Of a stretch of 64,000 nt of DNA, positions 1 to 64,000 are shown one piece after another (position 1 is the stretch's first letter; the number at the start of each line of letters is the position of its first letter). Below the pieces are notes generated by a model. The model was given only the letters and a program-made list of their open reading frames with translations. It did no database searches and was not told where the DNA came from. Source of the stretch: Catellatospora paridis (GTDB lineage Bacteria > Actinomycetota > Actinomycetes > Mycobacteriales > Micromonosporaceae); contig NZ_ML769314.1 in assembly GCF_009720365.1 (NCBI RefSeq), positions 363,264 through 427,263 on the forward strand, in the 5' to 3' direction. The translations under genes and the position numbers were made by a program.

Positions 1-78
1 CGGGGCGCACCGGCATCTGTTTTGTCAGACCGGTGCGAGAAAGTCTGCCCGTCCCGCTAGTCGGGGACGCGACAGTTC

Positions 79-124
79 GGGCGGTGCCGGCCACATTGGC
101 AACGGGGGGTGGCCGGCACCGCCC
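79..124 (+). terminator. Stem-loop, likely terminator of the gene left of the window
   Basis: Perfect 16-bp inverted repeat (79-94 against 109-124) around a 14-nt loop, with no clear T-tract. It sits ahead of the TetR gene and outside any credible coding frame, so it most likely ends transcription arriving from the left edge. The assignment rests on structure only. Confidence 0.55.
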
Positions 125-129
125 GCATA

Positions 130-146
130 CGTGTGTCTGACACGCG
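130..146. promoter_or_regulatory. Short dyad, candidate TetR-family operator
   Basis: CGTGTGTCTGACACGCG is a 17-nt odd palindrome with 7 of 8 arm positions complementary, centred on position 138. It lies 26 nt upstream of the TetR-family start codon. TetR regulators commonly repress their own promoter through such dyads, so autoregulation is inferred; no binding evidence is available. Confidence 0.35.
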
Positions 147-172
147 CAGGGCCCGGGTATCGAGGGAGCGGC

Positions 173-808
173 ATGTCCGACACGAAGCAGCGGTTGCTCG
201 ACGGGGCCATGGAGACCCTGCGCAAACAGGGGATCGCGGGCGTATCCGCCCGCAACATCGCCGGTCAGGCGGGAGTCAACCAGGCGCTCATCTTCTACCA
301 CTTCGGCAGCGTGGACGACCTGCTGGTGGCGGCGTGCACGGCCGCGACCGGCGAGCGCGTCGCGGCATACCGCGAGCGGTTCGCGACCGTGGGCTCGCTG
401 CGGGAGCTGCTCGAAGTCGGGCGTGCGCTGCACGAGGAGGAACGCGACCTGGGCAACGTCGCAGTGCTGGCGCAGATGCTGGCCGGTGCGCAGCACGACG
501 AGAAGCTGGCCCGGGTGACCGCCGAAACGCTGGGCATGTGGACCGCGGAGATCGAGTCCGTGCTGCACCGGGTGCTGGCGGGTTCGCCGTTCGCCGAGAT
601 GGCCGACGTGCCCGGGCTGGCCGCGGCGATCTCCGCCTCGTTCGTCGGGCTGGAGCTCTGCGAGGGCGTCGACCGCCCTGGCGCGCAGCGCGCGATGGCG
701 GCGCTGGAGCAGCTCGGTGCGCTGCTGGAGGTCGTCGAGGAGCTGGGCCCGGTGGCCCGCCGGGCGTTGCGGAGCAAGGTGAGCAAGGCGGCCGCCCGCC
801 GGGGCTGA
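173..808 (+). CDS. TetR/AcrR family transcriptional regulator
   Basis: Cytoplasmic one-component repressor of 211 aa. The N-terminal ~50 residues hold the TetR helix-turn-helix: a helix 'TKQRLLDGAMETLRKQG' followed by 'GVSARNIAGQAGVNQALIFYHFGS', where the recognition helix ends in the family-typical YHF signature. The remaining ~160 residues form the variable, helical ligand-binding and dimer domain, so the inducer cannot be read from sequence. I chose ATG 173 because it is preceded by a GAGGGAG ribosome site and places the HTH at the usual distance from the start; an upstream in-frame start at 131 would add 14 unrelated residues. A short dyad at 130-146 could be its own operator. The next gene, a membrane protein of the same direction, begins 33 nt downstream and may be a target or operon partner. 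Confidence 0.88.
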   Translation: MSDTKQRLLDGAMETLRKQGIAGVSARNIAGQAGVNQALIFYHFGSVDDLLVAACTAATGERVAAYRERFATVGSLRELLEVGRALHEEERDLGNVAVLAQMLAGAQHDEKLARVTAETLGMWTAEIESVLHRVLAGSPFAEMADVPGLAAAISASFVGLELCEGVDRPGAQRAMAALEQLGALLEVVEELGPVARRALRSKVSKAAARRG

Positions 809-840
809 CGCGGTGGCGCCTCTTGCCTAGCATCACGACC

Positions 841-1434
841 GTGAACGGACGGCTGAGCGGGGAGAGCGGGCGACAGGCGTGGTGGCGCAGGCACCGCCGA
901 ACGGTGGCGGGCATCGCATGCTGCGGGATCGCCGTCGGGCTCCTCACCGGGTATCAGCGCGGTGGGTTGGCACAGGTCCTGCCGCCCGCGCCGGCCGCGG
1001 TCTGCCCGCTGCTGCGTCCCGAACTGCTCGCCCTGCTCGTGCCGGGTCACGGCACGGCGACGCAGGACACCGATCGTGACGACGAGACGTTGTCGGCCTG
1101 GTGCGTCGTGGAACGGCCCAAGGACGACGGCGAGGACGCCTCGCTCGTGGTGGGCGTGATCAACGTGGGCCGCGCGGCCGGCGCCGACCCGGCGGCCCGA
1201 GCGCACCGTCACTTCGTCGGCTCGTTCGTGCTCAACCGCGACCGGTTCCTGCTCGACGGGCTCGGCGACGAGGCCGGCTACTGGTCCGAGCTGGGTCCCG
1301 CCGGACGGCTCTACCTCACCGTGCGCGCGGGCACCCGCCTGGTGCACGTGCAGTACCGCAACACCATGGTCGGTCCGGAGCGCAGCCGGGAGGCGGCCGT
1401 GCTGGCCGCGCGGGAGGTGCTGGCGAAGCTGTGA
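841..1434 (+). CDS. Membrane-anchored protein of unknown function
   Basis: Predicted 197-aa protein, not assigned to a family. A basic N-terminus (WWRRHRR) is followed by one hydrophobic segment at about residues 18-35 (TVAGIACCGIAVGLLTGY), giving an uncleaved anchor or signal with the rest outside the membrane. The outer part has two cysteines (CPLLRPEL and AWCVVERP) about 35 residues apart that could form a disulfide, and it looks like a small soluble domain reminiscent of DUF3558-type actinobacterial exoproteins; that resemblance is weak. I chose GTG 841 because upstream codons lie inside the TetR gene. Its stop overlaps the next start (GTGA), implying translational coupling with the following small membrane protein. 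Confidence 0.7.
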   Translation: MNGRLSGESGRQAWWRRHRRTVAGIACCGIAVGLLTGYQRGGLAQVLPPAPAAVCPLLRPELLALLVPGHGTATQDTDRDDETLSAWCVVERPKDDGEDASLVVGVINVGRAAGADPAARAHRHFVGSFVLNRDRFLLDGLGDEAGYWSELGPAGRLYLTVRAGTRLVHVQYRNTMVGPERSREAAVLAAREVLAKL

Positions 1435-1712
1435 AAGACGACGACGGGCTGATGACGAGCCTCATCGCAGGCCGGGGCGTGGCGACGGGCCACCTGCTGC
1501 ACGAACTGCGCCCGGAGCCGAACTGGCTGATCCGGTGGACCGTGGCGATCGCCGTGATGATCGTCTGCGGGCTGGCCGGATACCACGGCAGCACGCTGCT
1601 GCTGGAGCTGTCGACCCGGCTGGAGCTGGCCTGGACCGAGTCGTCCTGGCAGGCCCCGCCGCCGCCGGAGCTGCCGCCCACCCCGTTCGGCCATGCGCCG
1701 GGGCCGGGCTAA
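1431..1712 (+). CDS. Small single-pass membrane protein
   Basis: Predicted 93-aa protein of unknown function. One transmembrane segment is visible at about residues 36-57 (WTVAIAVMIVCGLAGYHGST), followed by a short proline-rich tail (PPPPELPPTP). The GTG start overlaps the stop of the preceding gene by four bases, so the two are probably coupled and may form one membrane unit. The coding frame is supported by strong third-position GC and by this overlap rather than by homology. The stop is 10 nt before the start of the amidotransferase gene. Confidence 0.6.
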   Translation: MKDDDGLMTSLIAGRGVATGHLLHELRPEPNWLIRWTVAIAVMIVCGLAGYHGSTLLLELSTRLELAWTESSWQAPPPPELPPTPFGHAPGPG

Positions 1713-1722
1713 CCTCGTCAGC

Positions 1723-2484
1723 GTGGCGACCGCACTGGTGATCGAGAACGACCCGACCGACGACCTGCGCCGACTCGGCGACTGGCTGACCGAGGCCGGG
1801 CTGGAGCTTTCCGTCCTGCGCCCGCACGCGGGCGACGCGCTGCCCGACGATCTCGAGGGCTACGCCGCGTTCGTGGTCATGGGCGGGGAGCAGGACGCGT
1901 TCGCCAAGGACGGGGTGCCGGGCGCGCCGTGGTTCCCGAAGCTGGAGTCGCTGCTGCGCAAGGCGGTCAAGAACCGGGTGCCGACGCTGGCGATCTGCCT
2001 CGGCGGGCAGCTGCTGGCCCAGGCGCACGGCGGCACGGTCGAGCGCTCCACCAGCGGCCCGGAGATCGGCGCGCGCCTGATCGCGCGCCGGGACAAGGCC
2101 GAGTCCGACCCGCTGTGGTGGGCGGTGCCGTTCGCGCCCGACGTGATCCAGTACCACTTCGACGAGATCACCGAACTGCCGCTCGGGGCGACCCTGCTGG
2201 CCGCCTCGCCGCGCTATCCCCACCAGGCGTTCCGGATCGGCGACCGGGCCTGGGGCACCCAGTTCCACATCGAGTGCGACGTCGACATGTTCGCGAACTG
2301 GGTGGAGAACAACCGGGACTGGATGACCGAGCAGGGCTGGCAGCCCGACGGCCTGGTCGCCGGGGTCGAGGCCACCCAGGACGACGTGGCCGAGGTGTGG
2401 CAGCCGTTCGCCCGCCGCTTCGCCGAGCTCGCCCTGGGCACGCTGCCCGAGGCCGGCCGCCGGGAGCTTCCGCTGCTGAGCTGA
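1723..2484 (+). CDS. Class I glutamine amidotransferase (GMP synthase-like GATase domain protein)
   Basis: Stand-alone GATase1 protein of 253 aa, cytoplasmic. The nucleophile elbow is 'AICLGGQLLA' with Cys92, and the His-Glu pair of the triad lies in 'GTQFHIECD' near residue 184. This is the layout of the GuaA-like amidotransferases that hydrolyse glutamine to supply ammonia or act as gamma-glutamyl hydrolases. There is no synthetase domain, so the acceptor is unknown. GTG 1723 gives a standard start (VATALVIEND) just ahead of the first beta strand. The gene lies immediately before glnE, whose product controls glutamine synthetase; a link to glutamine metabolism is suggestive but unproven. 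Confidence 0.85.
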   Translation: MATALVIENDPTDDLRRLGDWLTEAGLELSVLRPHAGDALPDDLEGYAAFVVMGGEQDAFAKDGVPGAPWFPKLESLLRKAVKNRVPTLAICLGGQLLAQAHGGTVERSTSGPEIGARLIARRDKAESDPLWWAVPFAPDVIQYHFDEITELPLGATLLAASPRYPHQAFRIGDRAWGTQFHIECDVDMFANWVENNRDWMTEQGWQPDGLVAGVEATQDDVAEVWQPFARRFAELALGTLPEAGRRELPLLS

Positions 2485-2532
2485 GCCGTGCCGCGGCTAC
2501 TGCGGCCGGGCGCGCGCCGATAGCCTGAGCGG

Positions 2533-5500
2533 GTGGCGGGAATCGGGCGGTTGGCACGGTACGGCTTCACGCTGTCGGCGACCGGCCCCGACCCGGCGGT
2601 GCTGCTCGGCGCGACCGGGCTGAGCCTGTGGGACGCGGCCGCGCAGCGGCCGGTCGACGAGGAGAGCGCGCTCATCCTGGAGCAGCTCGGCCGCGCCGCC
2701 GACCCCGACCTGGCGCTGCGCCAGCTGCACCGCATCGCCGAGCGCGACAGGGGCGCCGACAAGGGCGTGCTGGAGCGGCTCGGGACCGACGAGGATCTGC
2801 GCATCCGGCTGCTCACCGTGCTGGGGGCGTCCTCGGCGCTGGGCGACCAGATCGCCGCGCAGGCGGGCCAGTGGCAGGTGCTCACGCACACCGTGCCGCC
2901 GCGCTACGAGGTGCACAGCGGGCTGGCCGATGTGCCCTCGCTGCGCGCCGGCTACCAGCGCGGGCTGCTGCGCATCGCCGCGGCTGACCTAGCCGACGGG
3001 GTCGACGTCGAGACGACGATGGCCGAGGTGACCGCGCTGGCCGACGCGACGCTGCGGGCGGCGTACCGGATCGCGCTGGGCCGGGTCGGCGAGCAGCGGC
3101 CCCGGCTGGCCGTCATCGCGATGGGCAAGTGCGGCGGCGACGAACTGAACTACGTCTCGGACGTGGACGTCATCTTCGTGGCCGCCGAGGACGAGGACCT
3201 CGCCGCGGGCACCACCGTCGCCGCGGCGCTGATGGAGATCTGCGGCCACGTGGCCTGGCCGGTGGACGCCGCGCTGCGGCCCGAGGGCGGGCGCGGGCCG
3301 CTGGTGCGCACCCTGGCCAGCCACCTCGTCTACTACCAGCGCTGGGCCCGCACCTGGGAGTTCCAGGCGCTGCTCAAGGCACGGCCGGTGGCCGGGGACG
3401 CGGGTCTGGGCAAGGCGTGGCTGGCTGCGCTGCAGCCGCTGATCTGGCACGCCGCGGAGCGGCCGGAGGCGGTCGAGGACGTGCGCGCGATGCGTCGGCG
3501 CATCATCGACCAGATCCCGCGCGCCGAGATCGAACGGGAGATCAAACGCGGGCCGGGCGGGCTGCGCGACATCGAGTTCGCGGTGCAGCTGCTGCAGCTG
3601 GTGCACGGCCGCGGCGACGAGACGCTGCGTTCGGGCAACACGCTCAACGCACTGCGTTCCCTGGTCACGGGCGGTTACGTCGGCCGGGGGGACGGGGAGG
3701 CGCTCAGCGCGGCATACCGCTTCCTGCGCAACGTGGAGCACCGGCTGCAGTTGCAGCGGCTGCGGCGTACGCACACCGTGCCCGCCGACGACGGCCAGGC
3801 TGGCACCCTGGCGCTGCGCTGGCTGGCGCGGGCCATGAACTACAAACGCGAGGAGCCGTCGCTGGGCACCGGCCGGGGCCGGGAGGGCGGCGGCCTGGAC
3901 CCGATCTCGGCGTTCCGCGCCGACTGGGTCACCCACGCCGCCGAGGTGCGCCGCCTGCACGCCAAGCTGCTCTACCGGCCCCTGCTGGCGGCCGTCGCCC
4001 GGGTGCCTGCCGACGGCCTGTCGCTGCGCGCCGACGCCGCCCGCAAGCGCCTGGAGCTGCTCGGGTACGCCGATCCGGCGGGCGCGCTGCGGCACATCGA
4101 GGCGCTGACCTCGGGGGTGTCGCGTACCGCGGCGATCCAGCGCACCCTGCTGCCGGTGCTGCTGGCCGAGTTCGCCGACGCGCCCAATCCCGACGCCGGG
4201 CTGCTGGCCTACCGGCAGGTGTCCGACACGCTGGGCACCACGCCCTGGTATCTGCGCCTGCTGCGCGACGAGGGTCCGGTGGCGCTGCGGCTGGCCCGGG
4301 TGCTGGACAGCTCGCGCTACCTGTCCGACCTGCTCTCGCGCGACCCGGAGGCGCTGCGGCTGCTGGCCGACGACACCGAGCTGGCACCGCGCACCCGGCA
4401 GTCGCTGCTGGACGGCACGGCGGCGGCCGCGGGGCGGCATGCCGACCCGCGCGCGGCGGTGGCCGCGGTGCGGGCGATGCGTCGCCGGGAGCTGTTCCGC
4501 ATCGGCAGCGTCGACCTGCTCTCCGGGGCGGGCGAGCTGGCTCCGGCCAGGCCGGTCGGCATCACCGAGGTGGGCCAGGGGCTGGCCGACCTAACCGACG
4601 CGACCATCGCGGCGGCGCTGGCGGTGGCCCGGCAGGCCGCGGGCGCGCCGGACGAGCTGCGCTTCTCCGTGATCGGCATGGGCCGGCTGGGCGGGGCCGA
4701 GACGAGCTACCCCAGCGACGCCGACGTGCTGTTCGTGTACCAGCCCGCGCCGGGCATGAAGGACACTGAGCCTGCCGCTCGTCGCTTGCGCGACGACGAG
4801 GCCAACGGCGTCGCGCTGGCGATCGCCGAGCAGCTGCGCACGCTGCTGTCCGCGCCCGCGCCCGACCCGCCGCTGGGCATCGACGCCGACCTGCGCCCGG
4901 AGGGCCGGCAGGGCCCGCTGGTGCGAAGCCTGGCCGCGTACCAGCGCTACTACGCCACCTGGTCGCAGGTGTGGGAGGCGCAGGCGCTGCTGCGGGCCCG
5001 GCCCGTCGCCGGCGACGCCGCGCTGGCCGCCGAGTTCATCGGGCTGGTCGATCCGGTGCGCTACCCGGTCGACGGGCTGCGCCGCGAGCAGATCGTCGAG
5101 ATCCGCCGGATCAAGGCACGGGTGGAGAACGAGCGGCTACCCCGCGGCGCGGACCCGCTCACCCATACCAAGCTGGGCCGGGGCGGCATCGCCGACGTCG
5201 AGTGGACGGTGCAGCTGTGGCAGCTGCGGCACGGGCACGACGTGGCGGGGCTGCGCTCCACGCGTACCCTCGACGCGCTCGCGGCCGCCCACGCGGCCGG
5301 GATCGTGTCGGTCGAGGACGCCGAGGTGCTGGCCACGGCGTGGACGCTGTGCTCGCGGGTGCGCAACGCGCTGACGCTGATCCGCGGCCGGGCCGTGGAC
5401 CAACTGCCCCGGCACGGCGTCGAGCTGGCCGGGGTGGCGCGCCTGCTGGGCGGCGGCGATCCGGGGGAGTTCCTGGACGAGTACCTCAAAGTCACCCGCC

Positions 5501-5538
5501 GGGCGCGCGCGGCCGTGGAGCGGCTGTTCCTGGCGTGA
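2533..5538 (+). CDS. glnE: Bifunctional glutamine synthetase adenylyltransferase/adenylyl-removing enzyme
   Basis: GlnE adds AMP to, and removes AMP from, a tyrosine of glutamine synthetase and so tunes ammonia assimilation. The 1001-aa length fits actinobacterial GlnE. Two nucleotidyltransferase modules are visible: the first centres on 'MGKCGGDELNYVSDVDVIF' from residue 197 (the G-G-x-E/D-L-x-Y-x-S-D-x-D pattern), the second on 'GMGRLGGAETSYPSDADVLF' near residue 716. Each is followed by its helical GlnE/PII-uridylyltransferase-like region ('KRGPGGLRDIEFAVQLLQL' and 'KLGRGGIADVEWTVQLWQL'). By family knowledge the N-terminal module deadenylylates and the C-terminal one adenylylates. A glycine/arginine-rich insertion near residue 445 (GTGRGREGGG) is unusual. 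The target, glnA, is in this window at 16.3-17.8 kb and retains the modified tyrosine. Confidence 0.96.
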   Translation: MAGIGRLARYGFTLSATGPDPAVLLGATGLSLWDAAAQRPVDEESALILEQLGRAADPDLALRQLHRIAERDRGADKGVLERLGTDEDLRIRLLTVLGASSALGDQIAAQAGQWQVLTHTVPPRYEVHSGLADVPSLRAGYQRGLLRIAAADLADGVDVETTMAEVTALADATLRAAYRIALGRVGEQRPRLAVIAMGKCGGDELNYVSDVDVIFVAAEDEDLAAGTTVAAALMEICGHVAWPVDAALRPEGGRGPLVRTLASHLVYYQRWARTWEFQALLKARPVAGDAGLGKAWLAALQPLIWHAAERPEAVEDVRAMRRRIIDQIPRAEIEREIKRGPGGLRDIEFAVQLLQLVHGRGDETLRSGNTLNALRSLVTGGYVGRGDGEALSAAYRFLRNVEHRLQLQRLRRTHTVPADDGQAGTLALRWLARAMNYKREEPSLGTGRGREGGGLDPISAFRADWVTHAAEVRRLHAKLLYRPLLAAVARVPADGLSLRADAARKRLELLGYADPAGALRHIEALTSGVSRTAAIQRTLLPVLLAEFADAPNPDAGLLAYRQVSDTLGTTPWYLRLLRDEGPVALRLARVLDSSRYLSDLLSRDPEALRLLADDTELAPRTRQSLLDGTAAAAGRHADPRAAVAAVRAMRRRELFRIGSVDLLSGAGELAPARPVGITEVGQGLADLTDATIAAALAVARQAAGAPDELRFSVIGMGRLGGAETSYPSDADVLFVYQPAPGMKDTEPAARRLRDDEANGVALAIAEQLRTLLSAPAPDPPLGIDADLRPEGRQGPLVRSLAAYQRYYATWSQVWEAQALLRARPVAGDAALAAEFIGLVDPVRYPVDGLRREQIVEIRRIKARVENERLPRGADPLTHTKLGRGGIADVEWTVQLWQLRHGHDVAGLRSTRTLDALAAAHAAGIVSVEDAEVLATAWTLCSRVRNALTLIRGRAVDQLPRHGVELAGVARLLGGGDPGEFLDEYLKVTRRARAAVERLFLA

Positions 5539-5595
5539 CCGGCGCGCTCGCGGTGTGCCAGGGGAGTGCCCATGGTCATGTCGTAGGGTGATCGC

Positions 5596-6381
5596 GTGAC
5601 GCTCTACGTGGTCGGCGACGTGCACGGCCATCTCGTGCCGCTGACCCAGGCGCTGCGGGTGACCGGGCTGGTCGACGGGCAGGGCGCGTGGACCGGCGGC
5701 GACGCGCGGCTGTGGTTCCTCGGCGACCTGACCGACCGCGGCCCGGACGGCATCGGCGTGATCGACCTGATCCGGCGGTTGCAGGGCGAGGCGGCCGCGG
5801 CCGGCGGCGAGGTCGGCTGTGTCATCGGCAATCACGACATGCTGCTGTACGGCAGCCGCTTCGTCCCCGGGTCGCCGGTGACCGAGGTGCGCACCATCGT
5901 GCAGGTGTGGGCGCTCAACGGCGGCCAGGAGCACGACCTCGAGGCGCTGGACGAGCAGCGGGCGGCCTGGCTGGCCGACCTGCCCGCGGTGGCGCTGGTC
6001 GACGACCACCTGCTGCTGCATGCCGACACCCTGGCCTACCTGGAGTTCGGGCCGACCATCGACGAGATCAACGCCGCCGTGCGCACCATCATGCACGAGC
6101 ACGACGAGCGGACCTTCGGGCGCAACACCCGGCTGCTGTTCCGCCGCTTCGAGTTCCTGGAGCACAACGACGGCGTCGCCAACGCCCGCCTGCTGCTGGA
6201 CTCGCTCGGCGGGCGGCAGATCGTGCACGGCCACTCCACCATCCCGGAGACCTTCGGCGTCGCCCCGTCCGCCGTGCGCGGCCCGGTCACCTATGCCGAC
6301 GGCCTGGCCATGGCCGTGGACACCGGCATCTCCCTGGGCGCGCCCTGCATCATCGTCTCGCTCACCCCGGCCGCCGCCTGA
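5596..6381 (+). CDS. PPP-type metallophosphoesterase
   Basis: Soluble 261-aa phosphatase of the calcineurin-like superfamily. The metal-binding signature is complete and in order: GDVHG (Asp8, His10), 'FLGDLTDRGPDG', 'VIGNHD', a downstream His in 'LLLHAD', and 'IVHGHS'. This GDxHG...GDxxDRG...GNHD...H...HGH set is that of the Ser/Thr protein phosphatase/ApaH branch. The substrate (phosphoprotein, dinucleoside polyphosphate or other) cannot be told from sequence. GTG 5596 follows glnE by 57 nt and puts the first motif at the very N-terminus, as usual for the family. Confidence 0.88.
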   Translation: MTLYVVGDVHGHLVPLTQALRVTGLVDGQGAWTGGDARLWFLGDLTDRGPDGIGVIDLIRRLQGEAAAAGGEVGCVIGNHDMLLYGSRFVPGSPVTEVRTIVQVWALNGGQEHDLEALDEQRAAWLADLPAVALVDDHLLLHADTLAYLEFGPTIDEINAAVRTIMHEHDERTFGRNTRLLFRRFEFLEHNDGVANARLLLDSLGGRQIVHGHSTIPETFGVAPSAVRGPVTYADGLAMAVDTGISLGAPCIIVSLTPAAA

Positions 6382-6493
6382 CGCCGCGCCGCCCGTCACG
6401 GCTGGAACGGTCCGGCTCGCCGCGGCCCATAGCGGCCACCCCGGACGGACACGGGCGTACGCGGCGGGGCGCGGTGGCCTAGGCTGGCTCACC

Positions 6494-7588
6494 GTGACGT
6501 GGGGGATGGCGCGGCCCGCCGACCTGTCCCGGCGAGCCTGGTCGGTGGACATCGGGCTGACCCTGCTCGTCCTGGCCGCGCAGTCCGCGCCCTACTTCTT
6601 CACCCGCCGGTTCGGCGAGGATCCCCCGTGGACGTTCGCCGACTACTGGCCGGTGCTGGTGACCTCGTTGCCGGTGCTGCTGCGGCGCTGGCAGCCGACG
6701 TACGCGCTGCTGCTCACCGCCGTCGGGATCGCCGCGTACGCGATCGCGGGCACCGGCCCCGCCCAGCCCATCTGGTACGGCCCGCTGGTCTGCTTCTACG
6801 CGGTGGCCTACCAGTCCCCACCTCGGCAGCGGCTGGTGGTGCTGATCGTCACCGCCGCGGGCATGCTGTCGATCATCCAGTCGGTGAACACCGCGGTCCG
6901 CGAGATGGCGACCTGGTCGGCGGCGTACATGCTGGGCACCCTGGCCCGCACCCGGCGGGAGGCCGCCGCCCGCGAGCACGCCCAGGCCGCGCAGCTGGCC
7001 GCCGAGCGCGAGCGCACCCGGATCGCCCGCGACCTGCACGACATCCTCGGCCACGCGTTCAGCCTGATGGTGGTGCAGGCCGAGGCGGGCGGCGCGATCG
7101 CCCGGCGCGACCCGGCCCGCGCCGAGGCCGCGTTCGACGCGATCTCCGACGCCGGGCGCAGCGCCATGGCCCAGTTGCGCGCCGCCGTGGGCGGGCTGCG
7201 CGAGTCGGCGCTGACCCCGCCACCGGGTCTGGCCGACCTGCCCGAGCTCGTCCGCGGCACCCGCCACGACGGCCTCGACGTCACCTACACCGAGCACGGG
7301 CAGGCGCGTCCGCTCGCACCGGACGTCCAGCTCGCCGTCTACCGAGTGGTCCAGGAGGCGCTGACGAACGTGGTCCGGCACGCCGCGGCGACCTCCGCGC
7401 AGGTGTCGGTCACCTGGGACGAGAACGGCACCCGGGTGAGCGTCGCCGACGACGGCCGGGGCACCGCCCCGGTCACGCCGGGCAACGGGCTGGTCGGCCT
7501 CGGCGAGCGGGTCGCCGCCGCGGGCGGCACCGTCGAATTCGGGCCGGACCCCGTCGGCGGTTTCCGCGTGACGGCGGTGTTCGCGTGA
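6494..7588 (+). CDS. NarL-type sensor histidine kinase
   Basis: Membrane sensor kinase of 364 aa (HisKA_3 class). The N-terminal ~150 residues contain about five hydrophobic segments with short loops and no large extracytoplasmic domain, so it probably senses a membrane or intramembrane cue. The dimerisation/phosphoacceptor helix reads 'ERTRIARDLHDILGHAFSL' with phospho-acceptor His182. The ATPase domain follows, with the N box around 'QEALTNVVRHA' and a G box 'DGRG...GNGLVGLGERV'. GTG 6494 is chosen; ATG 6506 is a nearby alternative. The cognate regulator begins 31 nt downstream, in the same transcription unit. Confidence 0.9.
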   Translation: MTWGMARPADLSRRAWSVDIGLTLLVLAAQSAPYFFTRRFGEDPPWTFADYWPVLVTSLPVLLRRWQPTYALLLTAVGIAAYAIAGTGPAQPIWYGPLVCFYAVAYQSPPRQRLVVLIVTAAGMLSIIQSVNTAVREMATWSAAYMLGTLARTRREAAAREHAQAAQLAAERERTRIARDLHDILGHAFSLMVVQAEAGGAIARRDPARAEAAFDAISDAGRSAMAQLRAAVGGLRESALTPPPGLADLPELVRGTRHDGLDVTYTEHGQARPLAPDVQLAVYRVVQEALTNVVRHAAATSAQVSVTWDENGTRVSVADDGRGTAPVTPGNGLVGLGERVAAAGGTVEFGPDPVGGFRVTAVFA

Positions 7589-7619
7589 GCGGGCAGACCG
7601 GCACCCGCGGGGCGCGGCC

Positions 7620-8276
7620 ATGACCATCACCGTGGTGGTCGCCGACGACCAGGAGCTGGTGCGGTCGGGGTTCGCGATGATCCTGTCCGCGCAGCCGGAC
7701 ATCGAGGTGGTCGCCGAGGCCGCCGACGGCGCGGAGGCGGTCCGGGCGGTGGCGCAGCACGCCCCCGCCGTGGCGCTGCTGGACATCCAGATGCCGGTCA
7801 TGGACGGCATCGAGGCGGCCCGGCGCATCTGCGCGGCCGGGCCGACGAAGGTGGTCATGCTGACCACGTTCGGCTCCGACGAGCACGTGTTCGCCGCGCT
7901 GCGCGCCGGGGCCAGCGGTTTCCTGCTCAAGGACGTACGCCGGGACGACCTGGTGCACGCGGTGCGGGTGGTCACGGCCGGGCAGGCGCTGCTCGCGCCC
8001 GCGGTGACCCGCCGCCTCATCGACGACGTGGTGCGACTGGGGCGGCCTGCCCCGGCCCCGCCGGCGGGCCTGGCCCGATTGACCGAGCGCGAACACGAGG
8101 TGTTGGTGCTACTCGGCCGTGGTCTGTCCAACCCGGAGCTGGCGGCGGCCCTGTTCGTCAGCGAGCACACGGTGAAGACGCACGTCAGCAGCGTGCTGGG
8201 CAAGCTCGGGCTGCGCGACCGGGCGCAGGCCGTGATCGCCGCGTACGAGTCGGGGCTCATCCGTCCCGGCGAGTGA
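7620..8276 (+). CDS. NarL/LuxR-type response regulator
   Basis: DNA-binding response regulator of 218 aa paired with the preceding kinase. The receiver domain has the acidic pair Asp9-Asp10, phospho-acceptor Asp55 in 'VALLDIQMP', and the conserved Lys in 'GFLLKDVRRDD'. The C-terminal LuxR helix-turn-helix runs 'LTEREHEVLVLLGRGLSN' through 'VSEHTVKTHVSSVLGKLGL', a canonical GerE-type domain. The targets are unknown. The adjacent secreted hydrolase gene starts 77 nt downstream and could be controlled by this pair, but only proximity supports that. Confidence 0.93.
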   Translation: MTITVVVADDQELVRSGFAMILSAQPDIEVVAEAADGAEAVRAVAQHAPAVALLDIQMPVMDGIEAARRICAAGPTKVVMLTTFGSDEHVFAALRAGASGFLLKDVRRDDLVHAVRVVTAGQALLAPAVTRRLIDDVVRLGRPAPAPPAGLARLTEREHEVLVLLGRGLSNPELAAALFVSEHTVKTHVSSVLGKLGLRDRAQAVIAAYESGLIRPGE

Positions 8277-8353
8277 CTCCCTCGCGCGAATGAGGGTGTG
8301 CACCGCTCTCGTCGGCGATGTCCACGGCGGTGGATTTCCCGAGGATCGTGGAC

Positions 8354-9772
8354 ATGAGGAAATCACTGTTCACCGCCTTCGGAGCGATCCTGCTGGCACT
8401 GGCCGGCACGCCGGTCGCGTCCGCGGCCGAGACCACGTCCACGCCGTACATCCCGCCCGCGGGACTGACCGCCACCGACCTGACCTTCCGCAACGGCGGC
8501 ACAGAGCTGCACGGCTCGGTGGTGCGCCGCGCCGACCTCGACCCGGCGGTGCGCCACCCGGCGATCGTGCTGGTGCACGGCTCCGGCGCGGGCCCGCGTG
8601 AGGAGCTGGGCCAGGAGGCCGAGGTGTTCGCGCGGGCCGGGCTGGTCACGCTGATCTACGACAAGCGCGCCGACTACACGAAGACCCACCGCGACTACTC
8701 GGCGCTGGCCGACGACGCCGTGGCCGGGGTGCGGGCGGTGGCCGCGCTGCCCGACGTCGACCCGGCGCGCACCGGGCTGTGGGGGCTCAGCGAGGGCGGC
8801 TGGATCGCGCCGCTGGCCGCGTCCCGCTCGGCGGAGGCGAAGTTCCTGGTCACCATCGGTGCGCCGGGGCTGGCACCGGCGCGTACCCAGGCCTGGAACC
8901 TGATCAACCGGATCACCCGGGCCGGGGTGACGCCGTCCACCGTGGACGCGATCGTCGGCACCGGCATGGGCCTGGCCGTCGCGACGGACGGGTTCCCGCA
9001 GGCGGCGTACGACCCGGTGCCCGCGCTGCGGGCGATCCGGCAGCCGGTGCTGGCGCTCTGGGGTGAGCTGGACACGCAGGTGCCGCCGCGGGAGAGCGCG
9101 GAGGTCTTCCGCCGCGAGCTGACCGCCAGCCCCAGCGTCACGATCCGGATCCTGCCGCACGGCGCGCACGCGGGCCGGGTCACCACCGACGGCTACGACC
9201 GCGTCGGCGGCCCGACGATCAACGGCTTCGACATGGGCGAGCTGCTGCCCGGCTACGGCACGCTGATGACCGACTGGATCGCCCAGGTGACCGGCGGACG
9301 GCTGCCCGCCTCCGCGGCCGACGCGCTGCCGGTGCAGGGCAGCGACAGCATCCCGGTGTCCGGGGTGGGCCCGCTGTGGTGGGCCGCGTTCGCGGCGATC
9401 GCGCTGGCGCTGCTCAGCTGGCCGGTCGGGGCGCTGGTGCGGCGGCTGCGCGGTGGCCGTGGCCGGCCCGCGGGGGCCCGCCCGGCGCGCCTGCTGGTGC
9501 TGACCGGGCTGATCGCCCTGGTCGGCGGCGTCGCATACCCGATCGTGACGGTGGCCACCTCCGGCAAGCAGACCGAGGCGTTCCTGTTCGGCCAGCCCCT
9601 GACCTGGCTCGTGCTGCGGGCGGCGACCGTGCTCGCCCTGCTGTGCACCGCCTGGGCCGTGGTCGCGCTGCGCTCGACGCAGGGCCGCGACCGGGTGCGG
9701 CTGGCGGTCACCGCGGTCGGCGGCCTGCTGCTCGTGCCGTTCGCCCTCTCCCTGGGCCTGCTGCTGCCCTGA
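8354..9772 (+). CDS. Secreted alpha/beta hydrolase with C-terminal membrane segments
   Basis: Predicted 472-aa serine hydrolase. It starts with a Sec signal (MRKSLFTAFGAILLALAGTP, cleavage near VASA-AE). An alpha/beta hydrolase domain of about 300 residues follows: the oxyanion strand 'IVLVHGSGAG', the nucleophile elbow 'GLSEGG' with Ser146, Asp in 'ALWGELDTQVPP', and His in 'LPHGAHAGR'. The C-terminal ~115 residues hold four hydrophobic segments, so the catalytic domain is tethered outside the membrane. ATG 8354 is preferred over an upstream in-frame start at 8318 because it begins the signal peptide directly. The substrate is unknown; the domain resembles dienelactone hydrolase/acyl-peptidase-like esterases. 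A strong stem-loop follows the stop codon. Confidence 0.85.
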   Translation: MRKSLFTAFGAILLALAGTPVASAAETTSTPYIPPAGLTATDLTFRNGGTELHGSVVRRADLDPAVRHPAIVLVHGSGAGPREELGQEAEVFARAGLVTLIYDKRADYTKTHRDYSALADDAVAGVRAVAALPDVDPARTGLWGLSEGGWIAPLAASRSAEAKFLVTIGAPGLAPARTQAWNLINRITRAGVTPSTVDAIVGTGMGLAVATDGFPQAAYDPVPALRAIRQPVLALWGELDTQVPPRESAEVFRRELTASPSVTIRILPHGAHAGRVTTDGYDRVGGPTINGFDMGELLPGYGTLMTDWIAQVTGGRLPASAADALPVQGSDSIPVSGVGPLWWAAFAAIALALLSWPVGALVRRLRGGRGRPAGARPARLLVLTGLIALVGGVAYPIVTVATSGKQTEAFLFGQPLTWLVLRAATVLALLCTAWAVVALRSTQGRDRVRLAVTAVGGLLLVPFALSLGLLLP

Positions 9773-9833
9773 CCCGCCGACGGTCGCGCCGCCCGGCCCG
9801 GCACGGGGCTGGCCGGACGGTGCGACGAAAGAA

Positions 9834-9872
9834 GGGGCGCCTCCCCACCGAGCTCCGGTGAGGAGGCGCCCC
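9834..9872. terminator. Bidirectional stem-loop terminator
   Basis: Perfect 11-bp arms GGGGCGCCTCC (9834-9844) and its complement (9862-9872), followed by CTTT on one side and preceded by AAAGAA on the other. It lies between the convergent hydrolase and penicillin-acylase genes and can serve both. Confidence 0.8.
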
Positions 9873-9888
9873 CTTTCGCTGACCGACC

Positions 9889-12435
9889 CTACGGCTTGAG
9901 GGTCTGGGTCTGCGTGGACTCCTTCTCGATGGTCGCCTTGTCGAAGCGGAACGGCAGGGTCTGGCCCGTACGCCACAGCTCGAACTGGTCGGCGTAGTTG
10001 TCGTGGAACGCGTGGCCGGAGTTGCCGGTCAGCTGGATCCAGCGCGAGTCGTCCAGGTCCGCCATGTTCACGATCATGCGCATGGACGGCACCGCGTCGA
10101 CCTCGTATCCCTGCCCGGCGCTCCAGCCGGTGGCGTTGACGATCGCGTCGCCGCCGGAGACGCCGACGGTGTCCCGGTTGAACAGCCACTCGATCGGGCC
10201 GATGCCGGACTCGCCGAACGTCGCGTGGGTCGGGGTGAGGGTGTGCATGGCACCCCAGCGCCACTGCTTCGGGTCTTCGCCCTGCGCCTCGGACAGCTCC
10301 TTCACCGCCGCCGACATGGCCTGGGCGAGCATGTCGTCCCGCTTCTCCACGGCGGGCGTGCCCTTGTTGTCCCACCACTTGTCGTCGGGCTTGCTCAGCA
10401 GCCCGCGGACCACCTCGAACCAGCGGTCCCCGCCGTCGGCGGCGTAGTCGGAGCCCAGCTCGTCGAAGGTGAGGCCGAGCAGGTTCTTCCAGATCGCGTT
10501 GTAGTAGGCCGCGGCCGCCGAGTCCTCGCCCTGCTGGAAGTCCCAGTCGACGAGCAGCGCGTCGGCGTTCGTCTCCACCTGCGACGGGGCCTGGCGCGGG
10601 GCCTTCTGCAGGGCCGGGATCAGCGCCGGGGCGAAGCCGTTGCGGTTGTCGAACTGCTGCTTCTGCACGTCGTCGAGCGTGATCTTCCCGCCCGCGGCGC
10701 CGATCATGTCGTAGATGCGCTGGCTGCGGTAGCCGTAGCTCCAGTCGTCGGTCAGGTGCTGCTGGTACTGGTCGCCGATGACCGCCTGGTTGGCGGTGAC
10801 GACGTAGCCGCGCTCGGGGTTGAGCACGTTGGGCAGCTCGTTGAACGGGATGAAGCCGGTCCAGTCGTACGCCGGGTCCCAGCCGGGCGCGAACCACTTG
10901 CCGTCGCCCTTGCCGCGCACCGGGATGCGGCCCGGCGACTGGTAGCCGATGTTGCCCGCCACGTCGGCGTAGACGATGTTCTGCGCGGGCACCTCGAACA
11001 GCGCGGCGGCGGCGCGGAACTCGTCCCAGTTGGCGGCCCTGTTGATGGCGAACACCGCGTCGCCGGTGCGGCCCGGGTCGAGCGCGGTCCAGCGCATCGC
11101 GATCGCGTACTGGCCGCCGAGCTTCTTCAGGCTCTCGCTGGCGTCCGACAGCAGCGGCCCGTGCTTGCTCGTGCGCACCGTGATGGTGACGTCGTCGCCA
11201 CCGGCGACCTTGAGCACCTCCTGGCGCGAGGCCAGCGGCTCCCAGCCCTCGCCGACCTTCACCTTGTCGCCCTCGACCTGCTCCAGGTACATGTCGATCA
11301 CGTCGGGGTCGAGGTTGGTGAAGCCCCAGGCGATGTTCGCGTTGTGGCCGATGACCACCCCGGGCACGCCGGAGAAGGTGAAGCCGGCGACGTCCTGACC
11401 GCACTCGCAGTGCAGGCCCATCTGGTACCAGATGCCGGGCTGGCTCGGGCTCAGGTGCGGGTCGTTGGCGAGGATCGGCTTGCCGCTCGCGGTCAGCTTG
11501 CCGCTGATGACCCATGAGTTGGAGCCGATGCCGTCGCCGTCGGCGTTGCCCATCAGGCCCGGCAGCGCGGCCAGCGCGTCGGCCATGTCGTTGAGGCCGT
11601 CCGCGGCCAGTGCCGCGGTCGGCGTCGGCGGCGGGGTCACCGGCGTGACCGGGGCGGACGCCTTCGCGTCGAACGCGCCGTTCACGATCGCGCCGCCGGT
11701 GACGATCGGCAGGTTGCGGTCGATCGGGTACGCCGGGTAGAGCTGGTCCACCTGCTCCTTGGCCAGACCCTCAGCCTGCAAGGCGGCGCGGCGGATCTCG
11801 GCCTCCATGTTGCCGCGCAGGTCCCAGGCCATCGCCTTGAGCCAGGCCAGGCTGTCCACGGGAGTCCAGCGCTCGACGACGTAGTCGGAGTTCTGCAGGC
11901 CGAGGATGCCGTACTCCAGGCTCAGCGACCCCGACGCCGCGAACCCGTCGCCTTCGACGTCGGTGTTGGCGGCCAGCCACGCGTTGACGCCCGCGGCGTA
12001 CGCCTCCAGCCCCTTGCGGGACTCCGGCGTCAGCAGCGCCACCTCCTGCTCGGCGACCCGGCGCCAGCCCATGGTGCGCAGGTACTTGTCCGTCTCCAGC
12101 TGGGACTGCCCGAACAGCTCGGAGACCCGCCCGGCCGTGACGTGGCGGCGGAAGTCCATCTCCCAGAACCGGTCCTGGGCGTGCACGAAGCCCTGGGCGC
12201 GATACATGTCGTCGCTGGTCTTCGCGTAGATCTGGGGGATGCCGTGCGCGTCGCGGCGCACGGTCACCGGCGCGCCGAGCCCGGTCAGGGTGAGCTCACC
12301 GTCGAGGGTCGGCAGGGCGCGGCGCACCGACCAGACGGTCAGCCCGGCGCCGACGACGGCCAGCACCGTCACGACGCCGAGCAGCCAGAGCGCGGTGGTA
12401 CGCAGGCGGCGGAGCCAAAGGCGTGGGGGTTTCAC
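9889..12435 (-). CDS. Penicillin acylase family N-terminal-nucleophile hydrolase
   Basis: Large 848-aa amidohydrolase of the S45 family, which cleaves acyl amide bonds in beta-lactams, N-acyl-homoserine lactones or lipopeptides after self-processing into alpha and beta chains. One N-terminal membrane segment (about residues 14-36) follows a basic stretch, so the enzyme is exported and may stay anchored. The alpha-chain landmarks 'RDAHGIPQIYA' and 'AQGFVHAQDRFWEMDFRR' are present. The beta chain would begin at Ser305 in 'GSNSWVISG' after a Thr/Pro-rich spacer; the following 'LANDPHL' is also family-typical. Usual S45 proteins have SNNW here, and this one has SNSW. The preferred acyl group cannot be read from sequence. 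Its gene lies 63 nt downstream of the VWD-protein gene on the same strand. Confidence 0.92.
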   Translation of the reverse strand: MKPPRLWLRRLRTTALWLLGVVTVLAVVGAGLTVWSVRRALPTLDGELTLTGLGAPVTVRRDAHGIPQIYAKTSDDMYRAQGFVHAQDRFWEMDFRRHVTAGRVSELFGQSQLETDKYLRTMGWRRVAEQEVALLTPESRKGLEAYAAGVNAWLAANTDVEGDGFAASGSLSLEYGILGLQNSDYVVERWTPVDSLAWLKAMAWDLRGNMEAEIRRAALQAEGLAKEQVDQLYPAYPIDRNLPIVTGGAIVNGAFDAKASAPVTPVTPPPTPTAALAADGLNDMADALAALPGLMGNADGDGIGSNSWVISGKLTASGKPILANDPHLSPSQPGIWYQMGLHCECGQDVAGFTFSGVPGVVIGHNANIAWGFTNLDPDVIDMYLEQVEGDKVKVGEGWEPLASRQEVLKVAGGDDVTITVRTSKHGPLLSDASESLKKLGGQYAIAMRWTALDPGRTGDAVFAINRAANWDEFRAAAALFEVPAQNIVYADVAGNIGYQSPGRIPVRGKGDGKWFAPGWDPAYDWTGFIPFNELPNVLNPERGYVVTANQAVIGDQYQQHLTDDWSYGYRSQRIYDMIGAAGGKITLDDVQKQQFDNRNGFAPALIPALQKAPRQAPSQVETNADALLVDWDFQQGEDSAAAAYYNAIWKNLLGLTFDELGSDYAADGGDRWFEVVRGLLSKPDDKWWDNKGTPAVEKRDDMLAQAMSAAVKELSEAQGEDPKQWRWGAMHTLTPTHATFGESGIGPIEWLFNRDTVGVSGGDAIVNATGWSAGQGYEVDAVPSMRMIVNMADLDDSRWIQLTGNSGHAFHDNYADQFELWRTGQTLPFRFDKATIEKESTQTQTLKP

Positions 12436-12468
12436 GTTGGCGGAGTCTACGCATGCATTGTGATCCCC

Positions 12469-12484
12469 GTTACCACCAGGTAAC
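12469..12484. promoter_or_regulatory. Small perfect dyad before the acylase gene
   Basis: GTTACC-ACCA-GGTAAC, six-bp arms, lies in the 63-nt gap between the VWD-protein stop and the acylase start. It is AT-richer than its surroundings. It could be a small operator or part of an attenuator; the sequence does not decide. Confidence 0.3.
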
Positions 12485-12498
12485 CCAGACTTTGCTGG

Positions 12499-15400
12499 TC
12501 AGGTGCGCAGTCTTACCTGGGCCGTTCCGGCCGCCCGCTCGCTCGGATCCACGATGAGCTGATATGTCCCGGTCGACGGCAGCTCGACGCCCTCCTCGCG
12601 CAGCCCGCCCTTGCCGTTGATCACGCAACCGGACTCGACCACGGCACCGCCCGGGCCGCGCAGCTCCAGCCCGCCGCACTGGTTCGGCAGGTCCGTGCTC
12701 GGCACCTCGATGAACACCCGCTGCCCGGCCCGGCCGGTGAAGGTCAGCACGCTGACCGCGCCCGGCCGCTCGATCCGCGCGGTCACCCCGTCGCCGCCGG
12801 CAGGCAACGCGACCCGCTGGTCGACGGCGAGGCTCACCCGTACCTTCGCCTCGCCGACGCCCTTCTCCTGCGGGTCCACCACCACTGTGTAGTTGCCGGT
12901 GTCCGGCAGGGTGAAGCCGTCGATGTAGCCGTCGCCGTTGATGACGCAGCCGTTGGCCACCTGCTTGCCGTCCGGGCCGAGCAGGCCCAGGCCGCCGCAC
13001 TGGTTCGGCAGGTTGGTGCTCGGCACGTCCACGAACACCTTCTGCCCCGCCGTGGCGGCGAAGGTGAACCGGGCCACCGTGCCCGGCTTGGGCAGGCGTG
13101 CGGTCAGCTCCGGACCGTCGAGGCGGATCGCCTCCTGCTGGTCCTCGACGGTCAGCAGGCGCAGTCGCGCCTCGCCGGTGGCGTCGCTGCTCGGGTCGAC
13201 CGCGATGCTGTACGTGCCGGTCTCCGGCAGCACCGTGCCGTCGATGTACCCGGCGCCGTTGATGATGCAGCCGTTGGCCACCTGCTTGCCGTCCGGGCCG
13301 AGCAGGTCCAGGCCGCCGCACTGGTTCGGCAGGGTCGTGGCGGGCACGTCGACGAAGACCTTCTGCCCCTTCGTACCCGGGAACTCGACCTTCGCGACCG
13401 CGCCCGGGGCGTCCAGGCGCACCGTCCAGGTCTGCCCGCCCAGGTCCGCGCCGCCGGCGAAGACCTGGCCCGCCTTGGCCGCGACCGCGAAGTCGGGCTG
13501 GCCGGTCAGCGCCACGTCGAGCACGCAACCGGCCAGCACGGCCGGGTCGGAGACGCCGAGCCCGCGGCAGATCGCCTCCGCCGACGCCCGGTTCGGCAGG
13601 TCGACCGTGGCCGCGTCCTGCTCCGGGAAGGCCCGGTCGACGTAGCTGTCGGGGTTCTTGCCGTCTGCATAGGTGAACAGCGACGATGCGGCGTCGATGC
13701 GCCAGCTGTCGGCGTACGCGGGATACAGCGCGGCGAACGTCGGCTGCGCGCCGAGCGGCTCCCCGCCGCGCGGGCGTACGTCGTCGTCGGTCTTGCCGTT
13801 GAAGTCGCCGAGCAGGCCCTCCAGCTTGCCTGCGTACGTCTGCGCGGGCTCGACCGACAGCGCCAGGCCCCAGACGCCGATCGGGTCGATCACCAGGCGC
13901 GAGCCGTCCTTCCAGCGCAGCTCGACGTTGCCGCCCGTGACGGTGCGGACCTCGCCGCCGCCGGGCAGTTGCCGCGGGGAGGCCAGCTCCGCCGGGGCGG
14001 GGCCGGTCGCCACGCCCGCCACCAGCAACTCCACCCCCGCGGTGGTCATCCGCGCCTCGACCCGGTCGCCGTCGACCTTCGCGGCGACCGCGGAGTTCAC
14101 CGCCGCGACGCGCGAGCCGGGCACCGGCTCCTGGCGGACCTGGATCTCGTACGCCCCGGCGGTGTCGCGCACCGCGACGAACTCACCCGCGGCCTGGAAG
14201 TCGTAGCGCAGGCCGTCGACGGTGCGCAGGTGCGGGTCGCCGGTGCTGTGCCCGCAGCCCGCGCCGGTGCAGGCCGGCGGGGGCGGGGGAGCGGTGCAGT
14301 CGCCGCTGGGCAGCGCGCTGTCGCCGTAGTGGCTGCGCGCCGGGCGGCCCAGCGCCTCGCGCAGCTGGTTCTGCGCCCGGGTTGCCATCACCTCGGTCGT
14401 CGGGATGCCGCTGCCCGCGCAGTCCTCGCGGCTGTACGTGCCCTGGTTGTGCTGGTAGCCGTGGTGGAACTCGTGGTAGAGCGCGTCGCACGGGTCGGCG
14501 CTGCCGCCGGTGCCGAAGTAGGCGTGGTGGTCGTCGGGGTCCCAGAAGACCAGGATGTTGTTCTTGTCCAGGGCACCCTCATGGGTGTCGCCGGGCTGCG
14601 CCCGGATGATGCTGACGGTCACCCCGGGCGCCTCCAGCGCGGGCAGGATGCCCGCCGGGTCGCCGCCGGGCCCGTGCAGGATCGCGCTGCAGGCGGCCCA
14701 GGCACCGGCCAGCTCCGGGTCGGTCACGATGATTTCGGCGTACGCCGCACGCGTGGGCACCCCCACCGCCCCGAGCGCCACCACCAGCGCCAACACGACC
14801 GCCCCGCCGATCCCGGCCACCCCACCGGCCCCCGTGCTGCCGGACTTTCCGCCCGGACCGGAGCCGTCCACGGCAGGGCCGTCACCGGCACTGTCGTGGA
14901 CGGCACTGTCGCCACCCCCGGCGTGCCCGTCGCCGCCCGAGGCGTGGTCCCCGGTGCCGCCACCGTCCGCCGCGACACCACCATGCGCCGCGACGCCGCT
15001 GTCCGCCGCGGCGGCGTTGCCCGAAGCGGCGGCTGCGCGGCGGCGCTTGCGCCGGTTCGGCACGAGCAGGATGACCACGGCCACCAGCGTCAGGATCACG
15101 CCCACCCCGGCGAGGACCGCCCAGTGCCACCACGGGCGGCCCGCGTCGGCCGCGTCGGCCGTGACACCCGCCCCGGCCAGCGGGGCGCAGGCGGCGGCAC
15201 CGCTCACGGGCACGATCGGCACCGCGTAGGTGAACTCCAGCCGCAGCGGCACCCCGGGCTTCACCGGGTACAGCGCGCCGAACGCGCCCGCGCCGGCCGA
15301 CCACGTGACGATCTCGATGGCGTGCCCGGTCGGCCCGATCGGGATGGCGCGCAGCGGCACCTGCACGTCCGCGCCCGGCTCCAGCGTGTGCAGGCGCTTG

Positions 15401-15684
15401 GCCAGCACCGTCTCCAGCGACTCCTCGAACGAGGTCTCCATCGGCAGCGGCGTGACGGCGACGCCGCCCTGCTCCAGCCGGGTCACCGCGAGCGTGCCGT
15501 AAGTCGAGGTCACCACCTGGCACGGTGCGTCACCCCGGTTGGCCAGCACCAGCACAGTCGCGAGTGGATCGTCGCCGCGTACGGTCACCGCCAGGTCGCC
15601 GGCCGCTCGGGCGGGCGTCGCGGGCAGGAGTACACAAACGAACGCGGCCGCGGTGAGCAGCGCGCGGTGGAGGGGGTGCGCCAT
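12499..15684 (-). CDS. Large surface protein: HExxH metallopeptidase-like, VWD and triple repeat domains
   Basis: Predicted 1061-aa protein with an unusual architecture. Residues 1-27 are a Sec signal. An extracytoplasmic domain (about 30-185) is followed by a membrane segment (about 188-208) and a basic stop (RRKRRR). A ~70-residue Gly/Ala/Asp/His linker would lie in the cytoplasm, and a second hydrophobic segment (about 288-309) leads back out. Next comes 'LYHEFHHGYQH' with a zinc-binding HExxH at 404-408, then 'TTEVMATRAQNQLREALG' at 429-446, whose Glu431 could be a third ligand and whose ExxxxRxxNxLR pattern recalls NleD/M91-type peptidases. A proline spacer joins a von Willebrand type D domain (about 476-690; 'GDPHLRTVDG', 'GLLGDFNG'). 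Three ~100-residue repeats (about 756-1061) each carry 'LPNQCGGL' and 'GC[IV]ING' cysteines, resembling pre-peptidase C-terminal beta domains. ATG 15684 is chosen for the signal peptide. The function is unknown. Confidence 0.82.
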   Translation of the reverse strand: MAHPLHRALLTAAAFVCVLLPATPARAAGDLAVTVRGDDPLATVLVLANRGDAPCQVVTSTYGTLAVTRLEQGGVAVTPLPMETSFEESLETVLAKRLHTLEPGADVQVPLRAIPIGPTGHAIEIVTWSAGAGAFGALYPVKPGVPLRLEFTYAVPIVPVSGAAACAPLAGAGVTADAADAGRPWWHWAVLAGVGVILTLVAVVILLVPNRRKRRRAAAASGNAAAADSGVAAHGGVAADGGGTGDHASGGDGHAGGGDSAVHDSAGDGPAVDGSGPGGKSGSTGAGGVAGIGGAVVLALVVALGAVGVPTRAAYAEIIVTDPELAGAWAACSAILHGPGGDPAGILPALEAPGVTVSIIRAQPGDTHEGALDKNNILVFWDPDDHHAYFGTGGSADPCDALYHEFHHGYQHNQGTYSREDCAGSGIPTTEVMATRAQNQLREALGRPARSHYGDSALPSGDCTAPPPPPACTGAGCGHSTGDPHLRTVDGLRYDFQAAGEFVAVRDTAGAYEIQVRQEPVPGSRVAAVNSAVAAKVDGDRVEARMTTAGVELLVAGVATGPAPAELASPRQLPGGGEVRTVTGGNVELRWKDGSRLVIDPIGVWGLALSVEPAQTYAGKLEGLLGDFNGKTDDDVRPRGGEPLGAQPTFAALYPAYADSWRIDAASSLFTYADGKNPDSYVDRAFPEQDAATVDLPNRASAEAICRGLGVSDPAVLAGCVLDVALTGQPDFAVAAKAGQVFAGGADLGGQTWTVRLDAPGAVAKVEFPGTKGQKVFVDVPATTLPNQCGGLDLLGPDGKQVANGCIINGAGYIDGTVLPETGTYSIAVDPSSDATGEARLRLLTVEDQQEAIRLDGPELTARLPKPGTVARFTFAATAGQKVFVDVPSTNLPNQCGGLGLLGPDGKQVANGCVINGDGYIDGFTLPDTGNYTVVVDPQEKGVGEAKVRVSLAVDQRVALPAGGDGVTARIERPGAVSVLTFTGRAGQRVFIEVPSTDLPNQCGGLELRGPGGAVVESGCVINGKGGLREEGVELPSTGTYQLIVDPSERAAGTAQVRLRT

Positions 15685-15807
15685 GCGGCACACGATAGGC
15701 CCTTGCTCCGCCGTGGTCGGTCGGGAAGCGGATAGGTGACACGGGCGCTTGCCATCTAAGCTCGTGAGCGCCTTCCGGGCGTGCCCCCTCATTCCAGGAG
15801 AACTCCG

Positions 15808-16242
15808 ATGTACCTCTTGAACAAGATGTTCTGGATCGCCAGTGCCGAGCGTGCCATCAAGACCTTCGTGCAGGCCCTCATCGCCGCGTTCGGTGTCGGG
15901 CAGGTCAGCGGCGCGGTGGGCGTCGACGTCGCCGCGATCGACTGGCGCGGCGCGCTGTCGCTGGCCTTCAGCGCCGCGCTGCTGTCGGTGCTGATGTCGG
16001 TCGGTTCCGGACCGATCGGCGTGGCCAACAGCCCCAGCATCCTCACCGCGGCCCCGGCCGCCGCCGCCACGGCGCTGGTCGCGGCGGCAGCCGCGAGCCC
16101 GGTGCTCGCCCCGGCCGTCGCCGCCGCTACGGCTGCCACCGAACCCGCTCCTGCTCCCGCCGCTCCTGCTCCGGCGGAGCCCGCTCCCGCTGCGGCTCCG
16201 GCTCCGGCCGCCGCCACTCCGGCACCCGCGGCTGCCGCCTGA
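15808..16242 (+). CDS. Phage r1t-type holin-like membrane protein
   Basis: Predicted 144-aa protein. Residues 1-80 match the pattern of the phage r1t holin family: 'FWIASAERAIKTFVQALIAAF', a short loop, 'VDVAAIDWRGALSLAFSAALLSVLMS', then 'GSPSI'-like 'NSPSIL'. Two membrane segments are visible at about 17-36 and 52-70. Holins form lesions that release endolysin, but bacterial homologues also serve export. The C-terminal half is almost pure Ala/Pro ([20 protein letters not shown]), absent from short phage holins. ATG 15808 has a clean AGGAG 10 nt upstream. No endolysin, capsid or tail gene is nearby, so this is an isolated chromosomal gene, divergent from the VWD-protein gene. A perfect terminator follows. 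Confidence 0.78.
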   Translation: MYLLNKMFWIASAERAIKTFVQALIAAFGVGQVSGAVGVDVAAIDWRGALSLAFSAALLSVLMSVGSGPIGVANSPSILTAAPAAAATALVAAAAASPVLAPAVAAATAATEPAPAPAAPAPAEPAPAAAPAPAAATPAPAAAA

Positions 16243-16260
16243 CCGACGGCGTCGGGCCCG

Positions 16261-16303
16261 GGTACGGAAAAGGCCCCGCCGAAGGCGGGGCCTTTTCCGT
16301 ACC
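16261..16303. terminator. Perfect 20-bp stem-loop, bidirectional terminator
   Basis: Arms 16261-16280 and 16284-16303 are perfectly complementary around a GAA loop. The GC core AGGCCCCGCC is flanked by A4 and T4 within the stem, giving U-rich ends in both directions. It lies between the convergent holin-like gene and glnA. Confidence 0.92.
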
Positions 16304-16314
16304 ACCGAGTGGAC

Positions 16315-17751
16315 TCAGCAGTCGAAGTACATCTGGAACTCGTGCGGGGTCGGACGCAGGCGGACCGGGTCGATCTCGTTGGACCGCTTGTAGTCGACCC
16401 AGGTCTCGATCAGGTCGCTGGTGAAGACGCCACCGGCCTGCAGGTAGTCGTTGTCCTTCTCCAGCGACGTGAGCACGTCGGAGAGGGAGCCGGGCACCTG
16501 GGTGACGTTGGCGACCTCCTCCGGCGGCAGGTCGTAGAGGTCCTTGTCGATCGGAGCCGGGGGCTCGATCTTGTTGCGGATACCGTCGAGACCGGCCATC
16601 AGCATCGCCGAGAACGCCAGGTACGGGTTCGACGACGGGTCGGGGCAGCGGAACTCGATGCGCTTGGCCTTCGCGTTCGTGCCGGTGACCGGGATACGGG
16701 TGCAGGCGGAGCGGTTGCGCTGCGAGTACACCAGGTTGACCGGTGCCTCGAAGCCCGGCACCAGGCGGCGGTACGAGTTGACCGACGGGTTGGTGAAGGC
16801 CAGCAGCGACGGCGCGTGGTGCAGCAGACCGCCGATGTACCAGCGGGCGGTGTCGGCCAGGCCGGCGTAGCCGGTCTCGTCGTAGAACAGCGGCTCGCCG
16901 CCCAGCCAGAGGCTCTGGTGGGTGTGCATGCCGGAGCCGTTGTCGCCGAACAGCGGCTTCGGCATGAACGTCGCGGTCTTGCCCGCGTGCCAGGCGGTGT
17001 TCTTGATGACGTACTTGAACAGCTGCATCTGGTCGCCGGCGGCCAGCAGCGTCGAGAACTTGTAGTTGATCTCGGCCTGACCGGCGGTGCCCACCTCGTG
17101 GTGACCGCGCTCGACCGTGAAGCCGAGGTCCACCAGGTTCGTCACCATGGTGTCGCGCAGGTCGGCGTAGTGGTCGGTCGGTGCGACCGGGAAGTAACCG
17201 CCCTTGTAGCCGGGCTTGTAGCCGCGGTTGGCGCTGCCGTCGCTGTTGGTCGCGGCGCCGGTGTTCCACGCGCCCTCGACCGAGTCGATGTGGTAGAACG
17301 CCTGGTTCGGCTGGGTCGCGTAGCGGATCGAGTCGAAGATGTAGAACTCCGCCTCGGCGCCGAAGTACGCGGTGTCCGCGATGCCGCTGGCGGCCAGGTA
17401 CGCCTCGGCCTTCTTGGCCACGTTCCGCGGGTCACGGGAGTAGGCCTCACGCGTGAACGGGTCGTGGATGAAGAAGTTCAGCGCCAGGGTCTTCTGGATG
17501 CGGAACGGGTCGATGAACGCGGTGGTCACGTCCGGCAGCAGCAGCATGTCCGACTCGTGGATCTGCTGGAAGCCGCGGATGGACGAGCCGTCGAAGGCGA
17601 GTCCGTCGGTGAAGACGCTCGCATCGAACGACTGCACCGGCACGGTGAAGAACTGCATCACACCGGGCAGGTCACAGAAGCGGACGTCGACGAACTTGAC
17701 GTCTTCGTCCTTGAGGTACCGAAGCAGTTCCTCGGAATTGGCGAACAACAC
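16315..17751 (-). CDS. glnA: Glutamine synthetase type I (GSI-beta)
   Basis: Makes glutamine from glutamate, ammonia and ATP; dodecameric cytoplasmic enzyme. The 478-aa length fits GSI-beta. Motifs include '[12 protein letters not shown]' near residues 50-61, the metal/substrate loop '[10 protein letters not shown]' near 272-281, and the ATP-site '[17 protein letters not shown]'. The adenylylation loop '[11 protein letters not shown]' retains Tyr406, the residue GlnE modifies; GlnE is encoded upstream in this window. I chose GTG 17751 because a perfect CCAGGAGGA site precedes it and it gives the usual N-terminus ([20 protein letters not shown]); an in-frame extension to 17862 would add 37 atypical residues. 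A GlnR-like box lies about 150 nt upstream. Confidence 0.97.
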
Positions 17752-17901
17752 GTCCTCCTGGCACGGATGGTCTGCGGGAGCTCCCGGCCCCCACTTCAGC
17801 ACATCTCCTGGGCTGACCTCGGGAGACGCGGCCGACGGCGCTGCGCTGCGTCGGGTGGCCATTGGCTGGTGGCGACGCTAGAACCGTGGCGTTGCCCGGC
17901 C

Positions 17902-17928
17902 GTGTCAGCTTTGTTTCCGCCGTGTTAC
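17902..17928 (-). promoter_or_regulatory. GlnR-type box upstream of glnA
   Basis: Read on the minus strand the site is GTAAC-N6-GAAAC-N6-GACAC with exact 6-nt spacings. This matches the gTnAC-N6-GaAAC half-site arrangement established for the actinobacterial nitrogen regulator GlnR. It lies 151-177 nt upstream of the glnA start codon, a normal distance for a GlnR-activated glnA promoter. Binding is inferred from pattern and context. Confidence 0.7.
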
Positions 17929-18007
17929 GTCACCGGTAAACCCGGCTCAAGGGCTGCCCGGACAGCTCACCCGGCCGGTACGGCGGAGCGGACGGTACGC
18001 TCGGCGG

Positions 18008-18373
18008 GTGACCGACGCATCCCTGCCTGCCGTACCCTCCCTGGCCCGACGGTTCGGGGCGCTGCTGCTCGACTGGATGCTGTGCGTCCTGGCGGCCGGT
18101 GTCTTCGCGGACCCGATGCGGGACGGCTGGGCGGCTCCGGTGGTGCTGATCGCCGTCTACGCCGTCTTCGTCGGGTTCTTCGGGCAGACGCCGGGCATGC
18201 GCGTGACGAAGATTACCTGCCTCGGCGTCGACTCGGGTCAGCCGGTCGGCCCTCTCAAGGGCGCCCTCCGGGGCACCCTGCTCGCCCTGGTCATCCCCGC
18301 CCTGATCATGGACGGCGAACGCCGCGGCCTGCACGACCGCGTCGCCGGCACCCTGATCCGCCCCGCCGTCTGA
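18008..18373 (+). CDS. RDD family membrane protein
   Basis: Small 121-aa integral membrane protein. The family signature is present: an early Arg in 'SLARRFGALLLDWML' with the Asp in the first membrane segment, a second segment 'VVLIAVYAVFVGFFGQTPG' followed by 'MRVTKI', and the terminal 'HDRVAGT' Asp-Arg pair. The role is not established for most members (ion exchange is known for a few). GTG 18008 is divergent from glnA, and the two genes probably share the 256-nt control region; this glnA/RDD neighbourhood is common in actinobacteria. Confidence 0.85.
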   Translation: MTDASLPAVPSLARRFGALLLDWMLCVLAAGVFADPMRDGWAAPVVLIAVYAVFVGFFGQTPGMRVTKITCLGVDSGQPVGPLKGALRGTLLALVIPALIMDGERRGLHDRVAGTLIRPAV

Positions 18374-18425
18374 CCGTCCCGCCCGGCCCCGGCCCCGGCC
18401 CCGCTCCGGCCCGGACGGGCGACGG

Positions 18426-18496
18426 TGATCGTCCGACTTGCCAGGGGCGAATGAGGGCTCAAGATACGCACAGGTGCCGGGCAAGTCGGACGATCA
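18426..18496. repeat. Long intergenic dyad, copy 1 of a two-copy family
   Basis: Perfect 17-bp arms (TGATCGTCCGACTTGCC, 18426-18442, and its complement 18480-18496) around a 37-nt centre containing 'GGCGAATGAGGGCTCAAGAT' then ACGC. The outer arm words and the core recur at 23912-23988, so this is a repeat family rather than only a terminator. It lies between the convergent RDD and MFS genes and could terminate both. Confidence 0.7.
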
Positions 18497-18519
18497 TGAC
18501 GGCAGGGTGGCGGGTCGCC

Positions 18520-19908
18520 TCACCGCGTGGATGTCGGTGCTGACGGCTTGGCCAGGCGGGCGTGACGGAGGGCAGGGATCGCCACGCACATCGCGGCCGC
18601 GACGAGGATCAGGGCGGCGCTGGCGGCGAACGCGGTGACCGTGCCCAGGCGGGCCGCGGCGACGCCCATGACGGCCATCGCCATCGGGGTCACGCCCAGG
18701 CTCGCCAGGTTGTTGATCGAGGCCACCCGGCCGCGGTGCGAGTCGGCGGTGTATGTGTGCGTCAGGCCGCTGAGCAGCACCGCCTGCGGTCCGCCGGCCA
18801 GCCCGCCGACCGCGGTGGCGACGAACGCCCAGGCCGGGAGCGGGGCGACGGCGATCGCGAACAGCGCACCGCACTGCACGACCGCGCAGCAGGCCACGAT
18901 CACGCCGAGCCGTCCCGCCGGACGCCACCGCATCATCAGCAGGTTCCCGGCGACCGAACCCGCGCCGAACCCGGCGAGCATCACGCCGATCCCGCCCGCG
19001 CCCCAGCCGCGTTCGTCGGCCACCAGCGCCAGGCCCACGTTGAGCGGGCCGACCGCACCGAGGTTGACCAGCAGGCCGACCAGCGTCACCGACCGCAGCA
19101 ACGGGTGCCCGGCAAGGTAGTGCAGACCCTCGCGCACCGCCACGCCGATCGGCGTGCGGGCCGCCGCGGGTACCGCCCCGGCCTCCGCATCGGCGGGTCC
19201 GGCGGTGGCGCCTCGGGTGAGCCCGGCCGCCGCCGCGGGGGCTGCCCCGGCCTCCAAGTCGGCGGGTCCGGGCGTGGCACGTCGCGCAGGCTCACCGGCG
19301 GCGGTCGCCGGGCGCACCGACCACAGGGCGAGCACCGACACCGCGAACGTCGCCGCGTTGACCAGGCAGGCCAGCGGGAGTCCGCCCACCGGCAGCAGCA
19401 GGCCGCCCAACGGCGCGCCGAAGGTCAGCGCGAGCCGGGCGGTCAGCCCGGACATGGCGAGTCCGCCGGTGAGCTGGGCGGGGGGCAGCAGGCGCGGCAG
19501 CATCGCGCCGGCCGCGGGCAGGAACAGGGCGTCGGCCAGCCCGAACGCCAGCGCCACCACGACCAGCAGCGCGACGCTCGGCTGCGCCAGCGCCACCGCC
19601 GCGGTGACGAGGGCGATCGCGCCGCGGGCGAGGTCGCTGCCGATCATCAGGCGGCGGGGGCCGTACCGGTCGACGATCGCGCCGCCGAACAGCAGCAGCA
19701 CGAGCCGGGGCAGGGCGGATACGGCCAGGACGACACCGGCCGTGCCGGGGGAGGCGAGCTGGACGGCGCTGAAGGACAGCGCGACGTACCAGACCTGATC
19801 GCCGAGGATCGAGACGGCCTGCCCGCCGAGGTAGCGCAGGAAGGCGGGCCGGCGGTGGGCGGGGACGGCGGGCGGGGTGTACGGGGGAGCCAGGGTCGCG
19901 GTAGTCAT
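18520..19908 (-). CDS. MFS transporter (drug/siderophore exporter-like)
   Basis: Predicted 462-aa major facilitator protein with about 12 membrane segments and a longer central cytoplasmic loop rich in Ala/Gly/Pro (about residues 200-260). The opening 'AFLRYLGGQAVSILGDQVWYVALSF' and 'IVDRYGPRRLMIGSDLARG' fit the EntS/macrolide-efflux-like MFS_3 group. Export of a toxic compound is the family expectation; the substrate is unknown. ATG 19908 overlaps the stop of the upstream HTH regulator (ATGA), so both are translated from one mRNA and the regulator probably controls this exporter through the dyad at 20496-20535. The central loop appears to be an internal near-duplication (two 'AEAG/EAGAAPAAA'-like segments). 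Confidence 0.9.
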   Translation of the reverse strand: MTTATLAPPYTPPAVPAHRRPAFLRYLGGQAVSILGDQVWYVALSFSAVQLASPGTAGVVLAVSALPRLVLLLFGGAIVDRYGPRRLMIGSDLARGAIALVTAAVALAQPSVALLVVVALAFGLADALFLPAAGAMLPRLLPPAQLTGGLAMSGLTARLALTFGAPLGGLLLPVGGLPLACLVNAATFAVSVLALWSVRPATAAGEPARRATPGPADLEAGAAPAAAAGLTRGATAGPADAEAGAVPAAARTPIGVAVREGLHYLAGHPLLRSVTLVGLLVNLGAVGPLNVGLALVADERGWGAGGIGVMLAGFGAGSVAGNLLMMRWRPAGRLGVIVACCAVVQCGALFAIAVAPLPAWAFVATAVGGLAGGPQAVLLSGLTHTYTADSHRGRVASINNLASLGVTPMAMAVMGVAAARLGTVTAFAASAALILVAAAMCVAIPALRHARLAKPSAPTSTR

Positions 19909-20483
19909 CAGGGGCGCTCCGGGAAGGCGTGGAAGAAGAGGAAGACGTGTTCGCGGTCGGCGTCGTCCGAGCGGGCGGCGCGCTCGTTGCTCCGCTGCTT
20001 CCAGCGGACGACCAGCTCGTGCAGTTCCCCGGTCAGCTCGGCCAGTTCGGCCGGGGTCAGCCGGAGGAAGGTGTCGCTGCTCATCGCGGCGGCCTGCCAC
20101 TGCTCGCTCCAGCTGTCGCGGGACTGCTCGTAGCCGCGTACGCGCTCGAACTCGTCGATGACGGTCTGCGCCTTGACGGCCGACGAGATCGCCTGGCCCT
20201 CGGGGGTGGGGAAGTCGAGCGAGGACCAGCCGGTGGGGCCGGGCACCACACGCCACCAGCGCTCGCGGCGGTCGCGGGCCAGCTCGGGCACGTCCTCGAC
20301 GAACCCGGCCTTGGCCAGCTCGCGCAGGTGGTAGCTGGTCTGCCCGGGGTCGGTGCCCAGGCGCTTGGACAGGGTCGCGCCGGTGGCGGGGCCGAGCTGG
20401 GTCAGCAGCCGGTAGAGCTTCTGCCGGATCGGCTGGGCGAGGCCTTTGAGGACCTCGGGATCGGTGATGCGCCTCATCTCCAT
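19908..20483 (-). CDS. ArsR-like winged-helix regulator (HTH_20 type)
   Basis: Predicted 191-aa transcription regulator. The N-terminal winged helix reads 'DPEVLKGLAQPIRQKLYRLL' and 'GATLSKRLGTDPGQTSYHLRELAKAGFVED', with the SYHLREL recognition helix typical of ArsR-like HTH_20 proteins. The C-terminal ~110 residues are helical and carry no metal-binding cysteines, so it is more likely a ligand sensor than a metal sensor. ATG 20483 (MEMRRITD) is chosen; a TTG nine bases upstream is possible. It overlaps the MFS gene by a shared ATGA and has a 13-bp perfect dyad just upstream, the usual arrangement of an autoregulated exporter repressor. Confidence 0.88.
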   Translation of the reverse strand: MEMRRITDPEVLKGLAQPIRQKLYRLLTQLGPATGATLSKRLGTDPGQTSYHLRELAKAGFVEDVPELARDRRERWWRVVPGPTGWSSLDFPTPEGQAISSAVKAQTVIDEFERVRGYEQSRDSWSEQWQAAAMSSDTFLRLTPAELAELTGELHELVVRWKQRSNERAARSDDADREHVFLFFHAFPERP

Positions 20484-20495
20484 GCCCACCAACCT

Positions 20496-20535
20496 AGATC
20501 CAGTAGATCCCTACCGCAATATATCTACTGGATCT
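20496..20535. promoter_or_regulatory. Operator-like dyad for the HTH regulator/MFS operon
   Basis: AGATCCAGTAGAT (20496-20508) and its exact complement ATCTACTGGATCT (20523-20535) are separated by 14 nt. The element starts 13 nt upstream of the regulator start codon and is strikingly AT-rich for this genome. The position and symmetry suggest an operator bound by the regulator itself, overlapping the promoter. Confidence 0.7.
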
Positions 20536-20564
20536 TGCAAATATCGATATGTGCGGGCGTTAAA

Positions 20565-20606
20565 AAGGGCACCTTCTACAACGCATAGCGTTAAGAAGGT
20601 GCCCTT
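20565..20606. terminator. Stem-loop of the GGGCACCTTCT family
   Basis: AAGGGCACCTTCT (20565-20577) pairs perfectly with 20594-20606, and the loop contains a smaller AACGC/GCGTT stem. It follows the stop of the DUF4191 gene (minus strand reading toward lower coordinates is upstream here), and lies between that gene and the HTH operon promoter. The arm word recurs at 60413 and, with one change, at 35239. Confidence 0.65.
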
Positions 20607-20615
20607 CCCTTGGGG

Positions 20616-21308
20616 TCAGCGCTGGCGGCCGCCGCCGCGCGGCATGCGCGGCGGACGGAACTCCTTGGGGAGCTGGCCGCGGGGCATCTGGGGGCGGGCG
20701 TTGAGGGCGGTCAGGGCCCGGTCCAGGGCGTTGACCTCCTTGCCCGACAGGTTGCGGGGCAGGCGCATCAGCGTCATCCGCAGCTTGCGGATGGACAGCT
20801 GGCCCTCTTCGGTGCCGATGATGTAGTCGTACAGCGGGGCGTCGCCGATGACCTTGCTCAGGCGGCGCTTCTGCTCGCCGAGCAGCGGCTTGAGCCGCGC
20901 CGGGTTGCCCTCGGCGAGCAGGATGACGCCGGGCTTGCCGATCACCAGGTGCACCACGTCGAACTGGGTGGTCGCCGAAACGGCCTGCTTGACCCGCCAG
21001 TCACCGCGCATCTGCTCGACGAGCTGGCCGGCCGCGCCGGGCTGGCCCTCCATCATGTTCATCATCGCGGTGTTCGACCGCAGGTTGAGCACGATGAGCA
21101 CCGCCAGCAGCGCGGTCAGGATGCCCAGCGGGATCCAGATCCAGCCCCAGCCCAGCAGCACCGCCACCACGGTGAGGGCCAGCGGCAGCACGACAGCGGC
21201 CGCCACCAGGGGCGTGAACCACTTGTCCTGCTTGGCGGTGAACTTGAACACCATGCCGATCTGCTTCAACCGCTGGAAGAAGGAGACCTTTTCTTCGGCC
21301 TTTGCCAT
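20616..21308 (-). CDS. DUF4191 family membrane protein
   Basis: Predicted 230-aa protein. Residues 33-80 hold two adjacent membrane segments (PLVAAAVVLPLALTVVAVLL and IWIPLGILTALLAVLIVL), and the remaining ~150 residues are cytoplasmic and end in a basic PRMPRGGGRQR tail. This matches the actinobacterial DUF4191 family, commonly next to lipA. No biochemical role is established. It lies 34 nt downstream of lipA in the same direction, so cotranscription is likely and a link to lipoate metabolism or membrane attachment is possible. Confidence 0.85.
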   Translation of the reverse strand: MAKAEEKVSFFQRLKQIGMVFKFTAKQDKWFTPLVAAAVVLPLALTVVAVLLGWGWIWIPLGILTALLAVLIVLNLRSNTAMMNMMEGQPGAAGQLVEQMRGDWRVKQAVSATTQFDVVHLVIGKPGVILLAEGNPARLKPLLGEQKRRLSKVIGDAPLYDYIIGTEEGQLSIRKLRMTLMRLPRNLSGKEVNALDRALTALNARPQMPRGQLPKEFRPPRMPRGGGRQR

Positions 21309-21342
21309 AGACGAGATCCTAGATTGGGTGACGGTGGGGCTT

Positions 21343-22278
21343 TCAGGCGGCGGCAGTGCGCGCGTCGAGTGCCTGACGATACAAGCGACCGGCCCGGTAT
21401 GACGAACGCACCAGGGGGCCGCTCATCACGCCGGCGAAGCCGATCTCCTCGGCCTCCTCGCGCAGCTCGACGAACTCCTCGGGCTTCACCCAGCGCTCGA
21501 CGGGGTGGTGGCGCGGGGTGGGGCGCAGGTACTGCGTGATGGTGATCAGCTCGCAGCCGGCCTCGTGCAGGTCGCGCAGCGCCTGCGAGATCTCCGCGCG
21601 CTCCTCGCCCATGCCCAGGATCAGGTTCGACTTGGTGACGAGCCCGGCCTTGCGGGCCTTGGTGATCACGCCGAGGGAGCGGTCGTAGCGGAACCCGGGG
21701 CGGATGCGCTTGAAGATGCGCGGCACGGTCTCCACGTTGTGCGCCAGCACCTCGGGCGCGGCCGAGAAGACCTCGGCCAGCTGCTCCGGCACGGCGTTGA
21801 AGTCGGGGATCAGCAGCTCGACGCCGCAGCCGGGGACGAGGGAGTGGATCTGGCGGACCGTCTCGGCGTACAGCCAGGCGCCGCCGTCTGGCAGGTCGTC
21901 GCGGGCGACGCCGGTCACGGTGGCGTACTTCAGGCCCATGGTGGCGACGGACTCGCCGACCCGGCGGGGCTCGTCGGCGTCGAACTCGGCCGGCTTGCCG
22001 GTGTCGATCTGGCAGAAGTCGCAGCGGCGGGTGCACTGGTCACCGCCGATGAGGAAGGTCGCCTCGCGGTCCTCCCAGCACTCGTAGATGTTGGGGCAGC
22101 CGGCCTCCTGGCACACCGTGTGCAGGCCTTCCCGCTTCACCAGCGAGCTGAGCTGGGTGAACTCCGGACCCATCTTCGCCTTGACCTTGATCCACTCAGG
22201 CTTACGCTCGATGGGGGTCTCGGCGTTACGGGCCTCGACGCGCAACAGGCGCCGGCCCTCAGGAGCGACGATGGTCAT
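21343..22278 (-). CDS. lipA: Lipoyl synthase
   Basis: Radical-SAM enzyme that inserts two sulfurs into protein-bound octanoyl groups to form lipoate. The 311-aa protein has both iron-sulfur motifs: the auxiliary cluster Cys56-x4-Cys61-x5-Cys67 ('[12 protein letters not shown]') and the radical-SAM Cys82-x3-Cys86-x2-Cys89 ('CTRRCDFC'). The C-terminal '[11 protein letters not shown]' supplies the RSSY serine that ligates the auxiliary cluster. I chose ATG 22278 ([18 protein letters not shown]), which gives the standard actinobacterial N-terminus; extension to 22380 would add 34 residues into the control region. lipB lies 4.3 kb away, separated by unrelated genes. Confidence 0.96.
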
Positions 22279-22384
22279 GCCCGCCAGCGTACGCGGAGAA
22301 ACAGCCTTGATCTTCTGCTGGGTAACGGACGTCTCAGCCCCGACGCGCCCGGAAAAACGGGCTGCGCGGCTCCCGATCATGGTC

Positions 22385-22588
22385 TACAGTCTCCGCTCAA
22401 CAGCAGTGACGGGGTGAATCACCGGAGTGACGCCCGGGTCGGGACGGCGTGCAGCCGCCCGTGTGGCTCCGCTCACGCGCTGGTAGAGGCCCGGATCATC
22501 CGGGTGAAGGTGTGGTGGCACCGCGGGTTCCCAAACCGCCCACACCCCTTTGGGGATGGCGTTGCGGAAGAACCCGGAGGTACCCACC
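22385..22588 (+). promoter_or_regulatory. T-box riboswitch leader of the AspRS gene
   Basis: The diagnostic T-box core TGGCACCGCG is at 22516-22525. GGTGTGG (22509-22515) pairs with CCACACC (22540-22546) to form the antiterminator/antisequestrator stem around it. A stem III-like hairpin CCCGGATCATCCGGG precedes it, and AGTGA words upstream could start specifier loops. Alternatively CGGGTT after the core can pair with AACCCG just before the GGAGG ribosome site, which suggests translational control by uncharged tRNA, as in actinobacterial ileS leaders. I could not fix the specifier codon; GAC at 22443-22445 is one candidate for Asp. Confidence 0.8.
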
Positions 22589-23866
22589 ATGCAACGCATC
22601 CTTTCCGTCGAACTGCCCCGCCATGTGGGCGCACGGATCACCATCGCCGGCTGGATCCATCGCCGCCGGCTGCTCAAATCGGTCTCCTTCCTCATCGTGC
22701 GCGACGCGTCCGGGCTCAGCCAGGTCGTGGTCACCGAGCCGGAGCTGCGGGCCCACCTGGAGACGCTGCCCGAGGAGACCGTGGTCGCCGTCGAGGGCCT
22801 GGTCACCGCGAACCCGGCCGCGCCCGGCGGGGCGGAGCTGACCGAGCCGGTGGTACGCCTGCTCGGCGAGCCCGCCCAGCCGACGCCGTTCGACCTGTAC
22901 CGGCCGGTGCTGACGCCGACCCTGCCCACCCAGCTGGACCACGCCCCGCTGTCGCTGCGCCACCCGTCCCGGGCCCGCGCGCTGCGGATCAGTGCAGCGG
23001 CCGCGGCCGGGTTCCGCGAGGGCATGGACACGCTCGGCTTCACCGAGATCCACACGCCCAAGATCGTGGCGACGGCGACCGAGTCCGGGGCGAACGTGTT
23101 CGCGCTGGACTACTTCGGCCGTCCCGCCTACCTGGCCCAGTCGCCGCAGTTCTACAAGCAGCAGATGGTCGGCGTGTTCGAGCGGGTGTACGAGGTCGGC
23201 CCGGTGTTCCGGGCCGAGCCCAGCGACACCACCCGGCACCTGGCCCAGTACACCTCGCTCGACGCGGAGCTGGGCTTCATCGGCGACCACCGCGACGTGA
23301 TGGCGGTGCTGCGCGAGACCGTGGCGGCCATGGTCGCCCGGGTCGGCGCGCTCGGCGCGGCCGTGGCGGGCCTGGAGCTGCCCGAGGTGCCGGCTGAGAT
23401 CCCGGCGCTGCACTTCAGCGAGGCGCTCAAGATCGCTGGTGCGCCGGCGGACGAGCCCGACCTGGCGCCCGCGCACGAGCGGGCGATCGGCGAATGGGCC
23501 AAGCGCGAGCACGGCAGCGAGTTCGTCTTCGTCACCGGCTACCCGATGGTGAAGCGGCCGTTCTACACCCACCCGCAGCCCGGCGACGAGCGCTGGTCGA
23601 ACAGCTTCGACCTGCTGTTCCGGGGCCTGGAGATGGTCACCGGGGGACAGCGGCTGCACCGCTACAGCGACTACCTCGCGGCGCTGGCCGCGCACGGGGA
23701 GAGCGCCGAGCCGTACGAGCCCTACCTGCAGGCGTTCCGCCACGGGATGCCGCCGCACGGCGGGTTCGCGATCGGCCTGGAGCGCTTCGTCGCCCGCATC
23801 ACCGGGGCGCAGAACATCCGCGAGGTCACCGCGTACCCGCGCGACCTGCACCGCGTCACGCCGTAG
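22589..23866 (+). CDS. aspS: Aspartate--tRNA ligase, archaeal/eukaryal type (possibly non-discriminating)
   Basis: Class IIb aminoacyl-tRNA synthetase of 425 aa, far shorter than the ~590-aa bacterial AspRS and lacking its GAD insertion. The N-terminal OB fold binds the anticodon ('ARITIAGWIHRRRLLKSVSF'). Motif 2 is 'VGPVFRAEPSDTTRHL' followed by 'YTSLDAELGFI', and motif 3 is 'GGFAIGLERFVARI'. Enzymes of this type often aspartylate both tRNA-Asp and tRNA-Asn, feeding GatCAB amidation, so a second, specialised AspRS is plausible here; an AsnRS-like activity cannot be excluded. ATG 22589 follows a strong GGAGG at 22576-22580. The gene is headed by a T-box leader and is divergent from lipA. Confidence 0.85.
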   Translation: MQRILSVELPRHVGARITIAGWIHRRRLLKSVSFLIVRDASGLSQVVVTEPELRAHLETLPEETVVAVEGLVTANPAAPGGAELTEPVVRLLGEPAQPTPFDLYRPVLTPTLPTQLDHAPLSLRHPSRARALRISAAAAAGFREGMDTLGFTEIHTPKIVATATESGANVFALDYFGRPAYLAQSPQFYKQQMVGVFERVYEVGPVFRAEPSDTTRHLAQYTSLDAELGFIGDHRDVMAVLRETVAAMVARVGALGAAVAGLELPEVPAEIPALHFSEALKIAGAPADEPDLAPAHERAIGEWAKREHGSEFVFVTGYPMVKRPFYTHPQPGDERWSNSFDLLFRGLEMVTGGQRLHRYSDYLAALAAHGESAEPYEPYLQAFRHGMPPHGGFAIGLERFVARITGAQNIREVTAYPRDLHRVTP

Positions 23867-23924
23867 CCCCTGGACCCGCCGCGCGGCCCACCACACCGGG
23901 TCGCGCGGCGCTTGATCGACCGAC

Positions 23925-23977
23925 TTGCCTGGCAATCGGGCGTATGAGCAGTCAAGATACGCCCGATTGCCAGGCAA
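23925..23977. repeat. Perfect 21-bp intergenic hairpin, copy 2 of the dyad family
   Basis: Left arm 23925-23945 and right arm 23957-23977 are perfectly complementary across 21 bp with an 11-nt loop (GAGCAGTCAAG). Outside the arms the words TGATC..CCG and CGG..GATCA give an extended, imperfect outer stem. The outer words, the ATGAG and the TCAAGATACGC core are shared with the element at 18426-18496. It lies between the AspRS gene and lemA, where it may also act as a terminator. Confidence 0.75.
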
Positions 23978-24006
23978 AACGGATGATCAGGTGGCACGGT
24001 GAGGGC

Positions 24007-24603
24007 ATGGAGTTCCTGATCGGGTTGATCTGCCTGCTGATCATCGTGGTGGTGATCGTGGCCTGGGTCGCCTCGCTCTACAACGGCCTGGTGCGCTCGC
24101 GCAACGGCTACCAGAACGCGTTCGCGCAGATCGACGTGCAGCTCACGCGCCGCCACGATCTGATCCCGAACCTGGTCGAGACGGCGAAGGGCTACCTCAA
24201 GCACGAGCGCGAGACCCTGGAGGCGGTCACCGCCGCGCGGACCGCCGCGATGACCGCGCAGGCCACCGCGGCCCGCAATCCGGGCGACCCGGCGGCCATG
24301 CAGGGCCTGGCCGGCGCCGAGAACGGACTGACCCAGGCGCTGGGCAGGCTGTTCGCGGTGTCGGAGGCCTATCCGGACCTCAAGGCCAACCAGAACATGA
24401 TGCAGCTGTCGGAGGAGCTGACCTCCACCGAGAACCGGGTCGCGTTCGCCCGGCAGGGCTACAACGACGCCGTGCTGGCGTACAACAACAAGCGCGAGAC
24501 GTTCCCGGGCAGCGTGCTGGCCGGGCCGTTCGGCTTCCACAAGGCCGCGCTGCTGGAGATCGACGACCCGGGCAAGCGCGAAGCCCCGCGCGTGCAGTTC
24601 TGA
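24007..24603 (+). CDS. LemA family protein
   Basis: Predicted 198-aa protein with one N-terminal membrane anchor (MEFLIGLICLLIIVVVIVAW) and a helical bundle outside or inside the membrane. The family signature 'YNGLVRSRNGYQNAFAQIDVQLTRRHDLIPNLVETAKGY' is intact (YN...RN....A...ID.QL.RR.DLIPNLV), and the end 'VAFARQGYNDAVLAYNN' is also typical. No reaction is known; LemA proteins often sit beside membrane peptidases. ATG 24007 begins directly at the anchor. The M48 peptidase gene follows after 11 nt, so the two form one unit. Confidence 0.92.
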   Translation: MEFLIGLICLLIIVVVIVAWVASLYNGLVRSRNGYQNAFAQIDVQLTRRHDLIPNLVETAKGYLKHERETLEAVTAARTAAMTAQATAARNPGDPAAMQGLAGAENGLTQALGRLFAVSEAYPDLKANQNMMQLSEELTSTENRVAFARQGYNDAVLAYNNKRETFPGSVLAGPFGFHKAALLEIDDPGKREAPRVQF

Positions 24604-24614
24604 CCGCCGCGGCG

Positions 24615-26537
24615 ATGGACTTCTTCGAGCGCCAGCGGCAGGTCAAGCGGATGTCGTTCCGCCTGATCCTGCTGTACGTGCTGGCCGTGCTCGCCATCGT
24701 GGCGGTCGTCTGCCTCGCGGTCGCGTGGGCGCTGGGCGCGTTCGAGGCCCCGGCGGCCGAGCTGGCCTGGCTGATGTTCTGGACCGCGGTGCTGACCGGT
24801 GGGTCGATCCTCCTGGCGTCGCTGTTCCGCACCATCGGCCTGCGCGCGGGCGGCGGCAAGGTGGCCCGCGACCTGGGCGGGGTGCTGGTCCCGGAGGACA
24901 CCACCGACCTGCGCCTGCGCCGGCTGCGCAACGTGGTCGAGGAGATCGCGCTCGCCTCGGGTGTGCCGGTGCCCGAGGTGTACGTGCTGGAGGACGAGCC
25001 CGGCATCAACGCGTTCGCGGCGGGCTGGTCCCCGGCGGACGCGGCGGTGGCGGTCACCCGCGGCGCGCTGGACCGGCTCAACCGCGACGAACTGCAGGGC
25101 GTCATCGCGCACGAGTTCAGTCACGTGCTCAACGGGGACATGCGGATCAACATCCGGCTGATCGGGCTGCTGTTCGGCATCCTGTTCCTGGCCATCGTCG
25201 GCCGCACCTTCCTGTACGCGGGCGCGTTCGGCGGCGGCCGCGAGCGCCGCGACAACCAGGGCAGCAACCCGCTGCCGCTGATCGGCATCGCGCTGATCGT
25301 GGCCGGCTCGATCGGCGTGTTCGCGGGGCGGCTGATCCAGGCCTCGGTGTCGCGGCAGCGGGAGTACCTGGCCGACGCGTCGGCGGTGCAGTTCACCCGG
25401 CAGACCTCCGGCATCGCCGGTGCACTGAAGAAGATCGGCGGCCTGGAGACCGGGTCCCGCCTGTCCTCTCCGAAGATCGACGAGGTCGGCCACATGCTGT
25501 TCGGCGCGGCCCGGCTGCGCTCGCTGTTCGCCACCCACCCGCCGCTGGCCGACCGCATCCGGGCCCTCGAACCGGGCTTCGATCCGGCGCAGCTCACCGC
25601 GCTCGCGGCACGGTGGCGCGACGCGCCGCCCTCGGGCCTGGCCGAGGACGCGGCGATGGGCCTGGCCGGGCCCGAGCACGGCGGACCGCTGCCGGACCAC
25701 GACACCCGGATGGCGGTACGCCCCGACGCCGTCACCGCCTCCGTCGGCGCGCCGCAGCAGCCCGCCTACCAGCGGGCGGAGTCCATCCTCGAACGTTTCC
25801 CGCCCGAGGTGCTGGCCCGCGCCCGGCGCGGCGACACGGCCCCCGGCCTGCTGTTCGGGCTGCTGCTGTCGGAGCAGCCGGAGGTGCGCGACAGCCAGCT
25901 CGCGGCGCTGCGCGAACGGCACGGTGAGGCCGTCGTCGCGGACACCGTCGCCGCCGCGGGCCGGCTCGCCGGCCTGCACCCGCTGCTGCGGCTGCCACTG
26001 GCCCAGCTGTGCTTCCCGGCGCTGCGCGCCCACCCGCTGGCCCGCCGCCAGGACCTGCTGGGCACCATCGACACGCTGGCCAGGGCCGACGGTCGCGTCA
26101 GCATCTTCGAGTACGCCCTGTCCCGGCTGCTGCACCGCGACCTGTACGAGGCCACGTACGACAGCCCGCCCTGGCCGACCCGGCAGCGCAGCCTCGCGAC
26201 CTGCCGCAACGCCATCGCTTCACTGCTGGCGGTGCTGGCCCGCGCCGGTCACCCGGACGAGAAGTCGGCCGAGCACGCCTACCATGTCGGCCTGGCGATG
26301 ATCCTGCCCGGACAGCCGGTGCCGATGACCGCCCCGCAGCACGGCGTGCTGGCCCTCGACGCGGCCTGGCCACTGCTCGACGGCCTCGCGCCGAAGGACA
26401 AGTCGCTGCTCATCCAGGCCGTCGTCGCGGTCATCGCCGAGGACGGCACCATGACCGTCGCCGAGCAGGAACTCACCCGCACCATCTGCGGCATGCTCCA
26501 CTGCCCCCTCCCACCCCTGACCGCCCTCCCGGCCTGA
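24615..26537 (+). CDS. M48 family membrane metallopeptidase (HtpX-like) with long C-terminal extension
   Basis: Predicted 640-aa zinc peptidase. Two N-terminal membrane segments (about 15-40 and 52-72) precede the catalytic 'VIAHEFSHVLNGDMR' with His166-Glu167-x2-His170; the third ligand Glu is in 'QREYLADASAVQFTRQ'. Two further membrane segments (about 182-202 and 222-242) follow the active site as in HtpX. HtpX proteases degrade misfolded membrane proteins. The usual HtpX is under 300 aa; here about 320 extra C-terminal residues form a helical, soluble region of unknown role that ends with 'IAEDGTMTVAEQELTRTICG', which looks like a TerB-type helical motif. The lemA gene lies just upstream. 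Confidence 0.9.
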   Translation: MDFFERQRQVKRMSFRLILLYVLAVLAIVAVVCLAVAWALGAFEAPAAELAWLMFWTAVLTGGSILLASLFRTIGLRAGGGKVARDLGGVLVPEDTTDLRLRRLRNVVEEIALASGVPVPEVYVLEDEPGINAFAAGWSPADAAVAVTRGALDRLNRDELQGVIAHEFSHVLNGDMRINIRLIGLLFGILFLAIVGRTFLYAGAFGGGRERRDNQGSNPLPLIGIALIVAGSIGVFAGRLIQASVSRQREYLADASAVQFTRQTSGIAGALKKIGGLETGSRLSSPKIDEVGHMLFGAARLRSLFATHPPLADRIRALEPGFDPAQLTALAARWRDAPPSGLAEDAAMGLAGPEHGGPLPDHDTRMAVRPDAVTASVGAPQQPAYQRAESILERFPPEVLARARRGDTAPGLLFGLLLSEQPEVRDSQLAALRERHGEAVVADTVAAAGRLAGLHPLLRLPLAQLCFPALRAHPLARRQDLLGTIDTLARADGRVSIFEYALSRLLHRDLYEATYDSPPWPTRQRSLATCRNAIASLLAVLARAGHPDEKSAEHAYHVGLAMILPGQPVPMTAPQHGVLALDAAWPLLDGLAPKDKSLLIQAVVAVIAEDGTMTVAEQELTRTICGMLHCPLPPLTALPA

Positions 26538-26562
26538 CGCCACCCTCGCCGCGCCCTCGGCA

Positions 26563-26621
26563 CAACTCTTGAAGACCTGCGCCCATGGGGACGGCCTGAG
26601 GGCGCGACTCTTTAAGAGTTG
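26563..26621. terminator. Imperfect stem-loop between convergent M48 and lipB genes
   Basis: CAACTCTTGAAGA (26563-26575) and TCTTTAAGAGTTG (26609-26621) pair at 12 of 13 positions, and GCGCCC/GGGCGC inside the loop adds a GC stem. The AT-rich outer arms are unusual for this genome. Its position suggests bidirectional termination. Confidence 0.65.
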
Positions 26622-26635
26622 CGGAAGGCGGGGGG

Positions 26636-27298
26636 TCAGACGGCGAGCAGGGTCGGGAGGTGGCGTTCCACGATGGGGAGGACCTCGTCGACGGTGATCT
26701 CGCGGCCGAGTTCGGCGCTGAGCGAGGTGACCGAGGCGTCGGTGATGCCGCAGGGCACGATGCGGTCGAACCACGTCATGTCGGGATTGCAGTTGAGCGC
26801 GAAGCCGTGCAGCGAGACGTTGCGGGCGACCCGGATGCCGATCGCGGCGACCTTGCGGTCCGGGCCGCGGTCGTCCTCGCGCACCCATACGCCGGAGCGG
26901 TTGTTGCCCTTGATCCGGGTGGTGGCGACGCCGAGTTCGGCGCAGACGTCGATGAGCATCTGCTCGGTACGCCGCACGTGCGCGACCACGTCGGCAAGCC
27001 CGCCGCGCTGCACCGGCAGCTCGATGATCGGATAGCCGACGAGCTGCCCCGGCCCGTGCCAGGTGATCTTGCCGCCGCGGTCCACGTCCACCACCGGGGT
27101 GCCGTCGAACGGGCGCTCCCAGGCCTCGGTGAGCTTGCCGGCGGTGTACACGCTCGGGTGCTCCAGCAGCAGCACGGTGTTCGGCTCGCTGCCCTCGACG
27201 ACGCCGGCGTGCAGACGGCGCTGCTCGTCCCAGGCGGTCTGATACTCGACGGTGCCGGCGCGGCGCACCGCGAGTGCCGGCGAGACGATGCTGGTCAC
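26636..27298 (-). CDS. lipB: Octanoyl-[acyl-carrier-protein]:protein N-octanoyltransferase
   Basis: First enzyme of lipoate synthesis: moves octanoate from ACP to the lipoyl-domain lysine. The 220-aa protein carries the thioester nucleophile Cys183 in 'RIVPCGITD', the catalytic Lys149 in '[10 protein letters not shown]', and the signature '[18 protein letters not shown]'. GTG 27298 gives a normal N-terminus. It supplies the substrate for the lipA product encoded upstream; the two genes are separated by about 4.3 kb and convergent transcription units, so they are not cotranscribed. Confidence 0.96.
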
Positions 27299-27404
27299 GT
27301 CGCTCAGGCTACTCGCGCCCGCGTCCCTGGCCAGTGAAGGTGCTCGGCGTCACCCGTACCCGTGAATGCGTGCCCGGCTCGGGATCGGTATCGTGTGCGC
27401 GAGC

Positions 27405-27422
27405 TTGTGAAAGCTTTCACAA
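27405..27422. promoter_or_regulatory. Rex-type operator palindrome
   Basis: TTGTGAAAGCTTTCACAA is an 18-bp perfect palindrome. It matches the TTGTGAA-N4-TTCACAA pattern recognised by the NADH-sensing repressor Rex in actinobacteria and firmicutes. It lies 54-72 nt upstream of the MMPL start codon and about 107 nt from the divergent lipB start. Regulation of the MMPL gene by redox state is inferred. Confidence 0.72.
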
Positions 27423-27476
27423 ATAGTGTCACGTTGTGCCAACCTTGCTGCGCACGTAGGGAAAGGACGCCTCGCG

Positions 27477-29762
27477 ATGACGGCGATGCGGGAGAAGAAG
27501 GAGCTCCAGGGCGAACCGGGGCAGGAGACCGAGGTCGCCGCGCCGCCGCGGCCACGGCGCCTGCGCTGGCTGCTGCCGGCGATCGGGCTCGTGGTCTGGC
27601 TGGTCGTGGGCGGGGCCATGGGCGGCTTCGCGAGCAAGACCGCCGAGGTCCAGAAGAACGACAACGCCTCGTTCCTGCCGGAGAGCGCCGAGGCGACGGT
27701 CGTGCTCGACCTGAGCAAGAAGTTCGCCGGGCTCGACGTGGTGCCCGCGCAGCTGGTCTACGGCCGCGACAGCGGGCTCACCGAGGCGGACAAGACGGTC
27801 ATCGCCGAGCAGCTGGCCACGCTCAAACGGGAGCTCGGCAGCCGGCTCGCCGACGTCCCGCTGCTGCCGCGCTACTCCGACGACGGCAAGGCGGCCCAGG
27901 TCACCGTGCTGTTCACGGAGACCGATGCGCAGAAGAACATGACCGACGTGACCTGGATCCGCGATCACACGGGCCTGCCCGACGGGCTGAACGCGCACGT
28001 CGGCGGCCTGGGCGGCATCCTCACCGACATGATGGAGGTCTTCGGCTCCATCGACGGCCTGCTGCTGGGCGTCACCGTCGGCATCATCGGAATCATCCTT
28101 TTGATCGTGTATCGCAGCCCGATCCTGCCCGTGGTCGTGCTGCTCGGCGCGGGCCTGGCGTTCGCGCTGGCCAACGGCGTGGTCTACCTGCTGGCCAAGG
28201 AGGAGATCATCACGGTCTCCGGCCAGAGCCAGGCCATCCTCGACGTGCTGGTGCTGGGCGCGGCCACCGACTACGCGATGCTGCTGGTGTCCCGCTTCCG
28301 CGAGGAGCTGCGGCACACCGAGAGCCGGTACGACGCGATGCGGGTCGCGCTGCGCGCCTCGTTCGAGCCGATCCTGGCCAGCGGCGCGACGGTCATCCTG
28401 GGCCTGCTCTGCCTGCTCGTGTCCGACCTCGCCTCCAACAAGGGCCTCGGCCCGGTCGGCGCGATCGGCATCGCCAGCAGCCTGGCCGTCTCGCTGACCC
28501 TGCTCCCGGCGATCCTGGCCCTGCTCGGCCGGGCGGCGTTCTGGCCCGTACGGCCGAAGTTCGACTCCGCGCCCGTCGAGCAGCGGGGGATCTGGGGGAA
28601 GGTCTCCGCACTGGTCGGCCGCCGGGCCCGGCTGGTCTGGATCGGCACCGCGGTGCTGCTGCTGGCGGGTGTCGCGGGGTTGACCCGCCTGGAGGCCGAC
28701 GGCATCCCGCAGTCGGAAGGTTTCACCGGCCACCCCGACTCGGTCTCCGCGCAGGAGCTGACCACCGCGCACTTCCCCGGCGGCACCGGCAGTCCCGCCG
28801 AGATCGTGACCCGGGCCGAGAAGCTGGACCAGGTCCTGCTCGCGGTGCGCCAGACCAAGGGTGTGGCGGAGGCGGCCCCGTTCACCGGTATGCCCGTCCC
28901 GATCATGGTGGTCCCGCCGTCGCCCGACGGTCAGACCACCGGCACCGGCACGACCGGCACCGGCACGACCGGAAGCGGCGCGACCGGCACCGGTGCGGCT
29001 CCCGCCGTCATCCCGATGAATCCGGAGCCCAAGGTCGTCGACGGCATGGTGCGCATCGACGCGACGCTGACCGACCCGGCCGACTCGCCGGCCGCACTGG
29101 CGACGGTCGAGCGGCTGCGTGCCGCGGTGCACGCGATCGACGGCGCGCAGGCGAAGGTCGGCGGGTTCAGCGCGATCAACTACGACGTGCAGCACACCTC
29201 GCAGCGCGACCGCAACGTGATCATCCCGCTGGTGCTGGGCGTCATCTTCCTGATCCTGATGGTGCTGCTGCGCTCGCTGGTCGCGCCGCTGCTGCTGATC
29301 GCCACGGTGGTGCTGTCCTACCTGGCGACGCTGGGCATCTCCGGCATCGTGTTCTCCGACGTGCTGGGCTTCGCCGGGGCCGACTCCTCGTACCCGCTGT
29401 TCGCGTTCGTGTTCCTGGTGGCCCTGGGCGTCGACTACAACATCTTCCTGATGACCCGGGTCCGGGAGGAGGCCGGCAAGCTCGGCCACAAGGCGGGCAC
29501 GCTCAAGGGTCTGGCGGTGACCGGCGGCGTCATCACGTCGGCCGGCGTGGTGCTGGCGGCGACGTTCGCGGCGCTCGCGGTGCTGCCGCTGGTCTTCGTG
29601 GTGGAGATCGCGTTCGCGGTCGCCTTCGGCGTGCTGCTGGACACGCTGCTGGTGCGCTCTCTGCTGGTGCCCGCGCTGACGGTGGACATCGGCCGGTTCG
29701 TCTGGTGGCCGGGCCGGCTCTGGCGGGCCGGCGCTCCCGAGCGGCGGCACAGCCCGCAGTAA
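27477..29762 (+). CDS. MMPL/RND family transporter
   Basis: Predicted 761-aa membrane exporter. The fold is two repeats, each with one membrane segment, a large extracytoplasmic domain and five clustered segments. The first TM cluster runs about residues 195-375, with 'DVLVLGAATDYAMLLVSRFREEL' carrying the conserved charged TM residues Asp and Tyr of the MMPL core; the second cluster runs about 590-750 with 'FLVALGVDYNIFLMTRVREE'. MMPL proteins export lipids or drugs by proton motive force. A Gly/Thr-rich low-complexity stretch (TGTGTTGTGTTGSGATGTG) interrupts the second outer loop near residue 490. ATG 27477 follows GGGAAAGGA. A Rex-type palindrome is upstream, and the sequence beyond the stop is unreliable. 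Confidence 0.9.
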   Translation: MTAMREKKELQGEPGQETEVAAPPRPRRLRWLLPAIGLVVWLVVGGAMGGFASKTAEVQKNDNASFLPESAEATVVLDLSKKFAGLDVVPAQLVYGRDSGLTEADKTVIAEQLATLKRELGSRLADVPLLPRYSDDGKAAQVTVLFTETDAQKNMTDVTWIRDHTGLPDGLNAHVGGLGGILTDMMEVFGSIDGLLLGVTVGIIGIILLIVYRSPILPVVVLLGAGLAFALANGVVYLLAKEEIITVSGQSQAILDVLVLGAATDYAMLLVSRFREELRHTESRYDAMRVALRASFEPILASGATVILGLLCLLVSDLASNKGLGPVGAIGIASSLAVSLTLLPAILALLGRAAFWPVRPKFDSAPVEQRGIWGKVSALVGRRARLVWIGTAVLLLAGVAGLTRLEADGIPQSEGFTGHPDSVSAQELTTAHFPGGTGSPAEIVTRAEKLDQVLLAVRQTKGVAEAAPFTGMPVPIMVVPPSPDGQTTGTGTTGTGTTGSGATGTGAAPAVIPMNPEPKVVDGMVRIDATLTDPADSPAALATVERLRAAVHAIDGAQAKVGGFSAINYDVQHTSQRDRNVIIPLVLGVIFLILMVLLRSLVAPLLLIATVVLSYLATLGISGIVFSDVLGFAGADSSYPLFAFVFLVALGVDYNIFLMTRVREEAGKLGHKAGTLKGLAVTGGVITSAGVVLAATFAALAVLPLVFVVEIAFAVAFGVLLDTLLVRSLLVPALTVDIGRFVWWPGRLWRAGAPERRHSPQ

Positions 29763-29781
29763 CCCCGGGGTGGGGAGAAGT

Positions 29782-29907
<126 letters not shown>

Positions 29908-30056
29908 ACTTCTGTGTTCGTACCGCAACCGAGCTGCTAATTCGCAGCCCGAGTGGCCAATGTGGAGGGCCTCGCACCACGTGATGTCTGGTTTGTCCTA
30001 CAACCCCGGGGCGATCAGGGCATTACCCTCTGCCGACGCAAGGGACAGGGGAACGT

Positions 30057-30398
30057 ATGTACTTCGTGCTCGGCTATTTCGCCCTCCACGGCAACGTCGC
30101 GGACGACGCGCGGCTCAGGCTGGTCGAACGAGCGGAGCAGGCACTCGCGCCGGTGGTTCCGGAGTCGTACGTGCGCCACCGGTACGAAGGCCCCGGCTGG
30201 GGCGTGCTCGCCGGGCACAGCGCGGACTGGAACCGGCTGCGGTGGCCGCTGACGGCGCAGGACGGCGACGTCACCGCGGTGTCGTTCGGCATCCCGGTCG
30301 GCGCCGACCCGGCCGCCCGCAAGGGCGCGGTGCGTGAAAAGCGCGCCGACCCGGACATGCCCCGCGGTCCTGCCGACCCGCGGGGGCGCGGTGCGTAG
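30057..30398 (+). CDS. Short protein of unknown function, probably truncated
   Basis: Predicted 113-aa product. Residues 1-85 look like a genuine folded N-terminus (MYFVLGYFALHGNVADDARL, then 'VVPESYVRHRYEGPGWGVL'), after an AGGGGAAC ribosome site. The last ~28 residues (KGAVREKRADPDMPRGPADP) look like out-of-frame sequence, and the next gene starts 9 nt later, so there is no room for the rest. It is probably the 5' remnant of a longer gene. I could not assign a family with confidence. The unreliable poly-G/poly-C tract lies 150 nt upstream. Confidence 0.45.
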   Translation: MYFVLGYFALHGNVADDARLRLVERAEQALAPVVPESYVRHRYEGPGWGVLAGHSADWNRLRWPLTAQDGDVTAVSFGIPVGADPAARKGAVREKRADPDMPRGPADPRGRGA

Positions 30399-30407
30399 GG
30401 TAGCGCC

Positions 30408-31784
30408 GTGTCGCTGACCACGATGGAACCCGCCGCGCCCACCACAGCCGAGCCGCCCGCGCGGCGGCCGGGCTGGACCGCGGTCGCCGAGACGCTGCTC
30501 ATCCTCGCCGGGCTGGCCCGGCTGGTCTGGGGCCAGCAGGTCGCGGTCGTGGCCGACGGGGTGGACCGGCTCAACAGCCTGAGCCTGCTGCTCGGCGAGG
30601 GCCGCCTCAACAACAGCGAGTACTCCGTCATGGGCCCGCTGTTCTCCGCGCCGCTGTGGTTGCTGGGCCGTGCCGTGGCCACTCCCGAGGCCGGGATCAA
30701 GTACTTCAACCTGGTCGTCTTCGCGGCCGGGCTGGCCGCGCTCGGGCTGCTGCTGCGCGGGCTGGTCCCCGGCGTGCTGATCCGCCGGTTCATGCTGATC
30801 ACCGTGGCGGCGAGCATGCTCGCGCCGGACGTCGGCCACTACGGCAGCGAGACCTTCACCATGATGGGCGTGATGGTCGGCATCGTCGTCGTGGTGCGGG
30901 GACGGCGGCGCGGCTGGGGCTGGGCGGCGGCTGTGGTCGGCGTGGTCAACACCCCGGCCACCGTGGTCGGTCTCGGCCTGGTCAGCCTGGTCGAGACGTG
31001 GCGGCACCGCCGGCTGCGGCTGCTGGTGCCGGTGGCGGTCGCCGCGGCGCTGGTGCTGCTGGAGATCCTGGCCCGCAAGGGCGGGTACGTCGGCGACCGC
31101 GGCGCGAAGGACGTCATGCCGTTCTCCGGGCGGCCGGGCTTCTCGTACCCGTTCTTCTTCGGGGTGCTGGCGATCATGTTCGCCTTCGGCCGCGGCATCG
31201 TCTGGTACCTGCCCGGCATGTTCCTGCCGACCCGCCGCGCGCTGGCCGACCTTGGCCCGACCGGCATCGACCTGGCCCGGATCCAGCGGCTCTGGCTGAT
31301 CTTCGTCGGCGGTCTGGTGCTGGTGTACGCCCCCTGGTGGGCCTGGTACGCCGGGATGTCCTGGGGGCCGCGGTTCTTCCTGGCCGGCATCCTGCCCGCC
31401 GCGCTGGCGCTGGCGCTGCGACTCGGGCACCGCCAGGCCGGGCCGGGCGCGAACCTGATCACCCTGGCCGTGCTGATCCTGTCGGTCTGGATCGGGCTCA
31501 ACAGCCTGTTCTGGCACGAGCTGTGGCCGACCGCCTGCTTCAACACCCCGCAGTCGGTCGAGGCGCTGTGCTGGTACTCACCCGAGTACAGCTCGCTGTG
31601 GTACCCGCTGGTGTCCTGGCAGTTCGACCACCTGACCGGCGGTCAGTGGATCAGCGTCGCCTACAGCGCCGTGGTGCTCGGCTGGCTCGGCACGCCCCTG
31701 GTGCGCCGTATCGCGGGCCAGCTCGCCGCCGCCTGGCGCGAGCACCTCGCCCCGCGCCTGACCCGCACCGCCTGGCACTGGTAA
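30408..31784 (+). CDS. Polytopic membrane protein, possible GT-C-type glycosyltransferase
   Basis: Predicted 458-aa integral membrane protein with roughly 9-10 hydrophobic segments. An acidic loop after the first segment contains 'VADGVDRLNSLSLLLGEGRL', and the later loop 'WAWYAGMSWGPRFFLAGILPA' resembles the mannosyltransferase-like GT-C proteins, in which early acidic residues bind polyprenyl-phosphate sugar. No catalytic signature is decisive, so the glycosyltransferase call is tentative. GTG 30408. It converges on a second large polytopic protein, with only 22 nt between them. Confidence 0.75.
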   Translation: MSLTTMEPAAPTTAEPPARRPGWTAVAETLLILAGLARLVWGQQVAVVADGVDRLNSLSLLLGEGRLNNSEYSVMGPLFSAPLWLLGRAVATPEAGIKYFNLVVFAAGLAALGLLLRGLVPGVLIRRFMLITVAASMLAPDVGHYGSETFTMMGVMVGIVVVVRGRRRGWGWAAAVVGVVNTPATVVGLGLVSLVETWRHRRLRLLVPVAVAAALVLLEILARKGGYVGDRGAKDVMPFSGRPGFSYPFFFGVLAIMFAFGRGIVWYLPGMFLPTRRALADLGPTGIDLARIQRLWLIFVGGLVLVYAPWWAWYAGMSWGPRFFLAGILPAALALALRLGHRQAGPGANLITLAVLILSVWIGLNSLFWHELWPTACFNTPQSVEALCWYSPEYSSLWYPLVSWQFDHLTGGQWISVAYSAVVLGWLGTPLVRRIAGQLAAAWREHLAPRLTRTAWHW

Positions 31785-31806
31785 GCGCCGCCCCGAGGGC
31801 GGGAGG

Positions 31807-33687
31807 TCAGGTGGTGGGGGCTTTCCAGAGCCAGACGTCGGCGACGCGCTGCGGCGGGCCGAGCAGGTCGGTCATGACGGTCTTGAGGGCGGGCTGGTAG
31901 GCCGGCCAGTGGGCACCGAGCACGTCGTCGGCGAGCACGACGATGCTCGCGTTCCAGTAGCGCAGGTCCGCGCGCAGCGCGGCCCGGTCGGCCTCGGTGA
32001 TCTGGGGTGCCGCGCCGGTCCTGGCCACCTTCTCCAGCAGCGTCTGGGTCGGCCGGGGGATCGGGCCGATGCGGCCGGTGCCGTTCGGGCCGCCGGGGCC
32101 GAGGAAGAAGCCCGCGGGGATGCGGAACACGCCCTCGCCCGCCCCTGACGCGTCGGCCAGGGCCGCGGCCTGCCAGCGCTGGCCGTCGGGGAGCAGGTCG
32201 TTGGTGATCGGGACCGGCACCACGGTGCCGCCGTCGGCGACGTACTCGCGCCACTGGCCGGAGGTGAAGAACTCCGGCACGGGAGCGCGCTCGCGGGCCA
32301 GCAGCGGGGTCGGCACCAGCGGCAGCAGCGCCACGGTGAGTCCGGCGATCCAGGCCCAGCGGGGGCCGGGCAGGCTCACCCGCATGCTGCCGCCGTCGGT
32401 GCGGCTCAGCGCGGTGGCCAGCCAGGCCAGGACCAGCCCGAACACCGGCGCGACGATCAGGGCGAGCCGGGACGGCAGGGCGGCGTTGAACACCGGCAGC
32501 CCGCCGATCAGCGCCTCGGGCATCGGGATCGCGGTGAGCCGGCCCAGCCAGCGCAGCTCCGGGCCGAGCGAGAGCAGGAAGAACACGCCCGCGGTGACGC
32601 CCAGGCCGAGCAGGTTGACCCGGTGCCCCCGGTCGGTGCGCCGCCACAGCACCACCAGGCCGATGATCACCAGCAGCAGCAGCGGCAGGCCGAAGAACGA
32701 GTTCTCCTCGGTCGGGTTCGCGGCCAGGTCGGTGTTGAGGCCGACCGCCCCGGCCAGCGAGCGTTCCGGCCAGGCGGCGTACGCGGCGAGGTCCTCGTTG
32801 TGCACGTGCGGGTCGAAGCCGGTGCCGTGGTAGCGCTGCGGCCCGGCGAAGTGCAGCCACAGCGGGTATGCCAGCAGCACGCCCGCCACGAGCGCGCCGC
32901 TGCCCAGCCCGGTCAGCACCGGGCGCACCAGCGCCTTCACCTCGGCGCGCCGGGACAGCACCCAGACCAGCGTGAAGACGCCGAGCGCCAGGGCGGTGAA
33001 GAACAGCGCCTCGGCGGCGATCGAGAAGCAGACCGCGATCAGCAGGCCCAGCAGCGCGCCGTCGCGCACCGGCCGGTCGCGGCGCACCAGCAGCAGGCAC
33101 TGCGCGATGATCAGCGGGATCACCCACTGCGCGGTCCAGTTCAGGTGGGCGTTCGCGTGGGAGATCATCGCCGGGGCGAAGCCGCAGAACAGGCCGCCGA
33201 CCGCCGCCCCGATCCGGTTCGCGCCCAGGTGCCGGGAGAACAGCCAGTACCAGGCGTACGCGGTGCCGGCCAGGTTCAGGGTGAGGATGACCAGGAAGGT
33301 GATCGCCGGGCCGGCCAGGATGGTCAGCGGGGCGAAGACGAAGGCGTACACCGAGATCGAGGTGTTGACGGCCAGGTTCACCCCGTCCGGCACGTTGAGC
33401 AGGTGGGTGAAGAGCGGGTCGACGCCGTGCGTGAGCGCGTAGGCCCCGTATGACAGCAGCCACTCGAAGAACGCCTGGTCACCGGAGTTGACGCCGCTGG
33501 CGCGGTGCGCCGGGTCCGACCAGAGCGCGCCGGTGACCCATACCGCCATGACCAGGGCGGTGGCCGCGACCAGCAGATCGGCGCGGCGGCGGCGGGTCTT
33601 GACGGCGGCCTCGGCGGGGACCGCGCCGGCCGTCTCCGCGACGTCGGCGGGCGGGCTCAGCGGGCTTCTGGGCGAGGCGATCGACAC
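31807..33687 (-). CDS. Large polytopic membrane protein, GT-C/YfhO-like
   Basis: Predicted 626-aa protein. After a ~25-residue cytoplasmic start and a basic RRRRAD, about 11-12 membrane segments span residues ~40-460, with a periplasmic soluble C-terminus of ~170 residues. The first outer loop has 'VNSGDQAFFEWLLSYGAYAL' with an acidic residue after the first segment, as in GT-C polyprenyl-dependent glycosyltransferases; a surface-polymer role is inferred. The start is uncertain. GTG 33687 lies just after GATAAACT, which could be a -10 box giving a leaderless mRNA; in-frame ATG 33723 and 33762 give 12 or 25 more basic residues. Confidence 0.75.
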   Translation of the reverse strand: MSIASPRSPLSPPADVAETAGAVPAEAAVKTRRRRADLLVAATALVMAVWVTGALWSDPAHRASGVNSGDQAFFEWLLSYGAYALTHGVDPLFTHLLNVPDGVNLAVNTSISVYAFVFAPLTILAGPAITFLVILTLNLAGTAYAWYWLFSRHLGANRIGAAVGGLFCGFAPAMISHANAHLNWTAQWVIPLIIAQCLLLVRRDRPVRDGALLGLLIAVCFSIAAEALFFTALALGVFTLVWVLSRRAEVKALVRPVLTGLGSGALVAGVLLAYPLWLHFAGPQRYHGTGFDPHVHNEDLAAYAAWPERSLAGAVGLNTDLAANPTEENSFFGLPLLLLVIIGLVVLWRRTDRGHRVNLLGLGVTAGVFFLLSLGPELRWLGRLTAIPMPEALIGGLPVFNAALPSRLALIVAPVFGLVLAWLATALSRTDGGSMRVSLPGPRWAWIAGLTVALLPLVPTPLLARERAPVPEFFTSGQWREYVADGGTVVPVPITNDLLPDGQRWQAAALADASGAGEGVFRIPAGFFLGPGGPNGTGRIGPIPRPTQTLLEKVARTGAAPQITEADRAALRADLRYWNASIVVLADDVLGAHWPAYQPALKTVMTDLLGPPQRVADVWLWKAPTT

Positions 33688-33796
33688 TCGGCGCAGTTTA
33701 TCAGCGCGACGTTTCCGACCCATGCTCCGCCGGACGGCGTCACACCCGTGACAGTGCGACACGCGCGGGGATACGCGGGGTGATTGACCGGCCTAT

Positions 33797-33811
33797 TGAA
33801 AATGACTATCA
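33797..33811. promoter_or_regulatory. Fur-superfamily (Zur-like) operator
   Basis: TGAAAATGACTATCA is a 7-1-7 dyad with 5 of 7 arm positions complementary. Extended to 19 nt it agrees with the classical Fur box GATAATGATAATCATTATC at 14 positions, and it also resembles actinobacterial Zur sites (TGAAAATGATTTTCA-like). It ends 9 nt before the CooC-like start codon, where a metalloregulator would block the promoter. The metal (zinc, iron or nickel) is not settled by sequence. Confidence 0.6.
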
Positions 33812-33820
33812 ATAGCAGTT

Positions 33821-34798
33821 ATGAAGATGGCATTCGTCGGCAAGGGCGGCAGTGGTAAGACCACCCTCGCGGCGCTGGTGGCCAGGCATCTCGCGGCGGC
33901 GGCGACACCCGCGGCCCTGCTGGCCATCGACGCGGACATCAACCAGCACCTGGCCGCCGCGCTCGGGATCAGCGAGGACGAGGCCGTCCTGCTCCCGTCG
34001 CTGGGCGACCACCTAGACAAGATCAAGGACTACCTGCGGGGCGAGAATCCGCGGATCTCCTCGGCCGCCGCGATGGTCAAGACCACGCCACCCGGTCAGG
34101 GCTCCCGCCTGCTGCGGGTCGACGAGCCCAACCCGATCTACGACGCGCTGGTGCGCCGGGTGGGCGGGGTGCGGCTGGCGGTGACCGGGCCGTTCGCCAC
34201 CGAGGACCTGGGCGTGGCCTGCTACCACTCCAAGGTCGGCGCGGTCGAGCTGCTGCTCAACCACCTGGTCGACGGGCCGGGGGAGTACGTCGTGGTGGAC
34301 ATGACGGCGGGCGCGGACAGCTTCGCCTCCGGCCTGTTCACCCGGTTCGACGCGACCTTCCTGGTGTGCGAGCCGACCCTGCGCAGCGTCGGGGTGTACC
34401 GGCAGTACATCGGCTACGCCCGCGACTTCGGGGTGCGGGTGCACGTGATCGGCAACAAGATCGACGACGAGTCGGACGTGGCGTTCCTGCGCGAGCACGT
34501 CGGCGACGACCTGCTCACCTGGATCAGCCGGTCCGGCTTCGTGCGCGCCGCCGAGCGCGGCGCACCGCAGCCGATCAGCGAGCTGGAGGCGGCCAACCGC
34601 GCCGCGCTGAACATGATCCGCACCACGGTCGACGGCGTCGTCAAGGACTGGCCGCGCTACACCGCGCAGGCCGTCGAGTTCCACCTGCGCAATGCGCAGG
34701 CCTGGGGCAACGCCCGCAGCGGTGAGGACCTCGCCGCCCAGGTCGACCCCGCTTTCGTGCTCGGGCCGCAGCGGCTCGAGCTGGCCCGACACCACTGA
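33821..34798 (+). CDS. CooC-like metal-centre maturation ATPase (MinD/ParA superfamily)
   Basis: Predicted 325-aa cytoplasmic P-loop ATPase. The deviant Walker A is 'GKGGSGKTTL' (residues 7-16) with the signature Lys of SIMIBI/MinD proteins. Switch I Asp lies in 'LLAIDADINQHLAAAL', and Walker B-like 'YVVVDMTAGADSF' follows. CooC inserts nickel into carbon monoxide dehydrogenase, and relatives serve other metalloenzymes. No CODH gene is visible here, so the client is unknown. ATG 33821 is 9 nt after a Fur/Zur-type box. The gene is followed after 36 nt by a small conserved protein and then by an LLM oxidoreductase, probably one metal-responsive unit. Confidence 0.85.
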   Translation: MKMAFVGKGGSGKTTLAALVARHLAAAATPAALLAIDADINQHLAAALGISEDEAVLLPSLGDHLDKIKDYLRGENPRISSAAAMVKTTPPGQGSRLLRVDEPNPIYDALVRRVGGVRLAVTGPFATEDLGVACYHSKVGAVELLLNHLVDGPGEYVVVDMTAGADSFASGLFTRFDATFLVCEPTLRSVGVYRQYIGYARDFGVRVHVIGNKIDDESDVAFLREHVGDDLLTWISRSGFVRAAERGAPQPISELEAANRAALNMIRTTVDGVVKDWPRYTAQAVEFHLRNAQAWGNARSGEDLAAQVDPAFVLGPQRLELARHH

Positions 34799-34834
34799 CG
34801 GCGACCGCCGTCCCCACCGAGAAGGAGAACAACC

Positions 34835-35230
34835 ATGTCCCTTGACGTCCCCGTGGCGCTGCTGGAGCGCGCCGAGGCCGGGCAGGTCGACGACGCCGAG
34901 TTCGTCGACTGCGTGCGCCAGTCGCTGCCGTACGCCTGGACCGTGGTCAGCGCCGCGGCCGAGCGGCTGGCAGACGCGCCCGGCGCGGAGTTCGGCGAGC
35001 ACGGCACGCCGCCGCCGAGCGAGGCCGAGCGCGGCGAGCTGCTGCGCGCGCTGGCCAGCGACGCGATCCGCGGTGGCCTGGAGCGCCACTTCGGCATCAA
35101 GCTCGCCTTCCAGAACTGCCACCGCGTCGCCGCGTTCGCCCTGTCCGCCGTCGGCGGCGACACCTACCAGGAGTTCATCTCCCCGGTGGCCCAACTCCGC
35201 AACCAGTCGCCCGAACTCCGCGACTGCTGA
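34835..35230 (+). CDS. Conserved actinobacterial protein (SCO5389-like)
   Basis: Predicted 131-aa soluble protein. It has the recognisable pattern 'ALLERAEAGQVDDAEFVDCVRQSLPYAW' at the start, 'LLRALASDAIRGGLERHFG' in the middle, 'LAFQNCHRVAAFAL', and 'SPELRDC' at the end. From memory this resembles the short actinobacterial family labelled SCO5389; no biochemical role is known. The conserved cysteines (near residues 27, 94 and the last residue) with the NCHRV motif could bind metal. ATG 34835 has a strong AGAAGGAGAA site. It lies just after the CooC-like ATPase, probably cotranscribed. Confidence 0.8.
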   Translation: MSLDVPVALLERAEAGQVDDAEFVDCVRQSLPYAWTVVSAAAERLADAPGAEFGEHGTPPPSEAERGELLRALASDAIRGGLERHFGIKLAFQNCHRVAAFALSAVGGDTYQEFISPVAQLRNQSPELRDC

Positions 35231-35238
35231 GAAGTAAG

Positions 35239-35314
35239 GAAGGGCGCCTTCGCCAGCTCGCGGAGCGTGCCGAGCAGCAGCTCGACACGCTCCGCGTGGC
35301 AGAAGGCGCCCTTC
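35239..35314. repeat. Nested three-stem dyad, terminator-like
   Basis: GAAGGGCGCCTTC (35239-35251) pairs with 35302-35314; CGCGGAGCGTG (35259-35269) pairs with 35286-35296; CGAG/CTCG close an inner loop. Each outer arm is itself a near-palindrome, so the region can also fold as two side hairpins. It lies between the SCO5389-like gene and the LLM gene. It is the GC variant of the GGGCACCTTCT family. Confidence 0.65.
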
Positions 35315-35368
35315 TCGACGCACGAGCACCGCCGAGCAGGGCGGATCCGGACCGCACACGGGAGCACC

Positions 35369-36382
35369 ATGGACATCTTCCTGACCAGCGCCTTCGGCCC
35401 GGCCGTGGCGGTGGCCCACGCGCGCGAGGCGGAGCGGGCCGGCATCCGCGGGGTATGGCTGGCCGAACACCACTTCGTCGAGTACGGGCAGTGCCCGTCG
35501 GCGACCGTGCTCGCCGGGCACATCCTGGCCGGCACCCGGCGCATCACCGTCGGCACCGCGGCGTGCGTGCTCGGCTCGCGGCACCCGATCGCGCTCGGCG
35601 AGGAGGCGGCACTGCTGCACGCGCTGGCCGGCGACCGGTTCCAGCTCGGGGTGGCCCGCGGCGGCCCGTGGCAGGAGATCGAGGTGCTCGGGCGCGGGCT
35701 GGACCACTACCGCCGGGGCTTCGCCGAGTCGCTGGCGGTGCTGCTGCGCTGGCTGTCCGGCGCGCCCGAGGCACAGGCCCGCGGGGAGTTCCACCGTTTC
35801 GGGCCGCTGACCGTGGTGCCGAGACCCGCGACGCCGGTGTCGGTGCGGGTCGCGGTGACCTCGGGCGAGACCGCGGAACTGGCCGGGCGGCACGGCCTGC
35901 CCCTGCTGCTCGGCGTGCACGCCGACGACGCCGAGGTGGCGGCGCTGGTGGACCGCTGGGCGCAGGCCGCCCACGCCCACGGGCACGACCCGGCCACCGC
36001 CGACCACGCGCGCGTCCGGCTGGCCTACCCCTGCGCGAGCCGGGCCGACGGCGAGCGCGAGCTGCGCGAGAACCTGCCGCGCTGGCTCGCCGGCATCCGC
36101 GCCGCGGTCCCGGTCGGCGGCGCGCCCCCGGCCCGTGACCTCGACGCCCACGTCGATCACCTGCTGCGCGTCCAGCCGGTCGGCCCGCCCGGCGAGGTCG
36201 CCGCCGCGCTGGCGCACAGCGCCGACACCACGGGGGTACGCCGCCAGCTGTGCATGGTCGAGGCGGCCGGCTCGCCCGAGGCGACCTCGGATCTCATCGC
36301 GGCACTGGCGGCGCTGCCGACGGCCTGGCCGGTCGGGCAGGCACCGGACAGGGCCCGGGATGCGGCCCTCGCGAGCTCCTGA
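35369..36382 (+). CDS. LLM class flavin-dependent oxidoreductase
   Basis: Predicted 337-aa bacterial-luciferase-like monooxygenase (TIM barrel using FMN or F420). It shows the family N-terminus 'MDIFLTSAFGPAVAVAHARE', the early His pair 'WLAEHHFVEYG', the strand 'RITVGTAACVLGSRHPI', and 'FQLGVARGGPWQE'. Oxygen-dependent oxidation of an aldehyde, sulfonate or natural product is the family expectation; the substrate is unknown. ATG 35369 follows a GGGAG site. A nested stem-loop separates it from the metal-box genes, so it may be partly independent of them. No flavin reductase is adjacent. Confidence 0.88.
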   Translation: MDIFLTSAFGPAVAVAHAREAERAGIRGVWLAEHHFVEYGQCPSATVLAGHILAGTRRITVGTAACVLGSRHPIALGEEAALLHALAGDRFQLGVARGGPWQEIEVLGRGLDHYRRGFAESLAVLLRWLSGAPEAQARGEFHRFGPLTVVPRPATPVSVRVAVTSGETAELAGRHGLPLLLGVHADDAEVAALVDRWAQAAHAHGHDPATADHARVRLAYPCASRADGERELRENLPRWLAGIRAAVPVGGAPPARDLDAHVDHLLRVQPVGPPGEVAAALAHSADTTGVRRQLCMVEAAGSPEATSDLIAALAALPTAWPVGQAPDRARDAALASS

Positions 36383-36609
36383 GCCCCGTCCGGCCGGGCT
36401 GGTCGATCGACAGACCGCGGTGGCCAGCGGGCCGGCCGTCACCCCGGCGAGGCGCGGGTGTCGAGCGGCCGGTCAGCCGGCCCGGACCGCGATGACGCCA
36501 TAGCGGGGCGCGGCAATGTGTGTTTCGTGGACATGTCGAGGGTGTTGCGGCAGACCGTAGCGTGCGGCTCCACAGGGGAGTGACACGGATCACTATCGAG
36601 GAGCCCGCC

Positions 36610-38286
36610 ATGCCCAGACTCACCGCCCCGCGGTTGCTCCGCGCGGCGTTCGCCGTCCTGACCGGACTCGCCGGGGTGGCCGTCGCCGCGGCCCCCGCCC
36701 AGGCCGCGACGCTGACGCAGGTCAGCTCGTTCGGCAGCAACCCCGGCAACCTGGCCATGTACAGCTACCGCCCGGACAGCCTGCCCGCCGGGCGGCCCGT
36801 CGTGGTGCTGCTGCACGGCTGCACCCAGAACGCCACCGGGTACTTCACCAACTCCGGCTGGCGCAAGTACGCCGACCTGTGGGGCTTCAGCCTCATCGTG
36901 GCCGAGCAGAAGTCGGCCAACAACTCGCTGAGCTGCTTCAACTGGTTCCAGGCCGGCGACATCGCGCGGGGAGCCGGCGAGGCGCTGTCGGTCAAGCAGA
37001 TGGTCGACCACGCGGTCGCCAACCTGGGCGCGGACGCGGGCCGCGTCTACGTCTCCGGCCTGTCCGCGGGCGGCGCGATGAGCGCGGTGATGCTGGCGAC
37101 CTACCCGGACGTGTTCAAGGCCGGCTCGGTCGTCGCGGGTATCCCGTACAACTGCGGCACCGTCTGCCAGTCCGCCGCCCAGAGCAAGACCCCGCAGCAG
37201 TGGGGCAACCTGGTCCGCAGCGCCTACAGCGGCTACGCCGGCCCGTGGCCCAGGGTGGCGATCTGGCAGGGGCAGTCGGACTCGACGGTGGTGCCCGCCA
37301 ACGGCACCGAACTGATGACCCAGTGGACCAACGTGCACGGCGCCACGCAGACCCCCACCGGCACGACGAGCCTGCCCGCGGGCACCACGCTGGAGACCTA
37401 CGGCAGCGACGTGGTGCGGCTCTACAAGGTCGCGGGCATGGGCCACGGGACCCCGGTCGACCCGGGCAGCGGCCCGGACCAGTGCGGCACCGCGACCTCC
37501 TACTTCCTCGACACCATCTGCTCGGCGTACCGCGACGCGGTGTACTTCGGCCTCGACAACACCGCGACCACGCCACCGGGTGCGCCCACCGGGCTGGCCG
37601 TCACCGGCACCACGAACGTCAGCGTCGGCCTGTCCTGGGCGGCGGTCTCCGGTGCGACCGGCTATAACGTCTACCGCGGCGGCACGAAGGTGACCGCGTC
37701 CCCGGTGACCGGGACGTCCTACACCGACACCGGTCTGACCGCGTCGACGACGTACAGCTACACGGTCCGCGCCGTCAACGCGGCCGGGGAGGGCCCCGCG
37801 TCCGGTGCGGTCTCGGCGACGACCTCGGCCACCCCGCCGCCCGGCCCCGCCGCCCCCACCGGGCTGGCCGTCACCTCGGTCAGCGACACCAGCGTGTCGC
37901 TGTCCTGGACGGCGGTCTCCGGCGCGACCGGCTACCACGTGTACCGCGGCGGCGCGAAGGTCACCGCGTCCCCGGTCACCGCGACCGCGTACACCAACAC
38001 CGGCCTGGCCGCGTCCACGACCTACAGCTACACGGTCAGCGCGGTGAACTCCGCCGGCGTCGAAGGCGGCCAGTCGGCGGCCGTCCCCGCGACCACGGCC
38101 GCCACCGCGGCCTGCTTCACCGCCAGCAACTACGCCCAGGTCGCGGCGGGTCGGGCATACCACTCGCTCGGCTACACCTACGCCAACGGCTCGAACCAGA
38201 ACATGGGCCTCTACAACACCTTCTACACCCACACCCTCAAGCAGACCGCCCCCAACTACTACGTCATAGCCGACGGCCAGTGCTGA
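36610..38286 (+). CDS. Secreted PHB-depolymerase-family esterase with two FnIII domains
   Basis: Predicted 558-aa extracellular serine esterase. A signal peptide (residues 1-33, MPRLTAPRLLRAAFAVLTGL to AQA-AT) precedes an esterase domain of ~285 residues. The oxyanion motif 'VVLLHGCTQNA' is near 66, the nucleophile elbow 'SGLSAGGAMS' has Ser152, Asp lies in 'WQGQSDSTVVPANG', and His in 'VAGMGHGTPVDP'. Two fibronectin type III domains start near residues 323 and 414. A ~59-residue C-terminal domain with two cysteines (AACFTASNYAQ to ADGQC) is probably a substrate-binding module. It would degrade polyhydroxyalkanoate or acetylated carbohydrate. ATG 36610 follows an AGGAG site. A long hairpin follows the stop. 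Confidence 0.92.
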   Translation: MPRLTAPRLLRAAFAVLTGLAGVAVAAAPAQAATLTQVSSFGSNPGNLAMYSYRPDSLPAGRPVVVLLHGCTQNATGYFTNSGWRKYADLWGFSLIVAEQKSANNSLSCFNWFQAGDIARGAGEALSVKQMVDHAVANLGADAGRVYVSGLSAGGAMSAVMLATYPDVFKAGSVVAGIPYNCGTVCQSAAQSKTPQQWGNLVRSAYSGYAGPWPRVAIWQGQSDSTVVPANGTELMTQWTNVHGATQTPTGTTSLPAGTTLETYGSDVVRLYKVAGMGHGTPVDPGSGPDQCGTATSYFLDTICSAYRDAVYFGLDNTATTPPGAPTGLAVTGTTNVSVGLSWAAVSGATGYNVYRGGTKVTASPVTGTSYTDTGLTASTTYSYTVRAVNAAGEGPASGAVSATTSATPPPGPAAPTGLAVTSVSDTSVSLSWTAVSGATGYHVYRGGAKVTASPVTATAYTNTGLAASTTYSYTVSAVNSAGVEGGQSAAVPATTAATAACFTASNYAQVAAGRAYHSLGYTYANGSNQNMGLYNTFYTHTLKQTAPNYYVIADGQC

Positions 38287-38318
38287 CGTCCTGAGCGTCC
38301 CCCGCCCGTCTCCAATAG

Positions 38319-38375
38319 ACGTTGGCCTATCCAGGTGAGTTTTTCGCGATCGTTCTCATCCGGATAGGCCAACGT
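38319..38375. terminator. Stem-loop between convergent esterase and epimerase genes
   Basis: ACGTTGGCCTATCC (38319-38332) pairs perfectly with 38362-38375; GAG/CTC pairs inside, and the loop contains TTTTT. It lies between convergent genes and can end both transcripts. Confidence 0.7.
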
Positions 38376-38395
38376 TTATGTAAAGCGCTGCCTGG

Positions 38396-39286
38396 CTACG
38401 CCGGGATGGGGTCGGTGAGGGCGGCGTGCAGGGCCTGGGTGACGGTGCGGTGGCGGAACGGGAAGCCGGCCGCGGTCAGGGCGCCGGGCATGGCGCGCAG
38501 GCTGCGGTATGCCTCGTTGCCGAACTCGCCGTAGAGGATCTTGAGGGCGGCCTTGGGGATCGGCATCACCGTGGGCCGGTGCAGCTCGGCGCCGAACGCC
38601 TTGGTGAACTGGGCGTTGGTCACCGGTGCGGGGCCGACCATGTTCACCGGGCCCTCGACCTGGTCGTTGTCCAGGATGAACTGCGTCGCGGCCAGCCAGT
38701 CGAACAGCGAGATCCACGGCACCCACTGCCGTCCGTTGCCCAGCCGGCCGCCGATGCCCATCTTGAACGGCACCAGCTGCGCCTTGAGGAAGCCGCCGTC
38801 GCGGTGCAGCGGGTAGCCGGTGCGCAGCAGCGACACCCGGGCCCCTGCGGCCGCGGCGGGCGAGGTCGCGTGCTCCCAGTGCCGGGAGATCCCGGCCAGG
38901 AAGTCGTCCCCGGACGGGGACAGCTCGGTCACCTCGCGGTCGCCGGTGTCGCCGTAGTAGCCCACCCCGGAGGCGTTGACCAGGATCGGAACGCGCTGTG
39001 CGGCGACCGCGCGAGCCAGCGTCGCGGTCGGCACCACCCGGCTGGACAGGATCAGCGCCTGGTATTCGTCGGTCCAGCGGCGGTCGCTCACGCCGACCCC
39101 GCACAGGTTCACCACCGCGTCGGTGCCCTCGGGCAGCCGGATCGGCTCGGCCGGGTCCCACTGCCGCTCCGAGGCGTCCGCCGCGGGACGGCGTACCAGC
39201 TGGACGACCTCGTGACCCGATGAGCGCAGGGTCGACACCAGGGGTTGGCCCAGGAAGCCCGAGGCTCCGGCCACGACGATCCGCAT
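38396..39286 (-). CDS. TIGR01777 family NAD-dependent epimerase
   Basis: Predicted 296-aa short-chain dehydrogenase-like protein of the YfcH/TIGR01777 group. The dinucleotide loop is 'VVAGASGFLGQPL' near residue 4, with Arg33 after strand 2. The family marks 'VVNLCGVGVSDRRWTD', 'NASGVGYYGDTGDREVTE' and 'GPVNMVGPAPVTNAQFTKAF' are clear. No substrate is established for the family, although it occurs near heme and cell-division genes. ATG 39286. It converges with the esterase gene and is followed upstream by a decayed M48 gene on the same strand. Confidence 0.92.
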   Translation of the reverse strand: MRIVVAGASGFLGQPLVSTLRSSGHEVVQLVRRPAADASERQWDPAEPIRLPEGTDAVVNLCGVGVSDRRWTDEYQALILSSRVVPTATLARAVAAQRVPILVNASGVGYYGDTGDREVTELSPSGDDFLAGISRHWEHATSPAAAAGARVSLLRTGYPLHRDGGFLKAQLVPFKMGIGGRLGNGRQWVPWISLFDWLAATQFILDNDQVEGPVNMVGPAPVTNAQFTKAFGAELHRPTVMPIPKAALKILYGEFGNEAYRSLRAMPGALTAAGFPFRHRTVTQALHAALTDPIPA

Positions 39287-39316
39287 ACGACAATCATGCC
39301 CGATCGCGGCGCGGGC

Positions 39317-40030
39317 TCAGCGTGCCGACACCGCCTGACGCAGTTCCTCGAAGCGGCTCGCCAGCTCCGCGTCCATGCGGGCGTTCTGTTCGGCGGTCAG
39401 CTCGACGAGCGCGGCCTGCGGTGGTCGGCCCGGTGCGCCTCGAGCATCCGTGCCCGCAGGCCGCTCGGCGGGTGCGAGGCGAACAGCGAGGCCTCCTCGC
39501 GCACCGACAGCTGGCGCAGCCGTCCGCGCCGCGGTGCGGCCTGCTCCCGTAGGTGCTCGGCGCTCGACAGCCACACCGCCGGGCCCGCGCCCATCCGGGC
39601 CGACCGGCCCAGCGGTTCCAGCACCCCGGAAGCGCGGGCGCAGGCCGTACGACAGCGCCAGGCACAGCACGCCGATCATCAGCCAGCCGTTGACCTCGGT
39701 CAGCACCAGCCGGACACCGGTGAACAGCAGCAGCGCCCAGCCCGCCAGCAGGGCGGCCGACACCGCCTGCAACGCCAGCCAGGTCGCGCGGCGCGGGCGG
39801 TGCACCCCGTCCCGCGCCCAGACGGCGAAGTCGCGCATCGACCGGCGCAGCGCCCAGTCGAAGGTGAGCCGGTCGATCCAGCGCCAGCCCGGGCCACGAC
39901 GGCGAGGGTCGAACACGTCGAGGTTCCACTCGCACGACTCGCACCACGGCATCGCGTCGTGTTCGGACACCAGCGGCTGCCCGCACGCCCCGCAGGCCGT
40001 TCCCGGCGTCAGGTCAGATCGTCTCGGCAC
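39317..40030 (-). pseudogene. Decayed M48-type peptidase gene with lost catalytic core
   Basis: The readable N-terminus encodes a Cys4 zinc ribbon (Cys13, 16, 30, 33: 'CGACGQPL', 'WCESCEWNLD') and two membrane segments up to 'SYGLRPRF'. The frame then switches: the continuing homologous text 'VLEPLGRSARMGAGPAVWLS' to 'SLFASHPPSGLRARMLEAHR' lies one base out of frame, and 'QAALVELTAEQNARMDAELA' returns to the first frame, so two compensating frameshifts are needed. This C-terminal text ('LRQLSVREEASLFASHPPSGLRAR') is that of zinc-ribbon M48 peptidases, but the intervening ~300 residues with HExxH are missing. A deletion plus frameshifts therefore destroyed the gene. The frameshifts alone could be sequencing errors; the missing core is not. 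Confidence 0.72.
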
Positions 40031-40130
40031 CGGCGCATTCTGCCCCGAGCGGGCCGCTCTCGCTGCCCCGTGCGCGCGACCGGACCAGCAGACCTTGACG
40101 GTCTGTGGTTCGCCCCGGCAGCCGGAACTG

Positions 40131-41645
40131 TCAGGTGCGGCGGCGACGGTACAGGTGGGCGGTGAGGAGGAGGGCGGAGAGTGCCGCTTGGATCGATGCC
40201 GCCAGGGCGGGGGCGGGGTCGGGGGTGGTCAGCGCCAGGAGCAGGGGGAGCAGGCCCGGCACGGCCACGTCCAGTCCGGACAGGCTCCAGGTCAGCCAGC
40301 CGAGCGGGATGCGGGAGCCGACCATCGGCATCACCACGGGCGTGGAGGCGTGGTCGATGTGGCCGCGGCGCGCCATCCGCAACGCGGCGAGGGCCGGCAC
40401 CCCGGCCGCGGCCGGGCCGAGCCAGCACCAACCCCCGCCCGGCAGTGCCCCGGCCAGCTCCAGCAGGCCCAGCGCGGCGGCGAGCCACGCCCCGGCCAGC
40501 ACGGCGGGCAGCACCAGCCGTGCCGCCTCCGCAGGCAGGCCGGCGACGCCGAACAGGCGGCGCAGGGCGGGACTGCCGGTCTCCCGGCGTACGCCGCCCG
40601 TGCCCGCGCTCGCCGCGGCCAGGCCGAGGACGAACACCGCAGCGGCGGACAGCAGCGGGCGGTCCGGCCACACCGTCGCCAGCAGGACGGGCACCAGCGT
40701 GCTCAGCGCAAGGGCGGCCAGGCGGCCCGGCCGGCGGCGCAGCCCGCGCCAGTCCAGCCAGGCGAGCACGAGCGGGCCGGGCCAGGCAGGCCACGGCCGC
40801 GACGGGGGCCGGCGCTCGCGCCAGTACGCGTTCTCCGCCACCCGGGACAGGAACGACGGCTCCAGCGCGACGACCGCGTCGCCCGCGGCGCTCAGCCGGG
40901 TCGCGGCCTCCAGCACCGGACCGGCGGGGAACGTCGCGAGGCTGCGCCATACCGCGGCAGCCGTCACCAGCGCGCAGAGCACACCGGCACCGGCCGCGGC
41001 GAGCGCCGCCGACAAGGGGACTGCAGCCGGCGGACGCACCGCGCTGCCGGCCGCGGCCACCGTCGCGCCGGTGAGCAGGGCGAGCGCCACAGTACCGCCC
41101 GCGATCCGGCGCAACCACGGCGCGGACCGCGCGGACCGCTGCACCAGTGCCGCAAAGCCCACGCCGGTCAGCGCGTACGAGCCGCCGCACACGACGGCCG
41201 CGGCCAGCCGCAGCGCACCGTGATCCGGGAAGCCGAGCAGCGACAGCGTCATGCCGCCGAGCACCACGCCGACGACCACCGCCGCCCCGGCGGCACGCAG
41301 CGTGGCGGGCGCGAGCACCGCGCGCCGGTCCAGCGGCGACATCAGCAGCCAGCGCGCGTCCCCGGGAGTGAGCAGCACCGGTCCCGCCACCGCGGCGACC
41401 TGCACCAGCGCGGCCAGGGCCGCCACCGCGAGCGCGACGCCGACCAGGGCGGTCGCCGGCGCGGTGGGCGGGAGCGGTGTCGACAGGTCGCTCAGCAGGC
41501 CCTGGAACGGGCCGAACAGCAGTGCGCCGCCGACGCCGACGCCGGCGAAGGGCAGGTACCGATCGGACCAGTGCAGCTCGGCGGGCCGCCGGCCGGGGGA
41601 GCGGATCGCGGCCCGGGCGGCGCGGGCCGTGGCGCCGTCGGTCAC
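40131..41645 (-). CDS. ABC transporter permease (DUF6297-like)
   Basis: Predicted 504-aa membrane protein with about 12 hydrophobic segments in two halves. The central cytoplasmic part 'ENAYWRERRPPSRPWPAWPG' with 'LDWRGLRRRPGRL' resembles actinobacterial permeases linked to a single ATPase. It is the membrane half of an export system with the ATPase encoded immediately upstream; the GTG start overlaps the ATPase stop (GTGA). The cargo is unknown. The protein is very Ala/Leu-rich, and the exact family name is from recollection. Confidence 0.8.
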   Translation of the reverse strand: MTDGATARAARAAIRSPGRRPAELHWSDRYLPFAGVGVGGALLFGPFQGLLSDLSTPLPPTAPATALVGVALAVAALAALVQVAAVAGPVLLTPGDARWLLMSPLDRRAVLAPATLRAAGAAVVVGVVLGGMTLSLLGFPDHGALRLAAAVVCGGSYALTGVGFAALVQRSARSAPWLRRIAGGTVALALLTGATVAAAGSAVRPPAAVPLSAALAAAGAGVLCALVTAAAVWRSLATFPAGPVLEAATRLSAAGDAVVALEPSFLSRVAENAYWRERRPPSRPWPAWPGPLVLAWLDWRGLRRRPGRLAALALSTLVPVLLATVWPDRPLLSAAAVFVLGLAAASAGTGGVRRETGSPALRRLFGVAGLPAEAARLVLPAVLAGAWLAAALGLLELAGALPGGGWCWLGPAAAGVPALAALRMARRGHIDHASTPVVMPMVGSRIPLGWLTWSLSGLDVAVPGLLPLLLALTTPDPAPALAASIQAALSALLLTAHLYRRRRT

Positions 41646-42286
41646 GCGGCCACCGGGCCGGGCTGGGTGAGCCGGCCGTCGCGCATGCGCAGGCTGGTCG
41701 CGTCCATCGCGTCGACCAGCGCGGCGTCGTGGGTGGCCAGCACGACCGTGCCACCGGCGTCGGCGTACGCCCGGATCATCCTTGCCAGGCGGTCGCGGAA
41801 CCCGGCGTCGAGCTTCTGCTCGGGCTCGTCGAGCAGGAGCAGGCGGCTGGGCCGGGCCATCGTCGCGGCGAGGGCAAGCCGCTGCCGTTGCCCGGACGAG
41901 AGTGTCAGCGGGCTCGCGTCGGCGCGCGAGGTCAGCTCGAAGTCGTCGAGCGTGCGGTCGACCGGAGCGGCCCCGCCGTGGGTCAGCGCGACCAGTTCGA
42001 GGTGCTCGCGCACGGTCAGGCCGGGATACCAGGCGGGCTCCTCGGCCAGCAGGCCGACCTCCCGCCAGAACGCGGGATCGGCGGCCGGGGCCGCACCCAG
42101 CACCTCCACCTCACCACCGCCGGGCCGGAGCAGGCCGCTCAGGCAGCGCAGCAGGGTGGACTTGCCGCAGCCGTTCACCCCCTGCACGGCCACGATCTGG
42201 CCGGGGTCGGCGGTGAGGTTCACGCGGTCCAGCACGGTGCCGCCACCGAGCTCCACCGACAGGTCACGGGTGACGACGACGGGCAC
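41642..42286 (-). CDS. ABC transporter ATP-binding protein
   Basis: Predicted 214-aa nucleotide-binding domain. Walker A is 'GVNGCGKST' (residues ~37-45), the Q-loop 'VGLLAEEPAWYPGL', the signature 'LSSGQRQRL', Walker B 'LLLLDEPEQ', and the H-loop 'VLATHDAAL'. GTG 42286 gives the standard strand-1 N-terminus (VPVVVTRDLSVELGGG); extension to 42328 adds 14 residues. It pairs with the adjacent permease, overlapping by four bases, as a two-gene exporter. The substrate is unknown. Confidence 0.9.
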   Translation of the reverse strand: MPVVVTRDLSVELGGGTVLDRVNLTADPGQIVAVQGVNGCGKSTLLRCLSGLLRPGGGEVEVLGAAPAADPAFWREVGLLAEEPAWYPGLTVREHLELVALTHGGAAPVDRTLDDFELTSRADASPLTLSSGQRQRLALAATMARPSRLLLLDEPEQKLDAGFRDRLARMIRAYADAGGTVVLATHDAALVDAMDATSLRMRDGRLTQPGPVAA

Positions 42287-42331
42287 CCCGCCACAGTAGC
42301 GATCCCGTCCAGCACGGGCTCGTCGCAAACG

Positions 42332-42365
42332 AGAGGGGCGGCCGGCTCACGCCGACCGCCCCTCT
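42332..42365 (-). terminator. Stem-loop terminator downstream of sucB
   Basis: AGAGGGGCGG (42332-42341) pairs with CCGCCCCTCT (42356-42365), extended inward by CCGGC/GCCGA with one mismatch, and an AC/T-rich loop. It lies 16 nt beyond the sucB stop on the minus strand and separates it from the exporter genes. Confidence 0.8.
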
Positions 42366-42381
42366 GCTAGTCAAACCCGGG

Positions 42382-44139
42382 TCACAGACCCAGTTCGCCC
42401 TCGAAGGCACCCGTCTCCAGGCGCTCCTTGACCGTGCCCAGGAAGCGCGCGGCGTCGGAGCCGTCGACCAGGCGGTGGTCGTAGGACAGGGCCAGGTAGA
42501 CCATGTACCGCGGCACGATCAGCTCGCCCAGCGCCGGGTCGTCGACGACCACGGCCCGCTTGACGACCGCGCCGGTGCCGAGGATGGCGACCTGCGGCTG
42601 GTTGATGATCGGCGTGTCGAACAGGGCGCCCCGGCTGCCGGTGTTGGTCAGCGTGAAGGTGCCGCCCGACAGCTCGTCCGGCAGGATCTTGTTGGAGCGG
42701 GTGCGCTCGGCCACGTCGGCGATCCGGCGGGCCAGGCCCGCCAGGTTGAGGTCGCCGGCGTTGCGGATCACCGGGACGATGAGCCCCTTGTCGGTGTCCA
42801 CGGCCATGCCCAGGTGCTCCGCGTCGTGGTAGGTGACCGTGCCGGCCTCCAGGTCCATCGACGCGTTCACGTTCGGGTGCACCCGCAGCGCCTCGACCGC
42901 CGCCAGCGCGAAGAACGGCAGGAAGGACAGCTTCACGCCGTTCTTGGCGAGGAAGTCGGCCTTGGCCTGCTGGCGCAGCTTCGCGATCTTGGTGACGTCG
43001 ACCTCGACCACGGTGGTGAGCTGCGCCGAGACCTGCAGCGACTCCACCATGCGCTTGGCGATGGTGGTACGCAGCCGGGACAGCTTTTCGGTGCGGCCGC
43101 GCAGCGGGCTCGGCGCGGCCTTGGCGGCCGGAGCCGGGGCGGCCGTGGCGGGTGCGGCGGCCGCGGGGGCGGCGGCCGGAGCCTTGGCCTTCTCGGCCGC
43201 GTCCAGCACGTCCTGCTTGCGGATGCGACCGCCGACGCCGGTGCCGCTGACCTTGCCCAGGTCGACGCCGTGCTCGGCGGCGAGCTTGCGCACCAGCGGG
43301 GTGACGTAGCCGTCCGCGCCGTTGACCGACTCGGCGGCCGGAGCCGCCGGAGCGGCGGCCGCGACGGGAGCCGGAGCGGCCGGGGCCACCGGGGCCGGAG
43401 CAGGTGCGGCGGCCACCGGTGCCGGGGCCGGAGCCGCGGGTACGGCCGGTGCCGGAGCGGGAGCCGCGGGGGCTGCCGGCGCGGGAGCCGGAGCAGCCGG
43501 GGCGGCGGCAGCCGGAGCGCCGCCGGCCGCGCCGATCAGCGCGAGCTGCGCGCCGACGGCGGCGGTCTCGTCCTCGGGGACGGTGATCTCCAGCAGGACG
43601 CCGGCGACCGGGGACGGGATCTCCGTGTCGACCTTGTCCGTGGAGACCTCCAGCAGCGGCTCGTCGACCTCGATCGACTCACCGACCGCCTTCAGCCAGC
43701 GGGTGACGGTGCCCTCGGTGACGCTCTCGCCGAGCGCGGGCATCTTCACCGGGGTGGCGTCCCCGGCGGGAGCCGCGGCCTGGGCGGGTGCGGCGGCCGG
43801 AGCCGGCGCCGGTGCCGCCTCCTGAACCGGTGCGGCCGGTGCGGGGGCCTCGGCGGCGGGCGCCGCGGCAGGGGCCGGCGCGGCTGCGGCCGGGCTCTCG
43901 CCCTCGCCCGCGATGACGGCGAGCTCCGCGCCTACCTCAGCGGTCTCGTCCTCACCGACGATGATCTTGCTGAGAATGCCGGCCGCCGGGGACGGGATCT
44001 CCGTGTCGACCTTGTCGGTGGAGACCTCGAGCAGCGGCTCGTCGACCTCTACCCGGTCACCCTCCTGCTTGAGCCACCGGGTGACGGTGCCCTCGGTGAC
44101 ACTCTCGCCGAGCCGCGGCATGGTTACCGATACCGGCAT
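42382..44139 (-). CDS. sucB: 2-oxoglutarate dehydrogenase E2 (dihydrolipoyllysine succinyltransferase), double lipoyl domain
   Basis: Core acyltransferase of a 2-oxoacid dehydrogenase complex. The 585-aa protein has two lipoyl domains with modified lysines Lys43 and Lys169, each in '[10 protein letters not shown]'; the linkers are Ala/Pro-rich (about 82-125 and 215-275). The E3-binding domain is '[20 protein letters not shown]' to '[12 protein letters not shown]'. The catalytic domain ends with '[17 protein letters not shown]', whose His is the active-site base. By family the E2 here could serve 2-oxoglutarate dehydrogenase or, in actinobacteria, a shared pyruvate complex. It lies 64 nt downstream of lpdA in the same direction. 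lipA and lipB for its cofactor are in this window. Confidence 0.94.
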
Positions 44140-44203
44140 TGCTTCAGACTCCTCAGTTAAGTGCAGATCCGCAGTGATAAAAGGACGAGGTGAGCTTATT
44201 CGC

Positions 44204-45580
44204 TCAGTTGTGCGCGTGCAGGGGCTTGCCGGCCAGCGCCAGGTGCGCCTCGCCGAGCGCCTCGTTCTGCGTCGGGTGGGCGTGGATGAGCGCCGCGACC
44301 TCGGCCGGGAACGCCTCCCAGTTGACGATGAGCGAGGCCTCGCCGACCTGCTCGCCGATCCGGGCGCCGATCATGTGGATGCCCACGACCGGGCCGTCCT
44401 TCTGGCGGACCAGCTTCACGAAGCCCTGGGTGCCCAGGATCTTGCTCTTGCCGTTGCCGCCGAGGTTGTAGTTGTACGTCTCGATGTTGTCCGCGCCGAA
44501 CTTCTCCTTGGCCTGGGCCTCGGTGACGCCGACCGACGCGATCTCGGGGTCGGTGTAGGTGACCCGCGGGATGCCGGACTCGACGATCGGGGCCGGGTTC
44601 TGCCCGGCGATCGTCTCCGCGACGAAGATGCCCTGCGCGAAGCCGCGGTGCGCCAGCTGCAGGCCGGGCACGATGTCGCCGACGGCGTACACGTTGGGCA
44701 GGTTGGTGCGCAGGCGCTCGTCGGTGATCACGAAACCGCGCTCCATGGTCACGCCCTGGGCCTCGAAGCCGCAGTTGGCGGTGGCCGGGCCGCGGCCCAC
44801 GGCGACCAGCAGCAGCTCGGCCTCCAGGGTCTCGCCGCCGGCGATGGTGACCTTGACGCCGCCCTCGGTCTTCTCGACCTTCTCGAACGGCTTGCCGACC
44901 TTGAAGCCGATGCCGCGCTTGCGGAAGGTGCGCTCCAGCTGCTTGGAGATGTCCGGGTCCTCGGCCGCGACCAGGCGGGGCAGCGCCTCGACGATGGTCA
45001 CGTCGGCGCCCAGCGACTTCCACGCGCTGGCGAACTCGACGCCGATCACGCCGCCGCCCAGCACGATCGCGGAGGCGGGCACCCGGTCCAGGGTCAGCGC
45101 GTGCTCGCTGGCGATGACCCGCTCGCCGTCCAGCTCCAGGCCGGGCAGGCTCTTCGAGTACGACCCGGTGGCCAGCACGATGTTGCGGCCGGTGACCCGC
45201 TGCCCGTTCACCTCGACGGCGTTCGGGGCGACCAGTGCGCCCTTGCCCTCGATGTAGGTGATCTTGGCGGCCTTGATCAGACCCTGCAGGCCCTTGTACA
45301 GGCCGGCGACCACGCCGTCCTTGTACGAGTTCACGCCCGCCATGTCGATCTGGATCAGCTCGGCCTTGATGCCGATGTGCGCCGCCTCGCGGGTCTGGTC
45401 GGCGACCTCGCCGGCGTGCAGCAGCGCCTTGGTCGGGATGCAGCCCCGGTGCAGGCAGGTGCCGCCCAGCTTGTCCTTCTCGACCAGCGCGACGGACAGA
45501 CCCAGCTGCGCCGCACGCAGCGCGGTGGCATAACCACCGCTGCCGCCGCCGAGGATGACTACGTCAAAGGTCTCGCTCAC
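44204..45580 (-). CDS. lpdA: Dihydrolipoyl dehydrogenase (E3)
   Basis: FAD/NAD enzyme that reoxidises the dihydrolipoyl arm of E2. The 458-aa protein has the FAD motif '[18 protein letters not shown]', the redox-active disulfide '[18 protein letters not shown]' (Cys42-Cys47), an NAD motif '[17 protein letters not shown]', and the C-terminal His-Glu pair in '[15 protein letters not shown]'. The start is GTG 45580. It is the first gene of an lpdA-sucB unit and is divergent from the small conserved gene at 45765. Confidence 0.97.
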
Positions 45581-45764
45581 GATCGCTCCAAGGTCGCGTC
45601 ATTGCCACTTCGCGTCACTGTGAGCCGGCGTGTGCTCAGCCCACACTCGGCCATCTTGTCACTGCCGGGGGTGAGTCGCGCACCGAGGTGCTGAAGGACA
45701 CGTCTGGCTACTCTTGCCAGTACCATGCGCACCGGAGTGCCACACCTACAACAGAGGAGCAGGC

Positions 45765-46082
45765 GTGGGTTGGTTCCGCCGCCGGGGCGGGTCCCCGGCC
45801 GACCGTCCGGCCGACCCGGCCGCCGTCACGCATCTTGAGCAGTTCGTGCAGTCCCGTCGCGGCGTCGAGGCGTTCATCGAGCCGCGCACCACGGTGACCG
45901 GGACCACGGTCATCCTCATCGCCCACGACGGCGAGTGGACCCGCCGCCGCATGCCGAACCCCCAGGCCGTACGCCAGTTCGCCCAGCGCCTGTCCATGCC
46001 CGTCTACGACGTCCAGCTGGTCGGCTACCCCCAGCGCATGCGCGACTTCAACGCCCGCCAGAAACTCCGCCCCGCGGAGTAG
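45765..46082 (+). CDS. Small conserved actinobacterial protein next to lpdA
   Basis: Predicted 105-aa soluble protein, not assigned a function. The N-terminal 'GWFRRRGG' is basic, and the rest 'FIEPRTTVTGTTVILIAHDGEWTRRRMPNPQAVRQFAQRL' forms a compact alpha/beta-like domain with a conserved Asp-Gly-Glu-Trp turn. The same order, divergent from lpdA, recurs in many actinobacteria (recollection). GTG 45765 follows GAGGAG by four bases. An imperfect 27-bp hairpin follows the stop. Confidence 0.75.
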   Translation: MGWFRRRGGSPADRPADPAAVTHLEQFVQSRRGVEAFIEPRTTVTGTTVILIAHDGEWTRRRMPNPQAVRQFAQRLSMPVYDVQLVGYPQRMRDFNARQKLRPAE

Positions 46083-46100
46083 CCCACCCCGTCAAACGCG

Positions 46101-46165
46101 AAGATCGCTGTTTCGTGTCGGAACCTGCGGCCGAAGCACAGGTTCCGACACGAAACAACGATCTT
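46101..46165. terminator. 27-bp stem-loop between convergent genes
   Basis: Left arm 46101-46127 and right arm 46139-46165 pair at 26 of 27 positions around the 11-nt loop CGGCCGAAGCA. The stem has the AT-richer words AAGATCG and GTTTCGTGTCGG. It separates the small lpdA-linked gene from pepA and probably terminates both; its length is far beyond an ordinary terminator. Confidence 0.75.
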
Positions 46166-46189
46166 GGTCCCGCAAGCGGGAAATCTCAA

Positions 46190-46261
46190 CCGTTCGCCGC
46201 GATGTTCCGCCAGCGGCTCGGCGGCCGTTCCGCTTCGCTTCTCAGCCGTTCGCCGCGATGT
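46190..46261. repeat. 16-bp direct repeat at the pepA 3' end
   Basis: CCGTTCGCCGCGATGT occurs at 46190-46205 and again at 46246-46261, 56 nt apart. The second copy is the last codons of pepA (read in reverse, IAANG and stop); the first lies beyond the stop and again reads IAANG-stop. This suggests a small local duplication of the gene end. Confidence 0.6.
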
Positions 46262-47810
46262 CGTCGAGGAGGGCCAGGAGGGTGCGGACGGGGACGCCGG
46301 TGCCGCCCTTGCTCCAGTGGCCGGTGGCCTCGCCGGAGTGGAACGACGGGCCGGCGATGTCGATGTGCGCCCACTCGACGCCCTCGGTGACGAACTCGCG
46401 CAGGAACACGCCGCCCTGCAGCATGTGGCCGGCGCGCTCCATGCCCGCGCTGACCTGCAGGATGTCGGCGACGTCCGACTCCATCGACTTGCGGATCTCG
46501 TCCGGCAGCGGCATCGGCCAGGTCGGCTCGCCGACCAGGTCGCCCGCGGCCTTGGTGCGCTGGGCCAGCTTCTCCGAGCCCATCACACCGGCGATCTTCT
46601 TGCCGAGCGCGATGACCTGGCCGCCGGTGAGCGTCGAGGTCTCGATCAGGTAGTCCGGCTGGGACTCGCAGGCCAACGCGATGGCGTCGGCCAGGATCAT
46701 GCGGCCCTCGGCGTCGGTGTTGAGCACCTCGACCTTCTTGCCGCTGCGCATGGTGATCACGTCACCGGGCCGGTACGCCTCGCCGGAGAGCATGTTCTCC
46801 GCGATCGGGATGTACGCGGTCACCGCCACGGCGGGCTTGAGCTCGGCGATCGCGGCCATGGTGCTGGCCACGGCGGCCGCGCCGGCCATGTCGGACTTCA
46901 TCTCCCACATGCCCTGCGCGGGCTTGATGGAGACGCCGCCGGTGTCGAAGGTGATGCCCTTGCCGATCAGCGCCACGCTGGTGGTCGACGACGCCGGCTT
47001 GTACGTGATCTTCACCAGGCGCGGCTTGGCGGCCGAGCCCATGCCGACGGCGAGGATGCCGCCGAAGCCGCCCTCGATGAGCGCCTTCTCGTCGAGCACC
47101 TCGACGTCCAGGCCCGCCTTGCCGGCCAGCGCGGCGATCTCGTCGGCGAAGTTCGGCGGGCGCAGCAGGTTGGCCGGGGCGTTGACCCAGTCCCGGGTGC
47201 GGGCGACCGCGGTGGTCACCACGCCGGCGCGCTTGAGCTCGGCGTTGGCGGCGGCCTCCTTGGCGTCGGGCACCAGCACCGACACGGCGGTGACCGGGTC
47301 CTTGCGGCTGGCGGATGGCTTGGCCTTGTAGCCGGTGAACCGGTACGCCCCCAGCGCCGCGCCCTCCGCGACCGCGCGCAGGGTCAGCGCGCCGCTGTCG
47401 TCGGCGTCGTCGGACAGGGGCAGCGCCAGCACGACCTTCTTCGCGCCGGCCAGGGCGCGGACCGCGGCGGCGGTGGCGCGGCGCAGCGTGTCGGGGGCGG
47501 GCGCCGGGCCGGTGGGCTCGCCGCCGAGGCCGACGGCGACCAGCACGGGCGCGGTGATGGTGCCGAGCGTGGCGAGCTTGGTGACCTCGCCTGCGCCGCC
47601 GGTGGCCCCGAGCAGGGCCAGGGTGGCGGTCAGCTTGCCGTCGAACGCGGCGGCGATGCTCTCGGCCCCGGACGCCAGCAGCAGCTCCCCGGCCGTGCCC
47701 TCGGCGCCTTCCTGACTGTGTACGCCGATGACCACGGCGTCCACGGTGAGGTCGGCGGGGTCGGTGTCGGCGAGGCTCAGCGTGGGCAGAGCCGTGGTGG
47801 GCGTGGTCAC
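46242..47810 (-). CDS. pepA: Leucyl aminopeptidase (M17)
   Basis: Cytosolic hexameric aminopeptidase, 522 aa. The metal/catalytic site is complete: 'LIGKGITFDTGGVSIKPAQG' (Lys and Asp ligands), 'EMKSDMAGAAAV', and the signature 'NTDAEGRMILAD'. The N-terminal third is the variable Rossmann-like regulatory domain. GTG 47810 is chosen because AGGAG lies a few bases upstream and the leader residues before it (17 aa) are outside family length. The gene is divergent from gcvT. Confidence 0.95.
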   Translation of the reverse strand: MTTPTTALPTLSLADTDPADLTVDAVVIGVHSQEGAEGTAGELLLASGAESIAAAFDGKLTATLALLGATGGAGEVTKLATLGTITAPVLVAVGLGGEPTGPAPAPDTLRRATAAAVRALAGAKKVVLALPLSDDADDSGALTLRAVAEGAALGAYRFTGYKAKPSASRKDPVTAVSVLVPDAKEAAANAELKRAGVVTTAVARTRDWVNAPANLLRPPNFADEIAALAGKAGLDVEVLDEKALIEGGFGGILAVGMGSAAKPRLVKITYKPASSTTSVALIGKGITFDTGGVSIKPAQGMWEMKSDMAGAAAVASTMAAIAELKPAVAVTAYIPIAENMLSGEAYRPGDVITMRSGKKVEVLNTDAEGRMILADAIALACESQPDYLIETSTLTGGQVIALGKKIAGVMGSEKLAQRTKAAGDLVGEPTWPMPLPDEIRKSMESDVADILQVSAGMERAGHMLQGGVFLREFVTEGVEWAHIDIAGPSFHSGEATGHWSKGGTGVPVRTLLALLDDIAANG

Positions 47811-47882
47811 AAAGTACTCCTGGTGGACGTGGGTTGCTGCGCCGATGCTAACGAACCGCAAACGCCAGGGTAAGTTGCGCTC

Positions 47883-49004
47883 ATGACCGACGTGGGTTCA
47901 AAAGACTCAGCCGACCTGCTCACATCGCCTCTGCACGATCGTCACGTGGCGCTGGGAGCGAAGTTCGCCGCCTTCGGCGGCTGGGACATGCCGCTGGAGT
48001 ACGCCGGGGGCGGGGTGCTCAAGGAGCACGCCGCGGTCCGCGAAGGGGTGGGCGTCTTCGACGTCAGCCACCTGGGCAAAGCACGGATCACGGGGCCGGG
48101 CGCGGCGGACTTCGTCAACGCGTGCCTGTCCAATGACCTGGGCCGCATCAAGCCTGGTAAAGCGCAGTACACGCTGTGCTGCGACGACGCGACCGGCGGC
48201 GTGGTCGACGACATCATCGCCTACCTCTATGGCGACGATCACGTCTTCCTGATCCCGAACGCGGCCAACACCACCGAGGTCGTGCGCAGGCTGTCCGCCG
48301 CCGCGCCCGCCGAGCTGACCGTCACCAACGAGCACGCGGACTTCGCGGTGCTGGCGGTGCAGGGTCCGCACTCGGCGGAGCTGCTGGCCGAGCTGGGCCT
48401 GCCCACCGAGCACGAGTACATGAGCTTCGCCACAGCGGACCTGAACGGGGTCACGCTGACCGTGTGCCGCACCGGTTACACCGGCGAGCACGGCTACGAA
48501 CTGGTCGTCCCGTCGGGCGACGCGACGCGGGTGTGGGACGCGCTGTTCGGCGCGAGCGTGCCCGCCCGGGCCTGCGGCCTGGCCGCTCGCGACACGCTGC
48601 GCACCGAGATGGGCTACCCGCTGCACGGGCAGGACCTGTCCATGGACATCACCCCGGTGCAGGCCCGCGCCGGCTGGGCGGTGGGCTGGAGCAAGCCGGA
48701 GTTCTGGGGTCGCGACGTGCTGACCGCGGAGAAGGCCGCCGGCGCCCGGCGCACGCTGTGGGGTCTGGTCGCCAACGACCGGGGCATCCCGCGGGCGCAC
48801 ATGAGCGTGCTCTCCGGCGACCGGACCGTGGGGGAGATCACCAGCGGCACCTTCTCGCCCACCCGGAAGATCGGTATCGCGCTGGCCCTGCTCGACACCG
48901 CCGCCGGCCTGGCCGAGGGCGACACCGTCGAGGTCGACGTGCGCGGCCGCCGCAGCTCGATGACCGTCACCAAGCCGCCGTTCGTCCAGCCTTCGGTGAA
49001 GTAG
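47883..49004 (+). CDS. gcvT: Aminomethyltransferase, glycine cleavage T-protein
   Basis: Takes the aminomethyl group from lipoylated GcvH and transfers the one-carbon unit to tetrahydrofolate. The 373-aa protein shows '[17 protein letters not shown]', '[17 protein letters not shown]', '[15 protein letters not shown]', and '[22 protein letters not shown]', where the Asp that binds folate lies in 'DVSHLG'. No gcvH or gcvP is adjacent, so it is a single gene here, as often in actinobacteria. ATG 47883 begins 73 nt from the divergent pepA start. Confidence 0.95.
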
Positions 49005-49010
49005 CCGAGG

Positions 49011-49034
49011 ACTGTTCGGTCCGGGCCGAACGGT
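49011..49034. promoter_or_regulatory. Dyad upstream of the ArsR-like gene
   Basis: ACTGTTCGGTCC and GGGCCGAACGGT form a 24-nt dyad complementary at 10 of 12 positions. It lies 21-44 nt upstream of the ArsR-like start codon, 7 nt after the gcvT stop. The size and position fit a winged-helix repressor operator controlling its own gene. Confidence 0.5.
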
Positions 49035-49054
49035 GCCGGGAGCAGACTGAGGGC

Positions 49055-49792
49055 ATGCCCGCTCCCGCTGCGCCTGACGCCGCCGCCGTACCGCTGGCCC
49101 GGCTCGCCGCGCTGTTCGCCGACGGCACCCGTGCCGCGTTCCTGCTCGCCCTGCTCGACGGGCGGGCGTGGACGCTGGGCGAGCTGGCCCGGCAGGCCGG
49201 GGTCGCCCCGTCCACCGCCAGCGAGCACGTCGACCTGCTCGTCGCGGGCGGCCTGCTGGCGCAGGAACGCCAGGGCCGGCACCGCTACCTGCGCCTGGCC
49301 GGCGCGCACACCGCGCAGCTGGTGGAGGACCTGGCCGGGTACGGCGGCCCGCCCGTCGCCCGGCCCGCCACCCTGCGCGCGTCGGCCGCCGCGGCGGCCC
49401 TGGCCAGAGGCCGCACCTGCTACGACCACCTGGCCGGGCGGCTCGGCGTCGCCCTCACCGACGCGATGATCGAGCGCGGCCTGCTGCAACGCGACACCGG
49501 CTTCGCCCTCACCCCCGACGGGGTGCGCTGGTTCGCCGAGTCCCTGGACGTGGGCGACGAGCTGAGCGGCGGTTCCCGCCGACCGGTGGCCAGGCCGTGT
49601 CTGGACTGGACGGAACGGCGGCACCACCTCGCCGGGGCCGGCGGCGCGGTGCTGTGCGACCGGCTCCTGGCTCGCCGCTGGGTCGAGCGGATCGGCACCG
49701 GCCGAGCCGTGCGCCCGACCCCCGACGGCGTACGGGCGCTGCGCGAGCTGCTCGGCGTCGACGTGTCCGGCGGCCCCGGCGCGGTGGCCTAG
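49055..49792 (+). CDS. ArsR-like winged-helix regulator with duplicated C-terminal part
   Basis: Predicted 245-aa regulator. The N-terminal winged helix 'LARLAALFADGTRAAFLLAL' and 'LGELARQAGVAPSTASEHVDLLVAGGLL' is followed by the wing 'QERQGRHRYLRLAG'. The C-terminal ~130 residues contain 'RTCYDHLAGRLGVALTDAMI' and a repeated 'LTPDGVRWFAESL' / 'PTPDGVRALRELL' motif, suggesting an effector-binding duplication. There is no obvious metal-site cysteine pair, so the inducer is unknown. ATG 49055; an upstream dyad at 49011-49034 could be its operator. It lies close after gcvT. Confidence 0.85.
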   Translation: MPAPAAPDAAAVPLARLAALFADGTRAAFLLALLDGRAWTLGELARQAGVAPSTASEHVDLLVAGGLLAQERQGRHRYLRLAGAHTAQLVEDLAGYGGPPVARPATLRASAAAAALARGRTCYDHLAGRLGVALTDAMIERGLLQRDTGFALTPDGVRWFAESLDVGDELSGGSRRPVARPCLDWTERRHHLAGAGGAVLCDRLLARRWVERIGTGRAVRPTPDGVRALRELLGVDVSGGPGAVA

Positions 49793-49802
49793 GGTGGTCG
49801 CC

Positions 49803-50153
49803 ATGGCTGTCACGTACGAGCAGGTGAGGGACTGGGTGCTGGCGCTGCCTGGCGGGGCCGAGGTGATGGTCGAGGAGTGGGGCCACCCGACGCTGCGGGT
49901 CGGCGACAAGATGTTCGCCGGGGGCGCGCCCGGCAGCCCGACCATGTCGGTGAAGGCCACCAAGGAGGAGCAGGCGGCGCTGCTGGCCGCCGCGCCGGAC
50001 GTCTACTCGCCCGCGGCCTACGTCGGGCGGTTCGGCTGGGTCCAGGTGGTGCTCGCCAACGCCGATCCGGACGAGCTGAAGGAGCTGGTCGTCGAGGCCT
50101 GGCGGCGCACCGCGCCGAAGAAGCTGGTCAAGCAGTACGACGCCGAGGCCTAA
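49803..50153 (+). CDS. MmcQ/YjbR family protein
   Basis: Predicted 116-aa small protein of the YjbR fold (DNA-binding-like, function unestablished). The markers are the opening 'TYEQVRDWVLALPGGAEVMVEEWGHPTLRVGDKMFAGG' and the terminal 'ELKELVVEAWRRTAPKKLVK', which match the family's 'E..W..P...V..K.FA' and 'AW..VAPKRL' pattern. ATG 49803 is 10 nt after the ArsR-like stop, so both are probably cotranscribed. Its end overlaps the convergent gene by four bases. Confidence 0.85.
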   Translation: MAVTYEQVRDWVLALPGGAEVMVEEWGHPTLRVGDKMFAGGAPGSPTMSVKATKEEQAALLAAAPDVYSPAAYVGRFGWVQVVLANADPDELKELVVEAWRRTAPKKLVKQYDAEA

Positions 50154-50785
50154 GCCGCGGCGGCGGAGGTCGCCTCGTCGCTCGCCGACAGGAGCGTGGA
50201 CAGCGAGGTCATGTCCGCGCGCACGGGCTCCAGCGCGGCGACGGCCGCCCGCAGGGCGGGCTCTGCCCGGCAGGCCTGCCGGGCCTCGGCCGAGTGCTGC
50301 AGCAGCGCGGTGGCGCAGCGCATCCAGGACTGCCACCCGAACCAGCTCTCCGCGAGCCGCACCGCCTGGTCGGGCGGGATGGCCGCGTCGAGGCGGTCCA
50401 GCACGGCGTCGAACTCGGCGGGGCCCGGCTCGGGCACGGGCTCGCCGGGGAACTCGCGCGCCCACACCGCGGCGAACTCCGCCGCCAGGCCCGCGACCTC
50501 GGCGAGCCGGTCCCGCAGCACCGGGATCAGCGGCTCCGGTGACGCGCCGAGCTCGATCAGCGCGCCGCAGAGCATCGCGAACTCGCCCCCGAACCCCGGC
50601 CCGAGCTCGCCGAGCAGCTCGGCGCAGCCGGTGAGGGCGGTGGTGAGCTCGTCCGCCGGGGCCGTCTGGGCGGCCTCCCACAGTTGCGCCGTCGCCGACT
50701 CGAACGCCTCGATGTCGCGCTCGCGCCGGGCGCGCACCAGCGCGTCGCAGGCGCGGGCGAGCGGGGTGGCGGCTTCGAAGATCAT
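50150..50785 (-). CDS. Unknown protein, largely helical
   Basis: Predicted 211-aa protein that I do not recognise. It is rich in Ala, Leu and Glu, probably all-helical, with no signal, no membrane segment and no clear motif; 'DQAVRLAESWFGWQSWMRCATALLQH' near residue 145 is a Trp-rich block that might be a conserved core. ATG 50785 follows no obvious strong ribosome site. Its stop overlaps the YjbR stop by four bases on the opposite strand. It precedes cobS by 24 nt on the same strand, so it lies downstream of the cobalamin genes. Confidence 0.65.
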   Translation of the reverse strand: MIFEAATPLARACDALVRARRERDIEAFESATAQLWEAAQTAPADELTTALTGCAELLGELGPGFGGEFAMLCGALIELGASPEPLIPVLRDRLAEVAGLAAEFAAVWAREFPGEPVPEPGPAEFDAVLDRLDAAIPPDQAVRLAESWFGWQSWMRCATALLQHSAEARQACRAEPALRAAVAALEPVRADMTSLSTLLSASDEATSAAAA

Positions 50786-50809
50786 TCGCGAATGCTAGCG
50801 GGCCGCGGG

Positions 50810-51610
50810 TCAGAAGAGAATCAGTCCGATGGCGATCACCGTGGTCCCCGTTTCGGACAGGAAACCGAGCACGTCGCCGGTGACGCCGCCGAACCGGCGT
50901 ACCAGATGGACGCGCAGGCCGACCACGACGAGCAGTGAGCCGAGCACGGCGGCCGGGCCCTGCCAGGGGCGGTCCGGCACGGCCGGCACGGCCAGGGCCG
51001 CCACCCCGATCGCGGCGACGGCCACCGCGACCGGATGGACCGTGCCCGCGACCAGGGCGCCCATCCCGCCGGGCCGCGCCGCGGGCACGCCCCGGCGGCA
51101 GGCCTCGGCGATGGCCAGCCGTCCACCCGCGACGGCGGCGGCGACCGCCGCGACCAGCGCGGGCAGCGGCCGCGCCGACAGCTGCGCCAGCGCGCCGACC
51201 TGCAGCAGCAGCACCAGGATCAGGGCCACCACGCCGAACGGGCCGACCTCCGGCGACTTCATGATCTCCAGGGCGCGCTCGCGTGAGCGGTACGACCCCA
51301 GCGCGTCCACGGTGTCCGCCAGCCCGTCCAGGTGCAGCCCCCGGCTGAGCAGCGCGGCCAGGCCCACCGTCAGCGTCGCGGCGACCAGCCCGGGCAGTCC
51401 CGCCGCGAGCGCCGCCAGCACGCCGCCGAGCAGCGCCCCGAGCAGCGCGCCGACCGCCGGGGCGAGCGTCATGGCCCGGCCGGCGACGGCACGGTCCAGA
51501 CTTCGCGGCCCGGCGACCGGCGCGACCGTCAACGTGGTCAGCGCCAGCCGCAGGCCGTCGAGGCGGCCGGTCCGCGGCTGCGGACCGTCAGTCCACGACG
51601 GAGGCGTCAT
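50810..51610 (-). CDS. cobS: Adenosylcobinamide-GDP ribazoletransferase
   Basis: Final step of the cobalamin nucleotide loop: joins adenosylcobinamide-GDP and alpha-ribazole. The 266-aa integral membrane protein has the CobS pattern 'RLALTTLTVAPV', 'RGLHLDGLADTVDALGS' with the DGLAD metal site, and 'MKSPEVGPFGVVALILVLL'. About six to seven membrane segments are seen. The start overlaps the cobU-cobT gene by 23 nt, so the pair is coupled. The substrate from CobU-CobT would be made and used together. Confidence 0.95.
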   Translation of the reverse strand: MTPPSWTDGPQPRTGRLDGLRLALTTLTVAPVAGPRSLDRAVAGRAMTLAPAVGALLGALLGGVLAALAAGLPGLVAATLTVGLAALLSRGLHLDGLADTVDALGSYRSRERALEIMKSPEVGPFGVVALILVLLLQVGALAQLSARPLPALVAAVAAAVAGGRLAIAEACRRGVPAARPGGMGALVAGTVHPVAVAVAAIGVAALAVPAVPDRPWQGPAAVLGSLLVVVGLRVHLVRRFGGVTGDVLGFLSETGTTVIAIGLILF

Positions 51611-53525
51611 CGGCGCGGGACACGGCCGGGTCGGTGTCCGGCTCGTCCTCGGGCTCCTGCAGGTGTGCGGGCGGTTCGTCGAGCAGCGGCGGCAGTGCGG
51701 GCAGCGACGCGGCCAGGGTCAGCGCCGAGCGCAGCAGTGGCAGCGCCAGCAGCGCGCCCGCGCCCTCGCCGAGACCGGTGTTCAGGTCGGTCAGCGCGGT
51801 CAGGCCGAGCACGTCGGCGGCGAGCACGGTGGTCGGGTGCCGGCCGGTGTCGGCCAGCGCGCACCACAGCCGGGACTGGCTGCCCAGGTCCCGGGCGATC
51901 AGCCCGGCGGCGACGCCGACCGGCCCGTCCAGCAGCACCGGCGTACGCCGTGCCGTGGCGCCCAGGATGACGCCGGCCGCGACCGCCAGGTCCGGCCCGC
52001 CCAGCTCGGTGAGCATCTCCTTGGCCGGCAGCACCCGCCCGCGGACCCGGTGCAGCGCGTCGCGCACCGCGGCACAGCGCAGCATCCACGCGGCGTCGTC
52101 CACCGTGCCGTCGGCGCTGACCACCCGGTTCAGCAGACCGGGCACCTCCGCGCCGGTCACCGCGGAGACCACCGCGGCCGCGGTCGCCTCCGCGCCGGCC
52201 CCGCACGAGCCCAGCAGCAGCAGGTCGACCCCGCTGTCGGCGGCCTCGTCGGCCAGCTGCCAGCCGTAGCGCAGCAGGCCGTCGACAGTGTCCAGCTCGG
52301 TCGCCGGGGCGTGCTCGATCGCCTCGGCCGTGGCCGTGTCGACGATCTGGAGGCTGACCCCGTGCTCGGCGGCCAGCAACCCGATCGGGCCCTCGCCCCG
52401 GCGGGCCTGCGCCGCGAGCAGGGCCGACGCGTGCGGGGTCTGGCCGGCGGCCACGTCGCCTTCGTGATCGCCGTGCAGCAGCAGCATCCGCGGCCGCTGC
52501 CACGGCAGCGGCACGGCGCGGCCCTGCGCGCCCGCCGCGAACAGCACGATCTCGGCCAGCCGGCCCAGGCCGGAGCCGGGGATGTCGAGCAGGTTCAGGT
52601 GGTCGCGGGCGGCGTCGCGGGCGTCGCTGTCCGGGATGGGCAGGTCCATGTTCTGCTGGATGACCAGGCCGGTGGCCACGATCGGCAGGGCCTGGGTGCT
52701 TTCGGTGAGCGCGGCCGTGAGCTTCGGCGCGGCGGCGGCCGGGCTGAGCACCTCGGGGCTGGGGATGGTCGCGGCGGGCAGCGTCACGGCGATCGGTGCA
52801 CCGGCCGTCGTCGCGGCGGCCGCACCCGCGGCAGCCGTCACCGCGCCACCGGCGATCGCGCTTGGCGCAGCCCCTTCGGCCGGTTCCGACCCCGCAGCCG
52901 TCCCGGCCGGACCGGACAGGCCCGTGCCCGCAGCAGGCGCGGCCGGGCCGCCGAAGCCCGGTCCCGTCGCCGTGCCGTCGGCGGTGGTCAGCCAGACCGG
53001 GTGCCCGGCGACGACGAGGGCCACCGCATCACAGGCCGCGGCGACGGCCTGGTTGGTGAGTCCCATCAGGTCGGCGAAGCGCACGCCCGCCTCGGACGGC
53101 GGCACCACCGACAGGCCGACCTCGGGGCTGACCAGCACCACCCGGGCCGGGCAACCGGCGACGGCGGCGGCCAGCCGGCTGACGTGCACCTGGGCGTCCG
53201 AACGGTCCAGCAGGTTCACCACCCAGCCGCCGAGGTCGTCGACGATCAGCATGTCGTCGGCGGCCGCCTGGCCGAGCGCGGTGACCAGGGCGGCCGGGTC
53301 GCCGTACGTCTCGACGGTGATCCAGGACCGCGGCCGGCGCTCGCGGTGCGCGGCCACCCGGTCGGCGAACGCCGGGTCACCGCCGTCCGCCAGGGCGGTG
53401 GCGAGATAGCGCACCGACCGTGCGCCCGACAGCAGCGATTCGGCGTACTCGCTCTTGCCTGAGCGAATGCCACCGAGCACCAGCACCCGTGCCCCGAAGT
53501 GTGGGGGCCAACCGTCATGCGACAT
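51588..53525 (-). CDS. cobT: CobU-CobT fusion (adenosylcobinamide kinase/guanylyltransferase and DMB phosphoribosyltransferase)
   Basis: One 645-aa protein joins two steps of nucleotide-loop assembly. Residues ~12-183 are CobU: P-loop 'LGGIRSGKSEYAES' near 17-30, 'MLIVDDLGGWVVNLL', and 'VVLVSPEVGLSVVPPSEAGV'. An Ala/Gly-rich linker (about 184-268) follows. Residues ~270-625 are CobT: 'LLLLGSCGAGAEATAAAVVS', 'LFAAGAQGRAVPLPWQRP' and the C-terminal 'TGLGEGAGALLALPL' with the catalytic Glu. CobU makes AdoCbi-GDP and CobT makes alpha-ribazole phosphate. Fused CobU-CobT is known in some actinobacteria. It overlaps cobS. Cobalt insertion genes are absent. Confidence 0.93.
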   Translation of the reverse strand: MSHDGWPPHFGARVLVLGGIRSGKSEYAESLLSGARSVRYLATALADGGDPAFADRVAAHRERRPRSWITVETYGDPAALVTALGQAAADDMLIVDDLGGWVVNLLDRSDAQVHVSRLAAAVAGCPARVVLVSPEVGLSVVPPSEAGVRFADLMGLTNQAVAAACDAVALVVAGHPVWLTTADGTATGPGFGGPAAPAAGTGLSGPAGTAAGSEPAEGAAPSAIAGGAVTAAAGAAAATTAGAPIAVTLPAATIPSPEVLSPAAAAPKLTAALTESTQALPIVATGLVIQQNMDLPIPDSDARDAARDHLNLLDIPGSGLGRLAEIVLFAAGAQGRAVPLPWQRPRMLLLHGDHEGDVAAGQTPHASALLAAQARRGEGPIGLLAAEHGVSLQIVDTATAEAIEHAPATELDTVDGLLRYGWQLADEAADSGVDLLLLGSCGAGAEATAAAVVSAVTGAEVPGLLNRVVSADGTVDDAAWMLRCAAVRDALHRVRGRVLPAKEMLTELGGPDLAVAAGVILGATARRTPVLLDGPVGVAAGLIARDLGSQSRLWCALADTGRHPTTVLAADVLGLTALTDLNTGLGEGAGALLALPLLRSALTLAASLPALPPLLDEPPAHLQEPEDEPDTDPAVSRADDASVVD

Positions 53526-53615
53526 GCCCGTACCTTATGACCTTCGGCGCGGGAGCGGGTCAGCGGATGCGCCGCCTGCGCGGCCGGACCGGCGACGCCG
53601 GATAAGCTGATCGTC

Positions 53616-53810
53616 ATGACGTGGAGCTGGCGGTACGAGGATGCGGCGGGCAAGCCCGTCGAAGGCCCGAACGAGACGTTCAGCAACCAGGCCGACGCCG
53701 AGTCGTGGCTCGGCCAGACCTGGCGTGACCTGGTCGCCGCCGGCGCGGTGGAAGTGATCCTCGTCGAGGGCGACCGCGACGAGTACCGGATGAGCCTGCA
53801 GGGGGCCTGA
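53616..53810 (+). CDS. Small conserved protein, unknown function
   Basis: Predicted 64-aa protein: 'MTWSWRYEDAAGKPVEGPNE', then 'TFSNQADAESWLGQTWRDLVAAGAVEVILVEG' with a helix and two strands. The pattern of a Trp-rich beginning and the 'Q.DAE.WLG..W..L' block is found in many actinobacteria (recollection), with no known role. ATG 53616 is 90 nt from the divergent CobU-CobT start. A perfect palindrome follows the stop. Confidence 0.78.
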   Translation: MTWSWRYEDAAGKPVEGPNETFSNQADAESWLGQTWRDLVAAGAVEVILVEGDRDEYRMSLQGA

Positions 53811-53820
53811 TCCCCCGACC

Positions 53821-53852
53821 GTCAGGGGCCGCCCGCGCGGGCGGCCCCTGAC
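53821..53852. terminator. Perfect 32-bp palindrome, terminator
   Basis: GTCAGGGGCCGCCCGC immediately followed by its own complement, with no loop other than the central CCCGCGCGGG. It lies 10 nt beyond the small gene's stop and 8 nt before the aldo/keto reductase stop on the other strand, so it can end both. Confidence 0.85.
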
Positions 53853-53859
53853 GTCGTCT

Positions 53860-54858
53860 TCAGGGACGCTCGGCGGGGGACACGGTCTTGCCCGGGTCCC
53901 GCTCCGTGATCGGCTCGACGATCTCGTCGATCGCCTTCATCAGGTCGGCGTCGAGCTTCACGCCCGAGGCCTTGACGTTGTCGTACACCTGCTCGGGGCG
54001 CGTCGCGCCGACGATCGCCGACGACACGTTCGGGTTCTGCAGCACCCACGCGACGGCCAGCTGGGCCATGGTCAGGCCCGCCTGCTCGGCCAGCGGCTTG
54101 AGCAGCTGCACCCGGGTCAGCACGTCCTCGTCGAGCCAGCGCGCGATGAAGCCGGCACCCGACTTCTCGTCGGTGGCCCGCGAACCGGCCGGCGGCGGCT
54201 GGCCGGGCAGGTACTTGCCGCTCAGCACACCCTGCGCCATCGGCGACCACACGATCTGGCCGAGACCCAGCTCCTCGCAGGTCGGCACGACCTCGGCCTC
54301 GATGACCCGCCACAGCATCGAGTACTGCGGCTGGCTCGACACCAGCGAGATCTTCAGCTCGGTCGCCAGCGCGTGGGCGGCGCGGATCTCCGACGCCTTC
54401 CACTCCGAGACGCCGATGTAGTGCGCCTTGCCGGAGTGCACGATGTCGGCGAAGGCCACCATCGTCTCTTCCAGCGGGGTCGCATAGTCGTAGCGGTGCG
54501 CCTGGTACAGGTCGACGTAGTCGGTCTGCAGGCGCTGCAGCGAACCGTTGATCGACTCCATGATGTGCTTGCGGGACAGGCCCCGGTCGTTGCGTCCCGC
54601 ACCGGTCGGCCAGAAGACCTTGGTGAAGATCTCCAGGCCTTCGCGGCGCTCGCCCTTCAGCGCCCGGCCGAGTACCGCCTCGGCGCGGGTGCCGGCGTAC
54701 ACGTCGGCGGTGTCGAAGGTGGTGATCCCGCTGTCGAGGGCGGCGCGCACACACGCGTCGGCGGCGTCCTCCTCGACCTGCGAGCCGTGGGTGATCCAGT
54801 TTCCGTACGAGATCTCGCTGACGAGCATCCCGGAACGGCCCAAATGCCGAAACTCCAT
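53860..54858 (-). CDS. Aldo/keto reductase (Kv-beta-like)
   Basis: Predicted 332-aa NADPH-dependent oxidoreductase. The catalytic tetrad is visible: Asp49 ('TTFDTADVYAG'), Tyr54, Lys80 ('EIFTKVFW') and His121 ('DLYQAHRYD'). The start 'MEFRHLGRSGMLVSEISYGN' and the 'SAIVGATRPEQVYDNVKA' end are typical of AKR11/Kv-beta-like enzymes. The carbonyl substrate is unknown. ATG 54858 is 52 nt from the stop of the WG-repeat gene on the same strand. Confidence 0.94.
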   Translation of the reverse strand: MEFRHLGRSGMLVSEISYGNWITHGSQVEEDAADACVRAALDSGITTFDTADVYAGTRAEAVLGRALKGERREGLEIFTKVFWPTGAGRNDRGLSRKHIMESINGSLQRLQTDYVDLYQAHRYDYATPLEETMVAFADIVHSGKAHYIGVSEWKASEIRAAHALATELKISLVSSQPQYSMLWRVIEAEVVPTCEELGLGQIVWSPMAQGVLSGKYLPGQPPPAGSRATDEKSGAGFIARWLDEDVLTRVQLLKPLAEQAGLTMAQLAVAWVLQNPNVSSAIVGATRPEQVYDNVKASGVKLDADLMKAIDEIVEPITERDPGKTVSPAERP

Positions 54859-54909
54859 ACGGAGACCCTATGCCGACCGGGTCCGGCCCGTCGCAGAGGG
54901 TTGAATGTT

Positions 54910-57651
54910 CTACAAAACCGGTTTCGTGTCGGCCAGCAGGCGGTCCAGCTCCTCCATGACGACCTGGCGGCTGGGCAGCTCCGGGTCGATGAAGGCGCGG
55001 CCCTTGCGGTCCAGCGCGCCCCAGCGGCCGGACGGGCCCGCGATCAGGAACGCGACCGGGTGGATGACCAGCGCGGGGTGCACGGGCGGCACCACCACGG
55101 CACCGGTGCGGTCGACCACGCCCTTGCGGCCGCCCGCGTCCACGATGGCCAGGCCCTCGTCGGAGAAGCCGTCGACGTAGCGGCCGTCGGTGAGCGCGGT
55201 GGCGAACCCGGTGAACTGGAACGGCACCACGGCCCGGCCCTGCTTGTCGACCGCGCCCCAGCCGCCCCGGCGCACCGCGGCCAGGCCACGGCGGAACGGG
55301 CGTACGTCCTCGAAGCCGGTGGAGATGACCACCCGGCCCTGCTTGTCGATGGCGACCCAGTTTCCCGCGCCGTCGCGCGACACCCAGGCCAGCCCGTCGG
55401 AGAACGAGCCCACGCCGAGCCAGCCGGCCCGGCCGTCGATGAGCCGGGTGCCCGCCTCGTCGATCAGCTCCCAGGTCTCCATCTCCGGACGGCGCACCCA
55501 CGCCGCGCCGTCGCGGAACGGCTGCACGTCGGCGAACGCGGGGGAGATGACCGTGCGGCCGTCGGCCCCGGCGAAGCCCCAGCACTGCACGCGCTCGTCG
55601 AAGCGCGGCACCGGCGGCTTGCTGACCTGCAGGATCTCGTCCATGCTGCGCGGGTACGGGCCCATGCCGTTCTCGGCGATCTTCATCGAGACGGCGTCGA
55701 GCGCCATCTCGGTGCGCGTGATCAGCTCCGGGTCCTCGACCTTGCGCAGTTCCAGCGCCTTCTCGAAGTGGTTGAACGCCTCCATGTAGCGGCCCTGGTC
55801 CAGACAGGACCGACCGGCGTGCTCGTGCATGGTGGCGCGCAGCCGGTCCGGCAGCTCGCTGGAGTTGGCCTCCGCGAACAGCTTGTCGGCCTCGGTGAAG
55901 TCGCCGCGCCACTGCAGCACGTGCGCCAGCCGGGCCTTGGCCAGCGCGATCCGGCGCAGCTCGCCGGTCGCCTCGGCATGTACGAGGGCCATCTTGCCGT
56001 CCGACAGCGCCTTGGTCAGGTCGCCGAGGATGCGCGAGACCACGGCCCGCAGGCTGAGCAGCCGGGCCCGGGTCGGGTTGTCGGTGGCCGGGGTGAGCTT
56101 CTCGGTGAGCCGGTCGCGGATCTCACGCAGCTCGTCCGGGCTGTCGACCAGCTCGCGCAGGGTCTCGTGGTGGAAGCGCCACTCGTACGCCGCCAGCACC
56201 TGCTCCGGATCGGGCCCCGCCTCCGGGGTGGCCTCCGGCTCCGGCTCGGCCGCGGCCGCGGCGGCAGCCGCCGCGTCACCGCTGACGGTGGCCGTCGTCG
56301 TCGCGGGCTCGGCGGCGGGCGCGGGTGCGCCACCCGGCCGGACCAGCGGGTGCAGCATCGTCGGGGCGGACAGCGCGGTGGCCGCGCCGGCCGCGCTCGC
56401 GGCGACGGGCAGCACCGTGTCGGGGGTGGCGACGACCGGTGTCTGCGGCACGGCCGGCGAGACCGGGTTGACCGAGACCGGTGCGGCCGAGACGGGCGCG
56501 GGGGAGACCGGGGCGGTGCTCGCCGCGGGCTCGCCGGAGACCGGCGCGACCGCGGGCGCGGATGCGGCCGACGCGGCGGGAGCCGGCGTGTCGTCGGTGA
56601 TGGCGGCCATCATGCCGGTGTCCGCGCTGGAGTGGCGTCCCCGGCGGGCCGCGGCGGCCTGCGCCTGGTCACCGGCCGCCGTGGCGGCGGGCGTGGTGGC
56701 GGCGGGCGCGGATGCGGCCGTCGTGGCAGGCGCGGCGGGCTGCGCGGGAGACGTCGGAGCAGCCTGCTGGGCGGGTGGGGCAGTCGTCGGCGCGGCGGCT
56801 GCCGCGGCCTGCGGAGCCTGCTGCGGCGCGGACTGGCCGGGCGTCTGCTGGCCGGGGGCCTGCTGACCCGGCGCGGGGGCATAGCCTTGCTGGCCCGGAA
56901 CCTGCTGGGGGTGGCCGGGCATGCCGGGGTGGCCCTGGCCGGGCTGGCCGTAGACCTGGCCCTGCTGCGGCTGTCCGGGGCGGCCCTGCGGCTGGCCGTA
57001 CGGAGGCTGCCCCTGCGGCTGGCCGTAGTGGGGCTGCCCCTGCGGCGGCTGGCCCTGGCCGGGGTGGGGCTGGCCGTACTGCTGGGGGCCGTTCGGGTGC
57101 TGGCCGTAGACCTGGCCCTGCTGCGGCGGGCGCTGACCCTGCGGGCCGGGACCCTGCTGCGGCGGGCGGCCCTGCTGAGGCGGGCCGTACTGACCCTGCG
57201 GCCCGGGGCCTTGCTGCGGGTGCGGCTGGTTGGGGCCGCCGTAGACCTGACCCTGCTGCGGGCCGGGGCCGTTCGGGCGGTACTGCGGGCCGGGCTGCGG
57301 CGGCATCGGGCCGGGACGCCCACCGCGCTGCGCGTTCGGGTCCCAGTTGCCCTGACCCTGCTGCGGCGGGCGCTGGCCGTTGGCGGGCGGGAACGGTCCG
57401 GGCGGCGGGCCCTGGCCGGGGTGCGGCTGGCCGTGCTGCTGGGGGCCGTTCGGGTGCTGGCCGTTCGGGTGCTGGCCGGGCTGCTGCGGACCGGGCTGCT
57501 GCGGCGCCTGTGTGTTGGCGGGCTGCTGCGCGGCGGGGTCGGGCGCGTCCGAGGGCGGGCGTTGTCCGGGCACGCGCGACCACGGCGACGTCGGCGTACC
57601 GGCCCAGGCCGGCGTGCCGCGGTGCCGTTCGTCGGTGCGCTCGTCGGTCAC
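54910..57651 (-). CDS. WG-repeat protein with P/Q/G-rich disordered N-terminal half and TPR-like middle
   Basis: Predicted 913-aa protein of unknown function. Residues ~35-290 are a low-complexity stretch of Pro, Gln, Gly, His, Tyr (units like [11 protein letters not shown]), then a long Ala/Pro/Thr-rich spacer to about 520. A helical region (about 530-690) includes '[19 protein letters not shown]' and '[14 protein letters not shown]', which looks TPR-like. The last ~230 residues form about five WG/beta repeats: '[17 protein letters not shown]', '[12 protein letters not shown]', '[17 protein letters not shown]', '[13 protein letters not shown]', '[14 protein letters not shown]'. GTG 57651 is chosen because upstream text leaves coding bias. 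There is no signal peptide, so it is cytoplasmic. The aldo/keto reductase gene is downstream. Confidence 0.83.
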
Positions 57652-57769
57652 GCCCCACCTCGCCTGGTTCCGGTCTTGTATGGCACAAATGCATCGCGAA
57701 CCGGGTCGCCACAAAGGTATGGTCGCGCCCGGCCGAAAAAAGAATGCGGTTGCGAGTGGAGGGTACGGG

Positions 57770-58633
57770 GTGGGCTTCGTCACCGCCACTGCGGATCGGC
57801 TCACAATCCGAAACTTCACCGAGACGGCAGGGCTTTTCCGGACATTAGGTGCATCCGGATTCCGGCGATTCTCCACATACCGCCAGGCGACCGTGGCCGC
57901 CACCATCACCAACACCATGTTCGGCTTCGTGCGCACCTACGTCATGCTGGCCGTGGCCGGCTCCGCGGTGGCCGTCGGCGGGCAGGCGGCCGGCTACGAC
58001 GCCCCGCAACTGGTCACCTACGTGTGGGCGGGGCAGGGCCTGATCGGCGTGGTGGCGCTGTGGGGCTGGACCGAGCTGGCCGACCGGATCCGCTCCGGCG
58101 ACGTGGTCACCGACCTGCTGCGCCCGGTGCACCCCGTGCTCGGCTACCTGCTGCCCGACCTGGGCCGGGCGGCGTACGCATTGCTCACCCGGTTCGTCGT
58201 GCCGATCGTGGTCGGCGCGCTCGCGTTCGACATGTACCTGCCGCAGCGTGCCGCCACCTATCCGATGTTCGCGGTGTCGGTGCTGCTCGCTGTGCTGGTC
58301 TGCTTCGCCGGGCGGTTCCTGGTCAACGCGGCCGGCTACTGGCTGCTGGACACCCGCGGCGTGCTGATGGGCTGGGCGGTCTGCGCGGGCGTGCTCGGCG
58401 GCCTGTACTTCCCGATCCGCTTCCTGCCCGAATGGGCCGCGGCCGCCGTCTACCTGGGCACCCCGTTCCCGTCGGTGCTGCAGATCCCGCTCGACGTGCT
58501 GGTCGAGCGGGATCCGCCGGCCGGGCAGCTGGGTCTGCTCGGACTCCAGGCGCTGTGGGCCGTGCTGCTGCTCGCGGCCTGCGTGCTCGTGCAGCGCCGG
58601 GCGGAGCGGCGGCTGGTGGTGCAGGGTGGCTGA
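57770..58633 (+). CDS. ABC-2 type transporter permease, first subunit
   Basis: Predicted 287-aa membrane protein with about six segments. The start '[37 protein letters not shown]' and '[20 protein letters not shown]' are typical of the DUF990-like ABC-2 permeases that pair with a second permease and an ATPase. GTG 57770 is preceded by GGAGGG at a good distance; a shorter start near 57834 is possible but has no ribosome site. The second permease gene overlaps it by eight bases. It is divergent from the WG-repeat gene. Confidence 0.87.
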
Positions 58634-59435
58634 ACCCTCGACCGCGGCGATCTACCGGCGGCTGATCGCGGCGCAGGTGCGCTCGCAGGCGTCGTACCGG
58701 GCGAGCTTCGTCCTGGACCTGCTGTCCAACGTGGTCTTCCTCGGCGCAGACCTGCTCACCGTGCTCGTGGTCTTCCACCGGGTGCCGGTGCTGGCCGGTT
58801 TCTCGCTGACCGACACGCTGCTGGTGTTCGGGCTGTCGTCGCTGGGCTTCTCGCTGGCCGACCTGGCCGTCGGCAACATCGACCGGATGCAGCGCCACGT
58901 GCGCACCGGGCTGCTCGACGCGGTGCTGATCCGCCCGCTGGGCGTGCTGTGGCAGCTGCTGGTGCTCGACGTGGGGGTGCGGCGGCTGGGCCGGGTCTGC
59001 TCCGGCGTGGTCGTGCTCGTGGTCGCGGTGCACCTGGCGGGGGTGCCGCTCACGCCGGCCGACGTGCTGCTCCTGGTGATCACACCGCTGGCCGGGGCGG
59101 TGTTCTTCAGCGCGGTCTTCGTGGCCACCGCCACCGTGGCGTTCTGGTGGGTGGACTCCGGCGAGCTGAGCGCGGCGCTGACCTACGGCGGGCGGGACTT
59201 CACCTCGTACCCGATGACCGTCTACGGCGGCTGGTTCCGCCACGTGCTCGCCTTCGGGCTGGGCTTCGGCTTCGTGGCGTACTACCCGGCGCTGATCCTG
59301 CTCGACCGCCCGGACCCGCTCGGCGCCCCGTCCTGGCTGGGCTGGTGCAGCCCCGTCCTGGCGGCGATCGCCGCGGTGCTGGCCGGGCTCGTCTGGCGCA
59401 CCGGCGTACGCCACTACCGCAGCACCGGCTCATGA
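58626..59435 (+). CDS. ABC-2 type transporter permease, second subunit
   Basis: Predicted 269-aa membrane protein with about six segments and the pattern 'YRRLIAAQVRSQASYRASFVLDLLSNVV', 'DRMQRHVRTGLLDAVLIRPLG' and 'ALILLDRPDPLGAP'. This is the DUF990 partner of the preceding permease; the two form a heterodimeric channel. GTG 58626 overlaps the first permease by eight bases, and the ATPase starts 23 nt downstream, so all three are one operon. Confidence 0.9.
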   Translation: MAEPSTAAIYRRLIAAQVRSQASYRASFVLDLLSNVVFLGADLLTVLVVFHRVPVLAGFSLTDTLLVFGLSSLGFSLADLAVGNIDRMQRHVRTGLLDAVLIRPLGVLWQLLVLDVGVRRLGRVCSGVVVLVVAVHLAGVPLTPADVLLLVITPLAGAVFFSAVFVATATVAFWWVDSGELSAALTYGGRDFTSYPMTVYGGWFRHVLAFGLGFGFVAYYPALILLDRPDPLGAPSWLGWCSPVLAAIAAVLAGLVWRTGVRHYRSTGS

Positions 59436-59457
59436 CGCGAACGGGAGGCACGGCGGC

Positions 59458-60429
59458 ATGCACGTGATCGAGGCAAAGGGGCTGCGCAAGGACTTCACCG
59501 TACGGGTACGCAAGGGCCTGCTGCGGCGCGAACGCCGGGAGGTCGCCGCGGTCGACGGCGTCGACCTGACCGTGCGGCGCGGCGAGCTGCTCGGCTACCT
59601 CGGCCCCAACGGCGCGGGCAAGTCCACCACCCTGAAGATGCTCACCGGCGTGCTGAACCCGTCCGGCGGCCAGGTCTCGGTGTGCGGGCTGACCCCGGTG
59701 CCGCAGCGCATCCTGCTGGCCCGGCGCATCGGCGTGGTCTTCGGACAGCGCTCGCAGCTGTGGTGGGACCTGCCCCTGCGCGACTCGTACGAGCTGCTGC
59801 GCCACATCTACCGGGTGCCCGCCGCCGAGCACGCCGCCCGCCTGCGGCGCTGCCGCGATCTGCTCGAACTGGACCCGTTCCTGGACACCCCCGTCCGCCA
59901 GCTCTCGTTGGGCCAGCGCATGCGCGGCGAGCTGACCGCGGCCCTGCTGCACGGGCCGGAGGTGATCTTCCTCGACGAGCCGACGATCGGCCTGGACGTG
60001 GTGAGCAAGCAGGCCGTCCGCGGCTTCCTGGCCGAACTGGGCGAGTCCGGCGACACCACCATCGTGCTGACCACGCACGACCTGGCCGACATCGAGCGGC
60101 TGTGCCGCCGCATCGTCGTCATCGACCACGGCCGCGTGGTCCACGACGGCGGCATCGACGCCCTGCACGCCCGCTACGGCTCGCAGCGCCGCGTGGTCGT
60201 CGACTTCGACACCCCGCCCGCGGCCCTGCCCACGCTGCCCGGCGTACACCTCGAATCCGCCACCGGCCCCCGCCTGACCTTCACCCTCGACGGCTCCGCC
60301 TCCGTCGGCGCCCTCGTCTCCGCCCTCTCCGCCCTCGGCGGCCTGCGCGACCTCTCCGTGGCCGAACCCGAAATCGAGCAGGTCATCGCCCGCCTCTACC
60401 GCTCAGACGAAGGAAGGGCACCTTCTTAG
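59458..60429 (+). CDS. ABC transporter ATP-binding protein for the ABC-2 permease pair
   Basis: Predicted 323-aa ATPase. Walker A 'GPNGAGKST' (about residue 47), Q-loop 'VVFGQRSQLWWDLPL', signature 'LSLGQRMRGEL', Walker B 'VIFLDEPTIGLD', H-loop 'VLTTHDLADIE'. The 'QRSQLWWDLP' Q-loop is characteristic of the DUF990-linked exporters. A C-terminal ~80-residue domain follows. ATG 59458 begins 23 nt after the second permease. A repeat of the GGGCACCTTCT family spans its last codons. Confidence 0.94.
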   Translation: MHVIEAKGLRKDFTVRVRKGLLRRERREVAAVDGVDLTVRRGELLGYLGPNGAGKSTTLKMLTGVLNPSGGQVSVCGLTPVPQRILLARRIGVVFGQRSQLWWDLPLRDSYELLRHIYRVPAAEHAARLRRCRDLLELDPFLDTPVRQLSLGQRMRGELTAALLHGPEVIFLDEPTIGLDVVSKQAVRGFLAELGESGDTTIVLTTHDLADIERLCRRIVVIDHGRVVHDGGIDALHARYGSQRRVVVDFDTPPAALPTLPGVHLESATGPRLTFTLDGSASVGALVSALSALGGLRDLSVAEPEIEQVIARLYRSDEGRAPS

Positions 60430-60457
60430 CGGATTCCGTAGAGGAGGGGCACCTTCC
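60413..60457 (+). repeat. Paired GGGCACCTT repeats
   Basis: GAAGGGCACCTTC (60413-60425) is a near-palindrome that overlaps the end of the ATPase gene, and GAGGGGCACCTTCC (60444-60457) repeats the core 31 nt further on. The same word makes both arms of the hairpin at 20565-20606 and, with one base changed, that at 35239-35314. It looks like a genome-wide intergenic element of terminator type. Confidence 0.6.
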
Positions 60458-60601
60458 CCACTTGCCGGCACTGTGCCCCTGGTGACATCTGCTTCCGGAA
60501 GCGGATCTTGCCTGGATACACTCGAGCCGCACAGGGCCGCAAGGGGCACGCTGGTTGGGTGGGACGGCGCGCATCAACCGCGTCGTACCCGGAGTACCCA
60601 C

Positions 60602-61933
60602 ATGGCCGCCCGTGCCTCATACCGTGACCTCGTCCGGATCACCGGACCCTGGTTCCTCGTCCTGGCCTTCCTCGCCCGCCTGCCCGCCGCCATGGGCCCG
60701 CTCGGCGTGATCACCCTTGTCGTCGCGGCCACTGGCAGCTACGGCACCGCAGGCCTGGCCGCCGCCGCGTACGGCATCGGCGCCGCGCTCGGCGGTCCCG
60801 TCGCCGGCACCCTCGCCGACCGGTTCGGCCAGCGCGCCGTCGGCATCGCCACGGCCGTCGTCGACGCCGCCGCCTACGCCGCCCTCGTCCTCGCCGTGAC
60901 CGGCGGCTTCCCGGCCGCGGTGCTGCCGCTCGCGGCGCTCGCCGGGTTCGCCATGCCGCAGGTCGGCCCGCTGGTCCGGGTGCGCTGGGCGGTGCTGCTC
61001 GGCGACCGCGGCCGGCAGCGGCAGCTGCCCACCGCGATGGCGTACGAAGGCGCCGTCGACGAGGCGTCGTTCCTGGCCGGTCCGGCGCTGGTCGGCATCC
61101 TGGCCCTGTCCGGCTGGGCCGGCGCGCCGCTGCTCGTGGCCTCCGCGCTGACCGTGCTGGCCGCGGTGCCGTTCGCGCTGCACCGCACCGTCCCGCCGGT
61201 GCTGCGCGCGCCCCGGGTCGCGCCGGCGAAGGCCGGTCCCGCCACCGGCCCGGCTGCGGCCGAGCGTGCCCGTGCCGGCGAGCGTGCCGGGGTCGCCGGG
61301 CGGATGCCGTTCACGCGGGTGGCGGTGCTGGTCGCGGCCATGTCCGTGATCGGTGTCGTGTTCGGGGCGACGCAGACCGGCGTGACCGCCTTCGCCGACT
61401 CGCTCGGCTCGCCCGGCTCAGCCGGTCTGATCTACGCCGTGCTCGGTGTCGGCAGCGCCCTCGCCGGGCTCGCCGTGGCCTGGCTGCCGGAGTCGCTCGG
61501 CCCGGTCAGCCGGTATGTCTGGTCGGCTGCCGCCCTGGTCGCGGGCACCGCCGCACTGCTTCTCGCGCACTCCACGCCGACCGCCCTGGCCGCCGTCGTC
61601 GTGCTCGGCGTCACCGCCGCGCCGTACCTGATCTCCGGCTACGCCCTGGCGGGACGGCTGTGCCCGCCCAACCGCGCGGGCATGGTGATGACCCTGCTGG
61701 CCAGCGGTGTGGTCGCGGGGGTCTCGATGGGCGCGGCGGTCGCGGGCCGGCTCGCCGACGCCTACGGCTACCGCGGCGCGTTCGCGGTGCCGCTGGTCGC
61801 CGCGTCGCTGGGCCTGCTGCTGGCCGCGCTGATCGGGCCGGGTCTGCGCCGGGCGGTGCGCGCCGCGGACCGCGCCGACGCCGCGATCGCCGCGCAGGCG
61901 GCGGCCCGACACCCCGCCCTCACCGCCGCCTGA
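60602..61933 (+). CDS. MFS transporter
   Basis: Predicted 443-aa major facilitator with about 12 membrane segments. Marks include 'LADRFGQRAVGIATAVVDAAA' (loop 2-3 motif A), 'GAVDEASFLAGPALVGILAL' and 'RLADAYGYRGAFAVPLVAASL'. The central cytoplasmic loop (about 195-240) is charged and carries 'ERARAGERAGVAGRMPF'. Export of a small molecule is the family expectation; no substrate is known. ATG 60602 begins the coding bias. It converges on the response-regulator gene with an 84-nt gap that holds only weak GC dyads. Confidence 0.88.
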   Translation: MAARASYRDLVRITGPWFLVLAFLARLPAAMGPLGVITLVVAATGSYGTAGLAAAAYGIGAALGGPVAGTLADRFGQRAVGIATAVVDAAAYAALVLAVTGGFPAAVLPLAALAGFAMPQVGPLVRVRWAVLLGDRGRQRQLPTAMAYEGAVDEASFLAGPALVGILALSGWAGAPLLVASALTVLAAVPFALHRTVPPVLRAPRVAPAKAGPATGPAAAERARAGERAGVAGRMPFTRVAVLVAAMSVIGVVFGATQTGVTAFADSLGSPGSAGLIYAVLGVGSALAGLAVAWLPESLGPVSRYVWSAAALVAGTAALLLAHSTPTALAAVVVLGVTAAPYLISGYALAGRLCPPNRAGMVMTLLASGVVAGVSMGAAVAGRLADAYGYRGAFAVPLVAASLGLLLAALIGPGLRRAVRAADRADAAIAAQAAARHPALTAA

Positions 61934-62017
61934 GGCGGCACACGCAGCCGCGCTGCTCCGGCTCGCCGGGCTGCCCTGATCGGGCTGCCAGCCTGGCTGT
62001 CCGCCTTCACGGCAGCG

Positions 62018-62623
62018 TCAGAGCCAGCCCTGGGCGCGGGCGGTCTGGACGGCTTCCATGCGGTTGCGGGTGCCGGTCTTGCCGATCGCGGCGGACAGGT
62101 AGTTGCGCACGGTGCTCTCGGACAGGTGTAGGCGGATGGCGAGGTCGGCGATGGTCGCGCCGTCGGCGGCGCTGGCCAGCACCTCGCGTTCGCGTTCGGT
62201 CAGCGGGTTGGGGCCGGCCGCCAGCGCGGCTGCCGCCAGCGCGGGGTCGATGACGGTCTGTCCGGCGAGCACCCGGCGGACCGCCTCGGCCAGGTCCTCG
62301 ACCGGGCCGTCCTTGACCAGGAAGCCACGCGCTCCGGCGTCCATGGCCCGGCGCAGGTAACCGGGGCGGCCGAAGGTGGTCAGGATCAGCACCTTGCACC
62401 CCGGGGCCGCGGTGCGCAGCAAGGCGGCGGCGTCCAGGCCGGACAGGCCGGGCATCTCGATGTCGAGCAGCGCCACGTCCGGCGACGCCGCCGCGGCGGC
62501 CGCGGCCACCTCGTCGCCCCGGCCCACCTGGGCGACCACCTCGATGTCGGGTTCCAGGCCGAGCAGCAGCGCCAGCGCGCCGCGCATCATGCCCTGGTCC
62601 TCGGCCAGCAGCACCCGGATCAC
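62018..62623 (-). CDS. NarL/LuxR-type response regulator
   Basis: Predicted 201-aa regulator. The receiver domain has Asp54 in 'VALLDIEMPGL', the early 'LLAEDQGMMRGAL' with its acidic pair Glu8-Asp9, and Lys in 'GFLVKDGPVED'. The LuxR domain 'LTEREREVLASAADGATIAD' to 'LSESTVRNYLSAAIGKTG' is complete. GTG 62623 overlaps the kinase stop by four bases, so the two are coupled. An adjacent ABC-2 permease, whose end is at the right edge, is the probable target, as in many DesR/LiaR-like systems; that is inference. Confidence 0.93.
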   Translation of the reverse strand: MIRVLLAEDQGMMRGALALLLGLEPDIEVVAQVGRGDEVAAAAAAASPDVALLDIEMPGLSGLDAAALLRTAAPGCKVLILTTFGRPGYLRRAMDAGARGFLVKDGPVEDLAEAVRRVLAGQTVIDPALAAAALAAGPNPLTEREREVLASAADGATIADLAIRLHLSESTVRNYLSAAIGKTGTRNRMEAVQTARAQGWL

Positions 62624-63669
62624 GCGGGGCCTCCGGCGGGGACGGTGGCGCGCAGCACGAAGCCGCCGCCGGACAGGTCCACGGTCGACAGCGTGCCACC
62701 GACCAGCGCCAGCCGCTCGGCCAGGCCGCGCAGGCCGTTGCCGGGCGAGGCGTCGGCGGGGATGCCGCGGCCGTCGTCGCGCACCTCCAACTGCCAGCGG
62801 TCGGTGCGGCTGAGCGCGATGACGCACGAACCGGCGCCGCTGTGCCGGATGACGTTGGTGGCGGCCTCGCGCACCGCCCAGGCGAAGGCGTCGTCGACGG
62901 CGGTCGGCAGCGGGTCGGCGGTGGTGCGCACGGTGGGCTCGATGCCCGCGTCGGCCAGCGCCGCCCCGGCGGTGGCCAGCTCGGCGGCGAAGGCGCGGGC
63001 GCGGTAGCCGGTCACCGCCTGGCGCACCTCGGCCAGCGCGGTGCGCCCGATCTGCTCGATCTCGGCGGCCTCCCGGGCGGCGGCGTCGGCGTCGCGCCCG
63101 GCGGTGCGGCGTACCACCTCGGCCTTGACGACGATCAGGGAGAGGCTGTGGCCGAGCAGGTCGTGCAGGTCGCGGGCGAAGCGCAACCGCTCGCTCTCCA
63201 CCGCGGCGCGGGCCAGTTCCTCCCGGGTCGCGCTCAACTCCCGGATGAGGCGCATCATGCGGCGGACGACCATGATCAGCGCACCGGCCATGATCGTGTT
63301 GAAGACCGACTCGGCGATCTCCCGGCCGGGCTCGCCGTGCAGCATGCCCAGTCCGACCTGCACCACGACCATGGCGGCCAGCCAGAGGTAGGCCACCGGC
63401 AGCGCGTAGAGCGCCACCCCGGCGGCGGCCAGGTACAGCACCAGTCCCAGCCAGCCGCCGGGCTGCCCGCCGTACGCCGCCGCGAGGGTCACCCCGATGA
63501 CGGTGACCAGGGCGAGCAGGCCCTGGTTGCGCAGGCTCGGCTGGTTCGTGGTGCTGAAGCCCTGCACCACGACGAACAGGTACAGCGTGATGAAGGCGGC
63601 CAGGCCGACTCCGGCTGCCAGGGGGGCGGCGACCTGCCCGACCAGTACCGCGTGGATCGCCGGGGCCAT
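62620..63669 (-). CDS. NarL-type sensor histidine kinase, N-terminus interrupted by artefact
   Basis: Readable part is 349 aa from ATG 63669. About five membrane segments (residues ~9-105) precede the phosphoacceptor helix 'ERLRFARDLHDLLGHSLSL' (His169 counted from that ATG) and an ATPase domain with 'REAATNVIRHSG' (N box) and 'DGRGIPADASPGNGLRGLAERL' (G box). The frame continues upstream without a stop to 63750 (SAASRGAKRRGQRRGALFAA), and a second fragment 'MSRFLDGLS' starts at 63908, just after the permease stop. The true gene probably ran 62620-63908, with the poly-G/poly-C tract (63748-63880) replacing a few real codons. It is coupled to the response-regulator gene. Confidence 0.85.
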   Translation of the reverse strand: MAPAIHAVLVGQVAAPLAAGVGLAAFITLYLFVVVQGFSTTNQPSLRNQGLLALVTVIGVTLAAAYGGQPGGWLGLVLYLAAAGVALYALPVAYLWLAAMVVVQVGLGMLHGEPGREIAESVFNTIMAGALIMVVRRMMRLIRELSATREELARAAVESERLRFARDLHDLLGHSLSLIVVKAEVVRRTAGRDADAAAREAAEIEQIGRTALAEVRQAVTGYRARAFAAELATAGAALADAGIEPTVRTTADPLPTAVDDAFAWAVREAATNVIRHSGAGSCVIALSRTDRWQLEVRDDGRGIPADASPGNGLRGLAERLALVGGTLSTVDLSGGGFVLRATVPAGGPA

Positions 63670-63747
63670 CGGCCACAGCCAGAGCGCGGCGAACAGCGCT
63701 CCGCGCCGCTGTCCGCGCCGCTTGGCCCCACGGGACGCGGCAGAGCC

Positions 63748-63880
63748 GGGGGGGGGGGGGGGGGGGGGGGCCCCCCCGCCCCGGCCCGGGGCCGAGGGGG
63801 GGCGCCCCCCCCCGGCGGGCGCGCTTCGCCCCCGGGGGCGGGGGCCGGGGGGGGGGGGTGGTCCTGGGCCCCCCCCCCCC
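63748..63880. other. Second poly-G/poly-C tract, probable assembly artefact
   Basis: 133 nt of G and C runs in blocks: G23, then C7, mixed GC, and a C run of over 10. The flanks are inverted complements (GAGCCGGG at 63743-63750 and CCCGGCTC at 63878-63885), as at 29782-29907. It splits a kinase gene between two in-frame parts, which indicates that the tract is not biological sequence. The true centre may be a GAGCCCGGGCTC-like palindrome. Confidence 0.8.
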
Positions 63881-63907
63881 GGCTCAGGCCGTCCAGGAAG
63901 CGGGACA

Positions 63908-64000
63908 TCACCGCAGTGCCGCCGAGCGCCGGTAGGCCCAGGCCGCGAGCCCGCCGAAGATCAGGGCCCAGGCGGCGAGGATGGCGACCCCGCCGACGGG
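63908..64000 (-). CDS. C-terminal end of an ABC-2 type permease (partial)
   Basis: The minus strand at the right edge reads '...ILAAWALIFGGLAAWAYRR' and ends 'SAALR' before TGA at 63910-63908. A final membrane segment followed by a 'YRR' basic tail is the usual end of an ABC-2 transporter permease. Its stop overlaps the kinase ATG (TGATG), which ties the permease to the two-component pair in one operon. Only 30 residues are visible, so the family call is provisional. Confidence 0.6.
   Translation of the reverse strand, partial: PVGGVAILAAWALIFGGLAAWAYRRSAALR

Follow-up and report, generated by a model that had tools for sequence, protein, structure and literature searches.

Why should a bacterium place a short, archaeal-type aspartyl-tRNA synthetase (AspRS2) behind an RNA switch, and which tRNA would such a switch read? 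The question is raised by a 64,000-nucleotide stretch of Catellatospora paridis DNA (the window), in which an earlier note had proposed a translational T-box, responsive to uncharged tRNA-Asp or tRNA-Asn, upstream of such a gene. The aspS2 gene (22589–23866; it and all leader features given here lie on the forward strand) begins at ATG 22589, and its 425-residue product lacks the bacterial insertion domain, as expected of the archaeal type. A profile search with NCBIfam NF003483 gave 522.8 bits (cut-off, 353), and the nearest solved structure was Thermus AspRS2 (1n9w, E = 1.8e-105); these protein searches were run on 22592–23863, that is, minus the first residue. The Shine-Dalgarno (SD) sequence GGAGG lies at 22576–22580. 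We place the T-box 5' leader, start codon included, at 22398–22591, using the covariance match described below and an alignment that starts at CAACAGC and sets the window leader against 9 others from its genus; this conservation would put the 5' end at about 22398. No sigma-70 promoter match was found for the aspS2 leader, and no intrinsic terminator was found in 22300–22620. On one side of aspS2 lies the divergent lipA; on the other, at a greater distance, come an HtpX-like protease gene and lipB (21343–22380, 26636–27298).

The GGTGTGG/CCACACC stem that the note had pointed out around TGGCACC is present. It constitutes helix A1 (22509–22515/22540–22546) of a predicted antisequestrator (22509–22546), with helix A2 formed by GCGG/CCGC (22523–22526/22536–22539) and the T-box bulge UGGCACC (22516–22522) lying between the two helices; the UGGC of the bulge is complementary to a GCCA 3' end. 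Directly upstream, Stem III (22485–22508; CCCGGA, tca, TCCGGG) is flanked by AGAGG and TGAA, in agreement with the RRRNG ... AA motif in the available text of PMC7778990.

To compare this element with its relatives, we assembled two sets of loci. The first consisted of 35 loci with a related AspRS from a scan of genome contigs, 30 of which carry TGGNACC with an antisequestrator upstream; none was found upstream of L016, L027, L030, L032 and L035. The second consisted of 80 hand-picked genomes (33 of the 36 AspRS2 matches in a 394-genome sample and 47 among the family matches listed), in which 63 upstream regions contain the motif by the strict pattern and 3 more leaders carry the variant TGGCACCGGGAG with a compensating CTCCC, giving 66/80. 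Together with the window and the 30 of the first set, the total is 97 leaders; 86 of their cores are distinct, and some genomes are represented by several rows.

In an alignment of 35 rows (34 distinct leaders, window included; L095 and L099 left out), A1/A2 pairing is kept in 95.1% of the cells, with double changes at 7 of the 12 pairs. None of 500 shuffles reached these values, and pairing fell to 36–58% when the partner columns were slid by 1 to 3. A covariance model made from this alignment, R1, matched the window at 22506–22548 with 61.6 bits (E = 1e-15), the runner-up scoring 13.9 bits. On 28 test loci R1 recovered 7/7 held-out aspS2 leaders at 57–67 bits and the ileS leader at 22.6 bits; L095 and L099, both absent from the alignment, were recovered by R1. 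Over the whole C. paridis genome, the aspS2 leader was the one clear match, with the ileS leader second (22.6 bits, E = 0.03). On the opposite strand of L035, a partial match (17.7 bits, E = 0.0064) was taken as chance, and of 8 weak matches at 26–32 bits, none of the 5 inspected resembles a leader. The leader as a whole (22385–22600) is not unusually stable (z = -1.32; 18/200 shuffles fold equally well), so folding energy by itself would have missed the T-box. The covarying antisequestrator and the NF003483 match of the AspRS2 protein support the proposal that a translational T-box stands in front of a short AspRS of archaeal type.

The search with the T-box model that the note had suggested as a check turned out differently, with an outcome that the note had named as refuting. 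RF00230 did not match: the T-box was found neither in the whole window at the gathering score nor in 22200–22700 at a relaxed threshold. Most likely, the miss is due to the reduced decoding module described below, since orthologous leaders match the model full-length below the gathering score. Positions 1–219 were matched in 5 of the 10 orthologous leaders scanned (L082, 67.0 bits, E = 2.5e-13; L117, 47.8; L099, 46.3; L120, 46.1; L048, 38.6), with no match in the other five (L053, L110, L062, L101 and L061). Such leaders, mostly of the same bacterial family, resemble the canonical model over this length, whereas the window leader lacks the long Stem I and is unmatched. At the gathering score, which is a curation threshold and not a biological definition of a T-box, RF00230 was found in 1/20 related loci (L025). 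By descent, the window element is best regarded as a T-box; the Rfam model misses its reduced forms. L025 (2691–2926) belongs to a Chloroflexia MAG, where a T-box of 100.4 bits stands before an archaeal-type AspRS.

How would this element control translation? The alternative pairing that the note had described is real: CGGGTTC (22524–22530) is complementary to GAACCCG (22570–22576), beside GGAGG. In the lowest-energy free fold it forms part of a sequestrator (22510–22592), in which GUGUGGUGG is predicted to pair with CCACCAUGC (22510–22518/22584–22592), ACC with GGU (22520–22522/22579–22581) and CGGGUUC with GAACCCG. Beyond the pairing that the note had described, this OFF hairpin, according to the energy model, pairs UGG and the A1 5' strand with the AUG region. 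Because the sequestrator pairings involve the T-box sequence, that sequence would hide both the SD and the AUG. The free fold of the 3' part was computed at -42.7 kcal/mol, compared with -36.6 kcal/mol with the antisequestrator enforced.

By the energy model, the window can thus adopt mutually exclusive structures, whereas relatives give a mixed picture. The probability that the SD is unpaired is 0.54 in the ON fold of the window and 0.40 in the free fold; in examples from Kribbella, Nocardioides and Promicromonospora it is 0.00 free and 0.08–0.33 with the antisequestrator. SD openness is not raised in L002, L017 and L110 (ON, 0.37, 0.24 and 0.37, respectively; free, 0.40), and in L008, L056, L057, L117 and L120 the antisequestrator has a probability of 0.53–1.0 even without tRNA. 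The ON fold of the window keeps the AUG inside a start-codon hairpin (22559–22597), the arms of which are GCGTTGC (22559–22565) and GCAACGC (22591–22597). This hairpin, which joins the leader to codons 1–3, is present in 44/97 leaders, its leader arm ending 21–26 nucleotides before the start codon. The spacing to the start is held even in L102, L106, L114 and L115, whose T-box is more distant, and L095 shows a compensatory change.

We next consider which tRNA the leader would read. The specifier is GAC (22429–22431), the codon for tRNA-Asp, with a U before it and a purine after it; its assignment draws on its position in an apical loop and on comparison with the long leaders. The loop, AGTGACGC, is closed by CCGG/CCGG in a codon hairpin (22422–22437) whose stem covaries across leaders with such a small decoder: 7 distinct stem types keep 26/28 pairs, and 2/5040 permutations were as good. 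UGAC-purine occupies the apical loop of 19 representative small-decoder leaders (loops picked by reading), and GAC, as GAA-GAC, is found in 56/56 strictly classed long-Stem-I leaders. On reading, the off-pattern rows L048, L051, L053, L066, L068, L089 and L099 still carry GAC at the specifier place, and L095 has UGAC within a short hairpin loop. AAC was not seen at that place wherever the specifier was readable. As a control, the same type of leader before serS in genome G225 reads UCC, a serine codon.

The T-box bulge agrees with this assignment. The bulge base of UGGC fits G73 of both tRNA-Asp genes found in the C. paridis genome, and UGGU before ileS of the same genome fits A73 of tRNA-Ile. 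The fourth bulge base reads C in 80 of the 97 leaders and T in the other 17 (L095 and L099 possibly misplaced). A tRNA family search of the genome gave 62 loci, 30 of which were opened; both tRNA-Asp genes come from those 30, and tRNA-Asn was absent among them. The ligand of the window leader thus appears to be tRNA-Asp, not tRNA-Asn: the first half of the note's alternative stands on GAC and the UGGC/G73 match, and the second falls with the lack of AAC. The two tRNA-Asp(GUC) genes (L146 and L151) differ from each other, and one lies beside tRNA-Trp.

The note had also advised looking for a second, bacterial-type aspS, and one was found in the genome at 697.5 bits. A bacterial AspRS is present in 67 of the 80 hand-picked genomes and absent in 13. 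The T-box leader occurs in 66/67 genomes with both AspRS types and in 0/13 with the archaeal type alone; upstream of aspS2 in these 13, R1 found nothing better than E = 2.4. In the lone exception with both enzymes, L103, the start codon occupies the place expected for the leader, as though a deletion had removed it. Redundancy with the bacterial AspRS appears to be the strongest correlate of the leader. This rule has few independent contrasts, since the 13 genomes with AspRS2 as sole AspRS come from one family, f39, to which G168, having both enzymes and a T-box, also belongs. The 13 (L067 and L069–L080) are an observation in their own right, being genomes with archaeal-type AspRS and without a bacterial AspRS match or a T-box.

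Across 388 genomes of an overlapping sample of the class, R1 scored at least 45 bits at 25 places: 22 before aspS2, 1 before serS and 2 before bacterial-type aspS. L136 and L137 (G305 and G128) are T-boxes with the small GAC decoder that precede a bacterial-type aspS, and neither genome gave a match for archaeal-type AspRS; UGAC stands in the hairpin loop of both leaders by reading, and the protein was confirmed for G305 and judged by sequence for G128. The 22 include G007, whose match, seemingly 3 kb off aspS2, sits immediately upstream of the opening part of an interrupted copy. At this locus (L173, G007:C895:1–4800), either ~3 kb of other sequence interrupts an aspS2 with a T-box or the contig is misassembled.

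Taken together, the leader is very probably a translational T-box that reads tRNA-Asp via GAC and controls a redundant archaeal-type AspRS. When tRNA-Asp is charged, the sequestrator (22510–22530 with 22570–22592) would form and translation would be off. Uncharged tRNA-Asp would pair through its anticodon with GAC and through its GCCA end with UGGC, locking the antisequestrator and freeing the ribosome site. Most likely, the leader induces a spare AspRS, which would be made when the housekeeping enzyme fails to keep tRNA-Asp charged. The match between leader and enzyme redundancy suggests such a design, in which failure of the main synthetase would switch on the spare.

What the spare would be for is a separate matter. 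AspRS2 could be a resistance-type enzyme, insensitive to a natural AspRS inhibitor and switched on by the T-box when the housekeeping enzyme is poisoned. A second copy of a different type, inducible by uncharged tRNA-Asp, a symptom of inhibition, speaks for this, as does the 66/67 co-occurrence rule. On the other hand, no inhibitor or gene cluster was identified, the neighbors tested being lipA, the HtpX-like protease gene and lipB, and AspRS2 is over the cut-off in 241/300 family genomes, a wide spread for a producer's self-resistance gene. We regard resistance as possible but doubtful; it is compatible with the spare-AspRS explanation, as a purpose and not as a mechanism.

The note had gone further and linked the leader, should the enzyme be non-discriminating, to GatCAB-dependent Asn-tRNA synthesis. 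Some of what this requires is in place. No asnS over the cut-off was found in the C. paridis genome or in the 80 hand-picked relatives (0/80), and gatB, the one gatCAB gene covered, is present in the genome. AspRS2 has H and P where the discriminating enzyme of T. kodakarensis has W26 and K85, and the housekeeping AspRS of the genome carries RRRDHGG; we take both features to mark non-discriminating enzymes. Both AspRSs look non-discriminating, so that Asn-tRNA synthesis should not depend on the archaeal-type enzyme.

It could still be that AspRS2 is the non-discriminating enzyme supplying GatCAB, a role reported for T. thermophilus and D. radiodurans, and that the T-box matches its level to the Asp/Asn supply. 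The absence of asnS, the presence of gatB and the H and P residues would fit, and C. acetobutylicum provides a precedent (Saad 2012, cited in the available text of PMC4206432). We consider this improbable, because the specifier is GAC, with AAC not seen at that place, and because the housekeeping AspRS with RRRDHGG should suffice, as it must in the 358 of 394 sampled actinobacterial genomes in which AspRS2 had no match. The specific link to Asn and GatCAB was accordingly not upheld. With an apparently non-discriminating housekeeping AspRS and the redundancy pattern, AspRS2 looks like an inducible spare and not like an Asn-specific enzyme.

How little RNA would be needed to read tRNA-Asp in this way? 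Judged from sequence and fold, the decoding module in the lineage of the window is cut to the codon hairpin and a plain second hairpin (22440–22461; CGGGaCGGC/GCCGCCCG), which is without the AGUA/GAA S-turn of Stem II; that motif was not found anywhere in the window leader. The minimum free energy fold encloses the module in a putative closing helix, P1 (22401–22482; CAGC/GCTG, GTGA/TCAC and CGGGG/CTCCG). Support for P1 from 16 leaders of other lineages is weak: in a constrained test, 4-bp matches occurred in 15/16 native leaders, compared with 72% of mixed pairs (63/5000 permutations as good), and there was no excess in the 3-bp constrained test (3050/5000) or, over mixed pairs, in the permissive, unconstrained test (1903/2000), so we do not build on P1. 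By eye, Stem I of the window has an asymmetric internal loop in which a clear K-turn was not discerned.

Within 130 nucleotides upstream of the T-box, AGUAGA was found in 0/33 small-decoder and 23/56 long leaders; the search could miss a diverged S-turn, the other 33/56 long leaders also being without the motif. For this reason, the claim that Stem II is missing rests mainly on hairpin and linker size: between the codon hairpin and Stem III, small-decoder leaders have at most a short plain hairpin, and the linker there is short. By reading, four architectures can be told apart. L117 and others of the large genus g2 (probably Micromonospora) combine a long Stem I with Stem II, Actinoplanes and Kribbella have a long Stem I without Stem II, and L053 and L095 have an ultrashort Stem I with Stem II. 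The fourth group, with an ultrashort Stem I and without Stem II, comprises Catellatospora, Allorhizocola, Nocardioides, Promicromonospora, L059, L061 and L101. On a tree of 35 AspRS2 proteins (L035, whose gene is cut, was excluded), the small decoder requires 3 changes, at least 2 of them forced by supported branches. A seeming loss of Stem I in L014 was rejected, since a long Stem I is present there; this locus has, in addition, ~200 nucleotides inserted between Stem I and the antisequestrator (about 2680–2900).

The combination of an ultrashort codon hairpin with no recognizable S-turn Stem II in the Catellatospora, Nocardioides and Promicromonospora leaders appears to be new. It is also unexpected, since the available passages on ileS T-boxes with a short Stem I treat Stem II, its S-turn and the pseudoknot IIA/B as essential (PMC7583486, PMC10651847), including the S-turn and IIA/B of N. 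farcinica ileS (PMC10651847). We hold it an even question whether these leaders form a minimal T-box class, in which a 7–9-nucleotide apical loop, carried by an ultrashort Stem I, would read the anticodon while both an elbow-binding distal Stem I and an S-turn Stem II are missing. Instead of a true loss, small-decoder leaders may contain a diverged S-turn or another tRNA contact.

That the window leader is a decaying T-box, its antisequestrator kept and its reduced decoder no longer binding tRNA, would suit the small decoder without recognizable S-turn Stem II or distal Stem I and the complete loss of the leader in L103, but it is very improbable, given that the codon hairpin does not vary among 10 leaders from the genus, that its stem covaries between lineages, and that a similar loop is retained in Nocardioides, Promicromonospora and before bacterial-type aspS in G305 and G128. 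Leaders without a recognizable Stem II make the claim that Stem II is essential directly testable. The paired losses are unexplained by current models of tRNA binding and offer a test case for the minimal RNA that such switches need; if the minimal class is real, the Stem I/Stem II combinations before orthologous genes would be a natural series for studying what tRNA binding requires.

One of the closest known systems is the translational T-box that precedes ileS in actinobacteria (N. farcinica, M. tuberculosis and L001 of the C. paridis genome), which likewise sequesters the SD, presents its specifier in an apical loop on a short Stem I and has a T-box bulge and Stem III. In contrast, the window leader would read tRNA-Asp rather than tRNA-Ile, the codon loop of its group is 7–9 nucleotides long compared with 6 (CCATCA) in ileS of the same genome, by eye, and the group has no recognized S-turn Stem II. 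In Clostridium acetobutylicum, one aspS among several has a T-box, which has been linked to tRNA-dependent amidation (Saad 2012, 2013, cited in the available text of PMC4206432); window-type leaders differ in being translational, actinobacterial and restricted to GAC. Thermus ND-AspRS2 (1n9w) shares the H and P residues with the window AspRS2. Thermus also encodes AsnRS (PMC4206432), whereas the C. paridis genome is without asnS over the cut-off and its aspS2 has a T-box.

An extra AspRS in Actinomycetales without AsnRS had already been noted in that 2014 survey (PMC4206432), the accessible part of which mentions no T-box there. The excerpts at hand name ileS as the T-box gene for Actinobacteria (PMC1262725, PMC2494555), and the aspS of PMC7927825 is given there as part of a hisS-aspS operon. 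According to the portion of PMC7778990 available, TBDB comprises 23,535 sequences, an actinobacterial class II set among them. Our literature search returned no recognized description of a T-box before aspS in Actinobacteria, and the aspS2 leaders may be a new variant within T-boxes, with the reservation that TBDB may list some of them. Actinobacterial T-boxes, described mainly before ileS in the source excerpts, here precede aspS of two enzyme types and, in one genome, serS. This last leader (L135, G225:C45:63070–63111, minus strand) is a T-box of the translational type with a UCC specifier in an actinobacterial genome.
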